Positions 1-64,000 of a stretch of DNA of 64,000 nucleotides are shown here, in pieces. Below the pieces are notes generated by a model, which was given only the letters and a program-made list of their open reading frames with translations, ran no database searches and was not told where the DNA came from. Position 1 is the stretch's first letter; each line of letters opens with the position of its first letter. The DNA comes from an uncultured Dehalococcoidia bacterium. GTDB taxonomy: Bacteria; Chloroflexota; Dehalococcoidia; Lucifugimonadales; GCA-2712585. Position numbers and translations under genes: made by a program. The stretch is taken from the NCBI GenBank assembly GCA_958295715.1, contig OY282371.1, positions 310,001-374,000 of the forward strand. The letters are read 5' to 3'.

Positions 1-471
1 TTCCCCAAGTGGCTGTCGGTGACGCTGCCCACCCGCAAAACGCCCTACGCGGCCCTGATTACGGGGGCCGTGATGGGTTACTGCGTGGCCCTGCTCATTG
101 AGTTCGGCGAGGACTGGTTTGGCGCCGACGTTCCGGTGGGGGCCGTGCTTCTGAACATGGCCGTCTTCGGCGCCGTCATCGCCTACGTCATGCAGATGGT
201 GGCCTTCGTCCAGCTGCGGAGGCGGTTCCCGGCCATCGAGCGTCCCTACGTCAGCCCCCTGGGGAACCCGGGCGCGATAATCGCGGGTCTCATAGCCTTC
301 GCCACCCTCTGCTTCCTCTTCCTCAACCCCGACTACCGGGTGGGGGTGTACGGGTGCGCCGTTTGGTTCGCCGCCGGGCTGCTCTACTTCGCCTTCATCG
401 CCCGCAAGAAGTTGGTCTACTCACCGGAGGAGGATTTCGCGGTGAAGCATTCGACCCCGCCGGACGCCTGA
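1..471 (+). CDS. Amino-acid/polyamine permease (APC family), C-terminal part only
   Basis: The reading frame is open to the left edge of the window, so this is a 5'-truncated gene; the GTG at 19 is only the first internal start codon. The roughly 156 visible residues hold about four hydrophobic segments (near residues 15-35, 45-70, 90-110 and 115-135) joined by short basic loops. They begin with an R-K-T-P-Y stretch that is common before the later helices of APC transporters, and the ethanolamine-permease subgroup fits best. APC proteins are inner-membrane secondary transporters for amino acids or amines. The substrate cannot be told from the tail. The gene ends 17 bases before a convergent DUF1801 gene, so its operon must lie to the left. 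Confidence 0.7.
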   Translation, partial: FPKWLSVTLPTRKTPYAALITGAVMGYCVALLIEFGEDWFGADVPVGAVLLNMAVFGAVIAYVMQMVAFVQLRRRFPAIERPYVSPLGNPGAIIAGLIAFATLCFLFLNPDYRVGVYGCAVWFAAGLLYFAFIARKKLVYSPEEDFAVKHSTPPDA

Positions 472-488
472 CGGCCCGGCCCCGCCCG

Positions 489-959
489 TCAGCTTCCCTT
501 GGCCCTTGACCGCCTCTTTGGAGGACGCGACGCCTCGTAGAACCCGACCCACTCCTCCATCGGAACGCGCCCGACCGCCTCGCCTATAAGCTCCAGGGGC
601 ATGTCGGCCAGGGTCCTGAAGCGGACGCAGGACTTGCCCATGTTCAGCCGCTTGCCGGTGGCCTCGTACCGGTCCAGGAACCACTGCCTGGAGGCCTCGT
701 CGGCGTAGATGTTCATCAGGTGCACCGAGATGTATCGCTTCTCCGAGGCCAGGGCCGCGTACATGAGGGGATGGCCGTTGTAGGTCTTTGGATACCGCTC
801 CAGGGGGACCACGTAGGCTATCATGCCGAAATCCATGATCTCCTCGTAGCCCGCCGGGAGGTTGGCCAGGACCACCTCCCGCACGGCGGACACGGCCTCG
901 CGCCGCTCCGGCGTCAACTCTTCAAGATACTGCTCCACCGTGGCCGCGTCGCTCTTCAA
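489..959 (-). CDS. DUF1801 domain protein (YdhG-like)
   Basis: A 156-residue soluble protein. The N-terminal part (about residues 5-60) has the pattern of DUF1801: a helical segment, then E-E-I-M-D-F-G-M-I-A-Y and P-L-E-R-Y-P-K. A Y-I-S-V-H-L strand and a basic C-terminal tail follow. DUF1801/YdhG proteins share a small fold with an SRPBCC-like flavour, and their biochemical role is not established. The start is a TTG at 957-959, supported by an AGGAGG ribosome site about seven bases upstream in the sense of the gene. It converges on the permease and seems to be transcribed alone. Confidence 0.75.
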   Translation of the reverse strand: MKSDAATVEQYLEELTPERREAVSAVREVVLANLPAGYEEIMDFGMIAYVVPLERYPKTYNGHPLMYAALASEKRYISVHLMNIYADEASRQWFLDRYEATGKRLNMGKSCVRFRTLADMPLELIGEAVGRVPMEEWVGFYEASRPPKRRSRAKGS

Positions 960-1016
960 AGGCCGCCTCCTTGCCGCGCGACTCCTAGCCCAACGGGGCC
1001 GCCGCGCCGCATCGAT

Positions 1017-1042
1017 TCTACCACACCCCGGTTCTCAGGCGA
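1017..1042. repeat. Arm of a 24-bp inverted repeat pair flanking two AT-rich small genes
   Basis: The segment at 1018-1041 (CTACCACACCCCGGTTCTCA and the next four bases) is the near-perfect reverse complement of 1894-1919. The interval between the arms holds two small AT-rich genes. The same two flanks also share two direct repeats (989-1001 with 1876-1888, and 1096-1120 with 1990-2014). This looks like a rearranged duplication around an insertion hotspot. No transposase is present. Confidence 0.6.
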
Positions 1043-1093
1043 GGGGGGGCCAAGTTTCCGCTTTAGCTCTGCGCGGAAGGCCCAATCCTGAAC

Positions 1094-1414
1094 TTAGACG
1101 TCTGAAGAGCTTCCCTCAGCATATGCGATAAAGAAACCAAAAGGTATGCCAGGAATGGGTGTGATTGGATCGTCGGTTGAACCGCTGGAGATATCTTGTT
1201 CAAAGGCTCGGCGGCTACTCAAGATCAAATCTTTGAGTTCTTGATGAAGCGGTTCAGTTTTTTCTTGAGTAGGGATTATCGGGCTAGATATATCGAAGGT
1301 AAGAGTAATCTTGCACTCGTCACATTTAAGGCAGTAGAGACCGTTCTCGGTTGGCTTGGGCTTTGTTGTGCGTTGACATGTGAGGCATTTGAACGCTTCG
1401 AAATTACGAGACAT
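1094..1414 (-). CDS. Small hypothetical protein with zinc-ribbon-like cysteines
   Basis: A 106-residue protein. The N-terminal 35 residues hold two CxxC pairs (C-L-T-C and C-L-K-C followed by D-E-C), the arrangement of a small zinc ribbon. The rest is acidic and without hydrophobic stretches. The family was not recognised. The ATG is preceded by AAGGAGC about five bases away, which supports a real gene. Its base composition is clearly more AT-rich than the neighbourhood and it sits between repeated flanks, which suggests acquisition by transfer. A regulatory or nucleic-acid-binding role is only a guess from the ribbon. Confidence 0.5.
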   Translation of the reverse strand: MSRNFEAFKCLTCQRTTKPKPTENGLYCLKCDECKITLTFDISSPIIPTQEKTEPLHQELKDLILSSRRAFEQDISSGSTDDPITPIPGIPFGFFIAYAEGSSSDV

Positions 1415-1623
1415 AATGCTCCTTAAAATGAATAAATTGACGCTACTCTAGTAAAGAGTTAGGATTTGACCACTCTACCACGAGTACGTATTCCAAACAA
1501 GTAGGAGCGCGTGAGATATAGGCAAGGGCATGACTCTCATGCCCCCTTGAGGCTCACGTGTTGGGATAGACTGCTTGTGGTAGAGAAGTCTAAATCCTTG
1601 CCGCAAGGGGGTTCTAAATTGCC

Positions 1624-1839
1624 GTGGAAGTAGGAATAGGAATTCTTTGTTGGGTGTTGATGGCAGGCTTCGCTATCTTTATAGCCGGGGAGAAGGGATA
1701 TAGCAGTGGATTCTGGACTGTATGCGCAGTTTTATTTGCTCCGTTAACATTTTTGACTATGTTAGGACTACCGGATAGGTTGGCTCGCCCTGCTCCACCA
1801 TCAGAATCGCCTGAAAGTGATGACAAAGAAGGTCAATGA
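1624..1839 (+). CDS. Small hypothetical membrane protein
   Basis: A 71-residue protein with two hydrophobic segments (about residues 3-20 and 28-48) and a polar, acidic, proline-containing tail. This is a typical two-helix hairpin membrane protein. The start is taken as the GTG at 1624, with a purine-rich AAGGGGG about ten bases upstream. The composition is AT-rich like the divergent gene on its left, and both lie inside the same repeat-flanked segment. No family was recognised. The reading frame could be chance, but the hydrophobic profile and the codon composition argue for a gene. Confidence 0.4.
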   Translation: MEVGIGILCWVLMAGFAIFIAGEKGYSSGFWTVCAVLFAPLTFLTMLGLPDRLARPAPPSESPESDDKEGQ

Positions 1840-1893
1840 TGTAGTTATGGGGGCGAAATGCCGCCCCGCTCATGGCCCAACGGGGCCGGGGCG

Positions 1894-2014
1894 CGCCTGA
1901 GGACCGGGGTGTGGTAGAACCTATGCGGCACGGCGGGAGTCAGAGTTTCCGTCATTCCCGCGCAGGCGGGAATCCATCCCCCGGCCCTCAGACGTCTGAA
2001 GAGCTTCTCTCAGC
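1894..2014. repeat. Right flank of the repeat-bounded small-gene segment
   Basis: This stretch contains the second inverted-repeat arm (1894-1919), a dRS3-like palindrome (1954-1973) and a 25-bp direct copy (1990-2014) of 1096-1120. The direct copy overlaps the 3' end of the helicase gene, just as the left copy overlaps the 3' end of the zinc-ribbon gene. Two unrelated genes therefore share the same terminal sequence. Confidence 0.6.
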
Positions 2015-3776
2015 TTGGATTCTTCTCATCCCATCTGTCTTTGCGGTCTCTGAACCATTTCGAGTGCTTGGAATCTATCAGCATAATCAGAAGACTGCGC
2101 GCCCTGGACATGCCTACGTATAGGAGCGACTGAGACTTGTGGTCGTCCACTTGATCAATGTCAACAAGGATAACCACCGGACTCTCAAGGCCCTTGAACG
2201 CATGGATGGTGGAGAATTTAATGTGTTTGCGGGCAGCCCTCGCGGCGTTTCGGAAGTCCACCAGTTGAAATCCCTGGATTTGTTCAACGCCAGCCAGGAC
2301 GGACTTCGGATTCTGACGGTTATACCGGGATAGAATTATCACGTCGTCCATTGAGACGTTATTTTCCATGAGACGACGCACTGTGTTCTGGAGTTCCTCT
2401 TGGGCGTCGCTTCCCTTTTTTAGGTATACGGGCTTAACAGTCTTCTCCTCTTCTTGGTCATGATTCCGTAGTGGCTTGTCAAGATCTCCTATGATTGCCA
2501 TCGCCTTAGCGATTCCTCGGGTATTTCTGCAATTGATCCTCAACTCCGCTTTTGTAAAGCGATCAGGGCCGCAGAAACGTGACAGGTCTGCCCGAGGGTC
2601 TGAAGATTTGCCGTACAGCGCCTGCCGGTGGAAGTCCCCAAAAATGACCCACTTGCCATCAGCCAATCCTCCCTTGATGGCCTTGTTTAATGGGTCGAGC
2701 ATGTCTTTGTTGAAGTCCTGCGCTTCATCTATAACGAGAACGTCAAACGGATCGCCTCTATCCTCCAAGGCAAGTTCTCCATAAAACGAGAACCCTTTAC
2801 GCATGTAATGAAAGTCATCATCCGGCTTCTTACGAACATATTCCTCGAACTCATCCGCGTCGCTGCCGGCGTAGATGAACTTTCCCATAGCGCTATGCCA
2901 AGTGCCTATCTCGACTCCCTCGCCAACCTTCTGTTTCTTAAGCCAATCCCCCAAAGGGCGATTGAAGCAGAGAAAAAGGACCTTTTCTCCGGACTCATTC
3001 GCCTGTCTAGCGTACTCTAGAGCCAGCAGGGTTTTCCCGGTGCCGGCGGCCCCTTCAAACAGACAACGACGGTTGTTCTTAAGCAGACTTAGGCAGTCTG
3101 ACTGCTCTTTAGTCCAGCGGAACAGTTTCTCCTCAGTTCGGCTAATATGGACTGACTCCGTAACTGCCGACTCAAAGTCTCGCCGTAGATATTCCAGTAT
3201 GGCCTTGAGTTGAGGTGGTGTTGGGTATCGTTCACCGCCTCGGGATTGGAACTCCCTTAGCCTACTCCGAACGACCCTGTTGATGGATTCCGATATCGGT
3301 CTTTCCAGCAGGTCTTTCACGTCTATGGCGTCTGCGGGCTCAAACTCAGGTGTCGCCGGCGGACACTCTACGTCGGGAAACACCACCGCGTAACCAATGG
3401 GACACTTCGACTCAGGGTTTCCCTGTCCGAAGTGGGTTTTGATGTTACCCTTTAAGGCAAACATGGCTTCCCTGGCCTGCATGAATGGACTCATTTTGAG
3501 ATTCGCAATGACCCCATTGCGGTCCATGGTTCGCCAGTTGCCATTCTCGCAGGAGACGCGCCCGCCCTTCACTTCCAGGCACACAATTCCCTCACCTGGA
3601 ATCATCACCACAAAATCTATCTCTCCATAGGGGCCGGCTCTTCTGCGCGCCAGTCCTAGAGAGTGAAGGGCTGTCCACCCGTCTGTGCCCGGGTCATTAC
3701 TCAAGAAGTTGAAGACACGCCGTTCGGCTGCGCTTGCCGCTGCAAACTCAATTTGAGGAGGTATCATTCTCGCCAT
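2010..3776 (-). CDS. NERD-domain superfamily 1 (UvrD-like) DNA helicase
   Basis: A 588-residue protein. Residues about 12-130 form a NERD (nuclease-related) domain with an acidic G-E-I-D-F patch near 51-55 and an L-E-V-K-G motif near 67-71, which match the D...ExK nuclease core. The helicase part has the Walker A box G-A-A-G-T-G-K-T at 242-249, the Walker B box V-I-D-E-A-Q-D-F around 348-355, a T-I-H-A-F-K-G-L-E motif near 520 and a Y-V-G-M-S-R-A-R motif near the C terminus, all typical of UvrD/Rep helicases. NERD-helicase fusions occur in repair and in phage-defence loci. This one stands alone between small AT-rich genes and is itself more AT-rich than the core genes, so horizontal transfer and a defence role are plausible but unproven. 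Confidence 0.85.
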   Translation of the reverse strand: MARMIPPQIEFAAASAAERRVFNFLSNDPGTDGWTALHSLGLARRRAGPYGEIDFVVMIPGEGIVCLEVKGGRVSCENGNWRTMDRNGVIANLKMSPFMQAREAMFALKGNIKTHFGQGNPESKCPIGYAVVFPDVECPPATPEFEPADAIDVKDLLERPISESINRVVRSRLREFQSRGGERYPTPPQLKAILEYLRRDFESAVTESVHISRTEEKLFRWTKEQSDCLSLLKNNRRCLFEGAAGTGKTLLALEYARQANESGEKVLFLCFNRPLGDWLKKQKVGEGVEIGTWHSAMGKFIYAGSDADEFEEYVRKKPDDDFHYMRKGFSFYGELALEDRGDPFDVLVIDEAQDFNKDMLDPLNKAIKGGLADGKWVIFGDFHRQALYGKSSDPRADLSRFCGPDRFTKAELRINCRNTRGIAKAMAIIGDLDKPLRNHDQEEEKTVKPVYLKKGSDAQEELQNTVRRLMENNVSMDDVIILSRYNRQNPKSVLAGVEQIQGFQLVDFRNAARAARKHIKFSTIHAFKGLESPVVILVDIDQVDDHKSQSLLYVGMSRARSLLIMLIDSKHSKWFRDRKDRWDEKNPS

Positions 3777-3946
3777 ATCTATAGGAACCCCCTACTATAG
3801 ATTAGATAAGGCGATGTTAAGCCATGGCCCCGCATCCCGCAAGAAGCCGGCCTTGGCCTCCAACCTTCCAAACCCTTGAACTTCTCGGCGGCCGGCGCTA
3901 TCCTTAGCGCCGTCGTAAGAGCACAGCCGCGCCGTAGGTTTTCGCA

Positions 3947-4864
3947 ATGGAAAACAAGACCAACTCAATGCCCCTTCTGGCCCTCATCGGCCTATCGCTG
4001 TTGATGTCGATGGCGGCCTTGGGCCTAGCCCTCGTCGCCTTTGCTAGAGAGGACAGCGCCGCCCCGGACGCGTACATCTCCAAGTCCTCCGAGCCCGGCG
4101 CCTACACCAAGGCCTTCGTCGACAAGGCCATCAACCGGTACGACGGCTTTGGCCGTGAAGACACCATATCCCACTACAACACCAAGGGCAGCATAGACGG
4201 GGACTGGTACGTGTTCATCATTGATGAAAACGGCGCCATCGTTTCCCACGCCGCCCGCCCCGAGCGCCTCGGCCTGACCTTCGCCGACATGGTGGACGTC
4301 AACGGATACAACTACGGCGCGGACTTCGCCGCCGCCAAAGAGGGCGACTGGGTCACCTACTCCTACCTGAACCCGAACAACGGCGAGTACGAAAGGAAGC
4401 ACTCGTGGGTGGTGAACCGCGACGGCCTCATCTTCGGCTCCGGCTGGTACGAACGGTCCATCGACTCACTGCTTCCCTCCAAGTCCCAGGAGCCGGCGGC
4501 CTACACCAAGGCCTTTGTCGAGAAGGCGATACGGCGCTACCAGGCCCAGGGCCGGGACGCGACCTTGGCCTACTACAACAGCATGGAGAGCGTGGACGAC
4601 GGCTGGTACATCTTCGTCATTGAGAACGACAAGGTCATCATCCACCCCATCGTGCCCGAGAACATCGGCCAGGACCTGAACGGGCCACTGGGCATTGACG
4701 CTGCCGGCCACAGGTTCGGGCCGGAGATACTGACGGCCACCGAGCACGGCAAATGGGTCGAGTACTCGCAGCTGGACCCCGTCACCGGCGAGGAGGGAAG
4801 GAAGCGCTCCTGGGTGATGCGGCACGACGGCCTCATCTTCGGCTCCGGCTGGTACGAGCGGTAA
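3947..4864 (+). CDS. Membrane-anchored protein with two tandem Cache sensor domains
   Basis: A 305-residue protein. One N-terminal transmembrane helix (about residues 9-33) is followed by two homologous repeats (about 48-174 and 182-305). Each starts with E-P-x-A-Y-T-K-A-F-V and ends with D-G-L-I-F-G-S-G-W-Y-E-R, with a W-Y-x-F-x-I strand in the middle. This is the pattern of single-Cache small-molecule sensor domains. Cache domains normally feed a methyl-accepting, kinase or cyclase output. Here the protein stops directly after the second Cache, so it is a stand-alone binding or lipid-anchored sensor. No signalling partner is adjacent. No strong ribosome site precedes the ATG. Confidence 0.75.
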   Translation: MENKTNSMPLLALIGLSLLMSMAALGLALVAFAREDSAAPDAYISKSSEPGAYTKAFVDKAINRYDGFGREDTISHYNTKGSIDGDWYVFIIDENGAIVSHAARPERLGLTFADMVDVNGYNYGADFAAAKEGDWVTYSYLNPNNGEYERKHSWVVNRDGLIFGSGWYERSIDSLLPSKSQEPAAYTKAFVEKAIRRYQAQGRDATLAYYNSMESVDDGWYIFVIENDKVIIHPIVPENIGQDLNGPLGIDAAGHRFGPEILTATEHGKWVEYSQLDPVTGEEGRKRSWVMRHDGLIFGSGWYER

Positions 4865-4898
4865 GACCCCGCGCCACGCCTTCCCACCCAGCCTCCCA

Positions 4899-5400
4899 TC
4901 CGTCATTCCCGCGCAGGCGGGAAGGGCGCGCGCGCCCACTTAAGTTTTGAAGAGAGTGGTTCTGCGTTGAGGGCCTCGGCTCCCGCCCTTTCCGTCATTC
5001 CCGCGTAGGCGGGAATCCATCTTTCCCTATTCCCTCCTAACGCCATCGTCCTACTTTGACAGAAATCGGGTTGGGGCGGCAGGTTAGGCCGGGGCGTGAG
5101 AGCGTGTCGTGGCGTGGTTGGCCCGGCGCAACGCCGGCGGGGGAGGGGATGGATTCCCGCCTGCGCGGGAATGACGGGAGGGAAAACGGGAATGGCGGGA
5201 AGGGGAGCGTGTCGGGGCGCGGTTGGCCCGGCGCAACGCCGGCGGGGGAGGGGATGGATTCCCGCCTGCGCGGGAATGACGGGAGGGAAAAACGGGAATT
5301 CCGAGAATGTGGAACGGGAATGACGGATAAGAGGGCGGGAGTCCGGAACGGGGCCTTCTGCCGCCGCGGGCCGGGGCGCATCGCTTCCAAATAAGTCCAT
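4899..5400. repeat. Intergenic block of composite and dRS3-like repeats
   Basis: Between the Cache gene and the DUF1800 gene, non-coding DNA carries four dRS3-like palindromes (4905-4923, 4997-5016, 5153-5172 and 5258-5277). A roughly 205-bp composite element at 4899-5103 reappears at 47787-48010. A direct tandem duplication with a period of 105 bp covers about 5099-5285. The open frames here are repeats read as codons and are not genes. Confidence 0.85.
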
Positions 5401-5413
5401 CCAAAAGGCCGCC

Positions 5414-5443
5414 TTGACACTATCGGCAAACCCTACTTATAAT
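5414..5443 (+). promoter_or_regulatory. Sigma-70 type promoter of the DUF1800/DUF1501 cassette
   Basis: TTGACA at 5414-5419 and TATAAT at 5438-5443, spaced by 18 bases, give consensus -35 and -10 boxes. Transcription should start near 5450, leaving an 80-base leader before the ATG at 5530. This is the clearest housekeeping-type promoter in the window. Confidence 0.8.
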
Positions 5444-5529
5444 GTTGCTACAATCTCCTGACGGGCCGGATGCCGCAGACCGCCCCGCCGTGAGGTATAC
5501 TTTGTTATACATAAAGAAAGGAAGGCTTG

Positions 5530-6945
5530 ATGGCAAATAAGGATATTGCGCTCATGGCCCACCTTATGCGCCGCGCCGGCTTCGGGGCTCCCTACGCGGA
5601 GTTGGAGGCCAGGGCCGCCAAGGGCTATGAAGCCACCGTAGAAGAACTCCTGGAACCCGGCTCCCACGGCGTGGCGGAGTACGACGAGTTGACCCTGGCT
5701 CGGTACTTCCCCGACATGGAGGTTCCCTCCGCGCCCTCCCTGGGCACGGCCAACTTCATGTACCACCTTTACACCACGCCCCGGCCCCTGGTCGAGAAGA
5801 TGACCCTCTTTTGGCACATGGTCTTCGCCACCGGCAACTCCAAGGTGGACAACCCGCCGGAGATGCTTCAGCAGATAGAACTTTTCCGCCAGCACGGCAT
5901 GGGGAACTACAAAGACCTCCTCCTGCGCCTTTCCAAAGACCCGTCCATGATCTTCTGGCTGGACAACAACGAGAACCACAAGCTGGCCCCCAACGAGAAC
6001 TGGGGCCGGGAGCTCCTGGAGCTTTTCTCCATGGGCCAGGGCAACTACAGCGAGGACGACGTTAAGATGGCGGCCCGGGCATTCACCGGCTGGACCATCC
6101 TCCCCAAAATACCCAGGACCCCCTACCAGAGGCACCACTGGAAGTTCATATACAAGGCCGAGGACCACGACCACGGGCAGAAGACCTTCTTGGGCCGCAC
6201 CGGCGACTTCAACGGCGGTGACATCATAGACATCATCGTCGAGGAGCCGGCCACCGCGAAGTTCATGGCCCGGCACCTCTACAACTTCTTCGTGGCCGAC
6301 GAAGTGCAGGTCCCAAGCTGGCTGGACGTGCCTCCCCGGGACCCGGAGGCCGTCAACGCCATCGCAGACGTCTTCACCAAGTCGGGCTTCGAAATCAAGG
6401 AAACCCTGCGGTTCATCTTCAACTCGTCCTTCTTCAAAGACGAGGCCGCCTGGTTCGCCAAGGTCAAGAACCCCGCCGAAGTGGTGGCGGGAACCATCCG
6501 GCTCATCGGCGACTTCCAAGAGCCGAAGCCCGGCGTCCTCCCCATGGGTTTGGAAGGCGCCTACCAGGGCCAGGATCTCATCAACCCGCCCAGCGTGGAG
6601 GGTTGGCACACCGGTTCCGAATGGATAGACACCGGCTCCCTGGTGCGCCGCGTTAACTTCGTGGCCGACAGTTTGGGCAACGCGGACATGCCCGGCGTCC
6701 AGGCCATCATCAACAGAATCGGCGCCAGCGACGCCCTGACCCCCGAAGCCCTGGTGGACGGTTGCCTGGAGCTCCTCGGGGCCGTTCAGGTGCAGGACGA
6801 GACCCGCCAGCAGCTAATTGACCACGTGAAGGCCGGCGGCGACCTCCAGCGCGGCTCCACGGAATCCGAGACCCAAGCCTTCGGTAAGCGAGTCACCGAG
6901 GCGCTACAACTCATAGCCGCAACCAGAGAGTACCAGTTCGGCTAA
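5530..6945 (+). CDS. DUF1800 family protein
   Basis: A 471-residue protein. It shows the DUF1800 features: an N-terminal H-L-M-R-R-A-G-F-G, the F-W-H-M-V-F-A motif near 97, the N-E-N-W-G-R-E-L-L-E-L-F-S-M-G segment near 155-170, the A-A-R-A-F-T-G-W motif and a late P-P-S-V-E-G-W-H. The ATG at 5530 is chosen over a TTG three bases earlier because AAGGAAGG lies just upstream. DUF1800 proteins are typically encoded next to DUF1501 proteins, as here. The pair occurs in many environmental bacteria and its reaction is unknown. No export signal is visible, which is unusual for members that pair with Tat-exported DUF1501 proteins. Confidence 0.9.
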   Translation: MANKDIALMAHLMRRAGFGAPYAELEARAAKGYEATVEELLEPGSHGVAEYDELTLARYFPDMEVPSAPSLGTANFMYHLYTTPRPLVEKMTLFWHMVFATGNSKVDNPPEMLQQIELFRQHGMGNYKDLLLRLSKDPSMIFWLDNNENHKLAPNENWGRELLELFSMGQGNYSEDDVKMAARAFTGWTILPKIPRTPYQRHHWKFIYKAEDHDHGQKTFLGRTGDFNGGDIIDIIVEEPATAKFMARHLYNFFVADEVQVPSWLDVPPRDPEAVNAIADVFTKSGFEIKETLRFIFNSSFFKDEAAWFAKVKNPAEVVAGTIRLIGDFQEPKPGVLPMGLEGAYQGQDLINPPSVEGWHTGSEWIDTGSLVRRVNFVADSLGNADMPGVQAIINRIGASDALTPEALVDGCLELLGAVQVQDETRQQLIDHVKAGGDLQRGSTESETQAFGKRVTEALQLIAATREYQFG

Positions 6946-7001
6946 AGATAAAGACCTCAACGTATTTAACCTCAAGGACGTAAGGAAAGGAGGGATCCCC
7001 A

Positions 7002-8126
7002 ATGGCTAAAGACCCAGTCTTGGTTGTTTTTCAGTTGACCGGAGGTAACGACTACCTCAACACCATAGTCCCGCGCAACAACCCCCTGTATCGGGACTAC
7101 CGAAAGCTGGTGGTCATCCCGGAGGGCCAGGAAGTTCCCATAGACGACGACTACGGCTTTCACCCGGAGATGGCCCCGCTCAAGCCGTTCTGGGACGAGG
7201 GCAACATGGCCCTTATCCACGGCATCGGATACGACAACTCCCCCAGGTCCCACTTCCGCTCCATGGACATCTGGCACACCTGCGAGCCCGACAAGGTGGG
7301 AACCGAGGGTTGGGTTGGCCGCTCCATCAAGGCGGTGGACCCCGGCAAGGAGAACGTCCTGACGGGCGTCAACTTCGGCCAGGGACTCCCCAGGGCCATG
7401 GCCCTGCCGGGCGTGCCCGTGGCCTCCGTGTCGGACATTGAGAACTACGGCGTCCTGACCGGCATCACCGGCGAGGAGCAGAGGGCCCGGGCCCTAGACC
7501 GCTTCGCCCGCATCTACTCCCCGGCCATCGGCCGCGGCCCCGTCATGGACTACCTGGGGCAGACGGGCTTGGACGCCCTCAAGGGGGCCGACGTCCTGAA
7601 GACCGCCCCGGAAAAGTACACCTCCAGCGTTGAGTACGCCGCCACCCCCATCGCCCAAAAGCTCCGCGGCATCGCCATGGTGCACCTGGCCAACCTGGGC
7701 ACCCGCTTCTTCTACACCCAGCACGCCAGCTTCGACACCCACGCCAGCCAGATGCCCGGCCACCAGCAGCTTTGGAAGGACTGCTCAGCCGCCATCTCCG
7801 ACTTCTTCGCCGACCTGCGCGAGCATGACGCCGCCGACAACGTCATAATGATCATGTTCAGCGAGTTCGGACGCAGGGTCAGGGACAACGGCTCCGGCAC
7901 CGACCACGGCGCCGGCGGCGTCGCCTTCGTCATTGGCGACAGCGTCAAGGGCGGCCACTACTCCGAGTACCCCTCCATGGCCCTTGAAGACCTCCAGGAG
8001 GGAGACCTGGCCCCCAACTACGACTTCCGAGGCTTCTACTCCAGCCTGCTGGAGCAGCACATGGGCTTGGACCCGACGGAGATAGTGGGCGGGACCTTCG
8101 AGCAGTTGGACTTCATCCAGAAGTAG
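7002..8126 (+). CDS. DUF1501 family protein
   Basis: A 374-residue protein, 56 bases downstream of the DUF1800 gene and certainly in the same operon; an AAGGAGGG ribosome site precedes the ATG. The N terminus has V-V-F-Q-L-T-G-G-N-D, and the middle H-F-R-S-M-D-I-W-H-T. The C-terminal third has F-S-E-F-G-R-R-V-R-D-N, then G-T-D-H-G-A-G-G-V-A-F-V-I-G, all signatures of DUF1501. The fold is related to the alkaline phosphatase/sulfatase group, but no activity has been fixed for the family. Many homologues carry a twin-arginine signal. This one starts directly with the domain and is probably cytoplasmic. Confidence 0.9.
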   Translation: MAKDPVLVVFQLTGGNDYLNTIVPRNNPLYRDYRKLVVIPEGQEVPIDDDYGFHPEMAPLKPFWDEGNMALIHGIGYDNSPRSHFRSMDIWHTCEPDKVGTEGWVGRSIKAVDPGKENVLTGVNFGQGLPRAMALPGVPVASVSDIENYGVLTGITGEEQRARALDRFARIYSPAIGRGPVMDYLGQTGLDALKGADVLKTAPEKYTSSVEYAATPIAQKLRGIAMVHLANLGTRFFYTQHASFDTHASQMPGHQQLWKDCSAAISDFFADLREHDAADNVIMIMFSEFGRRVRDNGSGTDHGAGGVAFVIGDSVKGGHYSEYPSMALEDLQEGDLAPNYDFRGFYSSLLEQHMGLDPTEIVGGTFEQLDFIQK

Positions 8127-8160
8127 CCGCTCCGTGACAAGGAGCTTCCACCGGTAATTC

Positions 8161-8198
8161 AGAGGCGAGCCACTCCTCGAAAGGGGTGGTTCGCCTCT
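8161..8198 (+). terminator. Hairpin terminator after the DUF1501 gene
   Basis: A 16-bp stem (starting AGAGGCGAGCCACTCC) with two G-U pairs and a short loop lies 34 bases after the stop codon. The T-run after it is weak. It separates the DUF1800/DUF1501 pair from the NHL gene, which may be read through or have its own start. Confidence 0.6.
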
Positions 8199-8255
8199 TG
8201 ACTTGACCGCCCTCCGGGGCAGACCTCTAAAAACCTATATCGGAAGGAAAAACAG

Positions 8256-9263
8256 ATGCCAGTCACACAGATAGCCAGCGGGCGCGCCTTCACCTACCTG
8301 GACAACATCGGTCAGATAGGGATCTCCGGGCCCAGCCTCCGGCACCCCGTGGGCCTCGCCAGGGGCGCGGGAGACATCCTCTACGTGGCCAACTGGGGCA
8401 CCGAGTCCCAGCCCAACGCCCGGATCACCAAGTGCGTCCTCAGCACCCAGGAATGGATAGCCGACATAGGCCGCCCGGGGTCCGGCCCCGGCGAGTTCCT
8501 CTGGCCCGGCGGCCTGGTGGCCGACTCCCAAGAGAACCTTTACGTAACCGACCAGGCCGCCAGCAAAGTCGCCGTCTTCGACAAGGACGGCGCCTTCATC
8601 GCCCAGTGGGGCGAGCAGGGTTCCGGCCCAGGCCAACTTTGCGGCCCCAGCGGCCTCGCCTTCGACTCCCAGGAGAACCTCTTCGTCTCAGACACCCGCA
8701 ACCACCGCGTCCAGAAGTTCACCAAGGACGGCGAATTCCTAGGCTCCACCGGCTCCAAAGGCCCCGCGGAAGGCCGGTTCAGTATGCCTTGGGGCATCGC
8801 CATAGACCGGGAGGACAACCTGTACGTGGCCGATTGGGGCAACAGCCGGGTTCAGAAGCTTTCCCCCGAAGGCTCCTACCTCCAGACCTTTGGCCGCCCC
8901 GGCCACGGCAAGGGCGAACTGGACCACCCCAGCGACGTGGCGGTGGACAGGGACGGCGACGTTTACGTTGCGGACTGGGCCAACAACCGCGTCGTCATCT
9001 ACCAGTCCAACGGCGATTTCCTCGCCGCCCTCGTCGGCGACGCCACCAACCTGTCGCGGTGGGCCCAGGACAAGGTGGCCGCCAACCCGGACCTGGCCAA
9101 GGCGAGGATGCGGGCTGATCTGGAACCGGAATGGCGTCTCTGGCACCCCTCCGCCATCCACGTGGGCGACGACTACAAGATAACCATTGCGGAGATGCAG
9201 CACATGCGCGTTCAGGTCTACCAGAAGGACCCGGACTTCTTGGAAGCCCAGTTCACCCTCTAG
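8256..9263 (+). CDS. NHL-repeat beta-propeller protein
   Basis: A 335-residue protein made of about six NHL repeats. The recurring pattern is G-x-A-x-D/x-x-x-N-L-Y/F-V-x-D-x-x-N-x-R-V-Q-K-F followed by a D/E-G loop, visible for example near residues 90-110, 140-160, 187-207 and 234-254. NHL propellers act as binding platforms or, in the PAL-type members, as lyases. Which applies here cannot be told. No signal peptide is seen. GGAAGGAAAA precedes the ATG. The neighbours (DUF1800, DUF1501) suggest a shared but unknown role. Confidence 0.85.
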   Translation: MPVTQIASGRAFTYLDNIGQIGISGPSLRHPVGLARGAGDILYVANWGTESQPNARITKCVLSTQEWIADIGRPGSGPGEFLWPGGLVADSQENLYVTDQAASKVAVFDKDGAFIAQWGEQGSGPGQLCGPSGLAFDSQENLFVSDTRNHRVQKFTKDGEFLGSTGSKGPAEGRFSMPWGIAIDREDNLYVADWGNSRVQKLSPEGSYLQTFGRPGHGKGELDHPSDVAVDRDGDVYVADWANNRVVIYQSNGDFLAALVGDATNLSRWAQDKVAANPDLAKARMRADLEPEWRLWHPSAIHVGDDYKITIAEMQHMRVQVYQKDPDFLEAQFTL

Positions 9264-9283
9264 CCCACCCTCCAAACAGCCAA

Positions 9284-9313
9284 AATCAGGCGCGGCTCAC
9301 CCCGCGCCTGATT
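9284..9313. terminator. Perfect 12-bp hairpin terminator between convergent genes
   Basis: AATCAGGCGCGG pairs perfectly with CCGCGCCTGATT around a six-base loop, 20 bases after the NHL stop codon. It is flanked by A-rich sequence on the left (CAAAA) and a short T-rich tail on the right, so it may serve both the NHL gene and the convergent Fic gene. Confidence 0.75.
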
Positions 9314-9354
9314 GCTTCTGCAACCCCGCGCCCGCCCGCCGCTTCCACAACGGG

Positions 9355-10572
9355 CTAAGAAATCTGATGCTTGGCAATCGCCTCAAAATCTATCTCCACT
9401 AATAACTCGGCTCGCTTCTTGAACTCTATCTTGATAAATCCCAAGTTGCTCAGTCTGTTAAGTTCCCTAACAAAGGTGCGCGTGGTTACATTGCCATATG
9501 CGCCCCTTACGTAACCCGAACTCATCAACTCGTCGAAAGAAACCTTCCGCGACGGCCTTTCCGAAAACGGGTCCACTGGCTCCGTAGCGTCCAACAAGTA
9601 GAGTAGCAGCTGATACTCGCGTTCATTCAACATGCGACGGCGTTCGCTAATCCGCCTGTTAAAATTCGACACCAGCATTTGGCGATACATGACCCGGTTG
9701 AATTTTGTTTTGATAAAGTTGTTTATGCCCTCCAACTCTAGGGCGAACCCCTCTACTCCGAAGTTCACGAAAGCCGTAACGTTAAAAGGCTGCTTGCGTC
9801 TAGCCTGTTGAAGCAGCGTCTTATATTTGTCTCCGTTGCGGTAGAAAAAGTTGGAGAGTCCGTAGAATCCATGGACGTTGTAACCTAGTTGGAAGAGGAT
9901 GCCGGCTTCAAGCAACCTGGACACCCTCCCGTTTCCGTCTCCGAATGGATGGATGGTCACTAGAAAGAAGTGGGCTAGAAGAGCTTGAATTACCGGATGT
10001 TCACTCCGCATCCTCCTTGAGTTCACAAAGGAAATGAACTCCTCCATCCGATGGTTCAGGGTGAGGTGAGGCGCGCCGCGGTGTATGCCGCCAAGCTCCG
10101 TTGAACCTACGTTCACCTCGTTGGAACGAAAGGCCCCGGGAACGTTGTTGTGTTCGTCAGAGCCTTGCGTAATCATTCTGTGCATGGAGAGAAGGTCATC
10201 AAGAGCAAATGAAGAGTTCCCTTGAGCAAACCGTTGAGCAACCCATTTTTGCGCCCGAGCCGCATTCCTTATTTGCGCCTGCTCCCTCGACAGCCTCGGC
10301 AGCGGCGTATTTTCTTCCCTAGATATAGCGTCTATCTGATAGGAGACTTCGGCCTCTGAGAGAGGGTTTCCCTCAATGGCCGTGGTGCCATGAATCGCCC
10401 TAACCATGTTTAGTTTATCCAACTGTTTCCGCCATTCCGGCGCTAGTATGAGATTTGTAGCGGTCTTTCTATGGGCCTCAATGTCAATAAAGGAATTAAG
10501 GGAAGTTCGAAGATCGGAATGATCAAGGTGGTAGTCGAAGCTGAATCTATCCCAAAAGGTTTGGGCATCCAT
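9355..10572 (-). CDS. Fic family protein (class II, self-inhibited AMP-transferase type)
   Basis: A 405-residue protein. Residues 208-219 hold the full Fic motif H-P-F-G-D-G-N-G-R-V-S-R, with catalytic His208, so the enzyme should transfer AMP (or another nucleotide part) from a nucleotide triphosphate onto a target hydroxyl. Residues 63-68 (T-T-A-I-E-G) match the inhibitory helix (S/T)xxxE(G/N), which in class II Fic proteins lies N-terminal to the core and blocks ATP gamma-phosphate binding. The C-terminal 130 residues look like a winged helix, suggesting DNA binding and possible autoregulation. The gene is AT-richer than its neighbours and stands alone, so it could have been transferred. 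The target is unknown. Confidence 0.85.
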   Translation of the reverse strand: MDAQTFWDRFSFDYHLDHSDLRTSLNSFIDIEAHRKTATNLILAPEWRKQLDKLNMVRAIHGTTAIEGNPLSEAEVSYQIDAISREENTPLPRLSREQAQIRNAARAQKWVAQRFAQGNSSFALDDLLSMHRMITQGSDEHNNVPGAFRSNEVNVGSTELGGIHRGAPHLTLNHRMEEFISFVNSRRMRSEHPVIQALLAHFFLVTIHPFGDGNGRVSRLLEAGILFQLGYNVHGFYGLSNFFYRNGDKYKTLLQQARRKQPFNVTAFVNFGVEGFALELEGINNFIKTKFNRVMYRQMLVSNFNRRISERRRMLNEREYQLLLYLLDATEPVDPFSERPSRKVSFDELMSSGYVRGAYGNVTTRTFVRELNRLSNLGFIKIEFKKRAELLVEIDFEAIAKHQIS

Positions 10573-10584
10573 ATTGCTCCTCTC

Positions 10585-10708
10585 TTTGACCGGTTATTAG
10601 GCATACTGTTTGACCGCTAATTTACGTATATCTTATGCCTAATATACTAGTATAACGCCCTACTATAGTCAATAATGTGACAGATTATTTGACACGTTAT
10701 TTGACCAC
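10585..10708. promoter_or_regulatory. Operator-like repeats in the Fic promoter region
   Basis: This AT-rich spacer directly upstream of fic holds a 9-bp inverted repeat, TTAGGCATA (10597-10605) and TATGCCTAA (10634-10642). It also holds direct TTTGACCG copies at 10585 and 10609, and looser TTTGAC copies near 10688 and 10700. Repeats at such regular spacing before a gene with a C-terminal winged helix suggest an autoregulatory operator. No binding data exist. The remainder of the 321-base gap up to modA holds only the modA -10 box. Confidence 0.45.
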
Positions 10709-10870
10709 TTTTGGTCCAACTTATCATTCCAACTTGCGTCCGCACTCCGACAAAAACGTTAACATGGATGAACTGCTGTCTTCAGCTATCCACAGTTTCA
10801 GCTTCTATCCTTCAATCCAACGCTCCACCAGCAACATCGACTTACAGTCGCCCTTTGCGCCTCCTGACAC

Positions 10871-10876
10871 TATAAT
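10871..10876 (+). promoter_or_regulatory. -10 box of modA with a very short leader
   Basis: A perfect TATAAT lies 17 bases before the modA ATG at 10894. A start point about seven bases downstream would give a leader of only about 11 bases, and no Shine-Dalgarno sequence is present, so the mRNA may be almost leaderless. No good -35 box is found at 16-18 bases spacing. Confidence 0.55.
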
Positions 10877-10893
10877 CCAACCCAGAAACCCTC

Positions 10894-11679
10894 ATGGTGA
10901 ACCGCAAAAAACTGCCAACCCTGGCGCTCCTGGCCGCCGCCCTGCTGCCCCTCATCAGCGCATCGGCCTGCGGCGGCGATAGAGGGGTTCTGGCGTTCGC
11001 CGCGGCCAGCCTTCGCGACGCCTTGACCGCCCTGGGCCGCGACTACGAATCCGAGGGCGGCGCGCGGGTCAGCTTCAACCTTGGCGGCTCCGTCGCCCTC
11101 TCCCAGCAGCTGCGGCGGGGCTCACCGGGAGACCTGTTCATCTCCGCCGGCGCCGGCCCCATGGACGCGCTGGAACGGGCCGGCCTCCTGGCGCCAGGCT
11201 CTCGGACTGCCCTCCTCACCAATCGGCTGGCAGTGGTAGTTCCCACCGGGGCGGAAGACCGGGGCGGCAGTCTCAGCGAGACCTTAGCCGGGAGTCAACG
11301 CGTCGTTATAGCGGACCCCAGCCTATCCCCTGCCGGACGCTACGCTGAAGAGGCCCTGCGCGCCCTGGGCCTCTGGGACGCCATTCAGCCCAAGCTAGTA
11401 TTTGGAGGCGACGCCCGCGCGGCCCTGGCCTACGTGGAGTCCCGCTCCGTTGACGCGGGCGTCGTCTACGTCACCGACGCCCTTCACAGCGACGGGGCGC
11501 GCATAGCCCACGAGATCCCCGCCGGCTCCCACGCGCCCATCGTCTACCCCGCGGCCGTTCTCAAAGACTCACCCCGCCGGGAGGCCGCCCTCCGGTTCCT
11601 CGCCTTCCTTCAACAGGAGGCCGCACAGGCCCATTTCCGGGCCGGCGGCTTCGGGACGCCGGAATCCTCCCGACCCTGA
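10894..11679 (+). CDS. modA: Molybdate ABC transporter substrate-binding lipoprotein
   Basis: A 261-residue protein. The N terminus is a lipoprotein signal (basic start, hydrophobic stretch, then S-A-S-A-C-G-G near residue 27). The mature part opens with F-A-A-A-S-L-R-D-A-L, the ModA hallmark, and carries G-S-V-A-L-S-Q-Q-L and G-D-L-F-I-S-A, the oxyanion-binding loops. It should capture molybdate or tungstate outside the membrane and deliver it to ModB. An 88-base gap separates it from modB. It is the first gene of modABC, which supplies metal for molybdopterin enzymes; none is encoded in this window. Confidence 0.92.
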   Translation: MVNRKKLPTLALLAAALLPLISASACGGDRGVLAFAAASLRDALTALGRDYESEGGARVSFNLGGSVALSQQLRRGSPGDLFISAGAGPMDALERAGLLAPGSRTALLTNRLAVVVPTGAEDRGGSLSETLAGSQRVVIADPSLSPAGRYAEEALRALGLWDAIQPKLVFGGDARAALAYVESRSVDAGVVYVTDALHSDGARIAHEIPAGSHAPIVYPAAVLKDSPRREAALRFLAFLQQEAAQAHFRAGGFGTPESSRP

Positions 11680-11767
11680 AGCCCCATGCTGTATACTGCG
11701 CACAGGCCTTGAGAAATGACACGGCATCGCGAAAACCCGCCCACCCCTTCCAACCCAAAGGCACAGC

Positions 11768-12469
11768 GTGCTCTCATCCGGTGAGCTACAGGCCCTGCGC
11801 CTATCCCTACAAGCCGCCACCCTGGGAACCCTCTTGGGGCTGCCCTTGGCCCTGTCCATCGCCTGGATACTGGTCAAGTCATCGTTCAGAGGCAAGGTGG
11901 TCCTCGACACGCTGGTCTCCCTTCCCCTCATCCTCCCGCCCGTCATCACCGGGTACTTCATGCTTCTGCTGCTCAGCAGAGGCGGGCCGGCCGGCGCCCT
12001 CCTCCACCGGGCCTTTGGCGTAGACTTGGTGTTCACCTGGCTGGCGGCGGGGCTGGCGGCGGGACTGGTTTCCCTGCCCCTCATGGTGCGCGCCATAGAG
12101 GTGGCCATAGCGGGCGTAGACCCAAGGTTGGAACAGGCCGCCCGGAGCCTGGGAGCCGGCCCGCTGCGCGCCCTTGCCACCGTCACCCTGCCCTTGGCGT
12201 ACCGTGGGATTCTCGCCGCCGCTCTGCTGGGCTTTGCGCGGGGACTCGGCGAGTTCGGCGCGACCATCGTCGTCGCCGGAAACATCCCCGGCCAGACCCA
12301 AACCCTGCCCCTGGCCATATTCACCGACCTACAGGCCGGCGACGACTCGGCGGCCCTGCGCCTGGTAGCCGTATCCCTAGTTCTAGCCCTTCTGACCCTA
12401 ACCGCGCACCACTTTCTTGCGCGGCGCAGGGGACTGCTGAGACACCCGTGGGCCACGTCCTCGAACTGA
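11768..12469 (+). CDS. modB: Molybdate ABC transporter permease
   Basis: A 233-residue integral membrane protein with five to six hydrophobic helices. The E-A-A-type cytoplasmic loop is visible as E-Q-A-A-R-S-L-G-A-G-P (about residues 122-132), which contacts the ATPase, and G-R/A-G-L-G-E-F-G-A-T follows, a ModB signature. It begins with GTG at 11768 without a good ribosome site. Its last 22 bases overlap the start of modC, so the two are translationally coupled. Confidence 0.92.
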   Translation: MLSSGELQALRLSLQAATLGTLLGLPLALSIAWILVKSSFRGKVVLDTLVSLPLILPPVITGYFMLLLLSRGGPAGALLHRAFGVDLVFTWLAAGLAAGLVSLPLMVRAIEVAIAGVDPRLEQAARSLGAGPLRALATVTLPLAYRGILAAALLGFARGLGEFGATIVVAGNIPGQTQTLPLAIFTDLQAGDDSAALRLVAVSLVLALLTLTAHHFLARRRGLLRHPWATSSN

Positions 12470-13527
12470 ACCTGCGCAAGAGCTACCCGGACTTCCGGCT
12501 GTCGGTCTCCGCGGCCTTCCCTCCGGGAATCGTCGCCGTATTCGGGCCGTCCGGCAGCGGGAAGACAACCCTCTTGAACTCCGTGGCGGGACTGGTGGCC
12601 CCTGATGACGGCCACGTCATCCTCAACGGCCGGACTCTCTTTTCCACCGGCCAAAAGCTGAACCTGCCCCCGGAGCGGCGGCGCATTGGCTACATGTTCC
12701 AAGAAAGCCTGCTCTTTCCCCACATGACCGTTCAGGAAAACATCCTCTACGGCTACCGGCTAACGGAGTCGCGGTTACGCAGAATTGACCCCGCCCGTCT
12801 GGTTGACCTGTTGGAACTCGGCCCGCTGATGGACCGCAGGCCCGGCAGCCTCTCGGCGGGAGAGCGGCAGCGGGTGGTCCTGGCCCGCGCGCTGGCCACC
12901 TCGCCCGACCTCCTGCTCCTCGACGAGCCGTTGGCCTCCCTCCACGTGGGCATAAAGGGACGCATCCTCCGCTACCTCAAGGCCGTCCACCGCCGGCTGT
13001 CCATCCCCATGGTCTACGTCTCTCATTCCATGTCAGAAGTCCTGGCCCTTGCCCACCACGTCCTAGTCCTAGACCGGGGCCGGCAGATAGCCTTTGACCA
13101 TCCCCGCAAGGCCTTGGCCCAGCCCCTGGCCGCGCCCCTTCTGACCGCGGGATCCCTGGAGAACCTGTTTGACGTCACCGTTTTGGAGCACAGGCCCTCC
13201 GTTGGGATAACCCTGGCAGCCCTTGGCGATACGGTTCTTGCCCTGTCCCTCCTCGACCACCCGGCGGGCGAGATGATATCCGTGGCAATCAAGGCCTCCG
13301 ACGTCATCCTGGCCTCTCAGAGGCCGGAGAACATCAGCGCCCGCAACGTGTTGGAGGCCCGCGTGGAGGAGATTCAGTTCCTGGGAAACCGGGTCTTGGC
13401 GCAGGCGCGGCTGCATGAGCGCTGGCTGGTGGAAATCACCCCCGACGCTCTGGAAAACCTGAATCTGGAAGTGGGAGGTAGCGTGTGGCTCATACTGAAG
13501 TCAACCTCCATCACGCCCTTGGACTAG
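12448..13527 (+). CDS. modC: Molybdate ABC transporter ATP-binding protein
   Basis: A 359-residue protein. The ABC domain has Walker A G-P-S-G-S-G-K-T-T-L (about 31-40), the signature L-S-A-G-E-R-Q-R-V (about 131-139) and Walker B L-L-L-L-D-E-P (about 152-158). The C-terminal hundred residues form a TOBE/Mop domain (S-A-R-N-V-L-E-A-R-V-E-E-I), the molybdate-sensing part typical of ModC. It starts with GTG inside the modB reading frame. ATP hydrolysis here powers oxyanion import. Confidence 0.93.
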   Translation: MGHVLELNLRKSYPDFRLSVSAAFPPGIVAVFGPSGSGKTTLLNSVAGLVAPDDGHVILNGRTLFSTGQKLNLPPERRRIGYMFQESLLFPHMTVQENILYGYRLTESRLRRIDPARLVDLLELGPLMDRRPGSLSAGERQRVVLARALATSPDLLLLDEPLASLHVGIKGRILRYLKAVHRRLSIPMVYVSHSMSEVLALAHHVLVLDRGRQIAFDHPRKALAQPLAAPLLTAGSLENLFDVTVLEHRPSVGITLAALGDTVLALSLLDHPAGEMISVAIKASDVILASQRPENISARNVLEARVEEIQFLGNRVLAQARLHERWLVEITPDALENLNLEVGGSVWLILKSTSITPLD

Positions 13528-13643
13528 CCCGTAGCCCGGCGTTCCCGCGCGAAACGGAACCCGTATTTCCCCCCAAAAAGGCTCGGCGTATTGTCTAAAC
13601 CCGCCGTATGAGTGTACCATTTTAGCTTAACCCTTTGGACGCC

Positions 13644-14594
13644 ATGACCGCCATGACAATGAAAAGCGCCAACGCCACAGCCGCCAGCCTGGTAAACGAC
13701 GAGATGCAGGCCCTCTTGGACCGGTATCTCCCCCACCGCAGGCCCATGTCCGCCGGCGACTACGATTGGGACCTCATTAGACCCGAATCCGTTGACCGCG
13801 ACTTCCTGGAGGCCGTGGGCTTCGTGACCCTGGTGGAGGCCAACCCCGCGGCCCCCGCCGCCCACATCCTGGCCGCCGCCGACCGCAGCAACGCCCCGTG
13901 GCTGCGCCGCTTCATCACCCAGACCTGGCTGCCCGAGGAGGGTATGCACCACGTCCCCTTCAAGGAGTACCTCATCCGCTCCGGCGCCTATCAAAAGGAG
14001 TTCCTCGACTCGGAGATTGACCGCGTTATCGACCGGGGTTTTGAGCACGGGGCCGGCTACACCGAGCTACAGGCCGCCACCTACGGCTGGCTCCAAGAGC
14101 TCATCACCTGGCGCTTCTACGAGTCCATGCACTCCTACCTCCTCGCACAGGCCACCGATGAAAACCCCGCCGACCCGGTGATGGTGAAGATACTGTTGGA
14201 CATATCCAAGCAGGAAAACTTCCATCGCCACATCTACCTAGCCGGGGTCAGAACCACGCTGAACCGCTCCCCGGAGAGGCGGGGGGAAGTGGTGCGCGCC
14301 GCTGCGGAGTTCCTCATGCCGGGACACCACATGGCCCCCGACTGGCAGCCCAAGGCCCCCATCTGGTCACAAAAGTTCAACTTCCCCCTCAAGGGACTGA
14401 TACGGGACATCGTGAGTGACATGCGCGACCTCACCGGCCATCGAGGTCTGGGCCAAACGGCCATCCTCTACGGCTCCAAGAACGCCATACACTGGTATCT
14501 GAAACCCCTGATAGCCGTCCTCGCGCCCCTCTCCCGCCCATACCGGTCGCCCGTCAACTACCTGGCGGGAAGGCTCATCACCCTCGCCTTCTAA
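13644..14594 (+). CDS. Acyl-ACP desaturase (stearoyl-ACP desaturase family)
   Basis: A soluble protein of 316 residues. The two di-iron motifs are visible as E-E-x-M-H-H (in L-P-E-E-G-M-H-H) and K-Q-E-N-F-H-R-H, in the spacing of the ferritin-like acyl-ACP desaturases. Such enzymes use a reduced electron donor and oxygen to place a cis double bond in acyl-ACP. The ATG at 13644 is preferred; a TTG lies nine bases earlier and further ATGs at 13653 and 13659, none with a strong ribosome site. The gene stands between modC and aspS and is probably transcribed alone. Its presence suggests an aerobic lifestyle. Confidence 0.88.
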   Translation: MTAMTMKSANATAASLVNDEMQALLDRYLPHRRPMSAGDYDWDLIRPESVDRDFLEAVGFVTLVEANPAAPAAHILAAADRSNAPWLRRFITQTWLPEEGMHHVPFKEYLIRSGAYQKEFLDSEIDRVIDRGFEHGAGYTELQAATYGWLQELITWRFYESMHSYLLAQATDENPADPVMVKILLDISKQENFHRHIYLAGVRTTLNRSPERRGEVVRAAAEFLMPGHHMAPDWQPKAPIWSQKFNFPLKGLIRDIVSDMRDLTGHRGLGQTAILYGSKNAIHWYLKPLIAVLAPLSRPYRSPVNYLAGRLITLAF

Positions 14595-14684
14595 CCCGCC
14601 GCCCCTTTCGTCATTTCCGCGCAGGCGGGAATCCATCCCACCATCCCCATCCCCCAAGCCATAGAGACGCCGCGCAACCCTTCA

Positions 14685-14713
14685 TTGAAAGGGCCGCCAT
14701 CCTGGTCTATAAT
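14685..14713 (+). promoter_or_regulatory. Sigma-70 promoter of aspS
   Basis: TTGAAA (14685-14690) and TATAAT (14708-14713) are separated by exactly 17 bases. Transcription would begin near 14720, which places the true aspS start downstream at 14793 and leaves a 70-base leader. Confidence 0.8.
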
Positions 14714-14792
14714 TGCGCCTCTGGCAAACCCTTCCCCGGGCGCCGGCGTCACTTCACAGGCCCCATTGCCAACAACCATCTCGGAGGCGAGC

Positions 14793-16586
14793 TTGCGCGA
14801 CAGGACCCCTTGCAGCGCCCTAAACCCGGAACTCATTGGGGACGACGTAACCTTGGCGGGTTGGGTCCACCGGCGCCGCGACCACGGCGGCCTCATCTTC
14901 ATCGACCTCAGGGACCGCTCCGGCGTTGCCCAGGTCGTCTTCAACCCCAACCTTGCCCCGGAGGCCCACGCCGCCGCGGAGCAGTTCCGGGCCGAGTGGG
15001 TGGTCAAGGTCACGGGGCGGGTTGAGAAGCGGCCACCGGGAACCGAAAATCCCCGCCTGGCCACCGGCGCCGTGGAACTCCACGCGTCCCAGGTGGACAC
15101 CCTCAACCCTTCCAAGACCCCTCCCTTCGACGTCAGCGACGACCAGGCGGTGGATGAGGGCCTGCGCCTTTCCCACCGCTACCTTGACCTGCGACGAGGG
15201 CCAATGCAGCGCAACATCCTGCTGCGACACAAGGTCATCAAGTTCATCCGGGACTACCTAGACGAGCGCGGCTTTGCCGAAATTGAGACCCCCATACTCA
15301 TCAAGAGCACCCCGGAGGGCGCCCGCGACTACCTGGTGCCCAGCCGCCTCCAGCACGGCAGCTTCTACGCCCTGCCCCAGTCGCCACAGCAGTTGAAGCA
15401 GCTCCTGATGGTCTCCGGCTTCGAGAAGTATTTTCAGATAGCCCGGTGCTTCCGCGACGAAGACCTGCGCGCCGACCGCCAGCCGGAGTTCACCCAACTC
15501 GACTTGGAGATGAGCTTTGTCGATGAGGAGGATATCCTTGGACTCATTGAGGACCTCTACGTTCGGATTGTGGAGGCCCTAGCCCCCGAGAAGTCCCTGG
15601 TGAAGCCCTTTCCCCGCCTGGACTACCTGGAAGCCATGAGCAGGTACGGGACCGATAAGCCTGACCTGCGATTCGGCATGGAGTTGGCCGACCTAACCGC
15701 GATGGAGGCTGAGAGCGGGTTCCAGGTCTTTCGCTCCGCCGCCGAGGCCGGCGGCCTCATCAAGGGCTTTGCCGCCCCGGGCTGCGCCGGCTACTCCCGG
15801 CGGCAGCTGGACCAACTGACGGCATACGTCCGCTCCAGGGGCGCCAAGGGGTTGGTGGCCATCGCCCTGGAGGAAGGGCCGCCGGACCTGGCCTCGCTGA
15901 CCATGGAAAGCATCCGCTCATCGGCGGCCCGGCGCCTGGACATAGAGGAGGTCAAGGCAATGGCCGCGGCCATGGGCGCCTCGCCGGGCGACCTGATGCT
16001 CATCGTGGCCGGCCCCGGCGCCGAGGTGAACAACGCCCTCAGCCACCTCCGGAACCTCATGGCGGAGCGGCTGGACCTGGCCGACCCTAACGTTTTGGCC
16101 TTTGCCTGGATAGTCAACTTTCCTCTCTTGGAGTGGAAGCCGGATGAGGGGCGGTGGGACGCGCCCCACAACCCCTTCTCTTCCCCCAAGGACGGAGACG
16201 CCGGCCTCCTCGACACCGAGCCGGGAAAGGCCATCGCCAAGCAGTACGACATGGTATGCAACGGGTACGAGGTGGGCGGCGGGAGCGTCCGGAACCACAA
16301 ACGCGAGACTCAGGAGAAGATCCTCTCCCTCATGGGCCATTCGCAGGAGGCGATGCAGTCCCAGTTCGGCCAGCTGCTGAACGCCTTGGACTACGGGGCC
16401 CCGCCTCACGGCGGCATCGCCATGGGCCTAGACCGGCTTATGATGCTCCTTGCCAACGCCGCCAGCATCCGGGAGGTTATGGCCTTCCCGAAGACCCAAA
16501 GCGCCGTGGACATGCTGTTCGGCGCCCCCTCCCCCGTGGACGACAGCCACCTAAAGGAGCTTGGCCTGCGGCTGCTGCGCCCCTAA
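14793..16586 (+). CDS. aspS: Aspartyl-tRNA synthetase
   Basis: A 597-residue class II synthetase that loads aspartate onto tRNA-Asp. The TTG at 14793 is chosen because GGAGGCGA ends two bases before it, the resulting N terminus (L-R-D-R-T-P-C-S-A-L-N-P-E-L-I-G) matches the family, and longer frames run back through the promoter. Visible parts are the OB-fold anticodon domain (V-T-L-A-G-W-V-H-R-R-R-D-H-G-G), class II motif 2 (F-R-D-E-D-L-R-A-D-R-Q-P-E-F) and motif 3 (G-G-I-A-M-G-L-D-R-L). The inserted GAD domain, a bacterial-type trait, occupies about residues 285-420. Whether it also charges tRNA-Asn cannot be told here. Confidence 0.95.
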   Translation: MRDRTPCSALNPELIGDDVTLAGWVHRRRDHGGLIFIDLRDRSGVAQVVFNPNLAPEAHAAAEQFRAEWVVKVTGRVEKRPPGTENPRLATGAVELHASQVDTLNPSKTPPFDVSDDQAVDEGLRLSHRYLDLRRGPMQRNILLRHKVIKFIRDYLDERGFAEIETPILIKSTPEGARDYLVPSRLQHGSFYALPQSPQQLKQLLMVSGFEKYFQIARCFRDEDLRADRQPEFTQLDLEMSFVDEEDILGLIEDLYVRIVEALAPEKSLVKPFPRLDYLEAMSRYGTDKPDLRFGMELADLTAMEAESGFQVFRSAAEAGGLIKGFAAPGCAGYSRRQLDQLTAYVRSRGAKGLVAIALEEGPPDLASLTMESIRSSAARRLDIEEVKAMAAAMGASPGDLMLIVAGPGAEVNNALSHLRNLMAERLDLADPNVLAFAWIVNFPLLEWKPDEGRWDAPHNPFSSPKDGDAGLLDTEPGKAIAKQYDMVCNGYEVGGGSVRNHKRETQEKILSLMGHSQEAMQSQFGQLLNALDYGAPPHGGIAMGLDRLMMLLANAASIREVMAFPKTQSAVDMLFGAPSPVDDSHLKELGLRLLRP

Positions 16587-17340
16587 CCCCGCGCCCCCGC
16601 CTCCTGCCCGCCGTCTGCCCGCCTCCTGCCCGCCTGCCGCCTGCCCCGCGCCCCCCTGTCCGTCATTCCCGCGCAGGCGGGAATCCATCCCCTTCTTAAT
16701 GAGTTCTGTTAGGTGTGCTCTCGCCGTTCCCGCGTCCCCACCATGGCCTGCCCCGTGCAACCCACCGTCATCCCGCGCCCCCTTTCCGTCATTCCCGCGT
16801 AGGCGGGAATCCAGGAAGGCCGCATAGCACGACCAGCGCCCCGAACCACGGCGTCCCCGCCGCCGTCATCCCCGTGCCCCCTTTCTCGTCATTCCCGCGC
16901 AGGCGGGAATCCAGGAAGGCCACATAGCGCGACCAGCGCCCCGAACCCCGGCGGGGAGCCGGGGTCTGCCCCACGCACCCCACCGTCATCCCGCCCCCCG
17001 CTATCCGTCATCCTCGCGCCCCCACTTCTCGTCATTCCCGCGCAGGCGGGAATCCAGGAAGCCTACATGGCAGGACCAGCGTCCCGAACTCCAAGGCCAC
17101 CCGTAGGGGCTTCTCTCCCCAACCGCCGGGAAAGTGTAGAGGGGCATGGTCGCCGGGATTCGCACCGTTCCTTGGCGTAAGAGAATCGGGGAGGGGATGG
17201 ATTCCCGCCTACGCGGGAATGACGGATAGGAGGGAGCGGGAATGGCGAATGGGTGGCGAGGCGGGCCGAGGCGCGGGAGCTCCGGCGCGGGAATGACGGA
17301 AGGGAGGCGACCAACGCCCTTCCAAACAAACGGGCCGCGC
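16587..17340. repeat. Intergenic repeat block with three roughly 60-bp direct copies
   Basis: This 750-base non-coding stretch contains dRS3-like palindromes at 16665-16684, 16791-16810, 16891-16910, 17034-17053 and 17201-17220. Three of them (16791, 16891, 17034) begin a longer direct repeat, the palindrome followed by TCCAGGAAGGCCACATAGCG-like sequence and GACCAGCGCCCCGAAC, at spacings of 100 and 143 bases. Apart from the tig promoter at the right end no gene is seen. Confidence 0.85.
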
Positions 17341-17375
17341 TGACCCCGCGCCTTCACCATGTGGCGCGTCGCTTG

Positions 17376-17384
17376 TGCTATAAT
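17376..17384 (+). promoter_or_regulatory. Extended -10 promoter of tig-clpP
   Basis: TGCTATAAT is a perfect extended -10 element (TG, one base, TATAAT at 17379-17384). No convincing -35 box accompanies it, as expected for this class. It lies 35 bases before the tig start. Confidence 0.65.
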
Positions 17385-17419
17385 CAGTAATCCGTTAGGG
17401 AATTGGGGAAGAGAAGTAT

Positions 17420-18787
17420 TTGAAAATCACCCGCGAGGAGACCCTTCCAACAGAGGTAATCCTCAGCATCCAGTTGGATGACGACGACGTAGAACCCTAT
17501 CTAGACTGGGCCTATCGTCGGCTGGTCAACAAGATACGCGTTCAGGGCTTTCGCATGGGCAAGGCCCCCAGGGCCGTCTTAGAAAGCGTCGTGGGCCGCG
17601 AGCGCCTCCTGAGCGAGGCCCTAGAGCGGGCGGTGTCCGGCTCCGTGGACCAGGCCGTGAAGGAGGAAAGCCTCCAGCCCTTCGCCCAGCCCGACGTGAA
17701 CGTCACCGCCTTTGACCCCCTGTCCATCAAGGCCGTCATTCCCCTGGAACCCCAGGTCTCCCTCGGCGACTACCGGAGCATCCGCATCGCCCGCGCCCCC
17801 GTCTTCGTTGGCGACGAGCAGGTGGAGCAGGTGTTAGAGCGTCTGCAAGTAGAATCCGCCCCGTGGGAGCCGGCGGACCGCCCCATCCGGTTCGGCGACC
17901 AGGTCACCATCGACGTGGTCGGAACCGTGGAGGGCCGCCCGCTGCTCGACGAGAAGGCCGTCGAGTATCTGCCCGCTATTGATAACAGTGTGCCCCTGCC
18001 CGGCTTCTCAGTAATGCTGGAAGGCGCCGCCAAGCAGGAATCCAAGACCTTCACCCTCAAGGCCCCCGACGACTACGGCGACCCTAGCATTGCAGGCAAG
18101 GAGTGCAGATTTCAGGTCCTTGTCCACGAGGTCAAGGAGAGGATTCTCCCCGACCTGGACGACGAGTTCGCCAAGGGCGTCGGCGATGGCTTCGACACCC
18201 TGGAAGCCCTGCGAGAGTCCATCATGGAGAACCTGACGGCCACCGCAGAGAGGGAGGCCGACCAGGATCTCCGTGAAAAGGCCCTTGACCAGCTCATGGC
18301 CGGCGCCGAGGTGGAGTTCCCGGACATGCTGGTGGAGCGTCAGCTTGACAACATCTGGCACGAGAGGACCCATGCCCTCCAGTCCCGGCGCATGGAGATG
18401 GAGGAGTATCTGCGGCAGGTCGGCAAGTCGGAGGAGGAGCTTAAGGAGGAGATGAGGCCGGAAACGCGGCAGAGCCTCATCCGTTCCTTCACCCTCAACA
18501 AGCTGGCCGAGGAGCAGGACATAGCCGTCACCCCGGAGGACGTGGACGCCGAGATTGACGCGATGTTGGCCAACTCCGGCGCCGTCGACAAGTCGACGCG
18601 TGAGACTCTGGCCTCAGACAGGTTCAGAGGCTCCGTGCGCTCCACCCTTATGACCAGGAGAACGCTGGAACGGCTGGCCAGCATCGTCCAAGGACAAGAA
18701 AAAGACGCGGACGCGGCGGACTCAGCCGGCCAAGACCCCAACGGAGAACCCCATCTAGGAGGAACCGAGAGTGATAACCAACCCTGA
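17420..18787 (+). CDS. tig: Trigger factor (ribosome-associated chaperone and prolyl isomerase)
   Basis: A 455-residue protein starting with TTG, preceded by GAAGAGAAG. The ribosome-binding signature G-F-R-M-G-K-A-P-R lies at about residues 38-46. A PPIase (FKBP-like) domain covers about 150-240 ([11 protein letters not shown] to the [10 protein letters not shown] strand), and a helical C-terminal chaperone domain follows. It meets nascent chains at the ribosome exit. The acidic tail after residue 430 is variable in the family. It overlaps clpP by 17 bases, linking folding and degradation in one transcript. Confidence 0.94.
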
Positions 18788-19361
18788 AAACATCATACCC
18801 ATGGTGGTGGAAACCGGCCCCCGCGGCGAGCGGGCCTTCGACATCTACTCCCTCTTGCTGAGAGAGCGCATCATCTTTTTGGGAACGCCCATCGTGGACC
18901 AGACCGCCAACCTCATCATCGCGCAGCTCCTCTTCCTAGAGCGGGAGGACCCGGACAAGGACGTTAGCCTCTATATCAACAGCCCGGGCGGCGTCATCAC
19001 CGCCGGCCTGGCCATTCACGACACCATGCGCCTCATAAAGTGCGACGTCTCAACCATCAGCGTGGGCATGACCGCCAGCATGGGCACCGTCCTTCTCACG
19101 GCGGGCGCAAAGGGGAAGCGGTACGCCCTGCCCAACTCCACCATTCACATGCACCAGCCCATCGGCGGCGCTCAGGGCCAGGCCAGCGACGTGGAAATCG
19201 CCGCCAGGGAGATACTCAGGGTGCAGGACAAGATTAGGACTATCCTGTCCGAAAACACCGGCCAAGACTACGACAAGATAGCGCGTGACACCGACCGGGA
19301 CTACTACCTCACGCCGGAGCAGGCCCTGGCCTACGGCATCATAGACGAAATCCTGGGCTAA
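18771..19361 (+). CDS. clpP: ATP-dependent Clp protease proteolytic subunit
   Basis: A 196-residue serine protease that forms the tetradecameric chamber fed by ClpX or ClpC. The catalytic triad is visible: Ser103 in V-G-M-T-A-S-M-G, His128 in H-M-H-Q-P, and Asp173 in A-R-D-T-D-R-D. The start is the GTG at 18771, eight bases after AGGAGG, inside the tig frame; an ATG at 18801 is a possible alternative. The usual third member clpX is not downstream. Instead a convergent restriction-modification gene follows after 91 bases. Confidence 0.95.
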
Positions 19362-19452
19362 CCCGCTCCCGCCGCCGCCTCATCCCAGCCCCCGGCCAGG
19401 GGAGAGGAAGGATGTTGGGTTGGAAAAGCCCTCGCGCCGCGCTCCAGCCGCC

Positions 19453-21144
19453 TCAGCCAAACATGTCTCCCTGTAGGTCCTCGCCACCCGTCATCTTCTC
19501 CGCCGCCCGGTACATGGACGAGTAGGACGGCAGTTGGAAGCCCTGACCCTTCAGCAGGTCCTCAACAGTGCGTATCTGTATCTTGGGAAAGTCTCGCTGC
19601 CACACCTTGGAGTGGTAAAATCCTGAGTTGGCCGCCTCCAAGCGCATGGCCCTTGTGGGTTCCTCTAGGGTGATGAACAGCCCCATAGCCGCCTTCTCCC
19701 GTTCCACCGTCCCGGCCAGGTCCCGGATGTGCGGCGACGACACCCGGCCGCTCTTGACCTGCACGATGGCCTTCCGGGTGGAGCGTCGAGGGCCGTCAAT
19801 GAAGTAGATTACGCCGTCAATGCCCTGGTCCGCTCCCTTCTTAGATCCCTCCCTAGGGAAGGCCTCCAGCAGCGACATGGCCCAGAACTGGAACTGGTAT
19901 CTGTCCTGTTCCGCTAGGGCGCGGGCGCTCCCCACGTCCACAGGCTCCCCCACCACCCGGTAGTCTCTACCGGGAACCAACTCAAAGCCGGTCTTGAGCC
20001 GGTTCTTCATCAGGGCCACCGCCAAGTGGGTAACGTCGATGCCTATCCACCGGCGCTTCAGCTTCTCGGCGGCGGCCACGGCGGTGCCGCATCCACAGAA
20101 CGGGTCCAGCACAACGCCGCCCTCGTTGGAGGAGGTCTGAATGACGCGCTCCAGCAGGGTCTGAGGCTTCTGAGTGGGGTAGCCCAGGCGCTCCTTGGCT
20201 TGTGAACCAATGGGCCGTATGTCGTTAATGACATCCTGGATTTGAACGCCAGAACCCTCACTCAAATATCTCTTTTGACGGGGAATCGTCCCATGCTCAG
20301 GCCAGTAGACAAGCCCGGCTTGGTCCAGAAGGTCAAGTTTTTCCTGAGTGGAAAGAAGGGTTACGTCGATATCCGGAAACGCAGCCCGTAGAGCGGCCAG
20401 CGGGACCGCCCAGTGCCTATTCGCATTGGTTGGATTAACGCCGCGCCACGGCCTACCGGAGTCGCCTGATCTAACGCCGGCGCCCGTTAGAGTAACCAAC
20501 TGATAGCGTCCCTTCTCATCTTCAAAACGATAGTGATCTTCAACGTATGCGGCGTCGTAGTCCTGATATGCCTGATTCCACTCATACGAGTCGGACTTGG
20601 AATAGAACAGAATCGTGTCGTGTATTCGCCCCCAACGCTTGGCCCCTCCGTGGGAACCGGTCCGCCGCCAAACAATCTCGTTCCTATAGTTTGTGGCCCC
20701 GAACACGGCGTCCATCAACAGCTTCAGGTAGTGCCCCGCTGTGGGGTCGCAGTGCAGGTAGATGGAGCCGGTTGGCTTGAGAACCCGCCACAGTTCCACC
20801 AGCCGCGGGGCCATCATCACCAGATAGGCCATCATAGCGTTGGAGCCGATGAACTGCCGGAAGGCGATTATCACGTCCTTCACCGATGGCGGAACGGCCG
20901 GGTTTCGGATAATCTCCTGCTCGTAGACCCGCTGGGATTCAAGGGTCCACTCCCACGTGTCGGTGAAGGCCTTTATCTGGGCCGGCGACTCCTCGCCCGA
21001 CTTCTCCTTGAACAGCACGTTGTAGTTGGCGTTGGAGTTGAAAGGCGGGTCAAGATACACAAGGTCAACCGATGCGTCGGGCACGTGTTCCCGCAGTATC
21101 TCCAAGTTGTCGCCGTAGTAGAGAGTGTTGCGTATGGTGGCCAC
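19453..21144 (-). CDS. DNA methyltransferase fused to an Mrr-like restriction nuclease domain
   Basis: A 563-residue protein. The N-terminal part is a beta-class amino-methyltransferase: motif IV D-P-P-F at 32-35 comes first, and the S-adenosylmethionine motif D-P-F-C-G-C-G-T follows at 347-354. Between them lies the probable target-recognition region. Residues about 420-530 form a PD-(D/E)xK nuclease of the Mrr type, with G-A-D-Q-G-I-D-G (Asp443) and Q-V-K-S-G (462-466). One chain may thus both modify and cut DNA, as in compact restriction-modification systems, or the nuclease may be inactive. No separate restriction or specificity gene is adjacent. The recognised sequence is unknown. Confidence 0.88.
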   Translation of the reverse strand: MATIRNTLYYGDNLEILREHVPDASVDLVYLDPPFNSNANYNVLFKEKSGEESPAQIKAFTDTWEWTLESQRVYEQEIIRNPAVPPSVKDVIIAFRQFIGSNAMMAYLVMMAPRLVELWRVLKPTGSIYLHCDPTAGHYLKLLMDAVFGATNYRNEIVWRRTGSHGGAKRWGRIHDTILFYSKSDSYEWNQAYQDYDAAYVEDHYRFEDEKGRYQLVTLTGAGVRSGDSGRPWRGVNPTNANRHWAVPLAALRAAFPDIDVTLLSTQEKLDLLDQAGLVYWPEHGTIPRQKRYLSEGSGVQIQDVINDIRPIGSQAKERLGYPTQKPQTLLERVIQTSSNEGGVVLDPFCGCGTAVAAAEKLKRRWIGIDVTHLAVALMKNRLKTGFELVPGRDYRVVGEPVDVGSARALAEQDRYQFQFWAMSLLEAFPREGSKKGADQGIDGVIYFIDGPRRSTRKAIVQVKSGRVSSPHIRDLAGTVEREKAAMGLFITLEEPTRAMRLEAANSGFYHSKVWQRDFPKIQIRTVEDLLKGQGFQLPSYSSMYRAAEKMTGGEDLQGDMFG

Positions 21145-21281
21145 TTAACTAACGTCCCGTCTCAAGTAAGACTCGCAGTCGCTGCAAGTGTTGCATGAAT
21201 GCGCGACACTGTCCATTATACGCGTAGATTATCCCCCATCCCGCTCCCTGGCTTCCACACACGCCCCGCGCCTCGTCAGGG

Positions 21282-21887
21282 TCACGCCGCCAGGCTGATT
21301 CTGCCCTCGGCTATCGCTTGGAGGGTCTCCACGTAGAACGCGCCCTCCCGCGTTCGCACCCGCTCCCTCAGCGACTCCACCGTGTCGTTGGCCAGGGCTG
21401 GGACCCTAGCTTGGGCCACCACCGCGCCGGCGTCGTACTCGTGGACCACGTGGTGAATGGTTACGCCCGTCTCCCTGTCGCCGGCCGCCAGGACCGCCGC
21501 GTGCACCCTGTCGCCGTACATCCCGCGGCCCCCGAACTTCGGCAGCAGGCTGGGGTGCATACTCAAGACCCTGCCCTTGAACCGTTCCAACGTGGCCGGC
21601 CCCATCCGCTTCAGATATCCGGCCAGGACCACCAGATTCACCCCGTGCTGCTCCAGGGCATCTCGAATGGCCGCGTCCAACTCTTGGGGCGATGGATGGG
21701 TCTGCCCGCTCAGATGCAGCGTTGGAATCCCGGCGGCCCTGGCGCGGCGCATGGCCCTCGCCCCGGAGTTGTTGCAGATGACGACGCGGCATCCGGCGTC
21801 TAGGCGGCCCTCCGCGCAGGCGTCTATGATGGCCTGGAGGAGGGTTCCGTTGTGGGAGGCGAGTATCCCTAGCTGGAGGGATGCCAC
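21282..21887 (-). CDS. purN: Phosphoribosylglycinamide formyltransferase-like protein (PurN family)
   Basis: A 201-residue protein starting with GTG, seven bases after the PHP gene. The family signature H-P-S-L-L-P-K-F and the later H-E-Y-D-A-G-A-V-V-A-Q are clear, so the 10-formyl-tetrahydrofolate fold is certain. Two active-site spots differ from the E. coli enzyme. The Asn before I-H-P-S-L-L-P (N106) is Ser here (L-S-M-H-P), and the phosphate loop S-G-N-G-S-N reads S-H-N-G-T-L. The catalytic His and the Asp region are kept. It may still make FGAR in purine synthesis, or be a divergent formyltransferase. Confidence 0.8.
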   Translation of the reverse strand: MASLQLGILASHNGTLLQAIIDACAEGRLDAGCRVVICNNSGARAMRRARAAGIPTLHLSGQTHPSPQELDAAIRDALEQHGVNLVVLAGYLKRMGPATLERFKGRVLSMHPSLLPKFGGRGMYGDRVHAAVLAAGDRETGVTIHHVVHEYDAGAVVAQARVPALANDTVESLRERVRTREGAFYVETLQAIAEGRISLAA

Positions 21888-21894
21888 GGCGACC

Positions 21895-22575
21895 TCATCG
21901 CCTGCCCACGGCCCGCCGCAGCTTGGCGTAGGCCGGGGCGAACCGGTGAACTATCCTGGCGCGCCTGGTCACCAGCGTCGCTTGTGACAGTGCGTCCATG
22001 AACCCTTGGGGCGTGTCGTCAAAGTCTGGCATCTCGTTATAGGTGCGGCCCAGTTCGTTGGCGGTGTGGGCGTCGCTGGCCACGGCGTACAGCAGCCCGT
22101 GGCGCCTGGCCGCCGTCGCCGCCCTGTCGTCATCCCGCTGAAAGAGGTTCCGGGCGTTGAAGGTCTCCATAACGTCCACCAACTGCGCCGCCTCCTCAAA
22201 GGCCTCCTGTCCCACCGCCGAGGGCCGCACCCTGTCGAAGGGATGGGGCATCATCACCAACCCGCCCTGCTTCCTGATGGCCCGCGCCGTTTCCGGGGGG
22301 GTAAGGCCCTTGGGCACGGTTTCCTTCAGGAACAGGCCGATGACGTCTCCCTCGGTGGACTTGACCTCCTCGCCCACGATGACCTTGAACGGGGCTATTT
22401 TTTGGAACTCCAACGCGCCTTCAATGGTGTTGTGGTCGGTGACGGCCAAGCAGTTGACGCCGGTCTTGAGACACCGGTCAATAATGGACTGGAAGGTGGC
22501 CAGCGAGTCGTGGGAGTAGTTGGTGTGGGCGTGAAGGTCGGCTCTAAGCAAGGCCGTCCTCGTCATCAAGGCCAT
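21895..22575 (-). CDS. PHP domain metal-dependent phosphoesterase
   Basis: A 226-residue protein. The N terminus carries the PHP signature D-L-H-A-H-T-N-Y-S-H-D, followed by A-V-T-D-H-N-T and G-E-E-V; a late S-D-A-H-T provides further metal ligands. PHP enzymes cleave phosphate esters such as 3',5'-nucleotide diphosphates or oligonucleotide ends with a trinuclear metal site. The exact substrate is open. It overlaps xseB by 32 bases and is followed by purN after 7 bases, so it belongs to the large minus-strand operon. A second ATG nine bases inside is an equally possible start. Confidence 0.85.
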   Translation of the reverse strand: MALMTRTALLRADLHAHTNYSHDSLATFQSIIDRCLKTGVNCLAVTDHNTIEGALEFQKIAPFKVIVGEEVKSTEGDVIGLFLKETVPKGLTPPETARAIRKQGGLVMMPHPFDRVRPSAVGQEAFEEAAQLVDVMETFNARNLFQRDDDRAATAARRHGLLYAVASDAHTANELGRTYNEMPDFDDTPQGFMDALSQATLVTRRARIVHRFAPAYAKLRRAVGRR

Positions 22576-22822
22576 CGTCGTTGAGAAAGGCGTCCCCCGT
22601 CTCCTCCAGGTAGGCGTTCTTCAGCCGCGTTATCCTGACCTCCGTGGCGCTGAGCAGGCGGTTGCAGAGCTTGGCCACGTTCATCCCCTCCTCGTAGAGG
22701 CGGGCGGCCTCATCCAGGGTCAGGTTCCCCTCCTCCAGGGCCTGAGCCGTCTCCTCCAGCCTGCGGAAGGCCTCTTCGAATGACATCTCCGGCGCCGCGT
22801 CGCGGCGTTCCTTCTGTGTCAT
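22544..22822 (-). CDS. xseB: Exodeoxyribonuclease VII small subunit
   Basis: A 92-residue helical protein. The family core M-S-F-E-E-A-F-R-R-L-E-E and L-E-E-G-N-L-T-L-D-E-A is unmistakable. It binds the large subunit XseA to form the single-strand-specific nuclease that trims DNA ends to oligonucleotides. The ATG at 22820-22822 is chosen; an in-frame TTG at 22855 would add 11 residues, and neither has a strong ribosome site. It lies 141 bases downstream of xseA and overlaps the PHP gene. Confidence 0.9.
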   Translation of the reverse strand: MTQKERRDAAPEMSFEEAFRRLEETAQALEEGNLTLDEAARLYEEGMNVAKLCNRLLSATEVRITRLKNAYLEETGDAFLNDDGLDDEDGLA

Positions 22823-22963
22823 CGCCGCCACCGGGCCGTCGGTGTTCCCACGCAAAGGAGAACCCCAAGGCCGTCAGATACTAGTTGGCTGGAACCCATG
22901 CGCGCCAGTAGCGTTGGGCCGTTTGGAGGGTTTTGGAAGGGTGTCGTCATCAGCGCGCCGGCC

Positions 22964-24211
22964 TCAGGGGAACAGCCTGACGGCGGGGCCTACCGGCTCC
23001 TTCTTTGGCCGCTTCCGTGGAGGCTTGCCTCCCGCCACGACGGTGAAGGCCCCATCGCTCACCGTCACCCTGAGCGGTTCCTTTGCTCCGACCTGCCCCC
23101 GCCGCGAAACGACCTCTTTCGTCGACTCCCTCTGCACCACGGCGTAGCCCCGCCGCAGGGTGGCCCCCGGGTCCAGGGCCTTGAGACGCATCCCGGCGGC
23201 CCGCAGCCGCTCGCGTCTCAGCGTGGCGTATCCCGTGGTTGAGACGGCGGCCCGCTGGAGGGCGTCGTCTACCCGGCGCCGCAGTCCGGCGGTGTCCGGC
23301 GCGCCGCGCTGAAGCCGCTCCGCCAGGTTGGAAAGTTGGCCCCGCTTCTCCGCGCTCATGGCGGAGAGACGCCAGCTTAGCCTGTGGCAGAGGGACGCGA
23401 CCTCTCCCCGGAGGGCGGCCTTGTCCGGGGCCACCATCTCCGCCGCCACCGACGGGGTGGGACACCGCACGTCGGCCACGAAGTCGGCTATGGTGTAGTC
23501 GGTCTCGTGGCCCACGGCGCTCACCACGGGGATGGGGCTGGCGTATATTGCCCGGGCCACCGGCTCCTCGTTGAAGGGCCAAAGCTCCTCCAGGGAGCCG
23601 CCGCCCCGTGCCAGGATTATAAGCTCCGACCGCCCATCCTCAATGAGGGCGCGCATGGCCCTTTGAAGGCCGGCGGCGGCCCCCGGCCCCTGGACTAAGC
23701 TGGGGGCCAGCAGGACCTCCACCAGGGGATACCGGCGGCTCAGGACGCGCTCGATGTCGTGGATGACGGCCCCCGTGGGGGAGGTCACCAGGCCGACGGT
23801 CTTGGGAAACCGGGGCAGCGGTCGCTTGCGAGAGGGGTCGAAGAGGCCCTCGCCTTCCAGGGCGGCCTTCAGCCTTTCGTACTCCAGGGCCAGGGGGCCG
23901 ACGCCCTCGGCCACCACCAGGTCGGCGACCAGGTCCAGGCTCCCCCTGGCGTCGTAGAAGGACATCCTGCCGTGGGCGGTGACCGCCGCGCCGTCGCCCA
24001 GCAGGTCCTTTCCCGCCGAGCGGTTGAACATTACGCAACGGAGCTGGCTCTGCCGGTCCTTGAGGGTGAAGTAGGCGTGGCCCGTCTGGGACACGCGCAG
24101 GTTGGAGACCTCGCCTTCCACCCAAAGCTCGGCCAGCATCGGGTCCTGAGCCAGAAGTCCCTTGAGGTAGCGGGCCACCTGGGAAACGGTGTGGACCTTG
24201 GCCGCCGCCAT
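22964..24211 (-). CDS. xseA: Exodeoxyribonuclease VII large subunit
   Basis: A 415-residue protein. An N-terminal OB-fold (V-H-T-V-S-Q-V-A-R-Y-L-K to L-W-V-E-G-E-V-S-N-L) binds single-stranded DNA. The catalytic half has V-G-L-V-T-S-P-T-G-A-V-I-H-D-I, A-R-G-G-G-S-L-E-E-L-W-P-F-N-E, and V-S-A-V-G-H-E-T-D-Y-T-I-A-D-F-V-A-D, the nuclease motif. The C terminus ends in the G-Y-A-V-V region. Its ATG follows the efp stop codon directly (TAAATG), so translation is coupled. It is slightly shorter than the E. coli protein. Confidence 0.94.
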   Translation of the reverse strand: MAAAKVHTVSQVARYLKGLLAQDPMLAELWVEGEVSNLRVSQTGHAYFTLKDRQSQLRCVMFNRSAGKDLLGDGAAVTAHGRMSFYDARGSLDLVADLVVAEGVGPLALEYERLKAALEGEGLFDPSRKRPLPRFPKTVGLVTSPTGAVIHDIERVLSRRYPLVEVLLAPSLVQGPGAAAGLQRAMRALIEDGRSELIILARGGGSLEELWPFNEEPVARAIYASPIPVVSAVGHETDYTIADFVADVRCPTPSVAAEMVAPDKAALRGEVASLCHRLSWRLSAMSAEKRGQLSNLAERLQRGAPDTAGLRRRVDDALQRAAVSTTGYATLRRERLRAAGMRLKALDPGATLRRGYAVVQRESTKEVVSRRGQVGAKEPLRVTVSDGAFTVVAGGKPPRKRPKKEPVGPAVRLFP

Positions 24212-24781
24212 TTAGGTCACACGCTCTACGTACTGCCCGTTGCGCGTGTCGACCTTGATGACCTCCCCCTCGTGTATGAACAGGGGAACGTTGAGGGTGT
24301 GGCCCGTTTCCAGGGTGGCGGGTTTCGTGCCGCCCTGGGCGGTGTCGCCCTTCAGCCCCGGCGGGCTCTCCGTAACCGTGAGCTCAACGAAGGTCGGCAG
24401 CTTCAGGCCGATGATGGCCCCATTATAGAAGGAGATGTCCAGGGTCACCTCCTCCTTCAGGTAGTTGATGCTGTCGCCGATCTGCTCGCCGGTGACCTGG
24501 TACTGGTCGTAGGTCTCCATGTCCATAAAGTGAAAGAACTCGCCGTCGGTGTAGAGATACTGGCTGGTCCTGGAGCTAACGTCGGCAGGGGTGAAGGTGG
24601 TCTCGTAGGCCTGAAAGGTCTTCTCCGTCACGCTGCCGCTCAGCAGGTTCTTCACCCTAACGCGGGTCACGGGGGCCCGCTGCTGCATCTTGTGCCTGGT
24701 GTAGTCCATCACCTCGTGGGGCTGGCCGTCGATCTCAATGGTCAGGCCCTTCCGCAGGTCTCCAAAGTTGAGGGTAGCCAT
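24212..24781 (-). CDS. efp: Elongation factor P with an atypical tip residue
   Basis: A 189-residue protein with three beta domains and the C-terminal S-K-P-A-T-L-E-T-G-like signature (T-K-P-A-T-L-E-T-G-H-T-L-N-V-P-L-F). It rescues ribosomes stalled at polyproline. The tip of the first domain, which in E. coli carries the beta-lysylated Lys34 (P-G-K-G-Q), reads K31-M-Q-Q34-R35-A-P, so position 34 is Gln with an Arg next to it. Known modification systems act on Lys or Arg at 34. No modification genes are seen nearby. It sits 18 bases after pepQ. Confidence 0.94.
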   Translation of the reverse strand: MATLNFGDLRKGLTIEIDGQPHEVMDYTRHKMQQRAPVTRVRVKNLLSGSVTEKTFQAYETTFTPADVSSRTSQYLYTDGEFFHFMDMETYDQYQVTGEQIGDSINYLKEEVTLDISFYNGAIIGLKLPTFVELTVTESPPGLKGDTAQGGTKPATLETGHTLNVPLFIHEGEVIKVDTRNGQYVERVT

Positions 24782-24799
24782 GCGCGCGCTCCTCCCGGC

Positions 24800-25864
24800 C
24801 TATTTGTTCGCCTTGCTCAGGGGTCTGGCGCCGTCGCCCTCAAGGACCACCAGGTCTTCAATTCGCACCCCGCCCCAGCCGCTGAGGTATATCCCCGGCT
24901 CTACGCTGAAGATCATGCCCTCCTCCAGGGTGTGGGGGGACTTGGGCCCCACGTGAGGGTGCTCGTGGACGGCCAGTCCTATGCCGTGGCCGAGGCTGTG
25001 TCCGAACTTGTCGCCGTAGCCCGCGTTATCCAGGGCCTCCCGGGCCAGCCGGTCCCCCTCCTCCCCGCTCAGCTTGGGCTTGATGGTGGCGATGGCGGTA
25101 AGCTGCGCCCCCAGAACCAGGTTGTATATCTTTTGGAAGGTCTCGTCCGGCTCGCCGATGCAGATGGTGCGGGTGATGTCGCTGCAATAGCCGGCCAGCT
25201 TGGCCCCCATGTCGATGACGATGGGTTCTCCCGCCTCCACCGGCCGCTCCGATGCGCGATGGTGGGGCATGGCCCCGTTGGGCCCGGCCGCTACGATGGT
25301 GTCGAAGCTCAGGGAGTCGGCGCCGAGTTCCCGCATGGTCTTCTCCATTCGCCAGGCTATCTGCCGCTCCGTCTCGCCGGGCTGTATAGTCGGCGTCACC
25401 GCTTCCATGGCCTTGTCCGATATATCGATGACCCTCTGAAGGAGGACAATCTCATCCGGGTCTTTGACCGCTCGCAGGCCCTCCACCAGGTCGGTGGCGG
25501 CGGCCAGGGTCGGACGCTCGCCGGCGGGAAGCTCGCGGATGGCGGCGACGATTCGCCGGTAGGCGCTCACCGTCATGTGCCCCGCTTCAAAGCCCACCCG
25601 CTTCACCCCCATGCGCTGCAACTGCTCCGTCAGCCACGACGCGCTTCCCACTTGGACCACCTGGAAGTCGGGGGCCTGGGCTGCGGCCTGCTCCACGTAC
25701 CGGAAGTCGGTGGCCAGAAGGGCCTCATCCTGTGATATCAGCAGATTTCCCGCCGTCCCAACGAACCCCGACAGGTACTGCCGGTTCTCCGGGGTGGACA
25801 CCAGGATGGCGTCCAGCTTCTTTTCCTCAAGGGTCTTCCTCAGGCGCGTTAAGCGATTGCTCAT
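24800..25864 (-). CDS. pepQ: M24 family metallopeptidase (Xaa-Pro aminopeptidase type)
   Basis: A 354-residue protein with an N-terminal creatinase-like domain (residues 1-125) and the pita-bread catalytic domain. All five metal ligands of the M24 family are recognisable: Asp in V-I-D-M-G-A, Asp in C-S-D-I-T-R-T, His in S-L-G-H-G-I-G, Glu in S-V-E-P-G-I-Y, and Glu in V-R-I-E-D. It should release an N-terminal residue before proline from short peptides in the cytoplasm. The gene lies between aroQ (3 bases) and efp, an order that often recurs in bacteria. Whether it is a prolidase or an aminopeptidase P cannot be decided. Confidence 0.9.
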   Translation of the reverse strand: MSNRLTRLRKTLEEKKLDAILVSTPENRQYLSGFVGTAGNLLISQDEALLATDFRYVEQAAAQAPDFQVVQVGSASWLTEQLQRMGVKRVGFEAGHMTVSAYRRIVAAIRELPAGERPTLAAATDLVEGLRAVKDPDEIVLLQRVIDISDKAMEAVTPTIQPGETERQIAWRMEKTMRELGADSLSFDTIVAAGPNGAMPHHRASERPVEAGEPIVIDMGAKLAGYCSDITRTICIGEPDETFQKIYNLVLGAQLTAIATIKPKLSGEEGDRLAREALDNAGYGDKFGHSLGHGIGLAVHEHPHVGPKSPHTLEEGMIFSVEPGIYLSGWGGVRIEDLVVLEGDGARPLSKANK

Positions 25865-25867
25865 AAC

Positions 25868-26311
25868 CTAGACCTCCTTCTTGGCGAGGGCCGCCAGATA
25901 TTCCAAGGCGGCGACGTATCCCATCCACCGCATCCCCGCGATGGTTGCCGTGACCATGCGCGAGAATATGGAACGGGCGCGCCACTCCTCCCGCCCGTAG
26001 ATGTTGCTCAGGTGCGTTTCCACCACGGGAACCCCGGAGTCTATGCAGGCGTCAAGCAGGGGATAGCCCACCGTGGTTAGACCCGCAGGGTTGATTATGA
26101 TACCACCGGCTTGGGGGCTATTGCCATTGATGAAGTTTATCAGGGACGCCTCGTCGTTGGACTGGTGGAAGATGACGTCTACCCCAAGCTCATGGGCGCG
26201 GCTCCGGACCCGCTCCTCTAAGGCCGCCAAGGTCATGGTCCCGTAGTGGGCCGGGTCCCGCTTCCCCAGCATGTCCAGGTTGGGGCCGTTCACCACCAGA
26301 AAGGTTGTCAT
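25868..26311 (-). CDS. aroQ: Type II 3-dehydroquinate dehydratase, divergent
   Basis: A 147-residue protein. The family start V-V-N-G-P-N-L-D-M-L-G-K-R is present, with Arg18 and the catalytic Tyr23 in H-Y-G. Asn74 in I-N-P, His100 in E-T-H-L-S-N and Arg111 are also kept. The segment G-A-Y-T-H-T-S after I-N-P is altered to A-G-L-T-T-V-G, so the conserved substrate-contacting His (H81 in M. tuberculosis) is Thr. The reaction, trans-dehydration of 3-dehydroquinate in the shikimate route, is probable but not certain. It shares ATGA with xerC upstream. Confidence 0.87.
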   Translation of the reverse strand: MTTFLVVNGPNLDMLGKRDPAHYGTMTLAALEERVRSRAHELGVDVIFHQSNDEASLINFINGNSPQAGGIIINPAGLTTVGYPLLDACIDSGVPVVETHLSNIYGREEWRARSIFSRMVTATIAGMRWMGYVAALEYLAALAKKEV

Positions 26312-27255
26312 TCCTCTTTAGGCCGTTCCTGAGGCTCCCTGGCCCCGGGGTGGGTGTTCAGATAGACCTTGCGCGCCTGGTTCTGGGTCACGTGGGTGTA
26401 GATCTGGGTGGTCGCCGGGCTGGAGTGGCCCAGAAGCTCCTGCACCACCCGCAGGTCGGCGCCGCCCTCCAGCATGTGGGTGGCGAAGGTGTGCCGCAGG
26501 GTGTGGGTGTGGGAACCGGGGTTGACGGCCGACTCGAGGGCGTACCGCTTCACGGCCTTCTCGATGCTGCGCCGGGATAGCCGGTTTCCGTACCGGTTCA
26601 GGAACAGCGCGGTGGTGGGCCTTTCCCCGGCCAGCGAGGGCCTCGCCGACGAGAGGTACTCCTCCAGGGCCGTGACCGCCGGGCCGCCCAGGAGGACCAC
26701 CCGCTCTTTGGAGCCTTTGCCCCAGACCCGCGCCTCCTTAGCCTTCGTGTCCACGTCCGAAACGTCCAGGCCGGCCAACTCCGCGAGCCGCATCCCCGAA
26801 GAGTAGAGCAGTTCCAGGATGGCCCTGTCGCGAAGGCCCAGTCCGGTGGACGGGTCCGGCGCCTCCACAAACTTTTCCGCCTCCCCCTTGCCGAGGAAAA
26901 CGGGGAGCCGCTTCTCCACCTTCACCCGGAAGGTCCGACCCTTGGGGACGGGGTTGCTCTGCACCAGGTCCTCCTGGAGCAGGAAGCGGTAGAAGGCCCG
27001 CAGGGACACCAGCTTCCGGGCCACGCTCACCTTGGCGTATCCCCCCTCCCTGCCCCGGGCGGAGGTTGCCAGCCAGGCCAGGTACTTTCTCAGGTACTTG
27101 CGGTCCAGGCTGTCGCAGGATATCTCCTCCCGCTTCAGGAACTCCACAAAGGGGCGGAGGTCGTCCAGGTAGACCCTTACGGTGTTCTCCGAACGGCCCT
27201 TGGCGCCGGTCAGATACTCCCGGTATCTGTCTAATAGACCTTCCGGCAGCGACAC
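26308..27255 (-). CDS. xerC: Tyrosine recombinase (XerC/XerD type)
   Basis: A 315-residue site-specific recombinase. The GTG at 27253-27255, one base after the topA stop and preceded by GAGGTG, is the start; the frame runs open further upstream but there it reads topA out of frame. A core-binding domain (1-95) precedes the catalytic domain with Arg in S-S-G-M-R-L-A-E-L, Lys in [17 protein letters not shown], the second His in L-L-G-H-S-S, and the nucleophile Tyr in I-Y-T-H-V. It should resolve chromosome dimers at dif. Placement after topA supports a housekeeping role. Confidence 0.92.
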
Positions 27256-27256
27256 G

Positions 27257-29437
27257 CTACACCTCAGCCTCAACCGGCGTTGGGCCGCGCTCCGCGGGGT
27301 CGCCCTTCCAGGCGCAAACGGTGCAAGCCTCCACCCTGCGGCCCTTGGACACCATGAGGCCGCCGCACTCCGGGCACGGCTCCGACACCGGCTTCTGGCC
27401 CACCAGGAAGTCGCAGGCGGGATAGTTGGAGCACCCGTAGAACAGCCGGCCCTTCCCCTTCGACCGCCGCTCCACCAGTTCGCTGCCGCAGCGCGGGCAG
27501 GATACCCCGGTCCCTTTGAGCAGGGGCTTGGTGTTACGGCACTCGGGGAAGTTGGAGCAGGCCATGAACCTGCCAAAGCGGCCTGTCTTAATGACCATGG
27601 CGCTTTCGCACTTGTCGCACACCTCGTCGGTGGGCTCCTCCACCTTCACCCGGGGCATCTTCACCTGGGCCTCTTCAATGGTCTTCTTGAAGGGGAAGTA
27701 GAACTCCTCCAGCATCGGCGCCCAGGGCCGCTCCCCGCGGGCTATCTCGTCCAAGGAGTCCTCCATGTTGGCGGTGAAGGCCGCGTCCATGACGTCGGGG
27801 AAGAACCGGGTCAGCATCTCGCTAACCTGGGAGCCTAGAACCGTGGGCTTCAGCCGACCCTGTTCCTTCAAAACGTAGTTCCGGTTGGTCAGGGTGGTGA
27901 GGATGGGCGCGTAGGTGCTCGGCCGCCCGATGCCCTTCTCCTCAAGGAGCTTTACCAGGGTGGCCTCCGTGTAGCGGGGCGGCGGCTGGGTGAAATGCTG
28001 CTTCGACGCGATGCCCAGGCAGTCCAGGGCGTCGCCGGCGGCCAGGGACGGCAGCGGGCTGCCATCCTCCTTGGAGTCCTCATCCTTGCCCTCCAGATAC
28101 AGCTTGGTGAACCCCGGGAACTTGGGCCGCGTCCCCGTGGCCCTGAAGACGTAGACCTTGTCCGACCGGGTTGACGACGCCTCAACCTCCACCGACGTGG
28201 AGTCGTAGATGGCGTCGGCCATCTGGCAGGCGAGGGTCCGGCGCCAGATGAGGTCGTAGAGCCGCATCTGCTCCCGGTTCACCTGGCTCTTGAGGGATTC
28301 CGGCGTCCGGTGTATGGAGGTGGGCCGTATGGCTTCGTGGGCCTCCTGCGCGCCCTTGGACTTGGTCTTGTACACCCGGGGCTTGGCCGGGGCGTATCGC
28401 GACCCGAACCGTTCCGTTATGTAGCCGCGGGCCTCCGCCACCGCCGAGGCCGCCAGCGACGTGGAGTCCGTGCGCATGTAGGTAATCAGTCCCACGGAGC
28501 CTTGGCTCCCCACCGAAAGGCCCTCGTAAAGCTGCTGGGCCACGGCCATGGTCTTCCGGGCCGAGAAGCGCAGCTTGCGCCAAGCCTCCTGCTGCAAGGT
28601 GCTGGTGGTGAAGGGGGGAGAGGGACGCCGCCGCCTCTCATCCGTCTTGACCCCGGCTACCCGGTAGCCCGCGCCTTTGAGGTCTCCCTCAATGGCCTGG
28701 ACCCGCGCGCCGTTGGGAAGCTGTATCTTCTTCCGTTCGCCCTTCAGCGAGTGGAGGGCGGCGGTGAAGCTGCCCGACTCCTTGGCCAGCTTGGCCTCCA
28801 GCGTCCAATACTCCTTGGAGACAAAGGCCGTAATCTCGCGCTCGCGGTCCACCACCTGCCGCAGGGCCACCGACTGGACTCTTCCGGCTGAAAGCCCGCG
28901 CTGGATCTTCCTCCACAGCAGAGGGCTCAACTCATATCCCACCAGCCTGTCCAGGATGCGCCGGGCCTGTTGGGCGTTCACCAAGTCCAGGTCCAAGGGC
29001 CGGGTGTGCTCGAAGGCCTCTCGTATCGCCTTCTCGGTAATCTCGTGGAACACCACCCGTTGCAGGTCCTTGGACTCCTCGTCCCACCCCAAGGCCGTGG
29101 CCAGGTGCCAGGAGATGGCCTCGCCCTCCCGGTCCGGGTCGGTGGCCAGGTATATGGAGGTGGCCGCCTTGCCCAACTCCCTAAGCTGCTTCACCGTGGC
29201 CGACTTAGACCGCATTATGGAGTAGGAAGGCTCGAACTGCCGCTCAACGTCTATGCCCAGCTTGCCCTTGGGAAGGTCCCGGACGTGGCCCATGGAGGCG
29301 GCGATTTCGTATCCCCGCCCCAGGATTTTGGCGATGGTCCGCGCCTTGGCCGGAGACTCCACGACCACCAGCTTGGCCGCCCCCTTCTTCGCGGGGGGCC
29401 TCTTTGCAGTGGACTTCTTTCTAGTTTTAGGAGGCAT
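27257..29437 (-). CDS. topA: DNA topoisomerase I
   Basis: A 726-residue type IA topoisomerase that relaxes negative supercoils. The TOPRIM domain shows V-V-V-E-S-P-A-K-A near residue 27 and T-D-P-D-R-E-G-E-A-I near 110. The active-site tyrosine lies in G-L-I-T-Y-M-R-T-D-S-T near 310. Three C-terminal zinc ribbons (cysteine clusters near 610-640, 650-680 and 690-710) bind single-stranded DNA. The first 20 residues are very basic. It overlaps dprA by 11 bases and runs directly into xerC. Confidence 0.96.
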   Translation of the reverse strand: MPPKTRKKSTAKRPPAKKGAAKLVVVESPAKARTIAKILGRGYEIAASMGHVRDLPKGKLGIDVERQFEPSYSIMRSKSATVKQLRELGKAATSIYLATDPDREGEAISWHLATALGWDEESKDLQRVVFHEITEKAIREAFEHTRPLDLDLVNAQQARRILDRLVGYELSPLLWRKIQRGLSAGRVQSVALRQVVDREREITAFVSKEYWTLEAKLAKESGSFTAALHSLKGERKKIQLPNGARVQAIEGDLKGAGYRVAGVKTDERRRRPSPPFTTSTLQQEAWRKLRFSARKTMAVAQQLYEGLSVGSQGSVGLITYMRTDSTSLAASAVAEARGYITERFGSRYAPAKPRVYKTKSKGAQEAHEAIRPTSIHRTPESLKSQVNREQMRLYDLIWRRTLACQMADAIYDSTSVEVEASSTRSDKVYVFRATGTRPKFPGFTKLYLEGKDEDSKEDGSPLPSLAAGDALDCLGIASKQHFTQPPPRYTEATLVKLLEEKGIGRPSTYAPILTTLTNRNYVLKEQGRLKPTVLGSQVSEMLTRFFPDVMDAAFTANMEDSLDEIARGERPWAPMLEEFYFPFKKTIEEAQVKMPRVKVEEPTDEVCDKCESAMVIKTGRFGRFMACSNFPECRNTKPLLKGTGVSCPRCGSELVERRSKGKGRLFYGCSNYPACDFLVGQKPVSEPCPECGGLMVSKGRRVEACTVCAWKGDPAERGPTPVEAEV

Positions 29438-30542
29438 AGGCCGCCGCCGTCTCTCGTGTGCGAATGTATTGCATTCCCGCCACCTGCTTCACCAATCCCT
29501 TAAGCTCCATGAGGGTCAGGGCGCTGCTCACGACGCTCATGGGAAGCTCCGCGCCCCTGCAAATGGCGTCGATGTGCACCGGATCGTGGGATATCTGTTG
29601 TAGAAGCGCAAACTCGGCGCTGTCCGGCTTGGGCGCGTCGGCCTGCACGGTCATTTCCAACTGATTGGGCATGAAGCTCAGGTTAACCTCCTCCAAAACG
29701 TCGCTGCAACTCAGTATCAGCTTTGCCCCCTGCTGGATAAGCTGGTTGACGCCCAGGCTGGCCGGCGAGAAGATGCTGCCGGGGACGCAAAACACCTCCC
29801 GGTTCTGCTCCAAGGCGTGGCGGACGGTCCACAGGGCGCCGCTGCTCTGCCCCGCCTCTATCACCAGGGCGCCGAGGGTTATCCCGCTCATCAGCCTGTT
29901 GCGCCGTGGGAAGTGGTGAGCGTCGGGCCTTCTGCCCAAGGGATGCTCGCTAATCAGGGCGCCGTTCTCCGTTATCGCCTGGGCCAGCCGCGCGTTCTCC
30001 CTCGGATAGATGATGTCCACGCCGCTGGCGAGGACGGCCACCGTCCGGCCCCCGTGGTCGAGGGCGGCGTGGTGGGCGATGGTGTCGATGCCCCGCGCGA
30101 GGCCGCTGACAATGGTTATGCCGCTCTTGGCCAGGTCCGACGATAGGGCCAAGGCCGCCTCCCGCCCGTAGGACGTGGCCTTCCGCGTTCCCACCACCGC
30201 TATGGAGCGCTGGTCCCTCAGAAGCAGTTCGCCCTTGACGTAGAGGACCGGCGGCGGGTCCGGTATCTCCTTCAGCAGCGACGGATAGTCCGAGTGGCCC
30301 CAGTGGAAGGCTGAAACGGCGGCCTTGTCCAGCCACTCCATCTCCTGGTCGGGGTCGACGGTCTTGCGGGTGGTTCCGATGGCCGTGACGGTCTTGGCGT
30401 CCAGCCCCGCGGCCTTGAGCTCGCCGGGCGATGCCCGCCAGGCGTCGGCCATAGAGCCGAAACCCCGCTCCAGCAGGCGGAACCTCACCGTTCCGAGACG
30501 ACGGACGCGGCTGAAGGCAACCCAGTACTTCAAGTCATTCAT
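29427..30542 (-). CDS. dprA: DNA processing protein DprA
   Basis: A 371-residue protein that loads RecA on single-stranded DNA taken up during transformation. The Rossmann-fold core shows V-V-G-T-R-K-A-T-S-Y-G, V-S-G-L-A-R-G-I-D-T-I-A-H-H and V-L-A-S-G-V-D-I-I-Y-P, then R-R-N-R-L-M-S-G-I-T. A C-terminal winged-helix domain covers the last 65 residues. The ATG at 30542 is chosen because the family N terminus (M-N-D-L-K-Y-W-V-A-F) begins there and a promoter lies right upstream. It is the first gene of the operon that runs down to purN. Confidence 0.93.
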   Translation of the reverse strand: MNDLKYWVAFSRVRRLGTVRFRLLERGFGSMADAWRASPGELKAAGLDAKTVTAIGTTRKTVDPDQEMEWLDKAAVSAFHWGHSDYPSLLKEIPDPPPVLYVKGELLLRDQRSIAVVGTRKATSYGREAALALSSDLAKSGITIVSGLARGIDTIAHHAALDHGGRTVAVLASGVDIIYPRENARLAQAITENGALISEHPLGRRPDAHHFPRRNRLMSGITLGALVIEAGQSSGALWTVRHALEQNREVFCVPGSIFSPASLGVNQLIQQGAKLILSCSDVLEEVNLSFMPNQLEMTVQADAPKPDSAEFALLQQISHDPVHIDAICRGAELPMSVVSSALTLMELKGLVKQVAGMQYIRTRETAAAYAS

Positions 30543-30554
30543 GTCTGGTGAACT

Positions 30555-30584
30555 AGCATAGCACAGCGACAAAAACCGCCACAA
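30555..30584 (-). promoter_or_regulatory. Promoter of the dprA-purN operon
   Basis: On the minus strand TTGTGG and an extended TGCTATGCT (-10 box at 30555-30560) are separated by 18 bases. The predicted start lies only about six bases before the dprA ATG, and no ribosome site is present, so the transcript may be nearly leaderless. Confidence 0.5.
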
Positions 30585-30609
30585 CGGAGCCTGCCGCCAA
30601 GGAGAGCGT

Positions 30610-30639
30610 AAAAGCGCCGCCGCCGCTTTGCCGACGGCG
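30610..30639 (-). terminator. Possible terminator of the tRNA-Ser(GGA) transcript
   Basis: On the minus strand CGCCGTCG pairs with CGGCGGCG (one G-U) around a six-base loop, followed three bases later by CTTTT. It lies between the tRNA gene and the dprA promoter. Confidence 0.4.
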
Positions 30640-30676
30640 TCAGGCCGCTAAGGTAGCCTTACAATGGTCTTATGGA

Positions 30677-30768
30677 TGGCGGAGAGGGCGGGATTCGAAC
30701 CCGCGAGGCCGGTCACCCAGCCTACGCGCTCTCCAGGCGCGCCTATTCGTCCACTCTAGCACCTCTCC
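30677..30768 (-). tRNA. tRNA-Ser (anticodon GGA)
   Basis: Read on the minus strand, the acceptor GGAGAGG pairs with CCTCTCC. The T arm is G-C-G-G-G-TTCGAAT-C-C-C-G-C, and the anticodon loop C-T-GGA-G-A closes on a GCGC stem. A long variable arm of the serine type follows, and CCA is encoded. Length 92 bases with CCA. Confidence 0.95.
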
Positions 30769-31200
30769 GGGCTCAAGGAGATGAGCCTCGCCGCCCCTAA
30801 ACAGTATGCAACCCAGGAGAATTTAGTGTCAATGAAGATTGTCAACGCCGCCGCGCCTTTCCCGCCTCCCATCCGTCATTCCCGCGCAGGCGGGAATCCA
30901 TCCCCCCAACGCCCGGAACTCCGGCCTCGCCCGTGGGGGCGCGTGTGGCGTTCGGCCTTTCCCTCTTGGCGTGGTAAGAGAGGGGAGAAGATGGATTCCC
31001 GCCTGCGCGGGAATGACGGAGAGGGAGGCGGGAATGACGGGAAGGGGGGGTTGCCCCGGCGCAACCGGAGAGGGGGAAGGGATGGATTCCCGCCTTCGCG
31101 GGAATGACGGAGGGCAGAGCGGGGATTGACGGATGGGAGGCCGGCGCGCGTCCTAAGGCGTCAGGCTGCTAAGGGAGGGAGATTCGCTGAAGCCTCTGGG
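30769..31200. repeat. Spacer between two tRNA-Ser genes with dRS3-like repeats
   Basis: This 432-base gap holds three dRS3-like palindromes (30878-30897, 30995-31014 and 31086-31105), the last two inverted relative to the first. No gene is supported; the open frames here are reading through the repeats. Confidence 0.75.
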
Positions 31201-31290
31201 TGGCGGAGAGGGCGGGATTCGAACCCGCGATACGCGTCAACGTATACCGCTTTTCGAGAGCGGCGCCTTAAACCACTCGGCCACCTCTCC
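31201..31290 (-). tRNA. tRNA-Ser (anticodon CGA)
   Basis: Read on the minus strand, the acceptor GGAGAGG pairs with CCTCTCC. The D arm has T-G-G-C-C-G-A-G-T-G-G, the anticodon loop is C-T-CGA-A-A in a GCCGCT/AGCGG-type stem, and a long variable arm and an encoded CCA are present. Length 90 bases with CCA. Its acceptor and T arms are identical to those of the neighbouring tRNA-Ser(GGA). Confidence 0.95.
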
Positions 31291-31630
31291 CAACTCCTAA
31301 CTTACCTACCTATTACAGCCCCATCACAACAATAGCGCGGGAACTAACCTTGCGGAGGCGCTTAAGGACTCCCAACGCTTAATAGCCCCGTCACAATCGT
31401 GAATGGGCTTTGGATGGCGCCACCGCTTGCTTCCTACTCAATTGTAGCCGTATCCCCACCGCATAACAAATCCCTGCTCCTCAAACCCACCGGGGCGGGC
31501 CGCCAAGACCTGCAATCGAGAAGCGGCGGTCAATCAAAACCGTAAAATTCCCCCCGCGCCTTCCGTATTCTGGTAGAATACGACCAGCAGGCACACAATT
31601 CACCCCTCCATCAAGGAAAGGAGACGCATC
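31291..31630. other. Upstream region of the first amidohydrolase
   Basis: A 340-base gap without a gene. The one notable element is the palindrome GTATTC-TGGTA-GAATAC at 31565-31581, about 50 bases before the amidohydrolase start, which overlaps a TAGAAT that could be a -10 box. This could be an operator. No good -35 box accompanies it. The rest shows nothing recognisable. Confidence 0.4.
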
Positions 31631-32758
31631 ATGGCAGAGCACAACCTGATTTCAGCCGACTCCCACGTAGTGGAGCCACGGACCATGTGGCAGGACTACG
31701 TTGACCCCGCCTTCCGCGACCGGGCCCCGCGCAACGTGGTGAACCCCCCGGGCCTGAAGCCGGGCGAGTACATGTTTTTTGAGGACATGGAGCCCAAGAG
31801 CATTTCCGGCTCCTTCAACGCCGGCCGCACCCCTGAGGAGAACCGCGAGAGTGAGGGGGAGACCCTGGACGACTGCCGCCCCGGCGGCTACCTGCCCGCC
31901 GAACGCGTCCCCGACATGGAGTTGGACGGCATTGAGTCGGAGGTTATCTACACCACCCAGGGCTTCCGGATGTTCGCCTTCACCAGAGACGCCGCCCTCC
32001 AATCGGCCCTCTTTCGCGGGTACAACAACTGGCTCTCCGAGTTTTGCAGCTACGACCCAAACCGGTTTGTGGGGCTGGGACTCATCCCCCTGCTGGACGT
32101 GGAGGAAGGCGTTCGCGAGCTGCGGCGCTGCGCCGGGTTGGGACTGCGCGGCGGCGTCATCATGACCTCTCCCCCCGATCCTCAGAGCTACGGCGACCCG
32201 GCCTTTGAGCCTTTCTGGGCCGCCGCCGCCGAACTGAACATGCCCATCAGCCTCCACGTCAACTCCGGCCACGGCCCCGAGACCCAAAAGATTGGCAAGT
32301 TCAAGAGCAACCACTACCTGAGCGTTATGAGCATGATAGACGAGGTGAAGAGGTCCATCTCCGAGATACTCTTCTCCGGCGTCCTGGCCCGCTGCCCCGG
32401 CTTGAAGATAGTCTCCGCAGAGAACGACATAGGCTGGATGCCCCACTACGTCTACAGGGCCGACGTTTGGTATCACCAACAGGGTTGGAAGACCCTGACC
32501 GACCTCAAGATGGCGCCCAGCGAATACGCCAAGCGCCAGATTTACGGCACCTTTATGGACGACGCCGTTGGCCTCATGCTCACCGACTACTTCGGCGAGG
32601 ACAACTTCGCGTGGGCCAGCGACTACCCCCACGGGGCGTCCACCTTCCCCAACTCCCGCAAGATTGTGGACCAGAACTTTGAGGGCGTCTCCGAGGAGGT
32701 CAAGCTGAAGGTGACCCGTTCCAACGCCATCAGGCTTTACGACATGAACGGGAACTAG
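31631..32758 (+). CDS. TIM-barrel amidohydrolase (PF04909 / ACMSD-like)
   Basis: A 375-residue protein. It starts with L-I-S-A-D-S-H-V-V-E-P, in which D-x-H replaces the usual HxH metal pair. It contains P-I-S-L-H-V-N-S-G-H-G and ends with A-W-A-S-D-Y-P-H-G, the late Asp ligand. PF04909 enzymes hydrolyse or decarboxylate aromatic and other acids with one metal ion. The substrate is unknown. AAGGAGA precedes the ATG. It is closely related to the gene at 54011-55138 (same start and same length) and probably shares a transcript with the aldolase 33 bases downstream. Confidence 0.85.
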   Translation: MAEHNLISADSHVVEPRTMWQDYVDPAFRDRAPRNVVNPPGLKPGEYMFFEDMEPKSISGSFNAGRTPEENRESEGETLDDCRPGGYLPAERVPDMELDGIESEVIYTTQGFRMFAFTRDAALQSALFRGYNNWLSEFCSYDPNRFVGLGLIPLLDVEEGVRELRRCAGLGLRGGVIMTSPPDPQSYGDPAFEPFWAAAAELNMPISLHVNSGHGPETQKIGKFKSNHYLSVMSMIDEVKRSISEILFSGVLARCPGLKIVSAENDIGWMPHYVYRADVWYHQQGWKTLTDLKMAPSEYAKRQIYGTFMDDAVGLMLTDYFGEDNFAWASDYPHGASTFPNSRKIVDQNFEGVSEEVKLKVTRSNAIRLYDMNGN

Positions 32759-32791
32759 GCCCTTGACGCTGCGGCAGGAGGAGTTGGCCCC

Positions 32792-33604
32792 ATGCTGAAA
32801 CCGAACAAGACCAAGGCCAAGATGAGGGCTGGAGAGGCGGTCTTCGGCTTTACCATCGGGGTCCCCTACGCCAACCCGAACCTGGTCGAGATGCTGGGTT
32901 CCCTCGGCTTCGACTACGTTGACGTGGTGTGCGAAAACGACCTGTTCGACGAGACCTCCATAGAGGACGTCATTAGGGCTGCCGATGTTTGCGGCATGAC
33001 CACCATCCTGCGCACGCCGTACAACCCGGGCCTCATCCTGCACGCGCTCAACTCCGGGTGCCAGGGCGTGTTGGTGACGCGGGTGGGTTCCAAGGCCGAC
33101 GTTCAGGCCGTCTTGGACGCCGCCAAGTTCCACCCGGAGGGCAAGCGCACCGTCTTTCACGGCGGGCGGACGGGAAACTTCTGGCGAGACGTGAACGCCC
33201 CGGAAGGCTCCAACCCGGAGCTTATCAACTGGACCCTCGCCGTGAACCGGGAGACCATCGTCGGGTGCACCATTGAGGAGATCGGCGCCGTCAACGAGCT
33301 GGATGACATACTGGCCCTGCCGGGGATAGACCTCATCGGCATCGGCCCCGGCGACTTGGCTCACTCCATGGGGTGGCCGCCCCAGGAGGAGGTCGATAGG
33401 CTGGTGGAGATGACCAGGGTCAAGTCCCTCGCGGCGGGCAAAACGGTGTTTTCCCCGGTAAGCCTTGAAACCATGCCCGGAGCCATTGAGAAGGGGTTCC
33501 GGGCCTTTGCCTTCTCGCCCACGTCGGCCCTTGAGTCCGCCGCCAACGACTACCTGACGGGGGGAAGAAGCATCGCCCGCGCCAAGGGCGTCCTCGGCCA
33601 GTGA
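32792..33604 (+). CDS. HpcH/HpaI aldolase family protein with an altered active site
   Basis: A 270-residue TIM-barrel protein. Metal-ligand positions are kept (Glu in C-T-I-E-E-I-G-A and Asp in I-G-P-G-D-L-A-H-S-M-G), as is the pyruvate-binding Arg in I-L-R-T-P-Y. However, the catalytic His of the D/G-E-H motif (His45 in HpaI) is Asn here (V-V-C-E-N-D). Family members split 4-hydroxy-2-oxo acids into pyruvate or glyoxylate and an aldehyde. With the base missing, a lyase of different chemistry is possible. AGGAGG precedes the ATG. It is downstream of an amidohydrolase, a pairing that suggests a two-step breakdown. Confidence 0.85.
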   Translation: MLKPNKTKAKMRAGEAVFGFTIGVPYANPNLVEMLGSLGFDYVDVVCENDLFDETSIEDVIRAADVCGMTTILRTPYNPGLILHALNSGCQGVLVTRVGSKADVQAVLDAAKFHPEGKRTVFHGGRTGNFWRDVNAPEGSNPELINWTLAVNRETIVGCTIEEIGAVNELDDILALPGIDLIGIGPGDLAHSMGWPPQEEVDRLVEMTRVKSLAAGKTVFSPVSLETMPGAIEKGFRAFAFSPTSALESAANDYLTGGRSIARAKGVLGQ

Positions 33605-33685
33605 CCCGGCTCAAGCCGTCAAGTCCGTACAAATTCAGAGTGGGCGGCGCGGGGCGAGGTTGCGGCCAATCGCCTGAAGTTTCTA

Positions 33686-33747
33686 TTGACAACCTTCAAC
33701 CCGTTGGCTTAGGCTGACTCCTACTGTCGCGAGACGATGTTTCGCGG
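33686..33747 (+). promoter_or_regulatory. Promoter and 5' leader hairpin of SBP gene 1
   Basis: TTGACA (33686-33691), 18 bases, TAGGCT (33710-33715). The transcript would start near 33722 and immediately form an 8-bp stem (33728-33735 with 33739-33746) closed by a GAT loop, with one G-U pair. The same promoter and hairpin recur at 35844-35904 with changes that keep the pairing. A second -10-like TATAAT at 33774-33779 is present only in this copy. Confidence 0.65.
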
Positions 33748-33802
33748 CGTGGTTGCGCTATTTCGGCGCTGCATATAATAAAGTAAGCACGGAGGTGGAG
33801 GC

Positions 33803-35725
33803 GTGAAGCCCTTGCAACGGTTCAGGAGATGGCGGATATACGGGATACTGTCCGCCGTGGTTGTGCTAACCCTGGTGATAGTTGCCTGTGGCGGAGATGA
33901 CGCCACGGCCACCCCCACCCCAAGGCCGGCGGTGACGGCCATGCCGTCGACTCCGAGGGCAACGGCCATGCCGTCAACGCCCCGTCCCACGGCCATGGCG
34001 ACACCGAGGGCAACGGCGATGCCGTCAACGCCCCGTCCCACGGCCATGGCCACGGCGACTCCACGTCCCACGGCCATGCCGACGGCGATGCCGTCAACGC
34101 CCCGGCCGACGGCCATGCCCCGTCCCACCCCGACCCCCACACCCGCGATGGTGATGAGGGAGCCTGTGCAGCCGCGCCTACGGGTATCGATGTCCCCGCC
34201 CGGGGTGCAGGCGACGACCCATTGGAAGCTGGCGGGCTGGCAGAGCGCCCAAGGCCCCCTCTACTCCATGTACGACACCCTTCTTCACATCGACCGGTAC
34301 ACTGAAGAGTGGAAGCCTTACCTGGCCGAAAGCTGGACGGTGAGTCCCGACGCCAAGGAATGGACCTTCCGGCTGAAGCAGGGCATCCCCTTCTACCGGA
34401 ACAAGCAGCCCACCAACTACACGGTGACTGTGGCCGACGTCATCCACTCCTTTGAGATCAACTTCTTCCCGCCCTACCAGGCAGGAATCCCCGGGCTGGC
34501 GGTGAATTCCACCACGGACCCGCGCCACTTCGACGTTAAGAGCGACCACGAGTTTGTGTGGAAGCTGGACAAGCCGTCTCTGACCTGGGGCTACTGGAGC
34601 ACCGACGACCGCCGGGGCGTGGCCAGCAAGGCCTACTGGGACGACGTTGGCGAGGAGGCCTACATAGAAGACCCCATCGGCACCGGGCCTTTTACCTACG
34701 TTGACTTCGCCATTAACCAGGGGTTGTTGGTGGAGCGGGTGGAGAACCACTACCGCAAGACGCCGGAGTTCCACGAGCTTCAATTCTTCTACGTCCCTGA
34801 GGAGGCCACCCGGTCGGCCATGCTCTACACCAACGAGGCCGACATATCCGCCATATCCAGGGCCCTCCACGAGCAGGCGACCTCCAGGGGATATCAGGTG
34901 GTGAACAGCACCACCCCCAGCCTCTACACCTTCATGTTCATAGGCGGGATGTTCGACGCCGCCCGGCCCGACGGCTACGGCAAGGTCGTTCCCGACTTTG
35001 TGGTGGACGAGGCCAGCCCCATGCGTATAAAGGAGGTCAGGGAGGCCCTGAATCTGGCCATTAACCGGAACGAACTGAACAGCGTGTTCTTCAATGACCA
35101 GGCCGTTCCCACCACCCGGTGGGCCTTCCCGCCCACTTGGAGCCATAGCGACCCCACGTGGACGCCCTACCCCTACGACCCCGACCGGGCCAGGCAGTTG
35201 ATATCGGACGCCGGATACCCCAACGGCTTCGAGATGGAGGTCTACGTGCCCAGCGCCATTACGGGGCTGCCGGAGGCCGGCGAGATGTCTGAGGTTATCG
35301 CCCAGTACTTTGAGCAGATAGGCCTCGACGTGGTCCTGAGGCCCATCAACACGGCCCAGATGTCCTCGATTCCGAGGAACCGGGAGTACTCCCGAGGCGT
35401 AATGCAGACCCGGTTCGGGCCGCCGGGCCGGGGCGACCTCGTCCGCCACTTCAAGAACAACGTCAACTGGCGCCAGGAGTGGCAGCAGCACCAGGAGATC
35501 TACGACTTCGTTGACCGGCTCGAGGCCGCCAGCGACTGGCCGACCCTTGACGCCATTGAGGTTGAGGCGGCCAACTGGGCGGCAGACAACCACCTGATAA
35601 TCCCCCTGTTTTGGGTAGTGGGACAGGTGGTGGTCAACCCCGACGTGGTGGCCAGCTACGAGTCCCGCCACCTGCACATGGGACCCTCCCGCCATCACGA
35701 GTACACGGTGCCCGTCTACAGGTAG
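33803..35725 (+). CDS. ABC transporter substrate-binding lipoprotein, family 5 (copy 1)
   Basis: A 640-residue protein starting with GTG after GGAGGTGGAGGC. A lipoprotein signal (hydrophobic 13-30, then V-I-V-A-C-G-G) is followed by about 75 residues of low-complexity linker built from repeats such as T-A-M-P-S-T-P-R-P. Then comes a full SBP_bac_5 domain (E-E-W-K-P-Y-L-A-E-S-W-T near 170, Y-P-Y-D-P-D-R-A-R-Q-L near 450). Such proteins bind peptides, opines, sugars or other small solutes for ABC import. No permease or ATPase gene is near. It is an almost identical sister of the next gene, differing at scattered residues only. Confidence 0.92.
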   Translation: MKPLQRFRRWRIYGILSAVVVLTLVIVACGGDDATATPTPRPAVTAMPSTPRATAMPSTPRPTAMATPRATAMPSTPRPTAMATATPRPTAMPTAMPSTPRPTAMPRPTPTPTPAMVMREPVQPRLRVSMSPPGVQATTHWKLAGWQSAQGPLYSMYDTLLHIDRYTEEWKPYLAESWTVSPDAKEWTFRLKQGIPFYRNKQPTNYTVTVADVIHSFEINFFPPYQAGIPGLAVNSTTDPRHFDVKSDHEFVWKLDKPSLTWGYWSTDDRRGVASKAYWDDVGEEAYIEDPIGTGPFTYVDFAINQGLLVERVENHYRKTPEFHELQFFYVPEEATRSAMLYTNEADISAISRALHEQATSRGYQVVNSTTPSLYTFMFIGGMFDAARPDGYGKVVPDFVVDEASPMRIKEVREALNLAINRNELNSVFFNDQAVPTTRWAFPPTWSHSDPTWTPYPYDPDRARQLISDAGYPNGFEMEVYVPSAITGLPEAGEMSEVIAQYFEQIGLDVVLRPINTAQMSSIPRNREYSRGVMQTRFGPPGRGDLVRHFKNNVNWRQEWQQHQEIYDFVDRLEAASDWPTLDAIEVEAANWAADNHLIIPLFWVVGQVVVNPDVVASYESRHLHMGPSRHHEYTVPVYR

Positions 35726-35753
35726 CCGCACACCCAAAAGACTAGCCGTTAAC

Positions 35754-35783
35754 GCAGGCGCCCTCCAACCGGAGGGCGCCTGC
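35754..35783 (+). terminator. Terminator of SBP gene 1
   Basis: GCAGGCGCCCTCC and GGAGGGCGCCTGC form a perfect 13-bp stem with an AACC loop, 28 bases after the stop. A T-rich tail (TTGTCGTTT) follows. Confidence 0.85.
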
Positions 35784-35843
35784 TTGTCGTTTGGAACCCC
35801 GAATTTCCTGGCGGGGATGCGGGCAATATCCCTAAAGTTGCTA

Positions 35844-35904
35844 TTGACAATCTCCAACCCATTGGCTTAGGCTGACTCCAACAGTTGCGAAACGAGGTTT
35901 CGTG
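35844..35904 (+). promoter_or_regulatory. Promoter and 5' leader hairpin of SBP gene 2
   Basis: TTGACA (35844-35849), 18 bases, TAGGCT (35868-35873), then an 8-bp stem (35886-35893 with 35897-35904) with a GAG loop. Compared with copy 1 two Watson-Crick pairs became G-U and one G-U became A-U, so all eight pairs are kept. This suggests a functional leader hairpin or a palindromic operator. Confidence 0.65.
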
Positions 35905-35955
35905 GCGTAGTTGTGCTAATTCAGCGCTAAATTTTGTAAACACGGAGGTGGAGGC

Positions 35956-37878
35956 GTGAAGCGCTTGCAACGGTTCAGAAAGTGGCGGATATACGGCTTA
36001 CTGTCCGCCGTGATGGTGCTGACTCTGGTGATAGTCGCCTGTGGCGGAGATGACGCCACGGCCACTCCCACCCCAAGGCCGGCGGTGACGGCCATGCCGT
36101 CGACTCCGAGGGCCACGGCCATGCCGTCGACCCCACGGCCAACGGCCATGGCGACACCGAGGGCAACGGCCATGCCGTCAACCCCACGGCCCACGGCCAT
36201 GGCGACGGCGACTCCCAGGCCAACGGCCATGCCGACGGCGATGCCGTCAACCCCACGGCCGACGGCCACGCCCCGTCCCACCCCGACCCCCACGCCCGCG
36301 ATGGTGATGAGGGAGCCCGTGCAGCCGCGTTTGAGGGTATCGATGTCCCCGCCCGGCGTGCAGGCGACGACCCATTGGAAGCTGGCGGGCTGGCAGAGCG
36401 CCCAAGGCCCCCTCTACACGATTTACGACACGCTAATCCACTTGGACAGGTACACCGAGGAGTACACGCCCTACCTGGCCAACAGTTGGGAAATTAGCTC
36501 CAACGCCAGGGAATGGACCTTCACGCTGAAGGAGAACATCCCCTTCTACCGGAACAAGCAGCCGACCAACTACACCATGACGGTGGCTGACGTCATCCAC
36601 TCCTTTGAGATCAACTTCTTCCCGCCCTACCAGGCAGGAATCCCGGGGCTGGCCGCCCAGTCCACCACGGACCCGCGCCACTTCGACGTGAAGAATGACT
36701 ACGAGTTTGTGTGGAAGCTGGACAAGCCGGACCTCACCTGGGGCTACTGGATGAGCGACGACCGCCGGGGCGTGGCCAGCAAGGCCTACTGGGACGACGT
36801 TGGCGAGGAGGCCTACATAGACGACCCCATAGGAAACGGCCCCTTCACCTACGTTGACTTCGCCATTAACCAGGGGTTGTTGGTGGAGCGGGTGGAGAAC
36901 CACTACCGCAAGACGCCGGAGTTCCACGAGCTCCAGTTCTTCTACGTGCCTGAAGAGGCCACCCGGTCGGCCATGCTCTACACCAACGAGGCCGACATCG
37001 TGAGCATAGCCAGGTCCCTCCACAGCCAGGCGACGGCTAGGGGATACCGGATTGTGAACAGCACCACCCCAAGCTCCTACACCTTCATGTTCATAGGCGG
37101 GATGTACGACGCCGCCCGGCCTGACGGTTACAGCAAGATAGTTCCCGACTTCGTGGTGGACGAGGAAAGCCCGATGCGGATAAAGGAGGTCAGGGAGGCC
37201 CTGAACCTGGCCATTGACCGGAACGAGATTAACGAGGTGTTCTTCGAGAGCCAGGCCGTTCCCACCACCCACTGGGCCTTCCCGCCCTGGTGGCAGCACA
37301 CCGACCCCTCCTGGTCGGCCTACCCCTACGACCCCGACCGGGCCAGGGAGTTGCTGACAAACGCCGGATACCCCAACGGCTTCGCGATGGAGGTCTACGT
37401 GCCGCCTCCGATTACCGGTCTGCCGGAGATAGGCGAGATATCCGAGGTTATCGCCCAGTACTTCGAGCAGGTAGGCTTGGACGTGACGCTGAGGCCCATC
37501 AACTCGGCCCAGCAGAGTTCCATTCCAAGGAACCGGGAGTACTCGCGAGGCGTAATGCAGACCCGGTTCGGACCTCCGGGCCGCGGCCAGTTGGTTCGCC
37601 ACTTCAAGAACAACGTCAACTGGCGCCAGGAGTGGCAGCAGCACCAGGAGATCTACGACTTCGTTGACCGGCTTGAGGCCGCCAGCGACTGGCCGACCCT
37701 TGACACCATTGAGGTAGAAGCGGCCAACTGGGCGCGCGACAACCACCTGATGGTTCCTCTGTTCTGGATTGTGGGCCAGGTGGTGGTCAACCCGGACGTG
37801 GTGGCCAGCTACGAGTCCCGCCACTTGCACATGGGACCCTCCCGCCATCACGAGTACACGGTGCCCGTCTACAAATAG
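35956..37878 (+). CDS. ABC transporter substrate-binding lipoprotein, family 5 (copy 2)
   Basis: A 640-residue protein that aligns end to end with the previous one: same lipobox (V-I-V-A-C-G-G), same Pro/Thr linker made of T-A-M-P-S-T-P-R-P units, same SBP_bac_5 domain. Differences cluster in the domain (for example I-Y-D-T-L-I-H-L-D-R for M-Y-D-T-L-L-H-I-D-R, and P-P-W-W-Q-H-T-D for P-T-W-S-H-S-D), which might shift ligand choice. The offset between the two promoters is 2158 bases. The duplication includes promoter, leader and terminator, so each copy is its own transcription unit. Confidence 0.92.
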   Translation: MKRLQRFRKWRIYGLLSAVMVLTLVIVACGGDDATATPTPRPAVTAMPSTPRATAMPSTPRPTAMATPRATAMPSTPRPTAMATATPRPTAMPTAMPSTPRPTATPRPTPTPTPAMVMREPVQPRLRVSMSPPGVQATTHWKLAGWQSAQGPLYTIYDTLIHLDRYTEEYTPYLANSWEISSNAREWTFTLKENIPFYRNKQPTNYTMTVADVIHSFEINFFPPYQAGIPGLAAQSTTDPRHFDVKNDYEFVWKLDKPDLTWGYWMSDDRRGVASKAYWDDVGEEAYIDDPIGNGPFTYVDFAINQGLLVERVENHYRKTPEFHELQFFYVPEEATRSAMLYTNEADIVSIARSLHSQATARGYRIVNSTTPSSYTFMFIGGMYDAARPDGYSKIVPDFVVDEESPMRIKEVREALNLAIDRNEINEVFFESQAVPTTHWAFPPWWQHTDPSWSAYPYDPDRARELLTNAGYPNGFAMEVYVPPPITGLPEIGEISEVIAQYFEQVGLDVTLRPINSAQQSSIPRNREYSRGVMQTRFGPPGRGQLVRHFKNNVNWRQEWQQHQEIYDFVDRLEAASDWPTLDTIEVEAANWARDNHLMVPLFWIVGQVVVNPDVVASYESRHLHMGPSRHHEYTVPVYK

Positions 37879-37905
37879 CCGGGTAGCACAAAGACTGACT
37901 ATGAA

Positions 37906-37937
37906 GACAGGCGCCCTCCAAACGGAGGGCGCCTGTC
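37906..37937 (+). terminator. Terminator of SBP gene 2
   Basis: GACAGGCGCCCTCC and GGAGGGCGCCTGTC form a perfect 14-bp stem around a four-base loop, followed by GGGTTTTA. It is the counterpart of the terminator at 35754-35783; outer pairs differ but stay paired. Confidence 0.85.
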
Positions 37938-37992
37938 GGGTTTTAGAACCTTTATAGCTGTAGGTGACTTGGCAAAAACTAGGAGGTGAAGC

Positions 37993-39825
37993 ATGAGGAT
38001 TCCCAGAATCAAAGCTAGTTGGCGAGTCTTCGGCCTGATGGCGTCGGTGGTGGCCATGACGCTGTTCATCCTTGCCTGCGGGGGTGACGCCACGCCCACT
38101 CCCGCCCCTAGTCCAACGGCGATGCCGTCAACCCCGCGGCCCACTGCCATGCCTACCGCGATGGCTACGGCGACGCCGCGACCCACGGCGATGGCCACGG
38201 CGACACCAAGACCAACGGCCATGCCCACCGCCACCGCGGCGCCCACGCCGAGGCCGACGCCGACCCCGGCGCCGCAGCCCGTGGCATCCAGGATTGTGGT
38301 GGCCATGCAGCCCATGCCGATTCAGGACACCCTGCCCCGGAAGGCGGGCTTTGGCGGCGTGATTCACATTCGCCCCGCCTTCGACTTCCTCATCGGCAAC
38401 GAGCGGGTCACTCAGGAGTTCCAGCCCCAGTTGGCCAAGAGTTGGGGCCTTAGCCCCGACGGCAGGACCTGGTCCTTCCAACTCCAAGAGGGCGTGTTCT
38501 TCAACGACGCTCCCGGCTGGACGGGTGTTGAGTTCACCGCCGATGACGTTATTCACACCTGGAGACAGGACACCATGGAGGACGCGGCCCTCACCGGGTC
38601 CGTCTTCTGGAAGCGGTGGCTCCCCGACGAGAGCCACTTCGACGTGAAGGGTCCCTATGAGCTTGACATGAACCTCAGCGAACCGGAACCCATCCTCGAC
38701 TTCTGGGCCTCGGAACTGACCTTCGTAATCCAGAGCGAGGACTATTGGAACGCCGTGGGCGACGATGGCTACAGCGACCATCCCGTGGGCACCGGGGCCT
38801 TCAGCTACGTGAACCACGAGACCAACTCCCACTTCCTCTACGAGAAGGTGGAAGACCACTGGCGAAAGACGGCCGAGATGGACGAGTTGGAGTTTCGCCT
38901 GGTGAGGGAGCCGGCCACCCGCGAAGCCCTGCTGCTCACCAGAGAGGCCCAGATGTCCATAGTCTCCAGCACGGTGGACGGGGTGCAGCGCATCCGGGAC
39001 AGGGGATTTAGGGTTATTCGCAGCACTCAGCCTTCCAACATGGTTGAGTTCCACTTCGGCGGCCAGTTCTACAAGATACCCGAAGGCTCCGACGCCATGC
39101 TGAATCCCAACAACCCCCTGACCAAGACGGCGGTCAGGCGGGCCCTGAACATCGCCATCAACCGCGACGAGTTGAACGACGTCTTCTACGGCGGCGAGAT
39201 GGCGTTCATGCCCGTGACCCACATCTTCCCCGTGTCCGACTACGGGTTCAAGCCCAAGTTCGCCCCATACCCGTACGACCCCGACGAGGCCCGGCGTCTC
39301 ATAGCTGAGGCGGGATACCCCAACGGCTTCACGCTGGAGGTCAAGTTCGGCGCCTCGACCAACATCCCGGAGATTGGGGACGTTACGGAGGCGGTGGCCA
39401 ACTACTGGCAGGCCGTCGGCGTTGAGATTGACTCCGTAGACGCCACCGATAACCTCTGGACCCAGATGAAGGAGTACTCCCTGGACCAGGGCGTGGCCAT
39501 GATGACCTTCGGGCGGGTGTCCCACAAGCTACAGGTGGTGCTTAACTTCAAGACCCCGGCCCACATAGACCAGAACTTCACCTCGCACACCTTCGACCAT
39601 GACGACATGGACAGGCTTATTAGGGAGTTTGAGGTGACCATCAATAAGGATGAGCGGGTCCGGCGCATGGAGGAGCTTGGCGACTACTTCTACGACAACT
39701 ACATCACCGTGCCCCTCTTCTGGTACTTCACGACCTTCGCGCTGGATCCCAGCGTTATTGAGGAGTACCTTGGCCTGCGCTCCGGCACAGTGAAGTGGGA
39801 GTACGCCAACCTGGTGTACCAGTAG
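37993..39825 (+). CDS. ABC transporter substrate-binding lipoprotein, family 5 (third paralogue)
   Basis: A 610-residue lipoprotein with lipobox L-F-I-L-A-C-G-G, a Pro/Thr/Ala linker (repeats of P-R-P-T-A-M-A-T-A-T) and an SBP_bac_5 domain (Q-L-A-K-S-W-G-L-S-P-D-G near residue 145; Y-P-Y-D-P-D-E-A-R-R-L near 430). It is clearly more distant from copies 1 and 2 than those are from each other. AGGAGGTG precedes the ATG. It may bind a different ligand, and again no transporter channel gene follows. Confidence 0.9.
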   Translation: MRIPRIKASWRVFGLMASVVAMTLFILACGGDATPTPAPSPTAMPSTPRPTAMPTAMATATPRPTAMATATPRPTAMPTATAAPTPRPTPTPAPQPVASRIVVAMQPMPIQDTLPRKAGFGGVIHIRPAFDFLIGNERVTQEFQPQLAKSWGLSPDGRTWSFQLQEGVFFNDAPGWTGVEFTADDVIHTWRQDTMEDAALTGSVFWKRWLPDESHFDVKGPYELDMNLSEPEPILDFWASELTFVIQSEDYWNAVGDDGYSDHPVGTGAFSYVNHETNSHFLYEKVEDHWRKTAEMDELEFRLVREPATREALLLTREAQMSIVSSTVDGVQRIRDRGFRVIRSTQPSNMVEFHFGGQFYKIPEGSDAMLNPNNPLTKTAVRRALNIAINRDELNDVFYGGEMAFMPVTHIFPVSDYGFKPKFAPYPYDPDEARRLIAEAGYPNGFTLEVKFGASTNIPEIGDVTEAVANYWQAVGVEIDSVDATDNLWTQMKEYSLDQGVAMMTFGRVSHKLQVVLNFKTPAHIDQNFTSHTFDHDDMDRLIREFEVTINKDERVRRMEELGDYFYDNYITVPLFWYFTTFALDPSVIEEYLGLRSGTVKWEYANLVYQ

Positions 39826-39887
39826 GAAGGAACCCGGTGAAGGCTCGCCGGCGGGCGGGCTAAGCCGGCGCCTAGAACGCTTAGGAC

Positions 39888-39920
39888 AGGAAGGCGGGGG
39901 AACCGTTCCCCCGCCTTCCT
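39888..39920. terminator. Terminator between SBP gene 3 and a convergent dehydrogenase
   Basis: AGGAAGGCGGGGG pairs perfectly with CCCCCGCCTTCCT around a seven-base loop (AACCGTT). The hairpin touches the stop codon of the convergent gene at 39921, so it can serve both directions. Confidence 0.8.
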
Positions 39921-41021
39921 CTATTCCACCTTAAGCCGTTGGCCCGTTTCCGAAGATTTCTCCACCGTTTGCAGGAGGCGATGGACCTTGACCGCGCGCC
40001 GGAAGTCGGGTTGGGCGGGGTTGCCCGTCCGGATGGCTTCAGCCAGCCGCCGGAACATCTGGGCTACGTTGAAGGCCGGCCCCTCCGGGACGTCTTTGGG
40101 AACCCAGGCGAGTCTATCCGGCGTTGGCACGTCGCGCAGGCCGGCCTCGGTCCTCTTGCCGCCCTTCAGTCGCGGGCGCACGATCTGCGGGTAGCTGTCG
40201 GATGAAGCCACCAGGGTTCCCTCAGAGCCGTAGACCTCCATGTTCCACCCGCTCCCGAACCAGGGCACGTAGGCAACCGCAGCGGAAACCGCCGCCCCGT
40301 TGACCAGCTTGCCGGCTATGAGGATATGGTCGGGAGACGTTACGTCCACGCTGGTGGCCGTGTCCTCCACCCAACGGGTCTTCAACTCGGTGGTGACTTG
40401 GCTGGAGACCTCCCGGAAGTCGCCGACGCAGAAGGCCAAGGCGTCGAGGGTGTGGCCGCCGCCGATGGATAGGGCGTGGGCCCCGTTGCTCCTGTCCGCC
40501 TCCCACGCGCTGTTTGACTGTAGGTGTATGGTTCCCCCCACGAAGGTGGTCATGGAGCAGCTGAGCGTTTGGCCCAGGTATCCCTCATCCACCAGTTCCT
40601 TGAGGCGCAGCAGAACGGGGTCGCACTGGGCCTGCAACCCCACCATGTGATGGACGCCCTTGGCTTCAGCCGCGGCGGTCATGGCCTCGGCCTGGGCCAA
40701 GTCCACGCCCAAGGGCCACTCGCAAAAGACGTGCTTGCCGGCTTCTAAAGCGGCCATGACCATGTCGTGGTGCCAGGGGACGCGAACGGATATGGAAACC
40801 AGGTCCACCTCCGGGTGGCTCACCAACCGGGCGTAGTCGTGAAAGGCGAGGGGGACGCCGTAATGCTTTGCCGCGGCCTCGGCCGTTTCCGGGCGGCTGG
40901 TGCACAGGGCCGTGACCTGGTACTCGGGGAGGTTGAGGAGGGCGGGGAAGTGGGCCCGGCCCGCCCACCCGTAGTTGGGGTTGGCCCCGACGATTCCTAC
41001 GCGGATCTTTTCAGGCGTCAT
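39921..41021 (-). CDS. Gfo/Idh/MocA family oxidoreductase
   Basis: A 366-residue protein. The N-terminal Rossmann fold shows I-R-V-G-I-V-G-A-N-P-N-Y-G-W, and the family motif E-K-P is varied as C-E-W-P-L-G near residue 100. The C-terminal domain is the usual beta-sheet dimer part. Members oxidise or reduce sugars, inositols and related compounds with NAD(P). The substrate cannot be read from sequence. AGGAGC precedes the ATG. It is 45 bases downstream of an amidohydrolase on the same strand and likely shares its transcript. Confidence 0.87.
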   Translation of the reverse strand: MTPEKIRVGIVGANPNYGWAGRAHFPALLNLPEYQVTALCTSRPETAEAAAKHYGVPLAFHDYARLVSHPEVDLVSISVRVPWHHDMVMAALEAGKHVFCEWPLGVDLAQAEAMTAAAEAKGVHHMVGLQAQCDPVLLRLKELVDEGYLGQTLSCSMTTFVGGTIHLQSNSAWEADRSNGAHALSIGGGHTLDALAFCVGDFREVSSQVTTELKTRWVEDTATSVDVTSPDHILIAGKLVNGAAVSAAVAYVPWFGSGWNMEVYGSEGTLVASSDSYPQIVRPRLKGGKRTEAGLRDVPTPDRLAWVPKDVPEGPAFNVAQMFRRLAEAIRTGNPAQPDFRRAVKVHRLLQTVEKSSETGQRLKVE

Positions 41022-41065
41022 CTTGCTCCTGCCTTGGTTAGGATGGGGCCGCGAGGCGGGCAGGT

Positions 41066-42277
41066 CTAGCGGATGCGCCTGCCACCCTGGAAGACGGCCC
41101 AGATGTTCCGCAGGGCCGCCATGTCGTACATGGGGTCGCCGTCAACGAGGATTAGGTCCGCCAGCTTGCCGACCTCAATGGTGCCGACCTGGTCTAGGGT
41201 GCCGGTTAGCTCCGCGGCCAAGCTGGTGGCGGCCTTGATAGCGTCCATAGGCTCCATGCCCGACTGGGTTAGCAGCTCCATTTCGCGGACTAGCGTCCCG
41301 TGGCGTACCGGGGCGCCGCCGGCGTCGGTGCCGGCGACTATCTTGACGCCGTGCTTCAGGCACCGCTTGACGCTGGCTATAGACGAGTCGCGTTGGGCCT
41401 CGTAGCGCGCCAACTCCTCCTTGGGAAGGCCCCACCGGGCGGCGGCCCTCACGGGGTAGTCCCAAGTCGACTGGGTGGGGGTGTGATAGGTTCCCTTCTC
41501 GGCCATTAGCTTGGCCGTGTCCTCGTCGATGTGGGTGCCGTGCTCAATGGAGTCGATGCCGGCCTCCACCGCCTGCCTGGCGCCGTCAAACACCCCGGGC
41601 GTGTCCTCCGGCCTGGCGTACCAGCAGTGGGCGGCGGCCTTCAGCCCGGCTTCGTGGGCCATGTCGGCCACCAGCTTGGCCACCTCGAATCCCAGGGTGG
41701 CGTAGCCCGTGCCGTCTTCGTGCTCCCCCGTGGCGCCGACTTTGATGAGTCCGGCGCCCTGGGCTATCTGCTCCTGGATAACGTCGCGCATCTGCTCGAG
41801 GGTCGTAACCGTCCGCATGTTCGCGCCGGGCCAGGTGGTGGGAAACTGTATCCACTGCCCCGACGCGGTGATGCGGGGGCCGGGGATGGAGCCGGCGGCC
41901 ACGGCGCGGGCCAAGGTGATGCTGATGCCGTGGGGCGAGCCCACGTCGCGGGCGGAGGTCTGGCCCGCCATGAGGGAACGGCGGGCGTTGGCCGCGGCCC
42001 TTCCAAACAGCACGTCCCGGTTGTCGGACTCCTGGCTCATAATGCGGACGCCGTATCTGCCGCCGTCGCCGCAAAAGTGCTCGTGGCAGTCAAGAGTTCC
42101 GGGCATCAGGGTCAGGTCCTGGCCGTTAATCTCCTCGTAGTGGGGGCGTTTGAAGGAGGAAACGGCGCCTTCCCCAATCCAGGCTATAACGCCATCCTCC
42201 ACCACCACGTTAACGGAGGGCGTCGGCCGGGGTTCCTTTCCATCAATGAGGTTAACGTTTCGAATCAGCAGGTTCAT
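41066..42277 (-). CDS. Imidazolonepropionase-like amidohydrolase (PF01979)
   Basis: A 403-residue protein. Motifs of the superfamily in order: the HxH-type D-C-H-E-H near residue 60, a Lys in L-I-K-V-G-A-T-G-E-H that may be carbamylated, A-A-H-C-W-Y near 200, S-I-E-H-G-T-H near 230, and the last Asp in V-A-G-T-D-A-G-G. These enzymes open cyclic amides or cleave peptides with two metal ions. The ATG at 42277 is taken as start; an in-frame codon 21 bases earlier has no family support. The substrate is unknown. Confidence 0.87.
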   Translation of the reverse strand: MNLLIRNVNLIDGKEPRPTPSVNVVVEDGVIAWIGEGAVSSFKRPHYEEINGQDLTLMPGTLDCHEHFCGDGGRYGVRIMSQESDNRDVLFGRAAANARRSLMAGQTSARDVGSPHGISITLARAVAAGSIPGPRITASGQWIQFPTTWPGANMRTVTTLEQMRDVIQEQIAQGAGLIKVGATGEHEDGTGYATLGFEVAKLVADMAHEAGLKAAAHCWYARPEDTPGVFDGARQAVEAGIDSIEHGTHIDEDTAKLMAEKGTYHTPTQSTWDYPVRAAARWGLPKEELARYEAQRDSSIASVKRCLKHGVKIVAGTDAGGAPVRHGTLVREMELLTQSGMEPMDAIKAATSLAAELTGTLDQVGTIEVGKLADLILVDGDPMYDMAALRNIWAVFQGGRRIR

Positions 42278-42447
42278 AATGCAGGCTGCGCCTCCCACGC
42301 CGGGACGGGTATTTGCTTCGTAGGGGCGATTGTAGCTTGGAGTCGGTAGAGGGTCAACCGCGAGGGGGATGGGGCGGCATAAAATAAATGTTGCCCAACG
42401 CCTGCATGTCTAGTATAGTTCAAAAACCAAACTGTGGAGAGAGGATT

Positions 42448-43626
42448 ATGGAGTATAACCTTGTGTCGGGCGATTCGCATATTGACCTGAGTTGGCTGCC
42501 CGGGGACCTGTTCATCGACAACGCCCCCGCTCACCTCAGAGACGCCGTGCCGCGGGTGGTGGAGACGGAGGAGGGGTCTCGCTGGATGGCGGAGGGCAAC
42601 GAGCTTGGAGTGGCGGGCGGCCTCGGTTTCGCCTTCACCGCGCCCAAGCGGAACTGGCGGGCGCGCATTGATAGGATGTATGAGGTTGGTTACTACGAGG
42701 GCGGGCCTCATCCCTCTACCCCGGAACTCCGCATGAAGGACATGGAGATGGACGGCGTGGACGCCGAGGTGCTCTACGGCATGACCAACGCCGGAATGCG
42801 CATCAAGGACCACGAGACCCTAACGGCCACCTACCGCATCTATAACGAGTGGGCCGTGGACTTCTGCAACACGCGCCCCGGACGCTGGTACGCCCTGGCC
42901 TGCATCCCCATCCACGACCCCATGGTGGCGGCCGCGGAACTGCGGCGAGCCGCCAAGCTTGGACTGCGCGGCGCCGACCTCTACACCTCCTTCACCTGGC
43001 CCATATACCTGCGCGACGGCTACTGGGACCCGCTATGGGAGGCGGCTCAGGACACCGGGACTCCCCTATCCTTTCACATAGGCGGCGGGGGAATCCGGGT
43101 GCCACAGGCCCCCGCCAGCGCCAAGTCGGGCGACCCCTTTACGGCGGCGCAGGCTGAGCAGAACGACCTGGCCTACCGGGGCACCAGCCTTACCCTCAGC
43201 CAACTGGCCGGCGCGGAGTGGCTCCTGAGCATCATAATGAGCGGGGCCTGCGAGAAGTTCCCGGGGTTCCAGTTTGTGCTGGGCGAGTGCGGCGCGGGAT
43301 GGGTTCCCTTCATCACGGAGCGGCTGGACGTCCAGTACACCGACAACCTGATAGACAAGAAGTTCGACCCGCCCCTGAGCCTGAAGCCCAGCGAGTACTG
43401 GTACCGGCAGGGCGCGACCACCTTCCAAGACGACCCCACCGTTGGCTACATGGCCAAGTTCATTGGCGAGGACAACCTCATGTGGGGCTCCGACTACCCC
43501 CATCCCGATGGCGTGTGGCCGGACTCCAACGAGGTGATAGAGCGCACCATGGGCCAGTTGGATGAGGACGTGAGGCGCAAGGTGGTCTGCGATAACGCGG
43601 TCAAGCGGTATCGCATGGGGCAGTAG
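42448..43626 (+). CDS. TIM-barrel amidohydrolase (PF04909)
   Basis: A 392-residue protein. The N terminus Y-N-L-V-S-G-D-S-H-I provides D-x-H metal ligands, T-P-L-S-F-H-I-G-G-G the middle His, and L-M-W-G-S-D-Y-P-H-P the final Asp. The ATG at 42448 is supported by GAGAGAGG. It is more divergent than the two genes that start L-I-S-A-D-S-H. It lies 62 bases before a class III aminotransferase and may share a transcript, which would suit breakdown of a nitrogen-bearing compound. Confidence 0.83.
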   Translation: MEYNLVSGDSHIDLSWLPGDLFIDNAPAHLRDAVPRVVETEEGSRWMAEGNELGVAGGLGFAFTAPKRNWRARIDRMYEVGYYEGGPHPSTPELRMKDMEMDGVDAEVLYGMTNAGMRIKDHETLTATYRIYNEWAVDFCNTRPGRWYALACIPIHDPMVAAAELRRAAKLGLRGADLYTSFTWPIYLRDGYWDPLWEAAQDTGTPLSFHIGGGGIRVPQAPASAKSGDPFTAAQAEQNDLAYRGTSLTLSQLAGAEWLLSIIMSGACEKFPGFQFVLGECGAGWVPFITERLDVQYTDNLIDKKFDPPLSLKPSEYWYRQGATTFQDDPTVGYMAKFIGEDNLMWGSDYPHPDGVWPDSNEVIERTMGQLDEDVRRKVVCDNAVKRYRMGQ

Positions 43627-43688
43627 TCCCCCCGCGCGGCTCCGGAGTAGATAAGGGCCGCCATCATACGGAAGGCGAGGTGGAGGAC

Positions 43689-45032
43689 GTGATAGAGGTT
43701 GATCTCAAGATAAAGACGGATAACACCAGGCGCATGATTGAGGAGGCCAAGGCCTACTCGCCGGCCGGCGTTATCGGAGACGGGCGGTGGTATGAGCCGT
43801 ATCCCCTCTTCATCAAGAAGACCCTGGGGTCCCGCATATGGGACGTGGACGATAACGAGTTCATAGACTACCACGCGTCCTTCGGCCCCGCGGTCCTGGG
43901 GTACAACGACCCCACGGTTAGGGCGGCGGTGGTGGACACCCTGGAGAACGAAGGGGTGCTGTCGGCGACCCCCCATCCCAAGGAGTTGGAACTGACCCGG
44001 CTCTTTTCCCAAATCATCCCCTGCGGCGAGAAGACCATCCTATGTGGCGGCGGCGGGTCGGACCCGATGTATAACGCCATGCGGGTGGCCAGGGCCTACA
44101 CCAACAGGACCAAGCTGCTGAAGTTTGAGGGGGGATATCACGGCTGGCACGACTACCTTACGGTGAGCGTCAGGCCGAGTTTGGAGGACGCAGGCCCCGC
44201 CGACGCGCCCAACTCCGTTTCCGCGTCGCCGGGCATACTCCAAGACACCGTGAAGCAGGTGGTGGTCGCCCCCTTCAACGACGAGGAGGCCGTGGAGCGT
44301 ATCGTGGAGCGGGAGAAGGACAACCTGGCCGCCATTGTGGTGGAGCCGGGCTACAGCGGGGGATGCCCCGTTATGAAGCTGAGTTTCCTCCAGCTTCTCC
44401 GGGACCTCTGCGACCGCCACGGCATTGTGCTTGTCTTCGACGAGGTGGTCACGGGTTTCCGCACCCACCTGGGGGGCGCTCAGGCGCTGCTGGGCGTGAC
44501 TCCGGACCTGGGCGTGTTCGGCAAGGCCATGGCCAACGGATTCCCTATAAGCGCCCTCACGGGCAAAAGGGAAATCATGTCGCTGTTCCAACCGGAGGGG
44601 CCGGTGTTCTTCCAGGGCACTTATAACGGCCAGGTGTTGGGGGTGGTGGCCGCGCTGAAGACCATAGAACTGCTTAGCGACGGCGAGGCCCACAAGAAGT
44701 TGTGGCGCTTGGGAGACAAGATAACCGACGAGCTTAACGCCGTCGCCGACGAGTTGGAGATAGACGCGCGCTGCTACAATTTCGGGTCCATTTGGGGCAT
44801 GTACTTCACGCGGCGGCCCCTGGAAAACTACCGGGACATCGCCAACATGGTCCTTCTGAACAGGGACAACCCCAAGGGGTACGCCATGAAGAACCATTTG
44901 ATGAACAACGGCGTGTTCGTGACCCGCAGCCCAAGGGGGTTTGTGTCGACGTCCCACACCGACCAGGAGGTCGACAGGACCATCGACATCATCGCCGACT
45001 TCTGCCGGACGCATCAGGAAGACCTGCGCTAA
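43689..45032 (+). CDS. Class III aminotransferase (glutamate-1-semialdehyde aminomutase-like)
   Basis: A protein of about 447 residues. Fold-type I features in order: G-G-G-G-S-D-P-M near 115, G-G-Y-H-G-W-H-D near 147, V-F-D-E-V-V-T-G-F-R near 246, and the PLP lysine in V-F-G-K-A-M-A-N-G-F-P. The closest look is to HemL-like and omega-aminotransferases, which move amino groups on or next to the terminal carbon. HemL itself is unlikely because no tetrapyrrole gene is near. GTG at 43689 follows GAGGTGGAG; the GTG at 43680 is an alternative. Confidence 0.87.
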   Translation: MIEVDLKIKTDNTRRMIEEAKAYSPAGVIGDGRWYEPYPLFIKKTLGSRIWDVDDNEFIDYHASFGPAVLGYNDPTVRAAVVDTLENEGVLSATPHPKELELTRLFSQIIPCGEKTILCGGGGSDPMYNAMRVARAYTNRTKLLKFEGGYHGWHDYLTVSVRPSLEDAGPADAPNSVSASPGILQDTVKQVVVAPFNDEEAVERIVEREKDNLAAIVVEPGYSGGCPVMKLSFLQLLRDLCDRHGIVLVFDEVVTGFRTHLGGAQALLGVTPDLGVFGKAMANGFPISALTGKREIMSLFQPEGPVFFQGTYNGQVLGVVAALKTIELLSDGEAHKKLWRLGDKITDELNAVADELEIDARCYNFGSIWGMYFTRRPLENYRDIANMVLLNRDNPKGYAMKNHLMNNGVFVTRSPRGFVSTSHTDQEVDRTIDIIADFCRTHQEDLR

Positions 45033-45050
45033 GAAGCGGCGCCTAGACCT

Positions 45051-45245
45051 CTATACGGGGCGTCTCTCCGGCCGGTGGGGCTGAATGTAGTCGGGTTCAA
45101 CGTCTCGCAGCGACTCCGCCGGCACGTCGCCAAGCTGCTTGTCGATAAGGTTGTAGAGGCGGGTGGTGGCCGCTATCTGTTCCGCGGTGGCCGTGATGCC
45201 GGCGTCTTTCAGCAGGCGCTTAACGGCGCTCTGGGGCAGTGACAT
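45051..45245 (-). CDS. Small GatC/AtzG-like partner of the amidase
   Basis: A 64-residue protein downstream of the amidase gene, with a GGGAGGAC ribosome site. The end of the protein, V-P-A-E-S-L-R-D-V-E-P-D-Y-I-Q-P, resembles the C-terminal tail of GatC and of AtzG, small subunits that wrap around amidase-signature enzymes. The rest is helical. Together with position this suggests a stabilising or gating subunit. Sequence likeness is short, so the call is tentative. A plain uncharacterised small protein is the alternative. Confidence 0.6.
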   Translation of the reverse strand: MSLPQSAVKRLLKDAGITATAEQIAATTRLYNLIDKQLGDVPAESLRDVEPDYIQPHRPERRPV

Positions 45246-45268
45246 ATGTCCTCCCGGCGTTCAAGAGT

Positions 45269-46672
45269 TTAGAGGGTGGGACGCATCTCGCGCCACGGGG
45301 CCGCCTGCTCGTAGGCGTGGGCCGCCCTCAACACGGTGGCGTCCTCAAAGAGCCTGCCTGCAATCTGCAAGCCCACGGGAAGCCCCTCCGGGGTGAAGCC
45401 GCAGGGCACGCTTATGGCGGGCATCCCGGTGAGGTTGTAAGGACGCGTGAAGCTGAACTCGCCGGCCATCTTCAGCGCGCTCAAGACGTTATCGCCTGCC
45501 GCCGTTCCGGGCAGCAACCCCGGCGGCGTCGCTGAAACGGGGCTGACCAAGACGTCCACCTGCCGGAGGACGCCGCTGATTTCCCGGTCTATGACGCGCC
45601 GCATCTGCTGGGCCTTGTGGTACTGGGCGGATGTGATGACGTAGCCCACCAGCACCTTTTGCCTGGCTCCCGTGGTGTAGTCCTCCAGTTGGGAGAGCCA
45701 CGGCGCGTGGGCCTGGGCCTCCTCGCTCCAGGTGATGACGTTTCCCGCGGCGGTGGTGAACTCCCTTGTCATGGGCAGAGACACCTCCTGAACCGACGCG
45801 CCCAGTTGTTCCAGAAGGGCGATGGCCTGCCGCGTCAGGTCGGCCACGCTATCATCCAGGCCCTCGTTTAGCTGCCGCGGGATTCCAACACGCATACCCG
45901 CGATGCCGCCGTCAAGGGCCTTCCGGTAGTCCGGCAGCGAGAGCCGCGCGGAGGAGGGGTCCTTGGCGTCGTAGCCGGCCACCGCCTGGAGCATCAGGGC
46001 GCAGTCCTCCACCGTCCGGGTGAGGGGGCCGGCGTGGTCGAGGGACCAGCTTAAGGGAAACACGCCGTGTCTGCTGACCAGGCCGTAGCTGGGCTTCAGG
46101 CCGACGACTCCGCAGTTGGAGGCGGGGCCTCGGACGGAGCCGCCGGTGCAGGAACCCATGGAGCCGAAGACCAGGCCGGCGGCCACCGACGCCCCGGAGC
46201 CGCTGGAGGAGCCTCCCGGGAAGTGGGTGAGTTTCCAGGGGTTGCGCACTTCGCCGTATATGGAATGATGGTTGCCGCAGGCGAACTCCAGGCAGTGGTT
46301 CTTTCCCACCAGAACGCCGCCGGAGCGGTTCAGCCTCTGCACGGCGGAACTGTCGTAGTCAGGAACCGAATCGGCCAGGACCTTGGAGCCGCAGGTGGTG
46401 CGGATGCCCTTGGTGGCGTAGATGTCCTTTACGGCGTAGGGGATGCCGTGAAAAGGCCCCCGGTAGCCGCCCGCCGATATCTCACTCTCGGCCTTTTTGG
46501 CCGCGTTGAGGGCCAGGTCGTGGCAGACGGTGAGAAAGGAGTTGAGCTTTGGGTCCAGGGCGTCAATGCGGTCCAGGCAGGCCTGGGCCAACTCCACGGG
46601 CGATATCTTCCGCGCCTCAATGGAGCCGGCGGCTTGGGCAAGGGTTAGGCTTGTCAGGTCTGATGCGGGCAT
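45269..46672 (-). CDS. Amidase signature family enzyme
   Basis: A 467-residue protein with the Ser-cisSer-Lys site: Lys in G-I-P-Y-A-V-K-D, the cis-Ser in G-G-S-S-S-G-S-G-A, and the nucleophile Ser in T-G-G-S-V-R-G-P-A. The family hydrolyses amides to acid and ammonia. Without GatB nearby it is not a tRNA amidotransferase. It may act on urea-like or carbamoyl compounds as AtzE does, in keeping with the small partner 23 bases downstream. The substrate is not known. Confidence 0.9.
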   Translation of the reverse strand: MPASDLTSLTLAQAAGSIEARKISPVELAQACLDRIDALDPKLNSFLTVCHDLALNAAKKAESEISAGGYRGPFHGIPYAVKDIYATKGIRTTCGSKVLADSVPDYDSSAVQRLNRSGGVLVGKNHCLEFACGNHHSIYGEVRNPWKLTHFPGGSSSGSGASVAAGLVFGSMGSCTGGSVRGPASNCGVVGLKPSYGLVSRHGVFPLSWSLDHAGPLTRTVEDCALMLQAVAGYDAKDPSSARLSLPDYRKALDGGIAGMRVGIPRQLNEGLDDSVADLTRQAIALLEQLGASVQEVSLPMTREFTTAAGNVITWSEEAQAHAPWLSQLEDYTTGARQKVLVGYVITSAQYHKAQQMRRVIDREISGVLRQVDVLVSPVSATPPGLLPGTAAGDNVLSALKMAGEFSFTRPYNLTGMPAISVPCGFTPEGLPVGLQIAGRLFEDATVLRAAHAYEQAAPWREMRPTL

Positions 46673-46706
46673 GGCTTCTCATCTCCCCGTAGGCTGTTGG
46701 CGTTTC

Positions 46707-47534
46707 CTACAGCTTTATCATCTTGACTACGCTTCGAGCGTTGCCGGACATGTACAGGTTGCCCTGGTTGTCCCCCCAAATGCCATGGCCGGCGTAGTTT
46801 GACATGCCGCGGTCCAGCAGGTTGCCATCGGTGTCGTAGACGCTGTATCTGGGCGTCTGGTCGGTGACGTAGATGCGGTTCCGGGCGTCCATGTAGATGT
46901 CCATGGGGTGGTAGAGGTCTAGCCACTGGGTGATGAAGTCGCCTTCCGGGGAGAATATCTGGACGCGGTTGTTCTCCCGGTCGGCCACGTAGACGCGTTC
47001 GTTGCCGTCAACCCAAATGCCGTGAGGAGTGGTGAACTGGCCGGGCTTGTCGCCGCGGGACCCCCATGAGGCGAGGTGTTTGCCTTCACCAGAGAACCTG
47101 TGGACGATGGAGTTGCCGTATCCGTCGGCCACGTAGATGTCGCCGGAGGGCGACAGGGCGGCGTCGGCGGGGGAGTTGAAGGGGGCTTGAAGGGATGGCC
47201 TCTCCCGGTTCCCCATTCTGAGGAGGACCTTGCCTTCGGTGGAAAGCTTCAGGACCTCGTGGGCGTTGCGGTCGCAGAGGAGCACTTCGTCGTTGGGGCC
47301 GATGTAGATGCCGTGGGCGTCGAGAATGACGCCGGTTCCCCAGGAGTTGAGGTAGTTGCCGTGGGTGTCGAAGACGAGTATAGGCGGGTCGATGGACTGG
47401 TAGACGTAGACCCGGTCCTGGGAGTCGGTGGCCACGTCTCGCACGTCTCCGTAGGCCAAGCCGTCGGGCAGCTTGCCGAAGGGATAAATGACGTGGTATT
47501 GGGTGTCTCCCGTGCCTGATATCATCCTGTTCAT
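46707..47534 (-). CDS. NHL-repeat protein (peptidyl-amidating lyase-like propeller)
   Basis: A 275-residue protein with repeated D-x-x-x-N/R-V-Y-V-A-D-R-E-N-N-R-V-Q-I-F-like blades, at least five of them. The pattern P-H-G-I-W-V-D and N-N-R-V-Q-I-F resembles the lyase half of peptidylglycine alpha-amidating enzymes. The ATG at 47534 is chosen because CGGAGG lies just upstream. No signal peptide is seen. It precedes the amidase on the same strand by 34 bases and may be cotranscribed. Enzyme function is unproven. Confidence 0.8.
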   Translation of the reverse strand: MNRMISGTGDTQYHVIYPFGKLPDGLAYGDVRDVATDSQDRVYVYQSIDPPILVFDTHGNYLNSWGTGVILDAHGIYIGPNDEVLLCDRNAHEVLKLSTEGKVLLRMGNRERPSLQAPFNSPADAALSPSGDIYVADGYGNSIVHRFSGEGKHLASWGSRGDKPGQFTTPHGIWVDGNERVYVADRENNRVQIFSPEGDFITQWLDLYHPMDIYMDARNRIYVTDQTPRYSVYDTDGNLLDRGMSNYAGHGIWGDNQGNLYMSGNARSVVKMIKL

Positions 47535-48306
47535 GGTGGCGCCTCCGCGTTGGTCTGATATTCCGTGGGGATGAGGCATTATAACCCGATGGGGTTTCCG
47601 ATTGCCAGTGTGTGTTTACATAATCGGCGCGTCGCACGCCGCCCTGTATTCCCGCGTCCCCCATTCGGCATTCCCGTTCCCCTGACTCGTCATTCTCGCG
47701 TAGGCGGGAAGGGCGCGTGCGCCCACTTAGTTTTGAAGAGTGTTGGTTCGGCGGCGGGGCAAGAAGGATGGATTCCCGCCACCCCCCCATTCGTCATTCC
47801 CGCGCAGGCGGGAAGGGCGCGTGCGCCCACTTAGTTTTGAAGAGTGTTGGTACGGCGGCGGGGGGGCAAGAAGGATGGATTCCTGCCTCCCCTTTCCGTC
47901 ATTCCCGCGTAGGCGGGAATCCATCTTTCCCGATTCGCTTCTAACGCCATCGTCCTCCTTTGACAGACCTCCGGGTTGGGGTGGTAGGCCAGGCCGGGGG
48001 CGTGAGAGCGATACATTGGCCGTTTTGCTATGGGGCCTTCCTGGATTCCCGCCTACGCGGGAATGACGGGAGGAGAGGGGCGGGAAGGGCGCGTACGCCC
48101 ACTTAAGTTTTGAAGAGCGTTGGTTCTGCGGCGCGAGGTTTCTGCCTACGCGGGAATGACGGATAAGAGGGCGGGAATGACGGGGAGGGGGCGACGGGAG
48201 TGACGGATAAGAGGGTGGGAATTACTGTGAGAGGCTATGGGAATGACATCAATTGGGGGTATGACGGCAGTGGCGCGGGAATGATGAGGCAAGAGGCGCG
48301 AAAAAG
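47535..48306. repeat. Intergenic block with composite repeats and dRS3-like palindromes
   Basis: This 770-base gap holds dRS3-like palindromes at 47692-47710, 47796-47814, 47901-47920 and 48045-48064. The two first are followed by the motif GGGCGCGTGCGCCCACTTAG and by TTTTGAAGAGTGTTGG; a third copy of that second motif lies at about 48085-48131. The stretch 47787-48010 matches 4899-5103 over nearly its full length. No gene is supported. Confidence 0.85.
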
Positions 48307-50340
48307 CTAGGGAGGGGGTGGGTATAGGAGGGCGCCGGGGTGGAAGGCGGACCAGGCAAACCAGAAGTGGTCGCCGTGGATGATTGGCGTGAGTTGGCTG
48401 CCGGCTAGGGGGCCTTCGACGGCCCGGCCCAGGACGCTCCACCGGCTCCTGGTCTCCAGGTCGGCGGTTCGGCCGCCTTGGTGGGTGAAGGTGAGCGTTC
48501 GCCCGTTCAGATGTCGATGGAACGCGCCGGTGGACCCCACGGGTCTATAGCCGCCGCCGTTCCTGTCGAGGAAGGGGGATAGGGTGTCCGGCTCATAGAA
48601 GATGACTATGTCCTGCCCGTTGAGCGTGTGGTTGACGACCCGTTCGGATGACAGGACGGAGTAGGGCACGGCCAGGTGGACGCCGCCCACGGTCAAGGCC
48701 GCCACCCGTTCCAGGGGTTGGGGGCGGTCGCCGGGGGCCGGCGGCGACCGGCCAAGGCCGTCGTAACCCCTATACGGGTTCTGTCCATAGGGGCGAGAAC
48801 CGGCGGGGCGGGATAGGACGGTCCCGTTGGGGTGGGCGGCCTTGAACTCCTTCCAAGAGACGATGGCGGCGGGCAGAAAGCTTAGGCGTTGGCCGGTGAG
48901 GACTCCCACGATGGCCTCGCCGGTTATCTGCTGCCACCAGGACTCGGTCTGCCGGTCCCACATGATGAGGTCGAAGTTGCGGAGATATCCGGAGACGCCG
49001 AAGTCGTAAACGACGCCTTCCAACCGTCTATCGAAGGCGATGGCCGAGTTGCAGAGGGGGCAGTAGGTGACGGCGACGGGGAGGCCGCCCACCCGGTCGT
49101 TGACTATTTCGTGCCATACGAGGATTTGGAGGGGGTAGGCCCTAGCGTCGCCTTCCAAGTCTAGGACCATGACCGGCTCCGGGTCGTCGAGCCACCGGTC
49201 GGCGTCGGCGGTGGAGGTGAATTGGGGGTTGTCGAGGGGCGGGATGCCGTCCCTGGGAATCCCGCCCGGCAGGATTTCGGCGTAGGGCGCGGAGTGAAGG
49301 CTGAAGTCGGTGTGCCAAACGTTCAGGTCGTCTCCCGGGTCTATTCCCGCGGCGGCCATGGCCCGTGGGTAGCCGGGATCCGGCTCAACCACCGGCTCCG
49401 GGTGGGTTGGAGGCAGGGGTTTGAGGGGGGTTGGCAGGGTGACTTTGGCTACGGAGTCGTCATCCCTGTTGGCCACCCACAGGCTGGCGCCGTCGTAGGC
49501 GATGCCTTGAGGGGTGGCGCCAGCAGTGAAGCGGGCCAGGGGTTGTCCATCCAAAGAAAGTCCGGTGAGGGTGTGACCGTCGCGGCTGAAGTCGGTTAGG
49601 TTGTTGGCCACCCAGACGGCGTTGTTGGCGTAGAGGATTGCGTTGGGGCTTACGCCAACCCGGTAGACGGCCAGGGGGCGGCCTTGGCGGTTAAGCTTGG
49701 TGACGGTGGAGCCGGGTATTTGGGAGACGCCGGAGTTGACAACCCATAGGTCTTGGCCGTCGTAGGCGAGGGCCTTGGGCTGCTCTACGGGAACGGTGAG
49801 GATGACGTCCCCTTGGTCGTTGAGCTTCATTACGGAGTCGCCGCCAAGGTTGGCCACCCACAGGTTTTGGCCGTCGTGGAGGAGGTCTTGGGGCTGGTTG
49901 CCGACGGGGTAGGTCCCGATGACGCTGCCATCGAGATTCAGCTTGGTGACGGCGTCGCTCAGGGTGTCGGCCGCCCAGATGAAGCGGCCGTCGTGGGTGA
50001 TGGAGCTGAGGAGTCTGCCCACTTCAAAGGAGCCGGTGGTCTCCCCGTTGGTGGATAGCTTGGTGACACGGCCATCGGCGTTGGCGACCCATAGGTGGGA
50101 GCCGTCGAAGGCCAGGTCTTGGGGCAGGAGGCCGACGGGGAAGGAGCCGGCCAGCCGCCCGTCGAGGTCGAGTTTGGAGACGGAGTCGGACCCCATGGCG
50201 GCTACCCAGATGAACCGGCCGTCAAAGATGAGGCCGCGTGGTATCTCCCCAACGCTGAAGGTCTGGACTGACGGGGTTGGCGTTTGTGGGGCGGGGGTCG
50301 CGGGGTTGCAGGCGGCGAGGAGAAGGACGCCGGCGGCCAT
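48307..50340 (-). CDS. Lipoprotein with an N-terminal beta-propeller and a DUF3179 domain
   Basis: A 677-residue protein. The start is hydrophobic and meets a lipobox (L-L-L-A-A-C-N). Residues about 25-310 form seven or so YVTN-like propeller blades (repeat pattern L-W-V-A-N-x-x-x-x-S-V-x-K-L). Residues about 365-670 are DUF3179 (A-Y-P-L-Q-I-L-V-W-H-E-I-V-N-D and T-Y-C-P-L-C-N-S-A-I-A-F). DUF3179 has no known activity; the conserved cysteine pair suggests metal or thiol chemistry. The protein would sit outside on the membrane. Fusion to a propeller is uncommon. The gene stands alone. Confidence 0.85.
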   Translation of the reverse strand: MAAGVLLLAACNPATPAPQTPTPSVQTFSVGEIPRGLIFDGRFIWVAAMGSDSVSKLDLDGRLAGSFPVGLLPQDLAFDGSHLWVANADGRVTKLSTNGETTGSFEVGRLLSSITHDGRFIWAADTLSDAVTKLNLDGSVIGTYPVGNQPQDLLHDGQNLWVANLGGDSVMKLNDQGDVILTVPVEQPKALAYDGQDLWVVNSGVSQIPGSTVTKLNRQGRPLAVYRVGVSPNAILYANNAVWVANNLTDFSRDGHTLTGLSLDGQPLARFTAGATPQGIAYDGASLWVANRDDDSVAKVTLPTPLKPLPPTHPEPVVEPDPGYPRAMAAAGIDPGDDLNVWHTDFSLHSAPYAEILPGGIPRDGIPPLDNPQFTSTADADRWLDDPEPVMVLDLEGDARAYPLQILVWHEIVNDRVGGLPVAVTYCPLCNSAIAFDRRLEGVVYDFGVSGYLRNFDLIMWDRQTESWWQQITGEAIVGVLTGQRLSFLPAAIVSWKEFKAAHPNGTVLSRPAGSRPYGQNPYRGYDGLGRSPPAPGDRPQPLERVAALTVGGVHLAVPYSVLSSERVVNHTLNGQDIVIFYEPDTLSPFLDRNGGGYRPVGSTGAFHRHLNGRTLTFTHQGGRTADLETRSRWSVLGRAVEGPLAGSQLTPIIHGDHFWFAWSAFHPGALLYPPPP

Positions 50341-50680
50341 GAGGAGCGCGATGGCCCCTTGGAGTTTGGGGCCGCCTACGGTTAGGGCCGCGTTGGAGGC
50401 GCTGGGTTGTGGGTTGGCGTGGGACAGGGTCGTTTCCTGCTTTGAGGTGTCAGGGAGTATAGGGGAGGTGAGCAGGCGAGGGCTAGGGGTGAATAGCCGG
50501 CGGCGCTCGTTGTCGGCAACCCAGGTGTTAAGAAAGGGATGGATTCCCGCCTGCGCGGGAATGACGGAAGGGAGGAGGTGAGGTGAGCGGGTGAGGGCTA
50601 GGGGTGAATAGCCGGCGACGTGAAGAGGCCATCCCCGGTTAAGGGGATGGCCTCTTCTTTAGGTTCCTTCAGTGTGGCGG
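50341..50680. repeat. Gap with a dRS3-like palindrome framed by direct repeats
   Basis: The 340-base gap holds a dRS3-like palindrome (50543-50562) between two direct copies, about 40 bases long, of one sequence (50462-50502 and 50576-50617, containing GAGGGCTAGGGGTGAATAGC). It ends with a hairpin for the SBP gene. No gene is seen. Confidence 0.75.
50623..50656. terminator. Hairpin at the 3' end of the fourth SBP gene
   Basis: AAGAGGCCATCCCC pairs perfectly with GGGGATGGCCTCTT around a GGTTAA loop, 24 bases after the SBP stop codon. On the minus strand no T-run follows, so termination may be partial or the hairpin may serve as 3' protection. Confidence 0.65.
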
Positions 50681-52657
50681 CTAGTTGTAAACCGGCACGG
50701 TGAACTCGTGGTAGCGGATCGGCCCCATGTGCAGCATGTTGACCTGGTAGTCCTGCACCACGTTGGGGTTCACGGCGGCGAAGGCGAAGATCCAGGTTAT
50801 GGGGGCGCTGACGTGGTTGCTCACCCACCAGTCGCCAAGTCCCTGGGCCAACTCCCTGCGCTCCTCAAGGTCGGTGGACTGGGTGCACGCGCCGTAGTAG
50901 TCGGATATCTCCTGGTGGTCCCATATGGTGCGGCCCCGCTCGTAGTAGGAGAAGCTCATGGCCACGCATATGGGGTCAAGGGAGGGTGACACGAGGTAGG
51001 AGGTGTTGGACCTGTCTCTCGATGACCACATGCCGAGCACGTCTCCCACCGGGACGGCCTCCAACTTGGTGCGGACACCTATGGCCTCCCAGTAGGCTCG
51101 GACGACCTCTCCTATCTCGGCCTGCTCCTGTATGACGGACTGGCTGTTGGCGGCCACCAAGGTGGTGTCGAAGCCGTCCGGGTATCCGGCCTCTACTAGA
51201 AGCTCCCTGGCCCTGTCGGGGTCGTAGGGGTAGGGCCAACCGCCGGCGGCCCCGGTCAGTCCCGCAGGCCCTGGGACCGGCGCCCACTCGTCCTTGAAGT
51301 CTTCGCGCCAGGGCGGGAAGTAGTCAACGAGGGGGAAGCCTTCGCCTCTAAAGAAGACGTTGTTTATCTCGTTGTAGTTGATGGCGTAGTTGAGGGCCTG
51401 CCGCACCTTCACGTGCCGCAGGGGGTCGTTGGGGTCGTAGCCCTGGGTGGGGCCTAAGGCCGTTTGGCCCGGGGCCGGCTCGCCCGTTTCCGGGTTCACG
51501 TAGTTGTCGGGCTTGAAGAAGGAGTAGCGGATGTGGGTGTGCACGGCGGGCAGTGTGCTCTTGAAGATGACCATTCCCCTGCCTTCGGCCTGGGTGTGAA
51601 GGTCGCGGGGGATGGCCGATATGTGGGATTCTCCGGCGAGCAGCATGGCCAACCTGGTGGCGGACTCCGGAGCGAATAGGAACTGGGCCTCGTGGAACCG
51701 GGGCGTGATCCTCCAGTGGTCTTCCACCCGTTCGTGGAGGACGTACTGGTTTTCCTTTAGCTCAATAAGGCTCCAGGGGCCGTTGCCTATGGGGTCGGCG
51801 AAGTAGCCGTCCTCGCCCTTCAGGTCCCACCAGTCTTTGCTGGTGATGCCGGTGGCCCATTCGTCGGACAGTAGGAAGGGCATGGCCAGGGCCACTTGAG
51901 ACAGTCTGAGGGTGACGAGGTGGTCGTTGTTGATGGTGGCGTCCACCATGCCGCCGAACTCGGGACGGATGCCAAGGGTCCTGTCGCTGACCACGCCGGC
52001 GAAGATGCCGAAGGAGTGGACGGCGTCCTTGGCCGTGAACATGATGTTGGTGGGTTCCGCGTTTCTGTAGAAGGGCACGTTTTGACGGAGGGCCCAGGTG
52101 AAGGTCTTGCCGTCGGGCCCCATCACCCAGCCTTCAGCAAGCTGGGGCAGTTCCTCGTTGGTCTGGGGGTGATGTCCCACCAGGTGGTCGTAGATGGGCA
52201 TTATCCTGGCGTTTATCTGGTTCATGGGGTGCTGCATGGTGAACTGGTAGCTCGGCGTGGGTATGGCCACTTGCAGCCGGGGGGATACGGGCGACATCGC
52301 GCTGGGAACGGTGGGAACCACCGTTGGCCTCGGAGCGGCGGTGGGAACCGGGGTGGGCCTCGGCGTTGAGGGCATGGCGGTGGGCATGGCCGTTGGCCTC
52401 GGCGTCGCCGTGGGCATGGCCGTTGGGGCGCGGGTGGGCCTAGGCGTTGCTGGCATGGCGGTTGGGGCGGTGGTTGGCCGTGGCGTCGCAGGCATGGCGG
52501 TTGGGGCGGTGGTGGGTCTGGGCGTTGAAGGCATGGCGGTTGGAGCGGGGGTGGCCGTGGCGTCGCCGCCGCAGGCGATGATTACGAGGGTGAGGGAGGC
52601 GACCACTGCCACTATTAGCAGGCGTGACCATTTGGAGGGGAGTTTCCGTAGTTTCAT
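50681..52657 (-). CDS. ABC transporter substrate-binding lipoprotein, family 5 (fourth paralogue)
   Basis: A 658-residue lipoprotein: hydrophobic signal, lipobox L-V-I-I-A-C-G-G, a linker of about 80 residues made of T-A-M-P-A-T-P-R-P-T-like repeats, and an SBP_bac_5 domain (Y-P-Y-D-P-D-R-A-R-E-L near 475; the C terminus L-H-M-G-P-I-R-Y-H-E-F-T-V-P-V-Y-N matches the end of copies 1 and 2). AAGGAGCC precedes the ATG. The ligand is unknown, and no membrane component is encoded nearby. Confidence 0.92.
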   Translation of the reverse strand: MKLRKLPSKWSRLLIVAVVASLTLVIIACGGDATATPAPTAMPSTPRPTTAPTAMPATPRPTTAPTAMPATPRPTRAPTAMPTATPRPTAMPTAMPSTPRPTPVPTAAPRPTVVPTVPSAMSPVSPRLQVAIPTPSYQFTMQHPMNQINARIMPIYDHLVGHHPQTNEELPQLAEGWVMGPDGKTFTWALRQNVPFYRNAEPTNIMFTAKDAVHSFGIFAGVVSDRTLGIRPEFGGMVDATINNDHLVTLRLSQVALAMPFLLSDEWATGITSKDWWDLKGEDGYFADPIGNGPWSLIELKENQYVLHERVEDHWRITPRFHEAQFLFAPESATRLAMLLAGESHISAIPRDLHTQAEGRGMVIFKSTLPAVHTHIRYSFFKPDNYVNPETGEPAPGQTALGPTQGYDPNDPLRHVKVRQALNYAINYNEINNVFFRGEGFPLVDYFPPWREDFKDEWAPVPGPAGLTGAAGGWPYPYDPDRARELLVEAGYPDGFDTTLVAANSQSVIQEQAEIGEVVRAYWEAIGVRTKLEAVPVGDVLGMWSSRDRSNTSYLVSPSLDPICVAMSFSYYERGRTIWDHQEISDYYGACTQSTDLEERRELAQGLGDWWVSNHVSAPITWIFAFAAVNPNVVQDYQVNMLHMGPIRYHEFTVPVYN

Positions 52658-52827
52658 ATATGGCTCCTTAGGCTTTTTGGTGGCGCTCTGTCGGACGCTT
52701 CCGGGGGAACCGATTTTCCGCTATGTATCATATACTTTTTCAAGGGCTTTGGCTTCAACTTGAGGGGTCTTTTGTAGCAGATTTCCGTACTAAACGCAAA
52801 TGACTAAACGCAAATGCGCCCCGGCCC

Positions 52828-53967
52828 TCAGGAGGAAGCCATGGGGTGGCCGGCCACCAGCCGTTCCCCGTAAATCTTCACGGAGTTGTCCCACAGTATC
52901 TTGCGCTTGGACTCGTCGGAGAGGGGTTGCTCCATCATGTTGGCTAGGGGTTCCGATGTGGCCGGCGCGTCGGGGTGGGGGTAGTCGGTGTTGAATACGA
53001 TGTTGTCGTCGCCGATATAGTCGACAACGTACTTAATGGAAGGTTCGTCGGCGTCGGCGGCCACGGCGCACTGTCTGAGGAAGTACTCCTGTGGGGAGAG
53101 GTTGAGGGGATGCTGGTCGAAGAATACGGACTGACGGCCCTCGCAGTACTTTTCCAGGCGGTTGAGCCAGAAGGGGACCCAGCCGGAGTTGGCCTCGAGG
53201 ATGAGGAGCTTGAGGGTGGGGAACCGGTCTAGGATGCCGCTATACATGAAGTGGCCAAGGTTCATCATGTTTTCAAAGGGGAAGCCGATGGTCTCGCTGA
53301 GGGCGATGAACGCGCCATCCAAGGGGTCGTAACGGGCGGAGGCCAGGGGGAGTCCGCTGGCGCTGCCGGTCCCGTGGACGGCCAAGGGAACTTCCAACTC
53401 CTGGGCGGCCTGCCACACGGGGTTGTAGTCGGGGTGGTGCCACATCTTGTCGGGGATGGCCGAGGGCAGGAAGACCGACACGGCGCCGAGGTGGTCGACG
53501 GCGCGGCGGATTTCGGCGGTCATCTCCGCAGGGTCTTGGCCGGTGACCACGGCGGCGAACTTGACCCGCTCCGGGGCGGTGCTGCAAAAGTCGCGGGCCC
53601 AGTTGTTGTAGGCGCGGCAGAGGGCGGCGGCCAGGTCCGGTTCCCCCTGGGCGGGGGCGCCGGAGCCGTTGGTGGGCAGGCACACCTGAATGTCCCACCC
53701 CTCGGCCTCCATGTCCTTAAGGCGGCTCTCCATGCTCCAGCCGTCGCGGAAGGCGTGGCCGAACTTGGCGTCCATCTGGGAGAAAAGGGCCTTGGAGCGG
53801 AGGGCGTTCATGGGTTCCTGCCCCTCGTACTGGAGGACGGACTTGGCGTGAACCGCGGTGACGCGGGGGCGCCGGTCGCGGAATCCGGCCTCGACGTAGG
53901 TGTCCCAAATGTCGCCGGGCTCGTAGAAGTGGGCGTCGGCGTCAATGACCCTGAATCCGTTTCGCAT
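52828..53967 (-). CDS. TIM-barrel amidohydrolase (PF04909)
   Basis: A 379-residue protein. The N terminus V-I-D-A-D-A-H-F-Y-E-P gives D-x-H ligands, P-L-A-V-H-G-T-G the middle His, and V-F-N-T-D-Y-P-H-P-D the final Asp. GGGAGG lies seven bases before the ATG. It is distinct from the other three family members here. It lies 43 bases downstream of the next amidohydrolase and is read in the same direction, so the two are probably one operon. Confidence 0.85.
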   Translation of the reverse strand: MRNGFRVIDADAHFYEPGDIWDTYVEAGFRDRRPRVTAVHAKSVLQYEGQEPMNALRSKALFSQMDAKFGHAFRDGWSMESRLKDMEAEGWDIQVCLPTNGSGAPAQGEPDLAAALCRAYNNWARDFCSTAPERVKFAAVVTGQDPAEMTAEIRRAVDHLGAVSVFLPSAIPDKMWHHPDYNPVWQAAQELEVPLAVHGTGSASGLPLASARYDPLDGAFIALSETIGFPFENMMNLGHFMYSGILDRFPTLKLLILEANSGWVPFWLNRLEKYCEGRQSVFFDQHPLNLSPQEYFLRQCAVAADADEPSIKYVVDYIGDDNIVFNTDYPHPDAPATSEPLANMMEQPLSDESKRKILWDNSVKIYGERLVAGHPMASS

Positions 53968-54010
53968 GGCAGCGCCTCCCGGTGTGCGGCTGACTCGTTG
54001 GGTTGGGGCG

Positions 54011-55138
54011 TTAGGCCAAGTCCATGTTGTACAGCTTGATGACGTTGTCGCGGGTGACTTTGCGCTTCACCTCTTCGGAGACGCCCGCGAAGTTCTCGTC
54101 AACTATCTTGTGGGAGTTGGGGAAGGTGGACTGGGCGTGGGGGTAGTCGCTGGCCCAGGCGTAGTTGTCTGCGCCGTAGTAGTCGGAGAGTTGCAGGCCG
54201 ATGGGGTCGTCCATGTAGGTGACGTAAATCTGGCGCTTGGCGTACTCGCTGGGGCGCATCTTCAACTCGGTGGGGTGGCTGTACGCGGCCTTCTCGTGGA
54301 AGTGGTCGGCCCGGTATAGGAAGTGGGGAACCCATCCTATGTCGTTTTCCGCCGACACGATTTTGAGGTTGGGGTGTCGCTCCAAGGCCCCTGAGAACAT
54401 GATCTCGGCGAAGGAGCGCTGGACCTCGTGGATGATGCTGATGGCGCGGAGGTAGTGGTTCTTTTGGAACTTGCCCACGTTGCGGCTCTCCTCGCCGTGG
54501 CCGGTGAGGATGTGCAGGCTGATGGGCATGTCTAGGTCGGCGGCCGCGGCCCAGAAGGGTTCGAACACGGGGTCGGCGTAGCTTACGTCGTCGGGCGGGG
54601 AGGCCATGATGAGGGCGCCGCGGAGTCCGAGGTCGCGGCACCGGCGCAACTCCTTCACGCCCTCCGAAACGTCCAGCAGGGAGATGAGGCCGAGGCCTAT
54701 CATGTGCTTGGGGTTGTAGCCGCAGTATTCGGATATCCAGGTGTTGAAGGCCCGAAATAAGGCCTGCTGGTAGGGCGCGTCGGTGAGGCGGAAGAGGCGG
54801 AAGCCCAGGGTGGTGTAGAGTATCTCGGCCTCAACGCCGTCGACCTCCAACTCCTTGACGCGCTCCTCGGGGATGTAGGCGCCGAGGGGGCACTGCTCCT
54901 CCACGGAGACCTCCTCCAGCATCTTCTTGAGCTCTTCCGGCGAGGCCCCGGCGGAGAAGCCGCCGCCCACCTTCTCCGGCTCCTGGCCGGGGGTTACGAA
55001 GTAGTCGCCCTTCTTGCCGTCGGGGTTGGTGACTATGCGGGGCGCGCGGTCCCTGAAGGCGGGGTCGACGTAGTCCACCCACATCTCCCGCGGCTCAAAG
55101 ACGTGGGAATCTGCCGATATCAGCTTGTAGTTTGGCAT
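54011..55138 (-). CDS. TIM-barrel amidohydrolase (PF04909), sister of the 31.6-kb gene
   Basis: A 375-residue protein, the same length as the protein at 31631 and with the same start (Y/N-L-I-S-A-D-S-H-V-x-E-P-R-x-M-W) and end motifs (W-A-S-D-Y-P-H-A). The middle His lies in P-I-S-L-H-I-L-T-G-H-G-E. It should carry out a metal-dependent hydrolysis or decarboxylation on an organic acid that is not known. Its promoter and first codons are duplicated at 55978-56079, 866 bases upstream, which brackets a foreign-looking two-gene cassette. Confidence 0.86.
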   Translation of the reverse strand: MPNYKLISADSHVFEPREMWVDYVDPAFRDRAPRIVTNPDGKKGDYFVTPGQEPEKVGGGFSAGASPEELKKMLEEVSVEEQCPLGAYIPEERVKELEVDGVEAEILYTTLGFRLFRLTDAPYQQALFRAFNTWISEYCGYNPKHMIGLGLISLLDVSEGVKELRRCRDLGLRGALIMASPPDDVSYADPVFEPFWAAAADLDMPISLHILTGHGEESRNVGKFQKNHYLRAISIIHEVQRSFAEIMFSGALERHPNLKIVSAENDIGWVPHFLYRADHFHEKAAYSHPTELKMRPSEYAKRQIYVTYMDDPIGLQLSDYYGADNYAWASDYPHAQSTFPNSHKIVDENFAGVSEEVKRKVTRDNVIKLYNMDLA

Positions 55139-55212
55139 TTTGCGTTCCTGTTCTGGTGGATGTTGGTACGATGGTAGGCGTGAGGGGGCCTGTTGTCAAT
55201 GGCCGTGGGAGG
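55112..55212. repeat. Direct repeat, copy 1: amidohydrolase start and promoter
   Basis: About 100 bases that begin inside the amidohydrolase coding sequence and include its start codon, ribosome site and upstream region. They match 55978-56079 with only a few substitutions and small indels (for example the runs GCATTTTGCGTTCCTGTTCT and GTTGTCAATGGCCGTGGG are identical in both copies). Confidence 0.9.
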
Positions 55213-55254
55213 AGGGAGGGGAGCGACCAGCAAGGGTTTCTTCGCGATTTAGAG

Positions 55255-55680
55255 CTAATCGGGGGGTATGGCCGCTCGCGTGTTTAAGGCTAGTTTGCGC
55301 CGGAACTCTACGAGAAATTTGTCTGGACCTTGTACCGTTTCAACCTGTGCGTGTGCGTATCTCCAAGATCTCCACGGTTCTTTAACATACTCGTCATCAG
55401 GGCGCCACTCAACAGTGACCTTAAAGGGAATTTTTTCGGTTTGTGCGGCGCAGTCTGAGAGATTAAGGTAATCTCCCGCCGTATGGTGTGCTTGACCTGA
55501 ACCTTCTAGTTGGTTGATTCTAAGATCGTTAAGAGAAATCCCATTGGCGCCGAGACGGTCTTTATGCCATACGGAGAGGCGAGGTTGTTTGAAGGCCCCG
55601 GGCCTTGGTCTGCTGTCACGATAGCTCCAGTCCTGCTTGCGTACGAACCGGCATAAGATATCGTTATTAGGGACGGGCAT
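55255..55680 (-). CDS. Hypothetical protein, second gene of an uncharacterised two-gene cassette
   Basis: A 141-residue protein without signal peptide or membrane segment. Notable parts are D-R/S-R-P-R-P-G-A-F-K-Q-P near 24-34, L-S-V-W-H-K-D-R-L near 36, G-S-G-Q-A-H-H-T-A-G-D-Y near 62, and V-E-W-R-P-D-D-E-Y-V-x-E-P-W near 92. The pair H-H and the many Trp/His positions look functional. No family was recognised. It is AT-richer than its neighbours and follows the 104-residue gene after 9 bases. A toxin-antitoxin-like or defence role is only a possibility. Confidence 0.55.
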   Translation of the reverse strand: MPVPNNDILCRFVRKQDWSYRDSRPRPGAFKQPRLSVWHKDRLGANGISLNDLRINQLEGSGQAHHTAGDYLNLSDCAAQTEKIPFKVTVEWRPDDEYVKEPWRSWRYAHAQVETVQGPDKFLVEFRRKLALNTRAAIPPD

Positions 55681-55689
55681 GAAGTTGGG

Positions 55690-56004
55690 TCACAGCATGT
55701 TAACCAAAATTGTCTCTGTCGTGTGTGGAAGTCGCTTTATAAGTGTTGACTGGCTATCGTAAATGCTTGCGTCGAGAGAGCCGTCAGGTTCTAATTCAGC
55801 GAGAACCAGTTGTCCGTTATGCAGCCTCAGGTCGAAAGAAAGGGCGCCATCCACGTCTACGGTAATCTCGGGTTGTATGGTGCGTTCAAAGGCGGCCTCG
55901 GTGATTCGAGTGGCGATGTGAACGACATTGCTGTTGGGCTGATGAAAACCTTGAACGCCGGATGCAAACTCTTCAATTGCCGATATCAGCTTGTAGCTTC
56001 GCAT
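55690..56004 (-). CDS. Hypothetical protein, first gene of the cassette, with a borrowed start
   Basis: A 104-residue protein. Its first residues, M-R-S-Y-K-L-I-S-A, copy the start of the amidohydrolase downstream (M-P-N-Y-K-L-I-S-A); from residue 10 the sequence is unrelated. The remainder is acidic (V-D-V-D-G-A-L-S-F-D-L-R-L and L-A-E-L-E-P-D-G-S-L-D-A-S-I-Y-D), reminiscent of a small beta-rich partner protein. The start codon and ribosome site lie in the second copy of the duplicated promoter region. Family not recognised. Confidence 0.55.
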   Translation of the reverse strand: MRSYKLISAIEEFASGVQGFHQPNSNVVHIATRITEAAFERTIQPEITVDVDGALSFDLRLHNGQLVLAELEPDGSLDASIYDSQSTLIKRLPHTTETILVNML

Positions 56005-56079
56005 TTTGCGTTCCTGTTCTGGTGGATATCGGTAGATGGTAGGCGTGAGGGGGGCCTGTTGTCAATGGCCGTGGGGAGG
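55978..56079. repeat. Direct repeat, copy 2: supplies promoter and start to the cassette
   Basis: The counterpart of 55112-55212. It contains the start codon of the 104-residue gene at 56002-56004 and the same upstream bases that precede the amidohydrolase. Confidence 0.9.
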
Positions 56080-56157
56080 GGAACCCGCATTGCGGGCCGG
56101 CGCCTCAAGGCCCATGGCCGGCCGGGTTACGCGGGGATGGTGGCCGCCGGCGTCGGG

Positions 56158-57168
56158 TTAGAGGAGGGGTTCCAGTTCCAGGAGGTTGGCGTCGCTTTGG
56201 GGCCGGCGGCCCTGTTCCACCTCGCGCACGAGTTCGATTAGCCGGTCGTTCAGAGGGGTTGGGATGCCGCGTTCCCGCGCCTTTTGGACGATGGGGCCTA
56301 TGATGTAGTCAACCTCGGTGGGTCGCTTTCGCACGGCCACGTCCCTCCACGGCCCGGAGTACACCTTCACGTGTCCCTCAAAGCAGTCGGCCATGCTGTT
56401 GAAGATGGGGAGGGCGTCTTGAGGGGGCAGGCGGACCAGCTTTGGGGCGTCGAAGTTGTGCTCGTTCAGCGGCTCCAGGGTGATTCCCGCCCCCTCTGCC
56501 GCTAGGACGCCTTCGCGGAAGAGGGCCAGCAGCACGGGGCCGTTGCGGGGTTCCCGGAGCATGTCCGTGACGGTGGCGGTCCCCAGGGCGTTGCCGATGA
56601 AGAAGCAACCCCATATGATTTTGGACCAGAGGTATCCGAAGATGTTGCCGGTGATGGTGGTCGGCTCTACGTGGTTGAGGATGTCGCGGATGTCGCTGAG
56701 CCTCTCGGTGAGGGAGCCGTCAAGCTCGCCGACGCGCATGGGCCCGGGGCCGCCGTACTGGATGTGGCCCGGCTCGATGTAGTCGCCGCCCCAGTTGACC
56801 AGGCATCCGATGACGCGCTCGGGGCCGACGTAGCCCGCTATGACCTCTTCGTTGAGGCCGTTTTGCAGCGAGACTATGGTGGTTTGGGGGCCGACGTGGG
56901 GCAGGATGGCGTCCATGGAGGCCACGGTGTCTTGGGCCTTTGTGCACAGGAAGACGAGGCCCAAGGGTCCCTGAAGCCGGTCGGGCGACAGGGCCTTGGC
57001 CTTTACGGGTTGGTCGTCGTTGACGCCGCTCACCAGAAGGCCGCGGCGGTTAATCGCGTCCACGTGCTCCTGGGCCTTGTCGACAAAGGTTACGTCGTGG
57101 CCGGCGAGGGCTACCCTGGCCCCGGCGATGCCTCCAATGGCCCCGGCGCCGTAAACGGTGATGTTCAT
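56158..57168 (-). CDS. Ketopantoate reductase (ApbA/PanE) family protein
   Basis: A 336-residue protein. The N-terminal Rossmann motif is V-Y-G-A-G-A-I-G-G. L-C-T-K-A-Q-D-T and S-L-Q-N-G-L-N-E mark the NADPH/substrate cleft, and the helical C-terminal domain includes W-S-K-I-I-W-G-C and R-K-R-P-T-E-V-D-Y. It should reduce a 2-oxo acid such as ketopantoate. Since no other pantothenate gene is near and the island is catabolic, a relative acting on another oxo acid is possible. Confidence 0.88.
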   Translation of the reverse strand: MNITVYGAGAIGGIAGARVALAGHDVTFVDKAQEHVDAINRRGLLVSGVNDDQPVKAKALSPDRLQGPLGLVFLCTKAQDTVASMDAILPHVGPQTTIVSLQNGLNEEVIAGYVGPERVIGCLVNWGGDYIEPGHIQYGGPGPMRVGELDGSLTERLSDIRDILNHVEPTTITGNIFGYLWSKIIWGCFFIGNALGTATVTDMLREPRNGPVLLALFREGVLAAEGAGITLEPLNEHNFDAPKLVRLPPQDALPIFNSMADCFEGHVKVYSGPWRDVAVRKRPTEVDYIIGPIVQKARERGIPTPLNDRLIELVREVEQGRRPQSDANLLELEPLL

Positions 57169-57371
57169 GTTGGCCTCCTGCTGGCGGTGGTCTTTTGGTT
57201 GGAAGTGACGCCGGCGATTATCTGCCTGGGCGCGGGCGGCGTCAACCTCGCTGAGATTCTGGGGGATGGATTCCCGCCTGCGCGGGAATGACGGAATAAG
57301 AGGGGCGGGAATGACGAGAGGGGGGAGCGGGAAGGGCGATTGTGGAGTGACGGAGATGTCCGGGGGCAGGG

Positions 57372-58505
57372 TCAGGTGGCCTGCATGAGGATGGAGTGGA
57401 GGCGCAGGAACAGGGTGACCATCTCCTCGGCGGTGTCCATAGGGGCAAGGCGCAGTTGGGGGGTCACGTGGTCGAAGAGGCCGAACTCGGTGTAAGAAAA
57501 CTCGCCGCGGCCTTCCAGGGCGTCGCGGAGGCGGCGGGACTCGAAAACCGGCACCATCCTATCCTGCCGGTCGTGCATAATCATCACGGGCGCGGTGAGT
57601 CCGTCCAGGCGTTGGCTGGGTGATATGAGGAGCATCCTGTCCTGCAATGACTGGGGTGTCCGGCTGAAGTGGGTCAGGGTCTCTTCCGCCGGGACTCCCT
57701 GAAAGAGGTCGTAGACTGCCTTCCCCTGGCTGGACAGGTCGGCGGCGGCGATTTCCAGGGGGTGGCCGGTGGTGAAGGCGTCCCGTAGACGGCTGCCCTC
57801 CGGCTCCGGCAGTTCCCGGGTGAAGTTGGTGATTAACACGTCTCGGGAGAGTTTGGCGGGTTTCCAGGGGCGCGTCTCCCCGTCGTAGGAGGCTGTTTCC
57901 GATGAGATGGCGGCCAGGGTGTCGCGGAGGTCGTAGTAGGGGCCAAAGGCGTAGACGAAGGCCACCTGGTCGCGGATGGGTTCCTCGGCGGCGGCCATGA
58001 GGCTGAAGCTGGCCCCCACGGAGAAGCCGCCCATGCCGACGCGGGACTTGTCCACGTAGTCTTGGGCGTAGAGATGCCGGAACGCGGCCACCAGGTTGTC
58101 GACGTCCTCCGGCAGCATGTGCCCGGCGGCCATGCTGGGTGACCAGTAGATGAAGGTAACCATGTTGGACCTGGCTAGGGCGTTGCTGAGTCGGATGACC
58201 CGCGGGTCTGACGAGGCCCTCGGCGCCACGCCCGGGAACAGGAGCGCTGCGGCGTATGGCCCCTCGCCCGGGGGCCGGTACATTTCCCCCGTGGCGGGGC
58301 CGTGGGGCGTGGGGAAGGTGACGCGCTCAACTATGGGGTCGGGGGTGAACCAGTTGAGGGGGCTGACGCCCACGTTGAAGACTTGGGGGATGAACAGGGC
58401 CGTCTTCACGGCGGCCCGGCCCTCGTGGGTGACGCCTAGGAACAGGGTTAAGGCGATGAGGAGCAGGAAGAGGGCGCGGCCAGCCCTCTTAAGGCGCCGC
58501 CTCAT
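57372..58505 (-). CDS. Exported or membrane-anchored alpha/beta hydrolase
   Basis: A 377-residue protein. Residues 9-28 form a signal anchor. The catalytic set is visible: nucleophile Ser in G-F-S-V-G-A-S, Asp in M-H-D-R-Q-D-R-M-V-P, and His in F-D-H-V-T-P. It could cleave esters or peptides outside the membrane. It shares ATGA with the ResA-like gene upstream and is the last gene of the cytochrome operon, a place where its role is unexplained. Confidence 0.85.
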   Translation of the reverse strand: MRRRLKRAGRALFLLLIALTLFLGVTHEGRAAVKTALFIPQVFNVGVSPLNWFTPDPIVERVTFPTPHGPATGEMYRPPGEGPYAAALLFPGVAPRASSDPRVIRLSNALARSNMVTFIYWSPSMAAGHMLPEDVDNLVAAFRHLYAQDYVDKSRVGMGGFSVGASFSLMAAAEEPIRDQVAFVYAFGPYYDLRDTLAAISSETASYDGETRPWKPAKLSRDVLITNFTRELPEPEGSRLRDAFTTGHPLEIAAADLSSQGKAVYDLFQGVPAEETLTHFSRTPQSLQDRMLLISPSQRLDGLTAPVMIMHDRQDRMVPVFESRRLRDALEGRGEFSYTEFGLFDHVTPQLRLAPMDTAEEMVTLFLRLHSILMQAT

Positions 58506-59074
58506 GGGTTTGTGGTCTGGGCGAGCATGTCATCCAGGATTGACCGCAGGGCCTCGGGGCTCATGGGGCCTGCGTACTTCTTCCTTATGATGCCCGACGG
58601 GTCTATGAAGAACTTCTCCGGTATTCCCGCCACGCCGTAGTCTATGGCGACGCGTCCTTGGGGGTCCACCACGTTGGGATACAGGACGCCGAACTCCTCG
58701 GTGAAGCTGAGGATGTCCTCGTCGTTGTCCCAGATGGCCACGCCGACGAACTCCACGGGTTGGCCGGCGTAGTCACGGTACACCTGGGACAGGACGGGGG
58801 CTTCCACCCTACAGGGCGGGCACCAGGAGCTCCAGAAGTCCAGCATGACTACCTTGCCCCGGAAGGACTCGGAGTCGATGGCGGTCCCGTCTAGGGTTAG
58901 GGCGGTGAAGGGCGGGGCGGGGCGGTCGGTGGTGGCCCGCTCGCCAAGCAGGGAGTTTATGCCCACGCCGCCGGGGTTGCCGCCGCTGCGCGCCAGGCCC
59001 CACGCCATGAGGGCGAACAGGGCCGCGATGGGAATGAGAGATAGGGCTAGTATCCAGCTGCGGCGGGCGTTCAG
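58502..59074 (-). CDS. resA: ResA/TlpA-like membrane-anchored thioredoxin, probable CTG start
   Basis: A protein of about 190 residues: one membrane helix (about 8-27), then a TlpA-type thioredoxin fold with W-C-P-P-C near residue 80 and the cis-Pro region G-I-P-E-K-F-F-I-D. It keeps cysteines of apocytochrome c reduced for haem attachment. No ATG, GTG or TTG lies before the membrane helix at a fitting place. The best start is CTG at 59072-59074, which overlaps the preceding stop (CTGA) and follows GAGGAGGAGA at proper distance. The frame itself extends far upstream, but that part reads the neighbour's DNA out of frame. Confidence 0.85.
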   Translation of the reverse strand: MNARRSWILALSLIPIAALFALMAWGLARSGGNPGGVGINSLLGERATTDRPAPPFTALTLDGTAIDSESFRGKVVMLDFWSSWCPPCRVEAPVLSQVYRDYAGQPVEFVGVAIWDNDEDILSFTEEFGVLYPNVVDPQGRVAIDYGVAGIPEKFFIDPSGIIRKKYAGPMSPEALRSILDDMLAQTTNP

Positions 59075-60258
59075 GGGGTCTCCTCCTCGGAGCCGTGGCC
59101 CCGCTGTTTTGAGGCTTGAAGCAGGCGTAGCTTGAGCCGGGTTCTCCTCTCCCGGTAGTCCGGCTCGTTCAGAACGCCGTCCTCGTAGAGGTCGTCGAGC
59201 TGGGCTATCTCGGCGGTCAGGACGTGGACGTCGTCGGGAAGCGGGTGGACGGCTTCCTCCGGTCCGGGGCGGCGCCGAAGCATCAGGGCGTAGCCGAGGA
59301 CGGCCGCCAGTCCCAGTCCCAGGATGGAGGGGATGCCGATGAGGTATATCCTGCCGCCCCTGGCGGCCATTTGCCACAGGGAGGGTTGGGGCAGGTTGGC
59401 AAGGGTCACGGACAGCCGTTGCCCCGGCGAGAGGCTCCGGCTGCTCCACACCCGGTACGCGGCGTCGCCGATGTCCACGGACTCGGTTTCCAGGAGTTCC
59501 GGGCCGGCCGCTTCGCCGAGGCCGTCGGGCACGAGGATTCTAAACACGTCGACTCCCTGGAGAAAGGCGGGTGAAAGGGATATCTCCTCTCCGTCGTAGG
59601 GGAGGCTGTAGGTGTAGGTTATCTGGTGGGCGCCCGGAGGCACCGCGGAGGTGAGGCCGAAGCCAGTTCCAACGTTGATGATGTCCCCGCTCTGAAGGTC
59701 GGACTGCACCTCAAGGTCCGATATCTGAGGCGGCAGGGAGAAACGCAGCAGGTTCATTCTGCTGGCCGGGCGGAGGGTTGGCTTGAAGGCGCGGTCGCTG
59801 TCGTTGGATAGGAGAACGACCTCCGCTAGGGAGATGGTCCTCTCCGTCTGGTCCACCTCGCGGATTATCCAGATGTGGGAGTCGGCCCGGAGGGATGAGA
59901 GGTCGTCGGTGGTGTCGAAGACCCGGAGCAGCGTCGCGTCTCCCAGGAAACCCGGCTCCACGGTGTAGGTGACGTCCTGGTAGGTGGTGGACAGGGAATA
60001 CCTGGCCCCGGCGTCTGAGAGCCGGCTCAGTTGGAAGGAGCCGTCGAGCTCAGTGGCGGCCACCTCGGTGGTGACCTCGCCGGTGGACTGGAAGGCGTGA
60101 AGGGTGACCTGGAGGCCGGGCGGCGGCGGTTGGCCGGTGGAGGCGTTTATAACGCGGCCTTCGAATGGAACGGGTCCCTCGGCGGCGGCGAAGGGCGCAA
60201 GGAGCCACGCGGCCAGGGCCAGTGACGTCAGCAAGGCGCCGAGGCGCGCCGCCCTCAT
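59071..60258 (-). CDS. Unknown exported single-pass membrane protein in the ccm operon
   Basis: A 395-residue protein. It has a signal peptide (residues 1-26, ending A-A-A-E-G), then a carboxypeptidase-regulatory-like beta domain (F-E-G-R-V-I-N-A-S-T-G-Q to about 110), a second beta-rich domain, one membrane helix (about 313-335), and a cytoplasmic tail with an A-Q-L-D-D-L-Y-E-D-G-V-L-N-E-P-D-Y segment like short oligomerisation tails. It overlaps both neighbours by 4 bases, so it is tightly tied to cytochrome c maturation. No named family was recognised. Confidence 0.75.
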   Translation of the reverse strand: MRAARLGALLTSLALAAWLLAPFAAAEGPVPFEGRVINASTGQPPPPGLQVTLHAFQSTGEVTTEVAATELDGSFQLSRLSDAGARYSLSTTYQDVTYTVEPGFLGDATLLRVFDTTDDLSSLRADSHIWIIREVDQTERTISLAEVVLLSNDSDRAFKPTLRPASRMNLLRFSLPPQISDLEVQSDLQSGDIINVGTGFGLTSAVPPGAHQITYTYSLPYDGEEISLSPAFLQGVDVFRILVPDGLGEAAGPELLETESVDIGDAAYRVWSSRSLSPGQRLSVTLANLPQPSLWQMAARGGRIYLIGIPSILGLGLAAVLGYALMLRRRPGPEEAVHPLPDDVHVLTAEIAQLDDLYEDGVLNEPDYRERRTRLKLRLLQASKQRGHGSEEETP

Positions 60259-60623
60259 TGCGGCCGGTCGTCCTCTTGCCGCCGGGCAAGGCGGCGCGCG
60301 CGTATCTCCTCTTCGAGGGACGCGCTCAACTCCTCCTCCGCGTCGGCCCGGGCTTGGAGGGGCTTCTGGGCGCGGAGGTTCGCGGCGGCGGCGCGGCGCA
60401 GGCCCTGCGCCTGCCGGTCATGCTCCTCCTGGGCCAGGTTCCCGGCCTCCAGGTCTAGTTGAAGGCGGTCCATCTCGTCTAGGAGGGACCGCAGTTCCCG
60501 TTCCAACCCCTCCAGCTCCTCCGAGGGCGAGCCGGTCGGGGGCTGAAGGCGCGGCTTGAGGAATGGGTAGGAGATGACCAGCAGGCTGAGGAGGGTCAGC
60601 AGCGCGGCGATGAGGTAGGCCAT
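60255..60623 (-). CDS. Short CcmI-like membrane protein
   Basis: A 122-residue protein: one N-terminal membrane helix (about 3-22), then a charged, coiled-coil-like region (E-E-L-E-G-L-E-R-E-L-R-S-L-L-D-E-M-D and similar). This resembles the N-terminal part of CcmI/CycH, which presents apocytochrome to CcmF/H, but the TPR part is absent. The gene lies 57 bases after ccmF and overlaps the next gene by ATGA. Function is inferred from place and form. Confidence 0.65.
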   Translation of the reverse strand: MAYLIAALLTLLSLLVISYPFLKPRLQPPTGSPSEELEGLERELRSLLDEMDRLQLDLEAGNLAQEEHDRQAQGLRRAAAANLRAQKPLQARADAEEELSASLEEEIRARRLARRQEDDRPQ

Positions 60624-60680
60624 GATAGCGTCCTTACCGGCCGTCCCTTGATGGGGCGGGCGTCCCCGTTGGGCGGCTGC

Positions 60681-62678
60681 TCATCGGACGGGCGCCCTTG
60701 ACGCCGGGAGGGTTTGGCGGCGCGCCGGGGCCGGGGCCTTGGAGAGGAGGCCGGCGGGCCACAGGGCCACCACCGTGCCGAGAATCATTATGGGGCCGGC
60801 GAGCCACATCCACCACACCATGGGGTTGACGAAGATGCGGAACCCGATGCTCTCGTCCCCCTCGCGGGTCTCGCTGGGAACCACGTACAGGTCCTCAACG
60901 GGGGTGGAGCGTATGCCGGCCCTCGTGGCGCTGATGCTGAAGTCGGGATAAAACGTCCGCTCAGCCTCCAAGGTGGTGATGAATTCGCCGCCCCGGGTCA
61001 CGTCCAGGGTGAAGAAGGACTCGAGGCGGTCGGACTGTTGGACTGACCGGGACTCCAGGTAGGTTACCTCGTAGCCCTGTATCTCGGCGCTCTGGCCGGG
61101 CAGCAGCAGGACGTCTCGCTGGGTGGCGTAGAATGAGGAGCCGACGATGCCGGCGGCCAGGACCACCACGGCGAGGTGGGCCACGTATCCGCCGTACCGG
61201 GGCCGGTTGGAGGCGATGAGGGTGAGGAAGGCGCGCGGGTAGCTTTCGCCGCGTCGCTGCCGCGCCCGGGTTCCCCGGCCCCACTCCAACAGAATGCCCG
61301 CGGCGACGAGGGCCAGGAGTCCGAAGGAGAGGAGGGCGTATGGGTTCCGCACGCCCAGGGCGGCTATGACAACGGTCACGGCCAAGGCGATGACGAGGGG
61401 CGGCAGGAGGGTTCTTTTCACAGTCTTCCCACTGGCGCGCCGCCAAGGGAGCAGTGGCCCCACGCCCATGAGGAGCACGAGGCCGAGGAAGAGGGGGCCG
61501 TTCACCTGGTTGTAGAAGGGCGCCCCGACGGTGACGGTTATCCCGGTGAACAGTTCGGACACCAAGGGGTAGACGACGCCCCACAGGGTGACGAAGGCGA
61601 CGCCCAGAAGGAGCAGGTTGTTGACCAGGAATGCGGCCTCCCGCGACAGGGAGGACTCCAAGGGCCGGGCGCTCTTTATGAGGTTGTACCGCATGAAAAA
61701 GACGATGAAGGGCGCGAAGGCCCCCGTTATCATAAAGCCGAGGAACACCCAGCCCAGGGAGGAGGCGGCGAAGGAGTGCACCGAGGGCACGGGGCCGCCC
61801 CGGTTGATGAACATTCCGAAGAGGGCGAGGCCGAAGGTTAGGTTTATGAGGGCTAGGTTCCACATCCGGAACATGCCCTGGCGCTTCTGCACCATTATGG
61901 AGTGGATGAAGGCGGTGAGGCCGAGCCAAGGCATCAGGCCGGCGTTTTCCACCGGGTCCCAGGCCCAGTACCCGCCCCATCCCAGGATGGTGTAGGCCCA
62001 CCAGGAGCCTAGCAGGAGGCCGGTTCCCAGGGTGGCCCACGCCAGAATCCCCCATATCCGGGCCACGTCCACCCAGTCGTCGGCCACCCGCTTGGACAGG
62101 AGGGCGCCAAGGGCGAAGGCAAAGGGCAGGCTTACCATGACCAACCCGGTCATTAGGAGCGGCGGGTGGGCGAACATGCCGGGGTGTATGAGCAGGGGGT
62201 TGATGCCCTGGCCGTCGGCGGGGGTGAAGCCCAGCTTGGCGAAGGGGTTGGCCAGCGATGCCATCACCGCCAGGAAGAAGACCATGATGAGCATGAGAAC
62301 GGCGTTGGTGTAGGGAAGGCTGGGTCTGAAGCGGGCGGGGGCGAGGGCGACGCCGGCGGAGGCGAGGATGGAGAAGACGGCGGCGATGAATAGCAGGGAT
62401 CCCTCGTTGCCGGCGTAGATGGCCACCCAGGTGTAGGCGCGGGGCATGGCCAGGCTGCTGTTTGCGTAGACGTACTGTATCTGGAAGTCGTTGGATAGGA
62501 AGGCCCCCACCAGGCTGAAGGTGGATATCAGGATGGCCAGGGTCACCAGGTAGGTGGCGTGGCGGCCGCTCTCCACCAGGGCGGGGGAGTTTCTGAGGCT
62601 GCCCAGGACTGAGGCGAGGAGGGAGTAGACGGCCAGAGCCAAGGCGATGAGCAGGGATATGAGGCCGAGCTCAGCCAC
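60681..62678 (-). CDS. ccmF: Cytochrome c haem lyase subunit CcmF
   Basis: A 665-residue integral membrane protein with about 15 helices. The tryptophan-rich W-G-G-Y-W-A-W-D-P-V-E-N motif near residue 235, which handles haem from CcmE, is intact, and a large periplasmic loop lies near 540-630 (T-F-Y-P-D-F-S-I-S-A-T-R). It attaches haem to CxxCH motifs. It overlaps ccmH by 8 bases. CcmA-E are not in this window. Confidence 0.95.
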   Translation of the reverse strand: MAELGLISLLIALALAVYSLLASVLGSLRNSPALVESGRHATYLVTLAILISTFSLVGAFLSNDFQIQYVYANSSLAMPRAYTWVAIYAGNEGSLLFIAAVFSILASAGVALAPARFRPSLPYTNAVLMLIMVFFLAVMASLANPFAKLGFTPADGQGINPLLIHPGMFAHPPLLMTGLVMVSLPFAFALGALLSKRVADDWVDVARIWGILAWATLGTGLLLGSWWAYTILGWGGYWAWDPVENAGLMPWLGLTAFIHSIMVQKRQGMFRMWNLALINLTFGLALFGMFINRGGPVPSVHSFAASSLGWVFLGFMITGAFAPFIVFFMRYNLIKSARPLESSLSREAAFLVNNLLLLGVAFVTLWGVVYPLVSELFTGITVTVGAPFYNQVNGPLFLGLVLLMGVGPLLPWRRASGKTVKRTLLPPLVIALAVTVVIAALGVRNPYALLSFGLLALVAAGILLEWGRGTRARQRRGESYPRAFLTLIASNRPRYGGYVAHLAVVVLAAGIVGSSFYATQRDVLLLPGQSAEIQGYEVTYLESRSVQQSDRLESFFTLDVTRGGEFITTLEAERTFYPDFSISATRAGIRSTPVEDLYVVPSETREGDESIGFRIFVNPMVWWMWLAGPIMILGTVVALWPAGLLSKAPAPARRQTLPASRAPVR

Positions 62679-63303
62679 GGGACGGGTCTCCGTTCACGGG
62701 TTCGGACCGCTCCTTCTTGGGGCGCGGGAACTCCCTCCGGGCCTGTATCTCGGCGTCAACCTGGGCGAGGTAGGGGTCGGTGTCCGGCCCGTCGCCGGGC
62801 GGGTCTGCGTCCGGCGCCTCGCGGCCTTTGAGCATTGCTTTGACGGTGAAGAAGATGAGGGCCATTCCCGCCAGAAGCCCCAAGGGGGGCAGCAGCCATA
62901 TGGTCAGGGTTGGGCCGGACTTGGGCGGCTCCGCTAGCACCCTGGGGCCGTAGCGCTCCGGGGCCGAGAAGTAGTCAAGTATCTCCTGCTCCGTCCAGCC
63001 CTCGGAGAGCTTCTCGCGCACGAAGGCCCGCATCTCCCGGGCCTGGGGAACCTGGGCCTGGTCAATGGTCTCGGCGGGGCAGAAGGGGCAGACGAGCTGC
63101 TTGTCTATTCGCTGTGCCCGTTCCTCGAGGGATGGGACGGCCTCGGAGCCGCAGGACGCCAGCAGGAGGCCGAGAAGGAGCAGGCCGGTCAGCCAGGGTT
63201 TCCCGTGGTTTGGGATGGGGCGTCCGGCGGCGGCGTTCACGGCCCTCATGGCCCTCATGGCCCTCATGGATCGAAGCGGGGATTCCATTGAGGCGTCTTC
63301 CAT
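62671..63303 (-). CDS. ccmH: Cytochrome c maturation protein CcmH
   Basis: A 210-residue frame. A lipoprotein-like or membrane signal (about 38-50, L-L-A-S-C) is followed by the CcmH domain with the redox pair C-P-F-C near residue 72 (normally L-x-C-x-x-C-Q) and E-I-L-D-Y-F. A second helix lies at about 131-152. It holds apocytochrome thiols for haem ligation. The start is uncertain: three 9-base tandem copies (63241-63270) encode M-R-A three times and give several possible ATGs, and the real start is probably the last or near it. Confidence 0.9.
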   Translation of the reverse strand: MEDASMESPLRSMRAMRAMRAVNAAAGRPIPNHGKPWLTGLLLLGLLLASCGSEAVPSLEERAQRIDKQLVCPFCPAETIDQAQVPQAREMRAFVREKLSEGWTEQEILDYFSAPERYGPRVLAEPPKSGPTLTIWLLPPLGLLAGMALIFFTVKAMLKGREAPDADPPGDGPDTDPYLAQVDAEIQARREFPRPKKERSEPVNGDPSRG

Positions 63304-63349
63304 CGTAGATTCATGGAGATTGCAAGGGGAGGTGAGAGAGCGGGGAGCC

Positions 63350-63967
63350 TCAGGGTCCCAGGGTCTTGAGGTAGTTTACCAGCATCCACCGCTCCTCGGC
63401 GGTGAGGAGGTCTTGGAACTGGGGCATGACCACGGCGGCGTCCGGGCTCAGGGACTCTATCTCCGTCCGCAGGTCACGGTTGGTGATGGTGGCGAACAGC
63501 TGGCCGTCGGAGTAGCCGAACACGTTCACCAGGGTTAGGTTGGTGTTCAGCTTTGGCGTGTAGCCGTACTTGTCTATCATGGTCGCAAGGACCAGGCCGT
63601 CCCCGATTCCCGAGGCCCCGTGGCACATGGCGCAGTTCACGTCAAAGAGGGCCGCCCCCTGGGCGACGCCTTCCCCGGGAATGGGGTTTGTGATGGAGTC
63701 GAGGTCTGAGGAGGCCACGCGCAGGGTCGGCTCCTTGCCGGTGATGGGCACTGACCCCTCAGGGGGCAGGAGCCGGGGCGGCTCCTGGGAGTGGTGGGAG
63801 GGCTGGTAGTGCATCTCGTAGAAGATGTCCACGGGGTAGGAGCCTTGGGCGCAGGCCGCCGCGGCCAAGGAGAACAGGGCGCCAAGGATGGCGAGGCGCG
63901 GCAGGACTCCCCGCCTGAGCGTCGCGGCGCGGAGGGTTCTTATAAGGGCGGCGGGCTTCAGCCTCAT
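63350..63967 (-). CDS. ActE-like c-type cytochrome lipoprotein
   Basis: A 205-residue protein: signal with A-A-A-C lipobox near residue 39, then an early Y-E-M-H-Y-Q-P-S segment and a P-P-x-x-S-V-P-x-x-G pattern, which are typical of subunit E of alternative complex III, then one haem site C-A-M-C-H near 113 and a late Met in V-V-M-P-Q-F. AGGAGGC precedes the ATG. It should move electrons within or near the quinol-oxidising complex. The other complex genes would lie to the right, beyond the window. Confidence 0.8.
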   Translation of the reverse strand: MRLKPAALIRTLRAATLRRGVLPRLAILGALFSLAAAACAQGSYPVDIFYEMHYQPSHHSQEPPRLLPPEGSVPITGKEPTLRVASSDLDSITNPIPGEGVAQGAALFDVNCAMCHGASGIGDGLVLATMIDKYGYTPKLNTNLTLVNVFGYSDGQLFATITNRDLRTEIESLSPDAAVVMPQFQDLLTAEERWMLVNYLKTLGP

Positions 63968-64000
63968 GCCTCCTCTCGTCTCACCTCGTGGGCTCCGGCC

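Follow-up and report, generated by a model that had tools for sequence, protein, structure and literature searches.

The window analysed here, a stretch of 64,000 nucleotides from the genome of an uncultured Dehalococcoidia bacterium (phylum Chloroflexota), contains a cassette of two small genes, which we call B and C, between a ketopantoate reductase-like gene and an amidohydrolase gene (Table 1). The layout consists of a 5' fragment of the downstream gene, the cassette and the intact downstream gene, with the upstream copy of the fragment fused in frame to a domain of B. An original prediction, made from the DNA letters, described a repeat of about 100 bases enclosing two small AT-richer frames of no recognised family, the first of which uses the duplicated start; each of these points held in our analysis.

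Table 1. Features of the cassette and its borders (window positions)
Feature	Position	Strand	Description
Host amidohydrolase (Amidohydro_2, PF04909)	54011..55138	-	5' end duplicated
Proximal (downstream) repeat copy	55112..55216	-	Start region of the intact amidohydrolase: putative promoter, ribosome site and codons 1-9
Promoter-like site, proximal copy	55171..55199	-	TTGACA-17-TACCAT; consensus match only
Gene C (141 aa)	55255..55680	-	Full length compared to homologues; 9 nt after the B stop
Gene B (104 aa)	55690..56004	-	Nine duplicated amidohydrolase start codons joined to what is the C-terminal domain in longer B proteins
Fusion junction	55977..55978	-	Duplicated start (MRSYKLISA) / B domain (IEEFASGVQG...)
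Distal (upstream) repeat copy	55978..56080	-	Ends after codon 9; putative promoter, ribosome site and start for gene B
Promoter-like site, distal copy	56036..56065	-	TTGACA-18-TACCAT; consensus match only
Ketopantoate reductase-like gene (ApbA/PanE), upstream host gene	56158..57168	-	Bounds the insertion gap

The two repeat copies are 92% identical and comprise a 57-nt block at 93% identity plus 26-nt and 19-nt blocks at 100%, with a spacing of 865-866. A search of the whole genome (a 2.4-Mb assembly in 2 contigs) returned exactly two full copies, at positions 365112-365260 and 365978-366080 of contig C1 (second copy 92%, E 4e-36); there is no third full copy in this genome, the next best match being 16 nt long. 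Within positions 53500-58000 of the window, the longest exact direct repeat is 27 nt, compared to 16 nt or less in 100 order-1 resamples. The repeat is unique and not a product of chance. Across the aligned core of about 103 bp, 4 substitutions and 2 single-base indels separate its copies, indicating that they are not an assembly duplicate and that the duplication event was not very recent. The outer border of the duplication sits in a CT-rich tract (TCCCCTCCC).

Each copy carries one promoter-like match, and these are the only two in positions 55000-56300, where 0.6 would be expected; they are sigma-70-like consensus matches, and a match alone is no proof of promoter function. An AGGA motif lies nine bases 5' of the ATG in each copy. 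The protein encoded by gene B begins with MRSYKLISA, compared to MPNYKLISA in the amidohydrolase, and then diverges. There is no alternative ATG, GTG or TTG ahead of codon 51, which falls inside the conserved core of the protein, so a complete B domain can be made only from the duplicated start.

The composition of the cassette is foreign to the host. Its G+C content is 51%, compared to 63% for the window, and only 3.3% of equal-length windows are as low; GC3 is 0.50-0.52, compared to 0.85-0.90 in the neighbouring genes. Neither gene has a meaningful match in Pfam, PADLOC or PHROGs. A structure model of the 104-residue B protein predicts a compact helix-helix-five-strand-helix domain (mean pLDDT 81). 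Because B alone is confidently predicted as a compact domain, the truncation point described below is near a domain border; it falls no more than a few residues from where the C-terminal domain begins. Foldseek returned no match to this model at E 0.001 or better. In a structural comparison the best Z was 7.9, with matches spread across unrelated folds (Mediator subunits, the T4 MotA C-terminal domain and two immunity proteins); these may reflect a merely common arrangement, and we therefore read no function from the fold. The model of C is poor (pLDDT 53, two sequences), and sequence searches of the PDB with the profiles of C and of gene A, introduced below, gave nothing useful.

The window also holds repeats of other kinds. 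An intergenic palindromic type (GGATTCCCGCCTGCGCGGGAATGACGG) occurs in many copies, at window positions 1918, 4869, 5140, 14577, 16629-17056, 30982, 47760-48192 and about 57265. Two 300-bp repeats with 91% identity (33783-34082 and 35936-36235, 2153 bp apart) lie in apparent tandem paralogous genes.

Comparison with homologous loci

Homologues of C are sparsely distributed. Of 147 relatives, 5 have one, and a profile search of 250 genomes from the order detected 12 that carry C; among 400 genomes drawn from across the phylum, none has the window type of C. The closest homologue, at 65% identity and with the motifs kept, is in another family of the order, in agreement with the protein-level conservation anticipated in the original prediction. 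Eleven members of the C family align over their full length and are 33-65% identical to the window C. No relatives of B or C were found on plasmids, and none of C in phages or viral contigs.

In eight genomes (G108, G116, G018, G215, G219, G221, G238 and G189), C is the last gene of a set of three in the order A-B-C. A is about 200-285 aa long and B 187-384 aa, with junctions that overlap or nearly touch. As in these genomes, C in the window is directly preceded by a B with the conserved C-terminal domain. However, the 104-residue window B aligns solely to the C-terminal end of the long B proteins, and their amino-terminal region is absent from it. Both A profiles found no gene A in the window genome. 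In G221, the amino-terminal part of B contains about three near-identical 123-bp tandem repeats (L054 6749-7136).

Gene A, together with a long B, is present in 8 of the 13 loci with a window-type C. The five loci that lack A are the window, two copies in G127, G246 and G247. B is short in all five and in none of the eight A-bearing loci (p 0.0008, a value that counts loci, of which the five A-less ones are not fully independent, two being in one genome). In the second G127 copy C is shortened to 34 aa, and in G247 B is a stub and a stop interrupts C. The B domain of the second G127 copy is an in-frame fusion behind the first 80 or so residues of a DNA methyltransferase, a part that is 64% identical to a methyltransferase of G027 over 95 residues. 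Thus, at least two genomes have a B domain, followed by C, that is joined to the start of an unrelated gene.

The cassette corresponds to the 3' portion of an A-B-C operon, comprising the C-terminal domain of B and the whole of C. Given that the window has no A and only the C-terminal domain of B, we regard the cassette as a 5'-truncated operon fragment. The proposal that the pair is a complete two-gene system does not agree with these findings. B and C are found together without A in some genomes, but most of the loci also have A.

A itself is more widespread than this set of loci. Searches recovered it from 16 of 250 genomes of the order, and a broader profile detected it in 5 of 350 genomes of the phylum; it is mostly followed by different types of B and C. 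Among 18 A loci in the order, A is followed by B and C in 17 and by B only in one; it never stands alone. The C-terminal domains of two groups of B match each other by profile (hhalign E 3e-4), whereas homology between the window type of C and the other third-gene types is not significant (hhalign E 0.034). No library that we searched (Pfam, NCBIfam, PHROGs, PADLOC) names the A, B or C proteins. These loci appear to constitute an undescribed three-gene operon family in Chloroflexota.

The insertion site in related genomes

The cassette is absent from two other genomes of the same genus, G001 (84% complete) and G002, neither of which has C, and from one same-family genome that carries the amidohydrolase. 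In G002, the ApbA gene and the amidohydrolase gene (84% identical protein) are again neighbours. The gap between them (L023 4095-4930) holds an unrelated insert with a frame for a 217-aa membrane protein and a 58-aa ORF, suggesting that the gap may be an insertion hot spot. There is no alignable copy of the duplicated promoter region in this gap, and no flanking repeat at the G002 insert. In G004, a member of the same family, the amidohydrolase gene is present but is preceded by other genes. We found no clean empty site among the relatives examined, and the ancestral gap is for that reason a reconstruction. Neither of the conditions given in the original prediction as refuting it was observed, although in G002 the gap is filled by a different two-gene insert.

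Selection on genes B and C

Between the window and G127, differences in C at codon positions 1, 2 and 3 are 31, 16 and 63%, with saturated dS, and in the B core they are 38, 20 and 66%. This pattern shows purifying selection on B and C across the history of the family, with most of the divergence predating capture. Both window genes have intact frames and family motifs, and C keeps all but a few of its family-conserved residues. From pairwise dN, the C branch leading to the window is about 0.19, compared to about 0.09 for G127, and the B branches differ little (about 0.20 and about 0.17). Relaxed selection on the window C after capture is possible.

Related operons and genomic context

The family resembles the operon of NCBIfam TIGR04255 ("sporadTIGR04255", function unknown), which also has three genes, the first of about 220-300 aa and two further ones behind it. 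The two genes that follow A in G213 are of the same types as those that follow TIGR04255 in G027 (35% and 36% identical; E 6e-14 and 1e-22, each a single comparison). The window differs from the TIGR04255 operon in having no first gene. At its curated cut-off of 30 bits, the TIGR04255 model recognises none of 15 A proteins, and a profile-profile comparison of A with TIGR04255 members is not significant (hhalign E 0.07, 21 columns). No mention of TIGR04255 was found in the literature searched. The TIGR04255 triad of G027 (L099 2685-11243) is flanked by a large methyltransferase gene of type III-like character and a restriction-helicase-like gene, all on one strand; both flanking genes were named from sequence without a family search.

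Several loci of the A-B-C family are near defence genes: Hma/DUF499 in G127, a type IIG gene in G221, Dsr1 in G247, a methyltransferase in G108 and an AAA ATPase in G189. Defence genes are beside about 5 of 20 loci, but they also occur in control regions from these genomes (1-3 of 14), and the difference is not significant (p 0.19-0.57, from approximate counts). PADLOC models match neither the window B and C nor the 15 A proteins. A resemblance to the BREX-related DUF499/DUF1156 systems (PMC12839542; PADLOC Hma) is seen in G127, where a locus A-B'-C' starts 138 bp after the gene of a DUF499-type ATPase and its methyltransferase. However, this is one locus, no such genes are beside the window cassette, and B and C have no match among the PADLOC models. 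Downstream of A-B'-C' in the same G127 region (L025 1-7611) are truncated B-C copies and PIN-gene fragments. A DUF6791-ThiF (E1-like) gene and a DUF6527 gene precede an A-B-C locus in G213 (L068).

Origin of the cassette

The best explanation for this arrangement, and one that we consider probable, is that a truncated fragment of an A-B-C operon, acquired by horizontal transfer, was captured in frame behind a duplicated host flank of about 100 bp and is expressed from the copied promoter. The fragment would have come from another lineage. It would have entered in one illegitimate step in which about 100 bp of the target were copied, with template switching in the course of break repair as the most likely mechanism. 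The outcome would be a bicistronic B-C unit on the copied amidohydrolase promoter, with the amidohydrolase still served by its own copy. Since a copied promoter and start codon precede B and C, the fragment is probably still expressible. The original idea of an insertion with a long duplication is largely right, in that foreign DNA lies next to a duplicated flank.

A similar geometry can be seen in G215, where a cassette with a PIN domain lies between C and an FAD-dependent gene and is flanked by an exact 36-bp repeat of early codons of the FAD-dependent gene (L051 5379-5414 and 6172-6207). In G219 (L053), C lies immediately next to the FAD gene, representing the site without the PIN insert. 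The window duplication is longer than that of G215 and differs from it in taking in a promoter with a start codon and in producing a fusion gene. The flanking repeats of a G127 B-C copy were rejected as a parallel case, as they look like a local rearrangement of the end of a PIN gene.

Other histories would leave some of the same traces. A tandem copy of the amidohydrolase could have arisen before the cassette came to replace most of it, given that the start and end of the upstream copy resemble a gene fragment and that amidohydrolase paralogues are abundant (29-48 matches in several relatives). We think this improbable: no amidohydrolase sequence is left past codon 9, so a single insertion with duplication is simpler, and G215 repeats the geometry for another cassette with just 36 bp duplicated. 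It is far less probable still that a transposon-like element made the long target duplication with its own enzyme. Direct repeats are present at the window cassette and at one G127 B-C copy (146 bp, 92%), but the latter are pieces of a PIN-domain gene that are also present at other places in that locus, other family copies have no matching flanking repeats, and the 866 bp of the window cassette contain only B and C, leaving no room for a transposase or integrase.

What was captured is a separate question. The pair could be a non-functional remnant of a lost operon that is by chance still open, which we regard as quite possible, if somewhat short of an even chance. A and the amino-terminal part of B are missing, related loci decay (as in G247 and the second G127 copy), C has evolved faster on the window branch, and the asymmetry between A and B-C also fits a simple 5' truncation. 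Against this, both frames are intact despite the substitutions and indels accumulated in the flanking repeats, C retains nearly all of its family-conserved residues, second codon positions have changed far less than third (although most of that divergence predates capture), and B is a complete predicted domain. We think it unlikely that short B and C form a self-sufficient module to which A is an optional addition. Short B and C do occur without A, and with differing flanks, in the window genome, G127 and G246 at least, and a Rhodococcus plasmid carries an adjacent B-like/third-gene-like pair with no A in front. However, the Rhodococcus link consists of a 78-residue match at 30.9% (E 3e-3) in which the B type matched is a different one, A and long B accompany C in the majority of window-type loci, and the B starts of G127 and the window are unrelated borrowed sequence, which looks like truncation.

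Possible functions

We speculate that A is the active partner of the operon, that the amino-terminal part of B together with B-C binds or controls A, and that B-C on its own is a neutralising or regulatory half that has been retained in the absence of A. This suggestion, which we offer tentatively, is based on the observations that B-C occurs without A, that A never occurs without B, and that the amino-terminal part of B is lost with A. Such an asymmetry would be expected of a neutralising partner, as with orphan antitoxins and immunity genes that persist after toxin loss. However, A is not known to be toxic, and plain truncation would give the same asymmetry. We consider the neutralising or regulatory role and the non-functional remnant described above to be about as likely as each other. 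A broader and rather doubtful proposal is that A-B-C is a modular conflict system resembling toxin-antitoxin systems, in which the first gene is A or TIGR04255, the types of B and C can be exchanged and B-C forms the neutralising core; in Chloroflexota, lone B-C pairs placed behind captured host promoters would then be fixed because they protect against A-B-C operons that enter the cell.

The cassette illustrates a route by which transferred DNA may become expressible: in one event the cargo is trimmed near a domain border, the duplicated flank supplies promoter, ribosome site and start, and the host gene remains intact. The parallel with TIGR04255 could provide an entry point for testing the role of that uncharacterised family.
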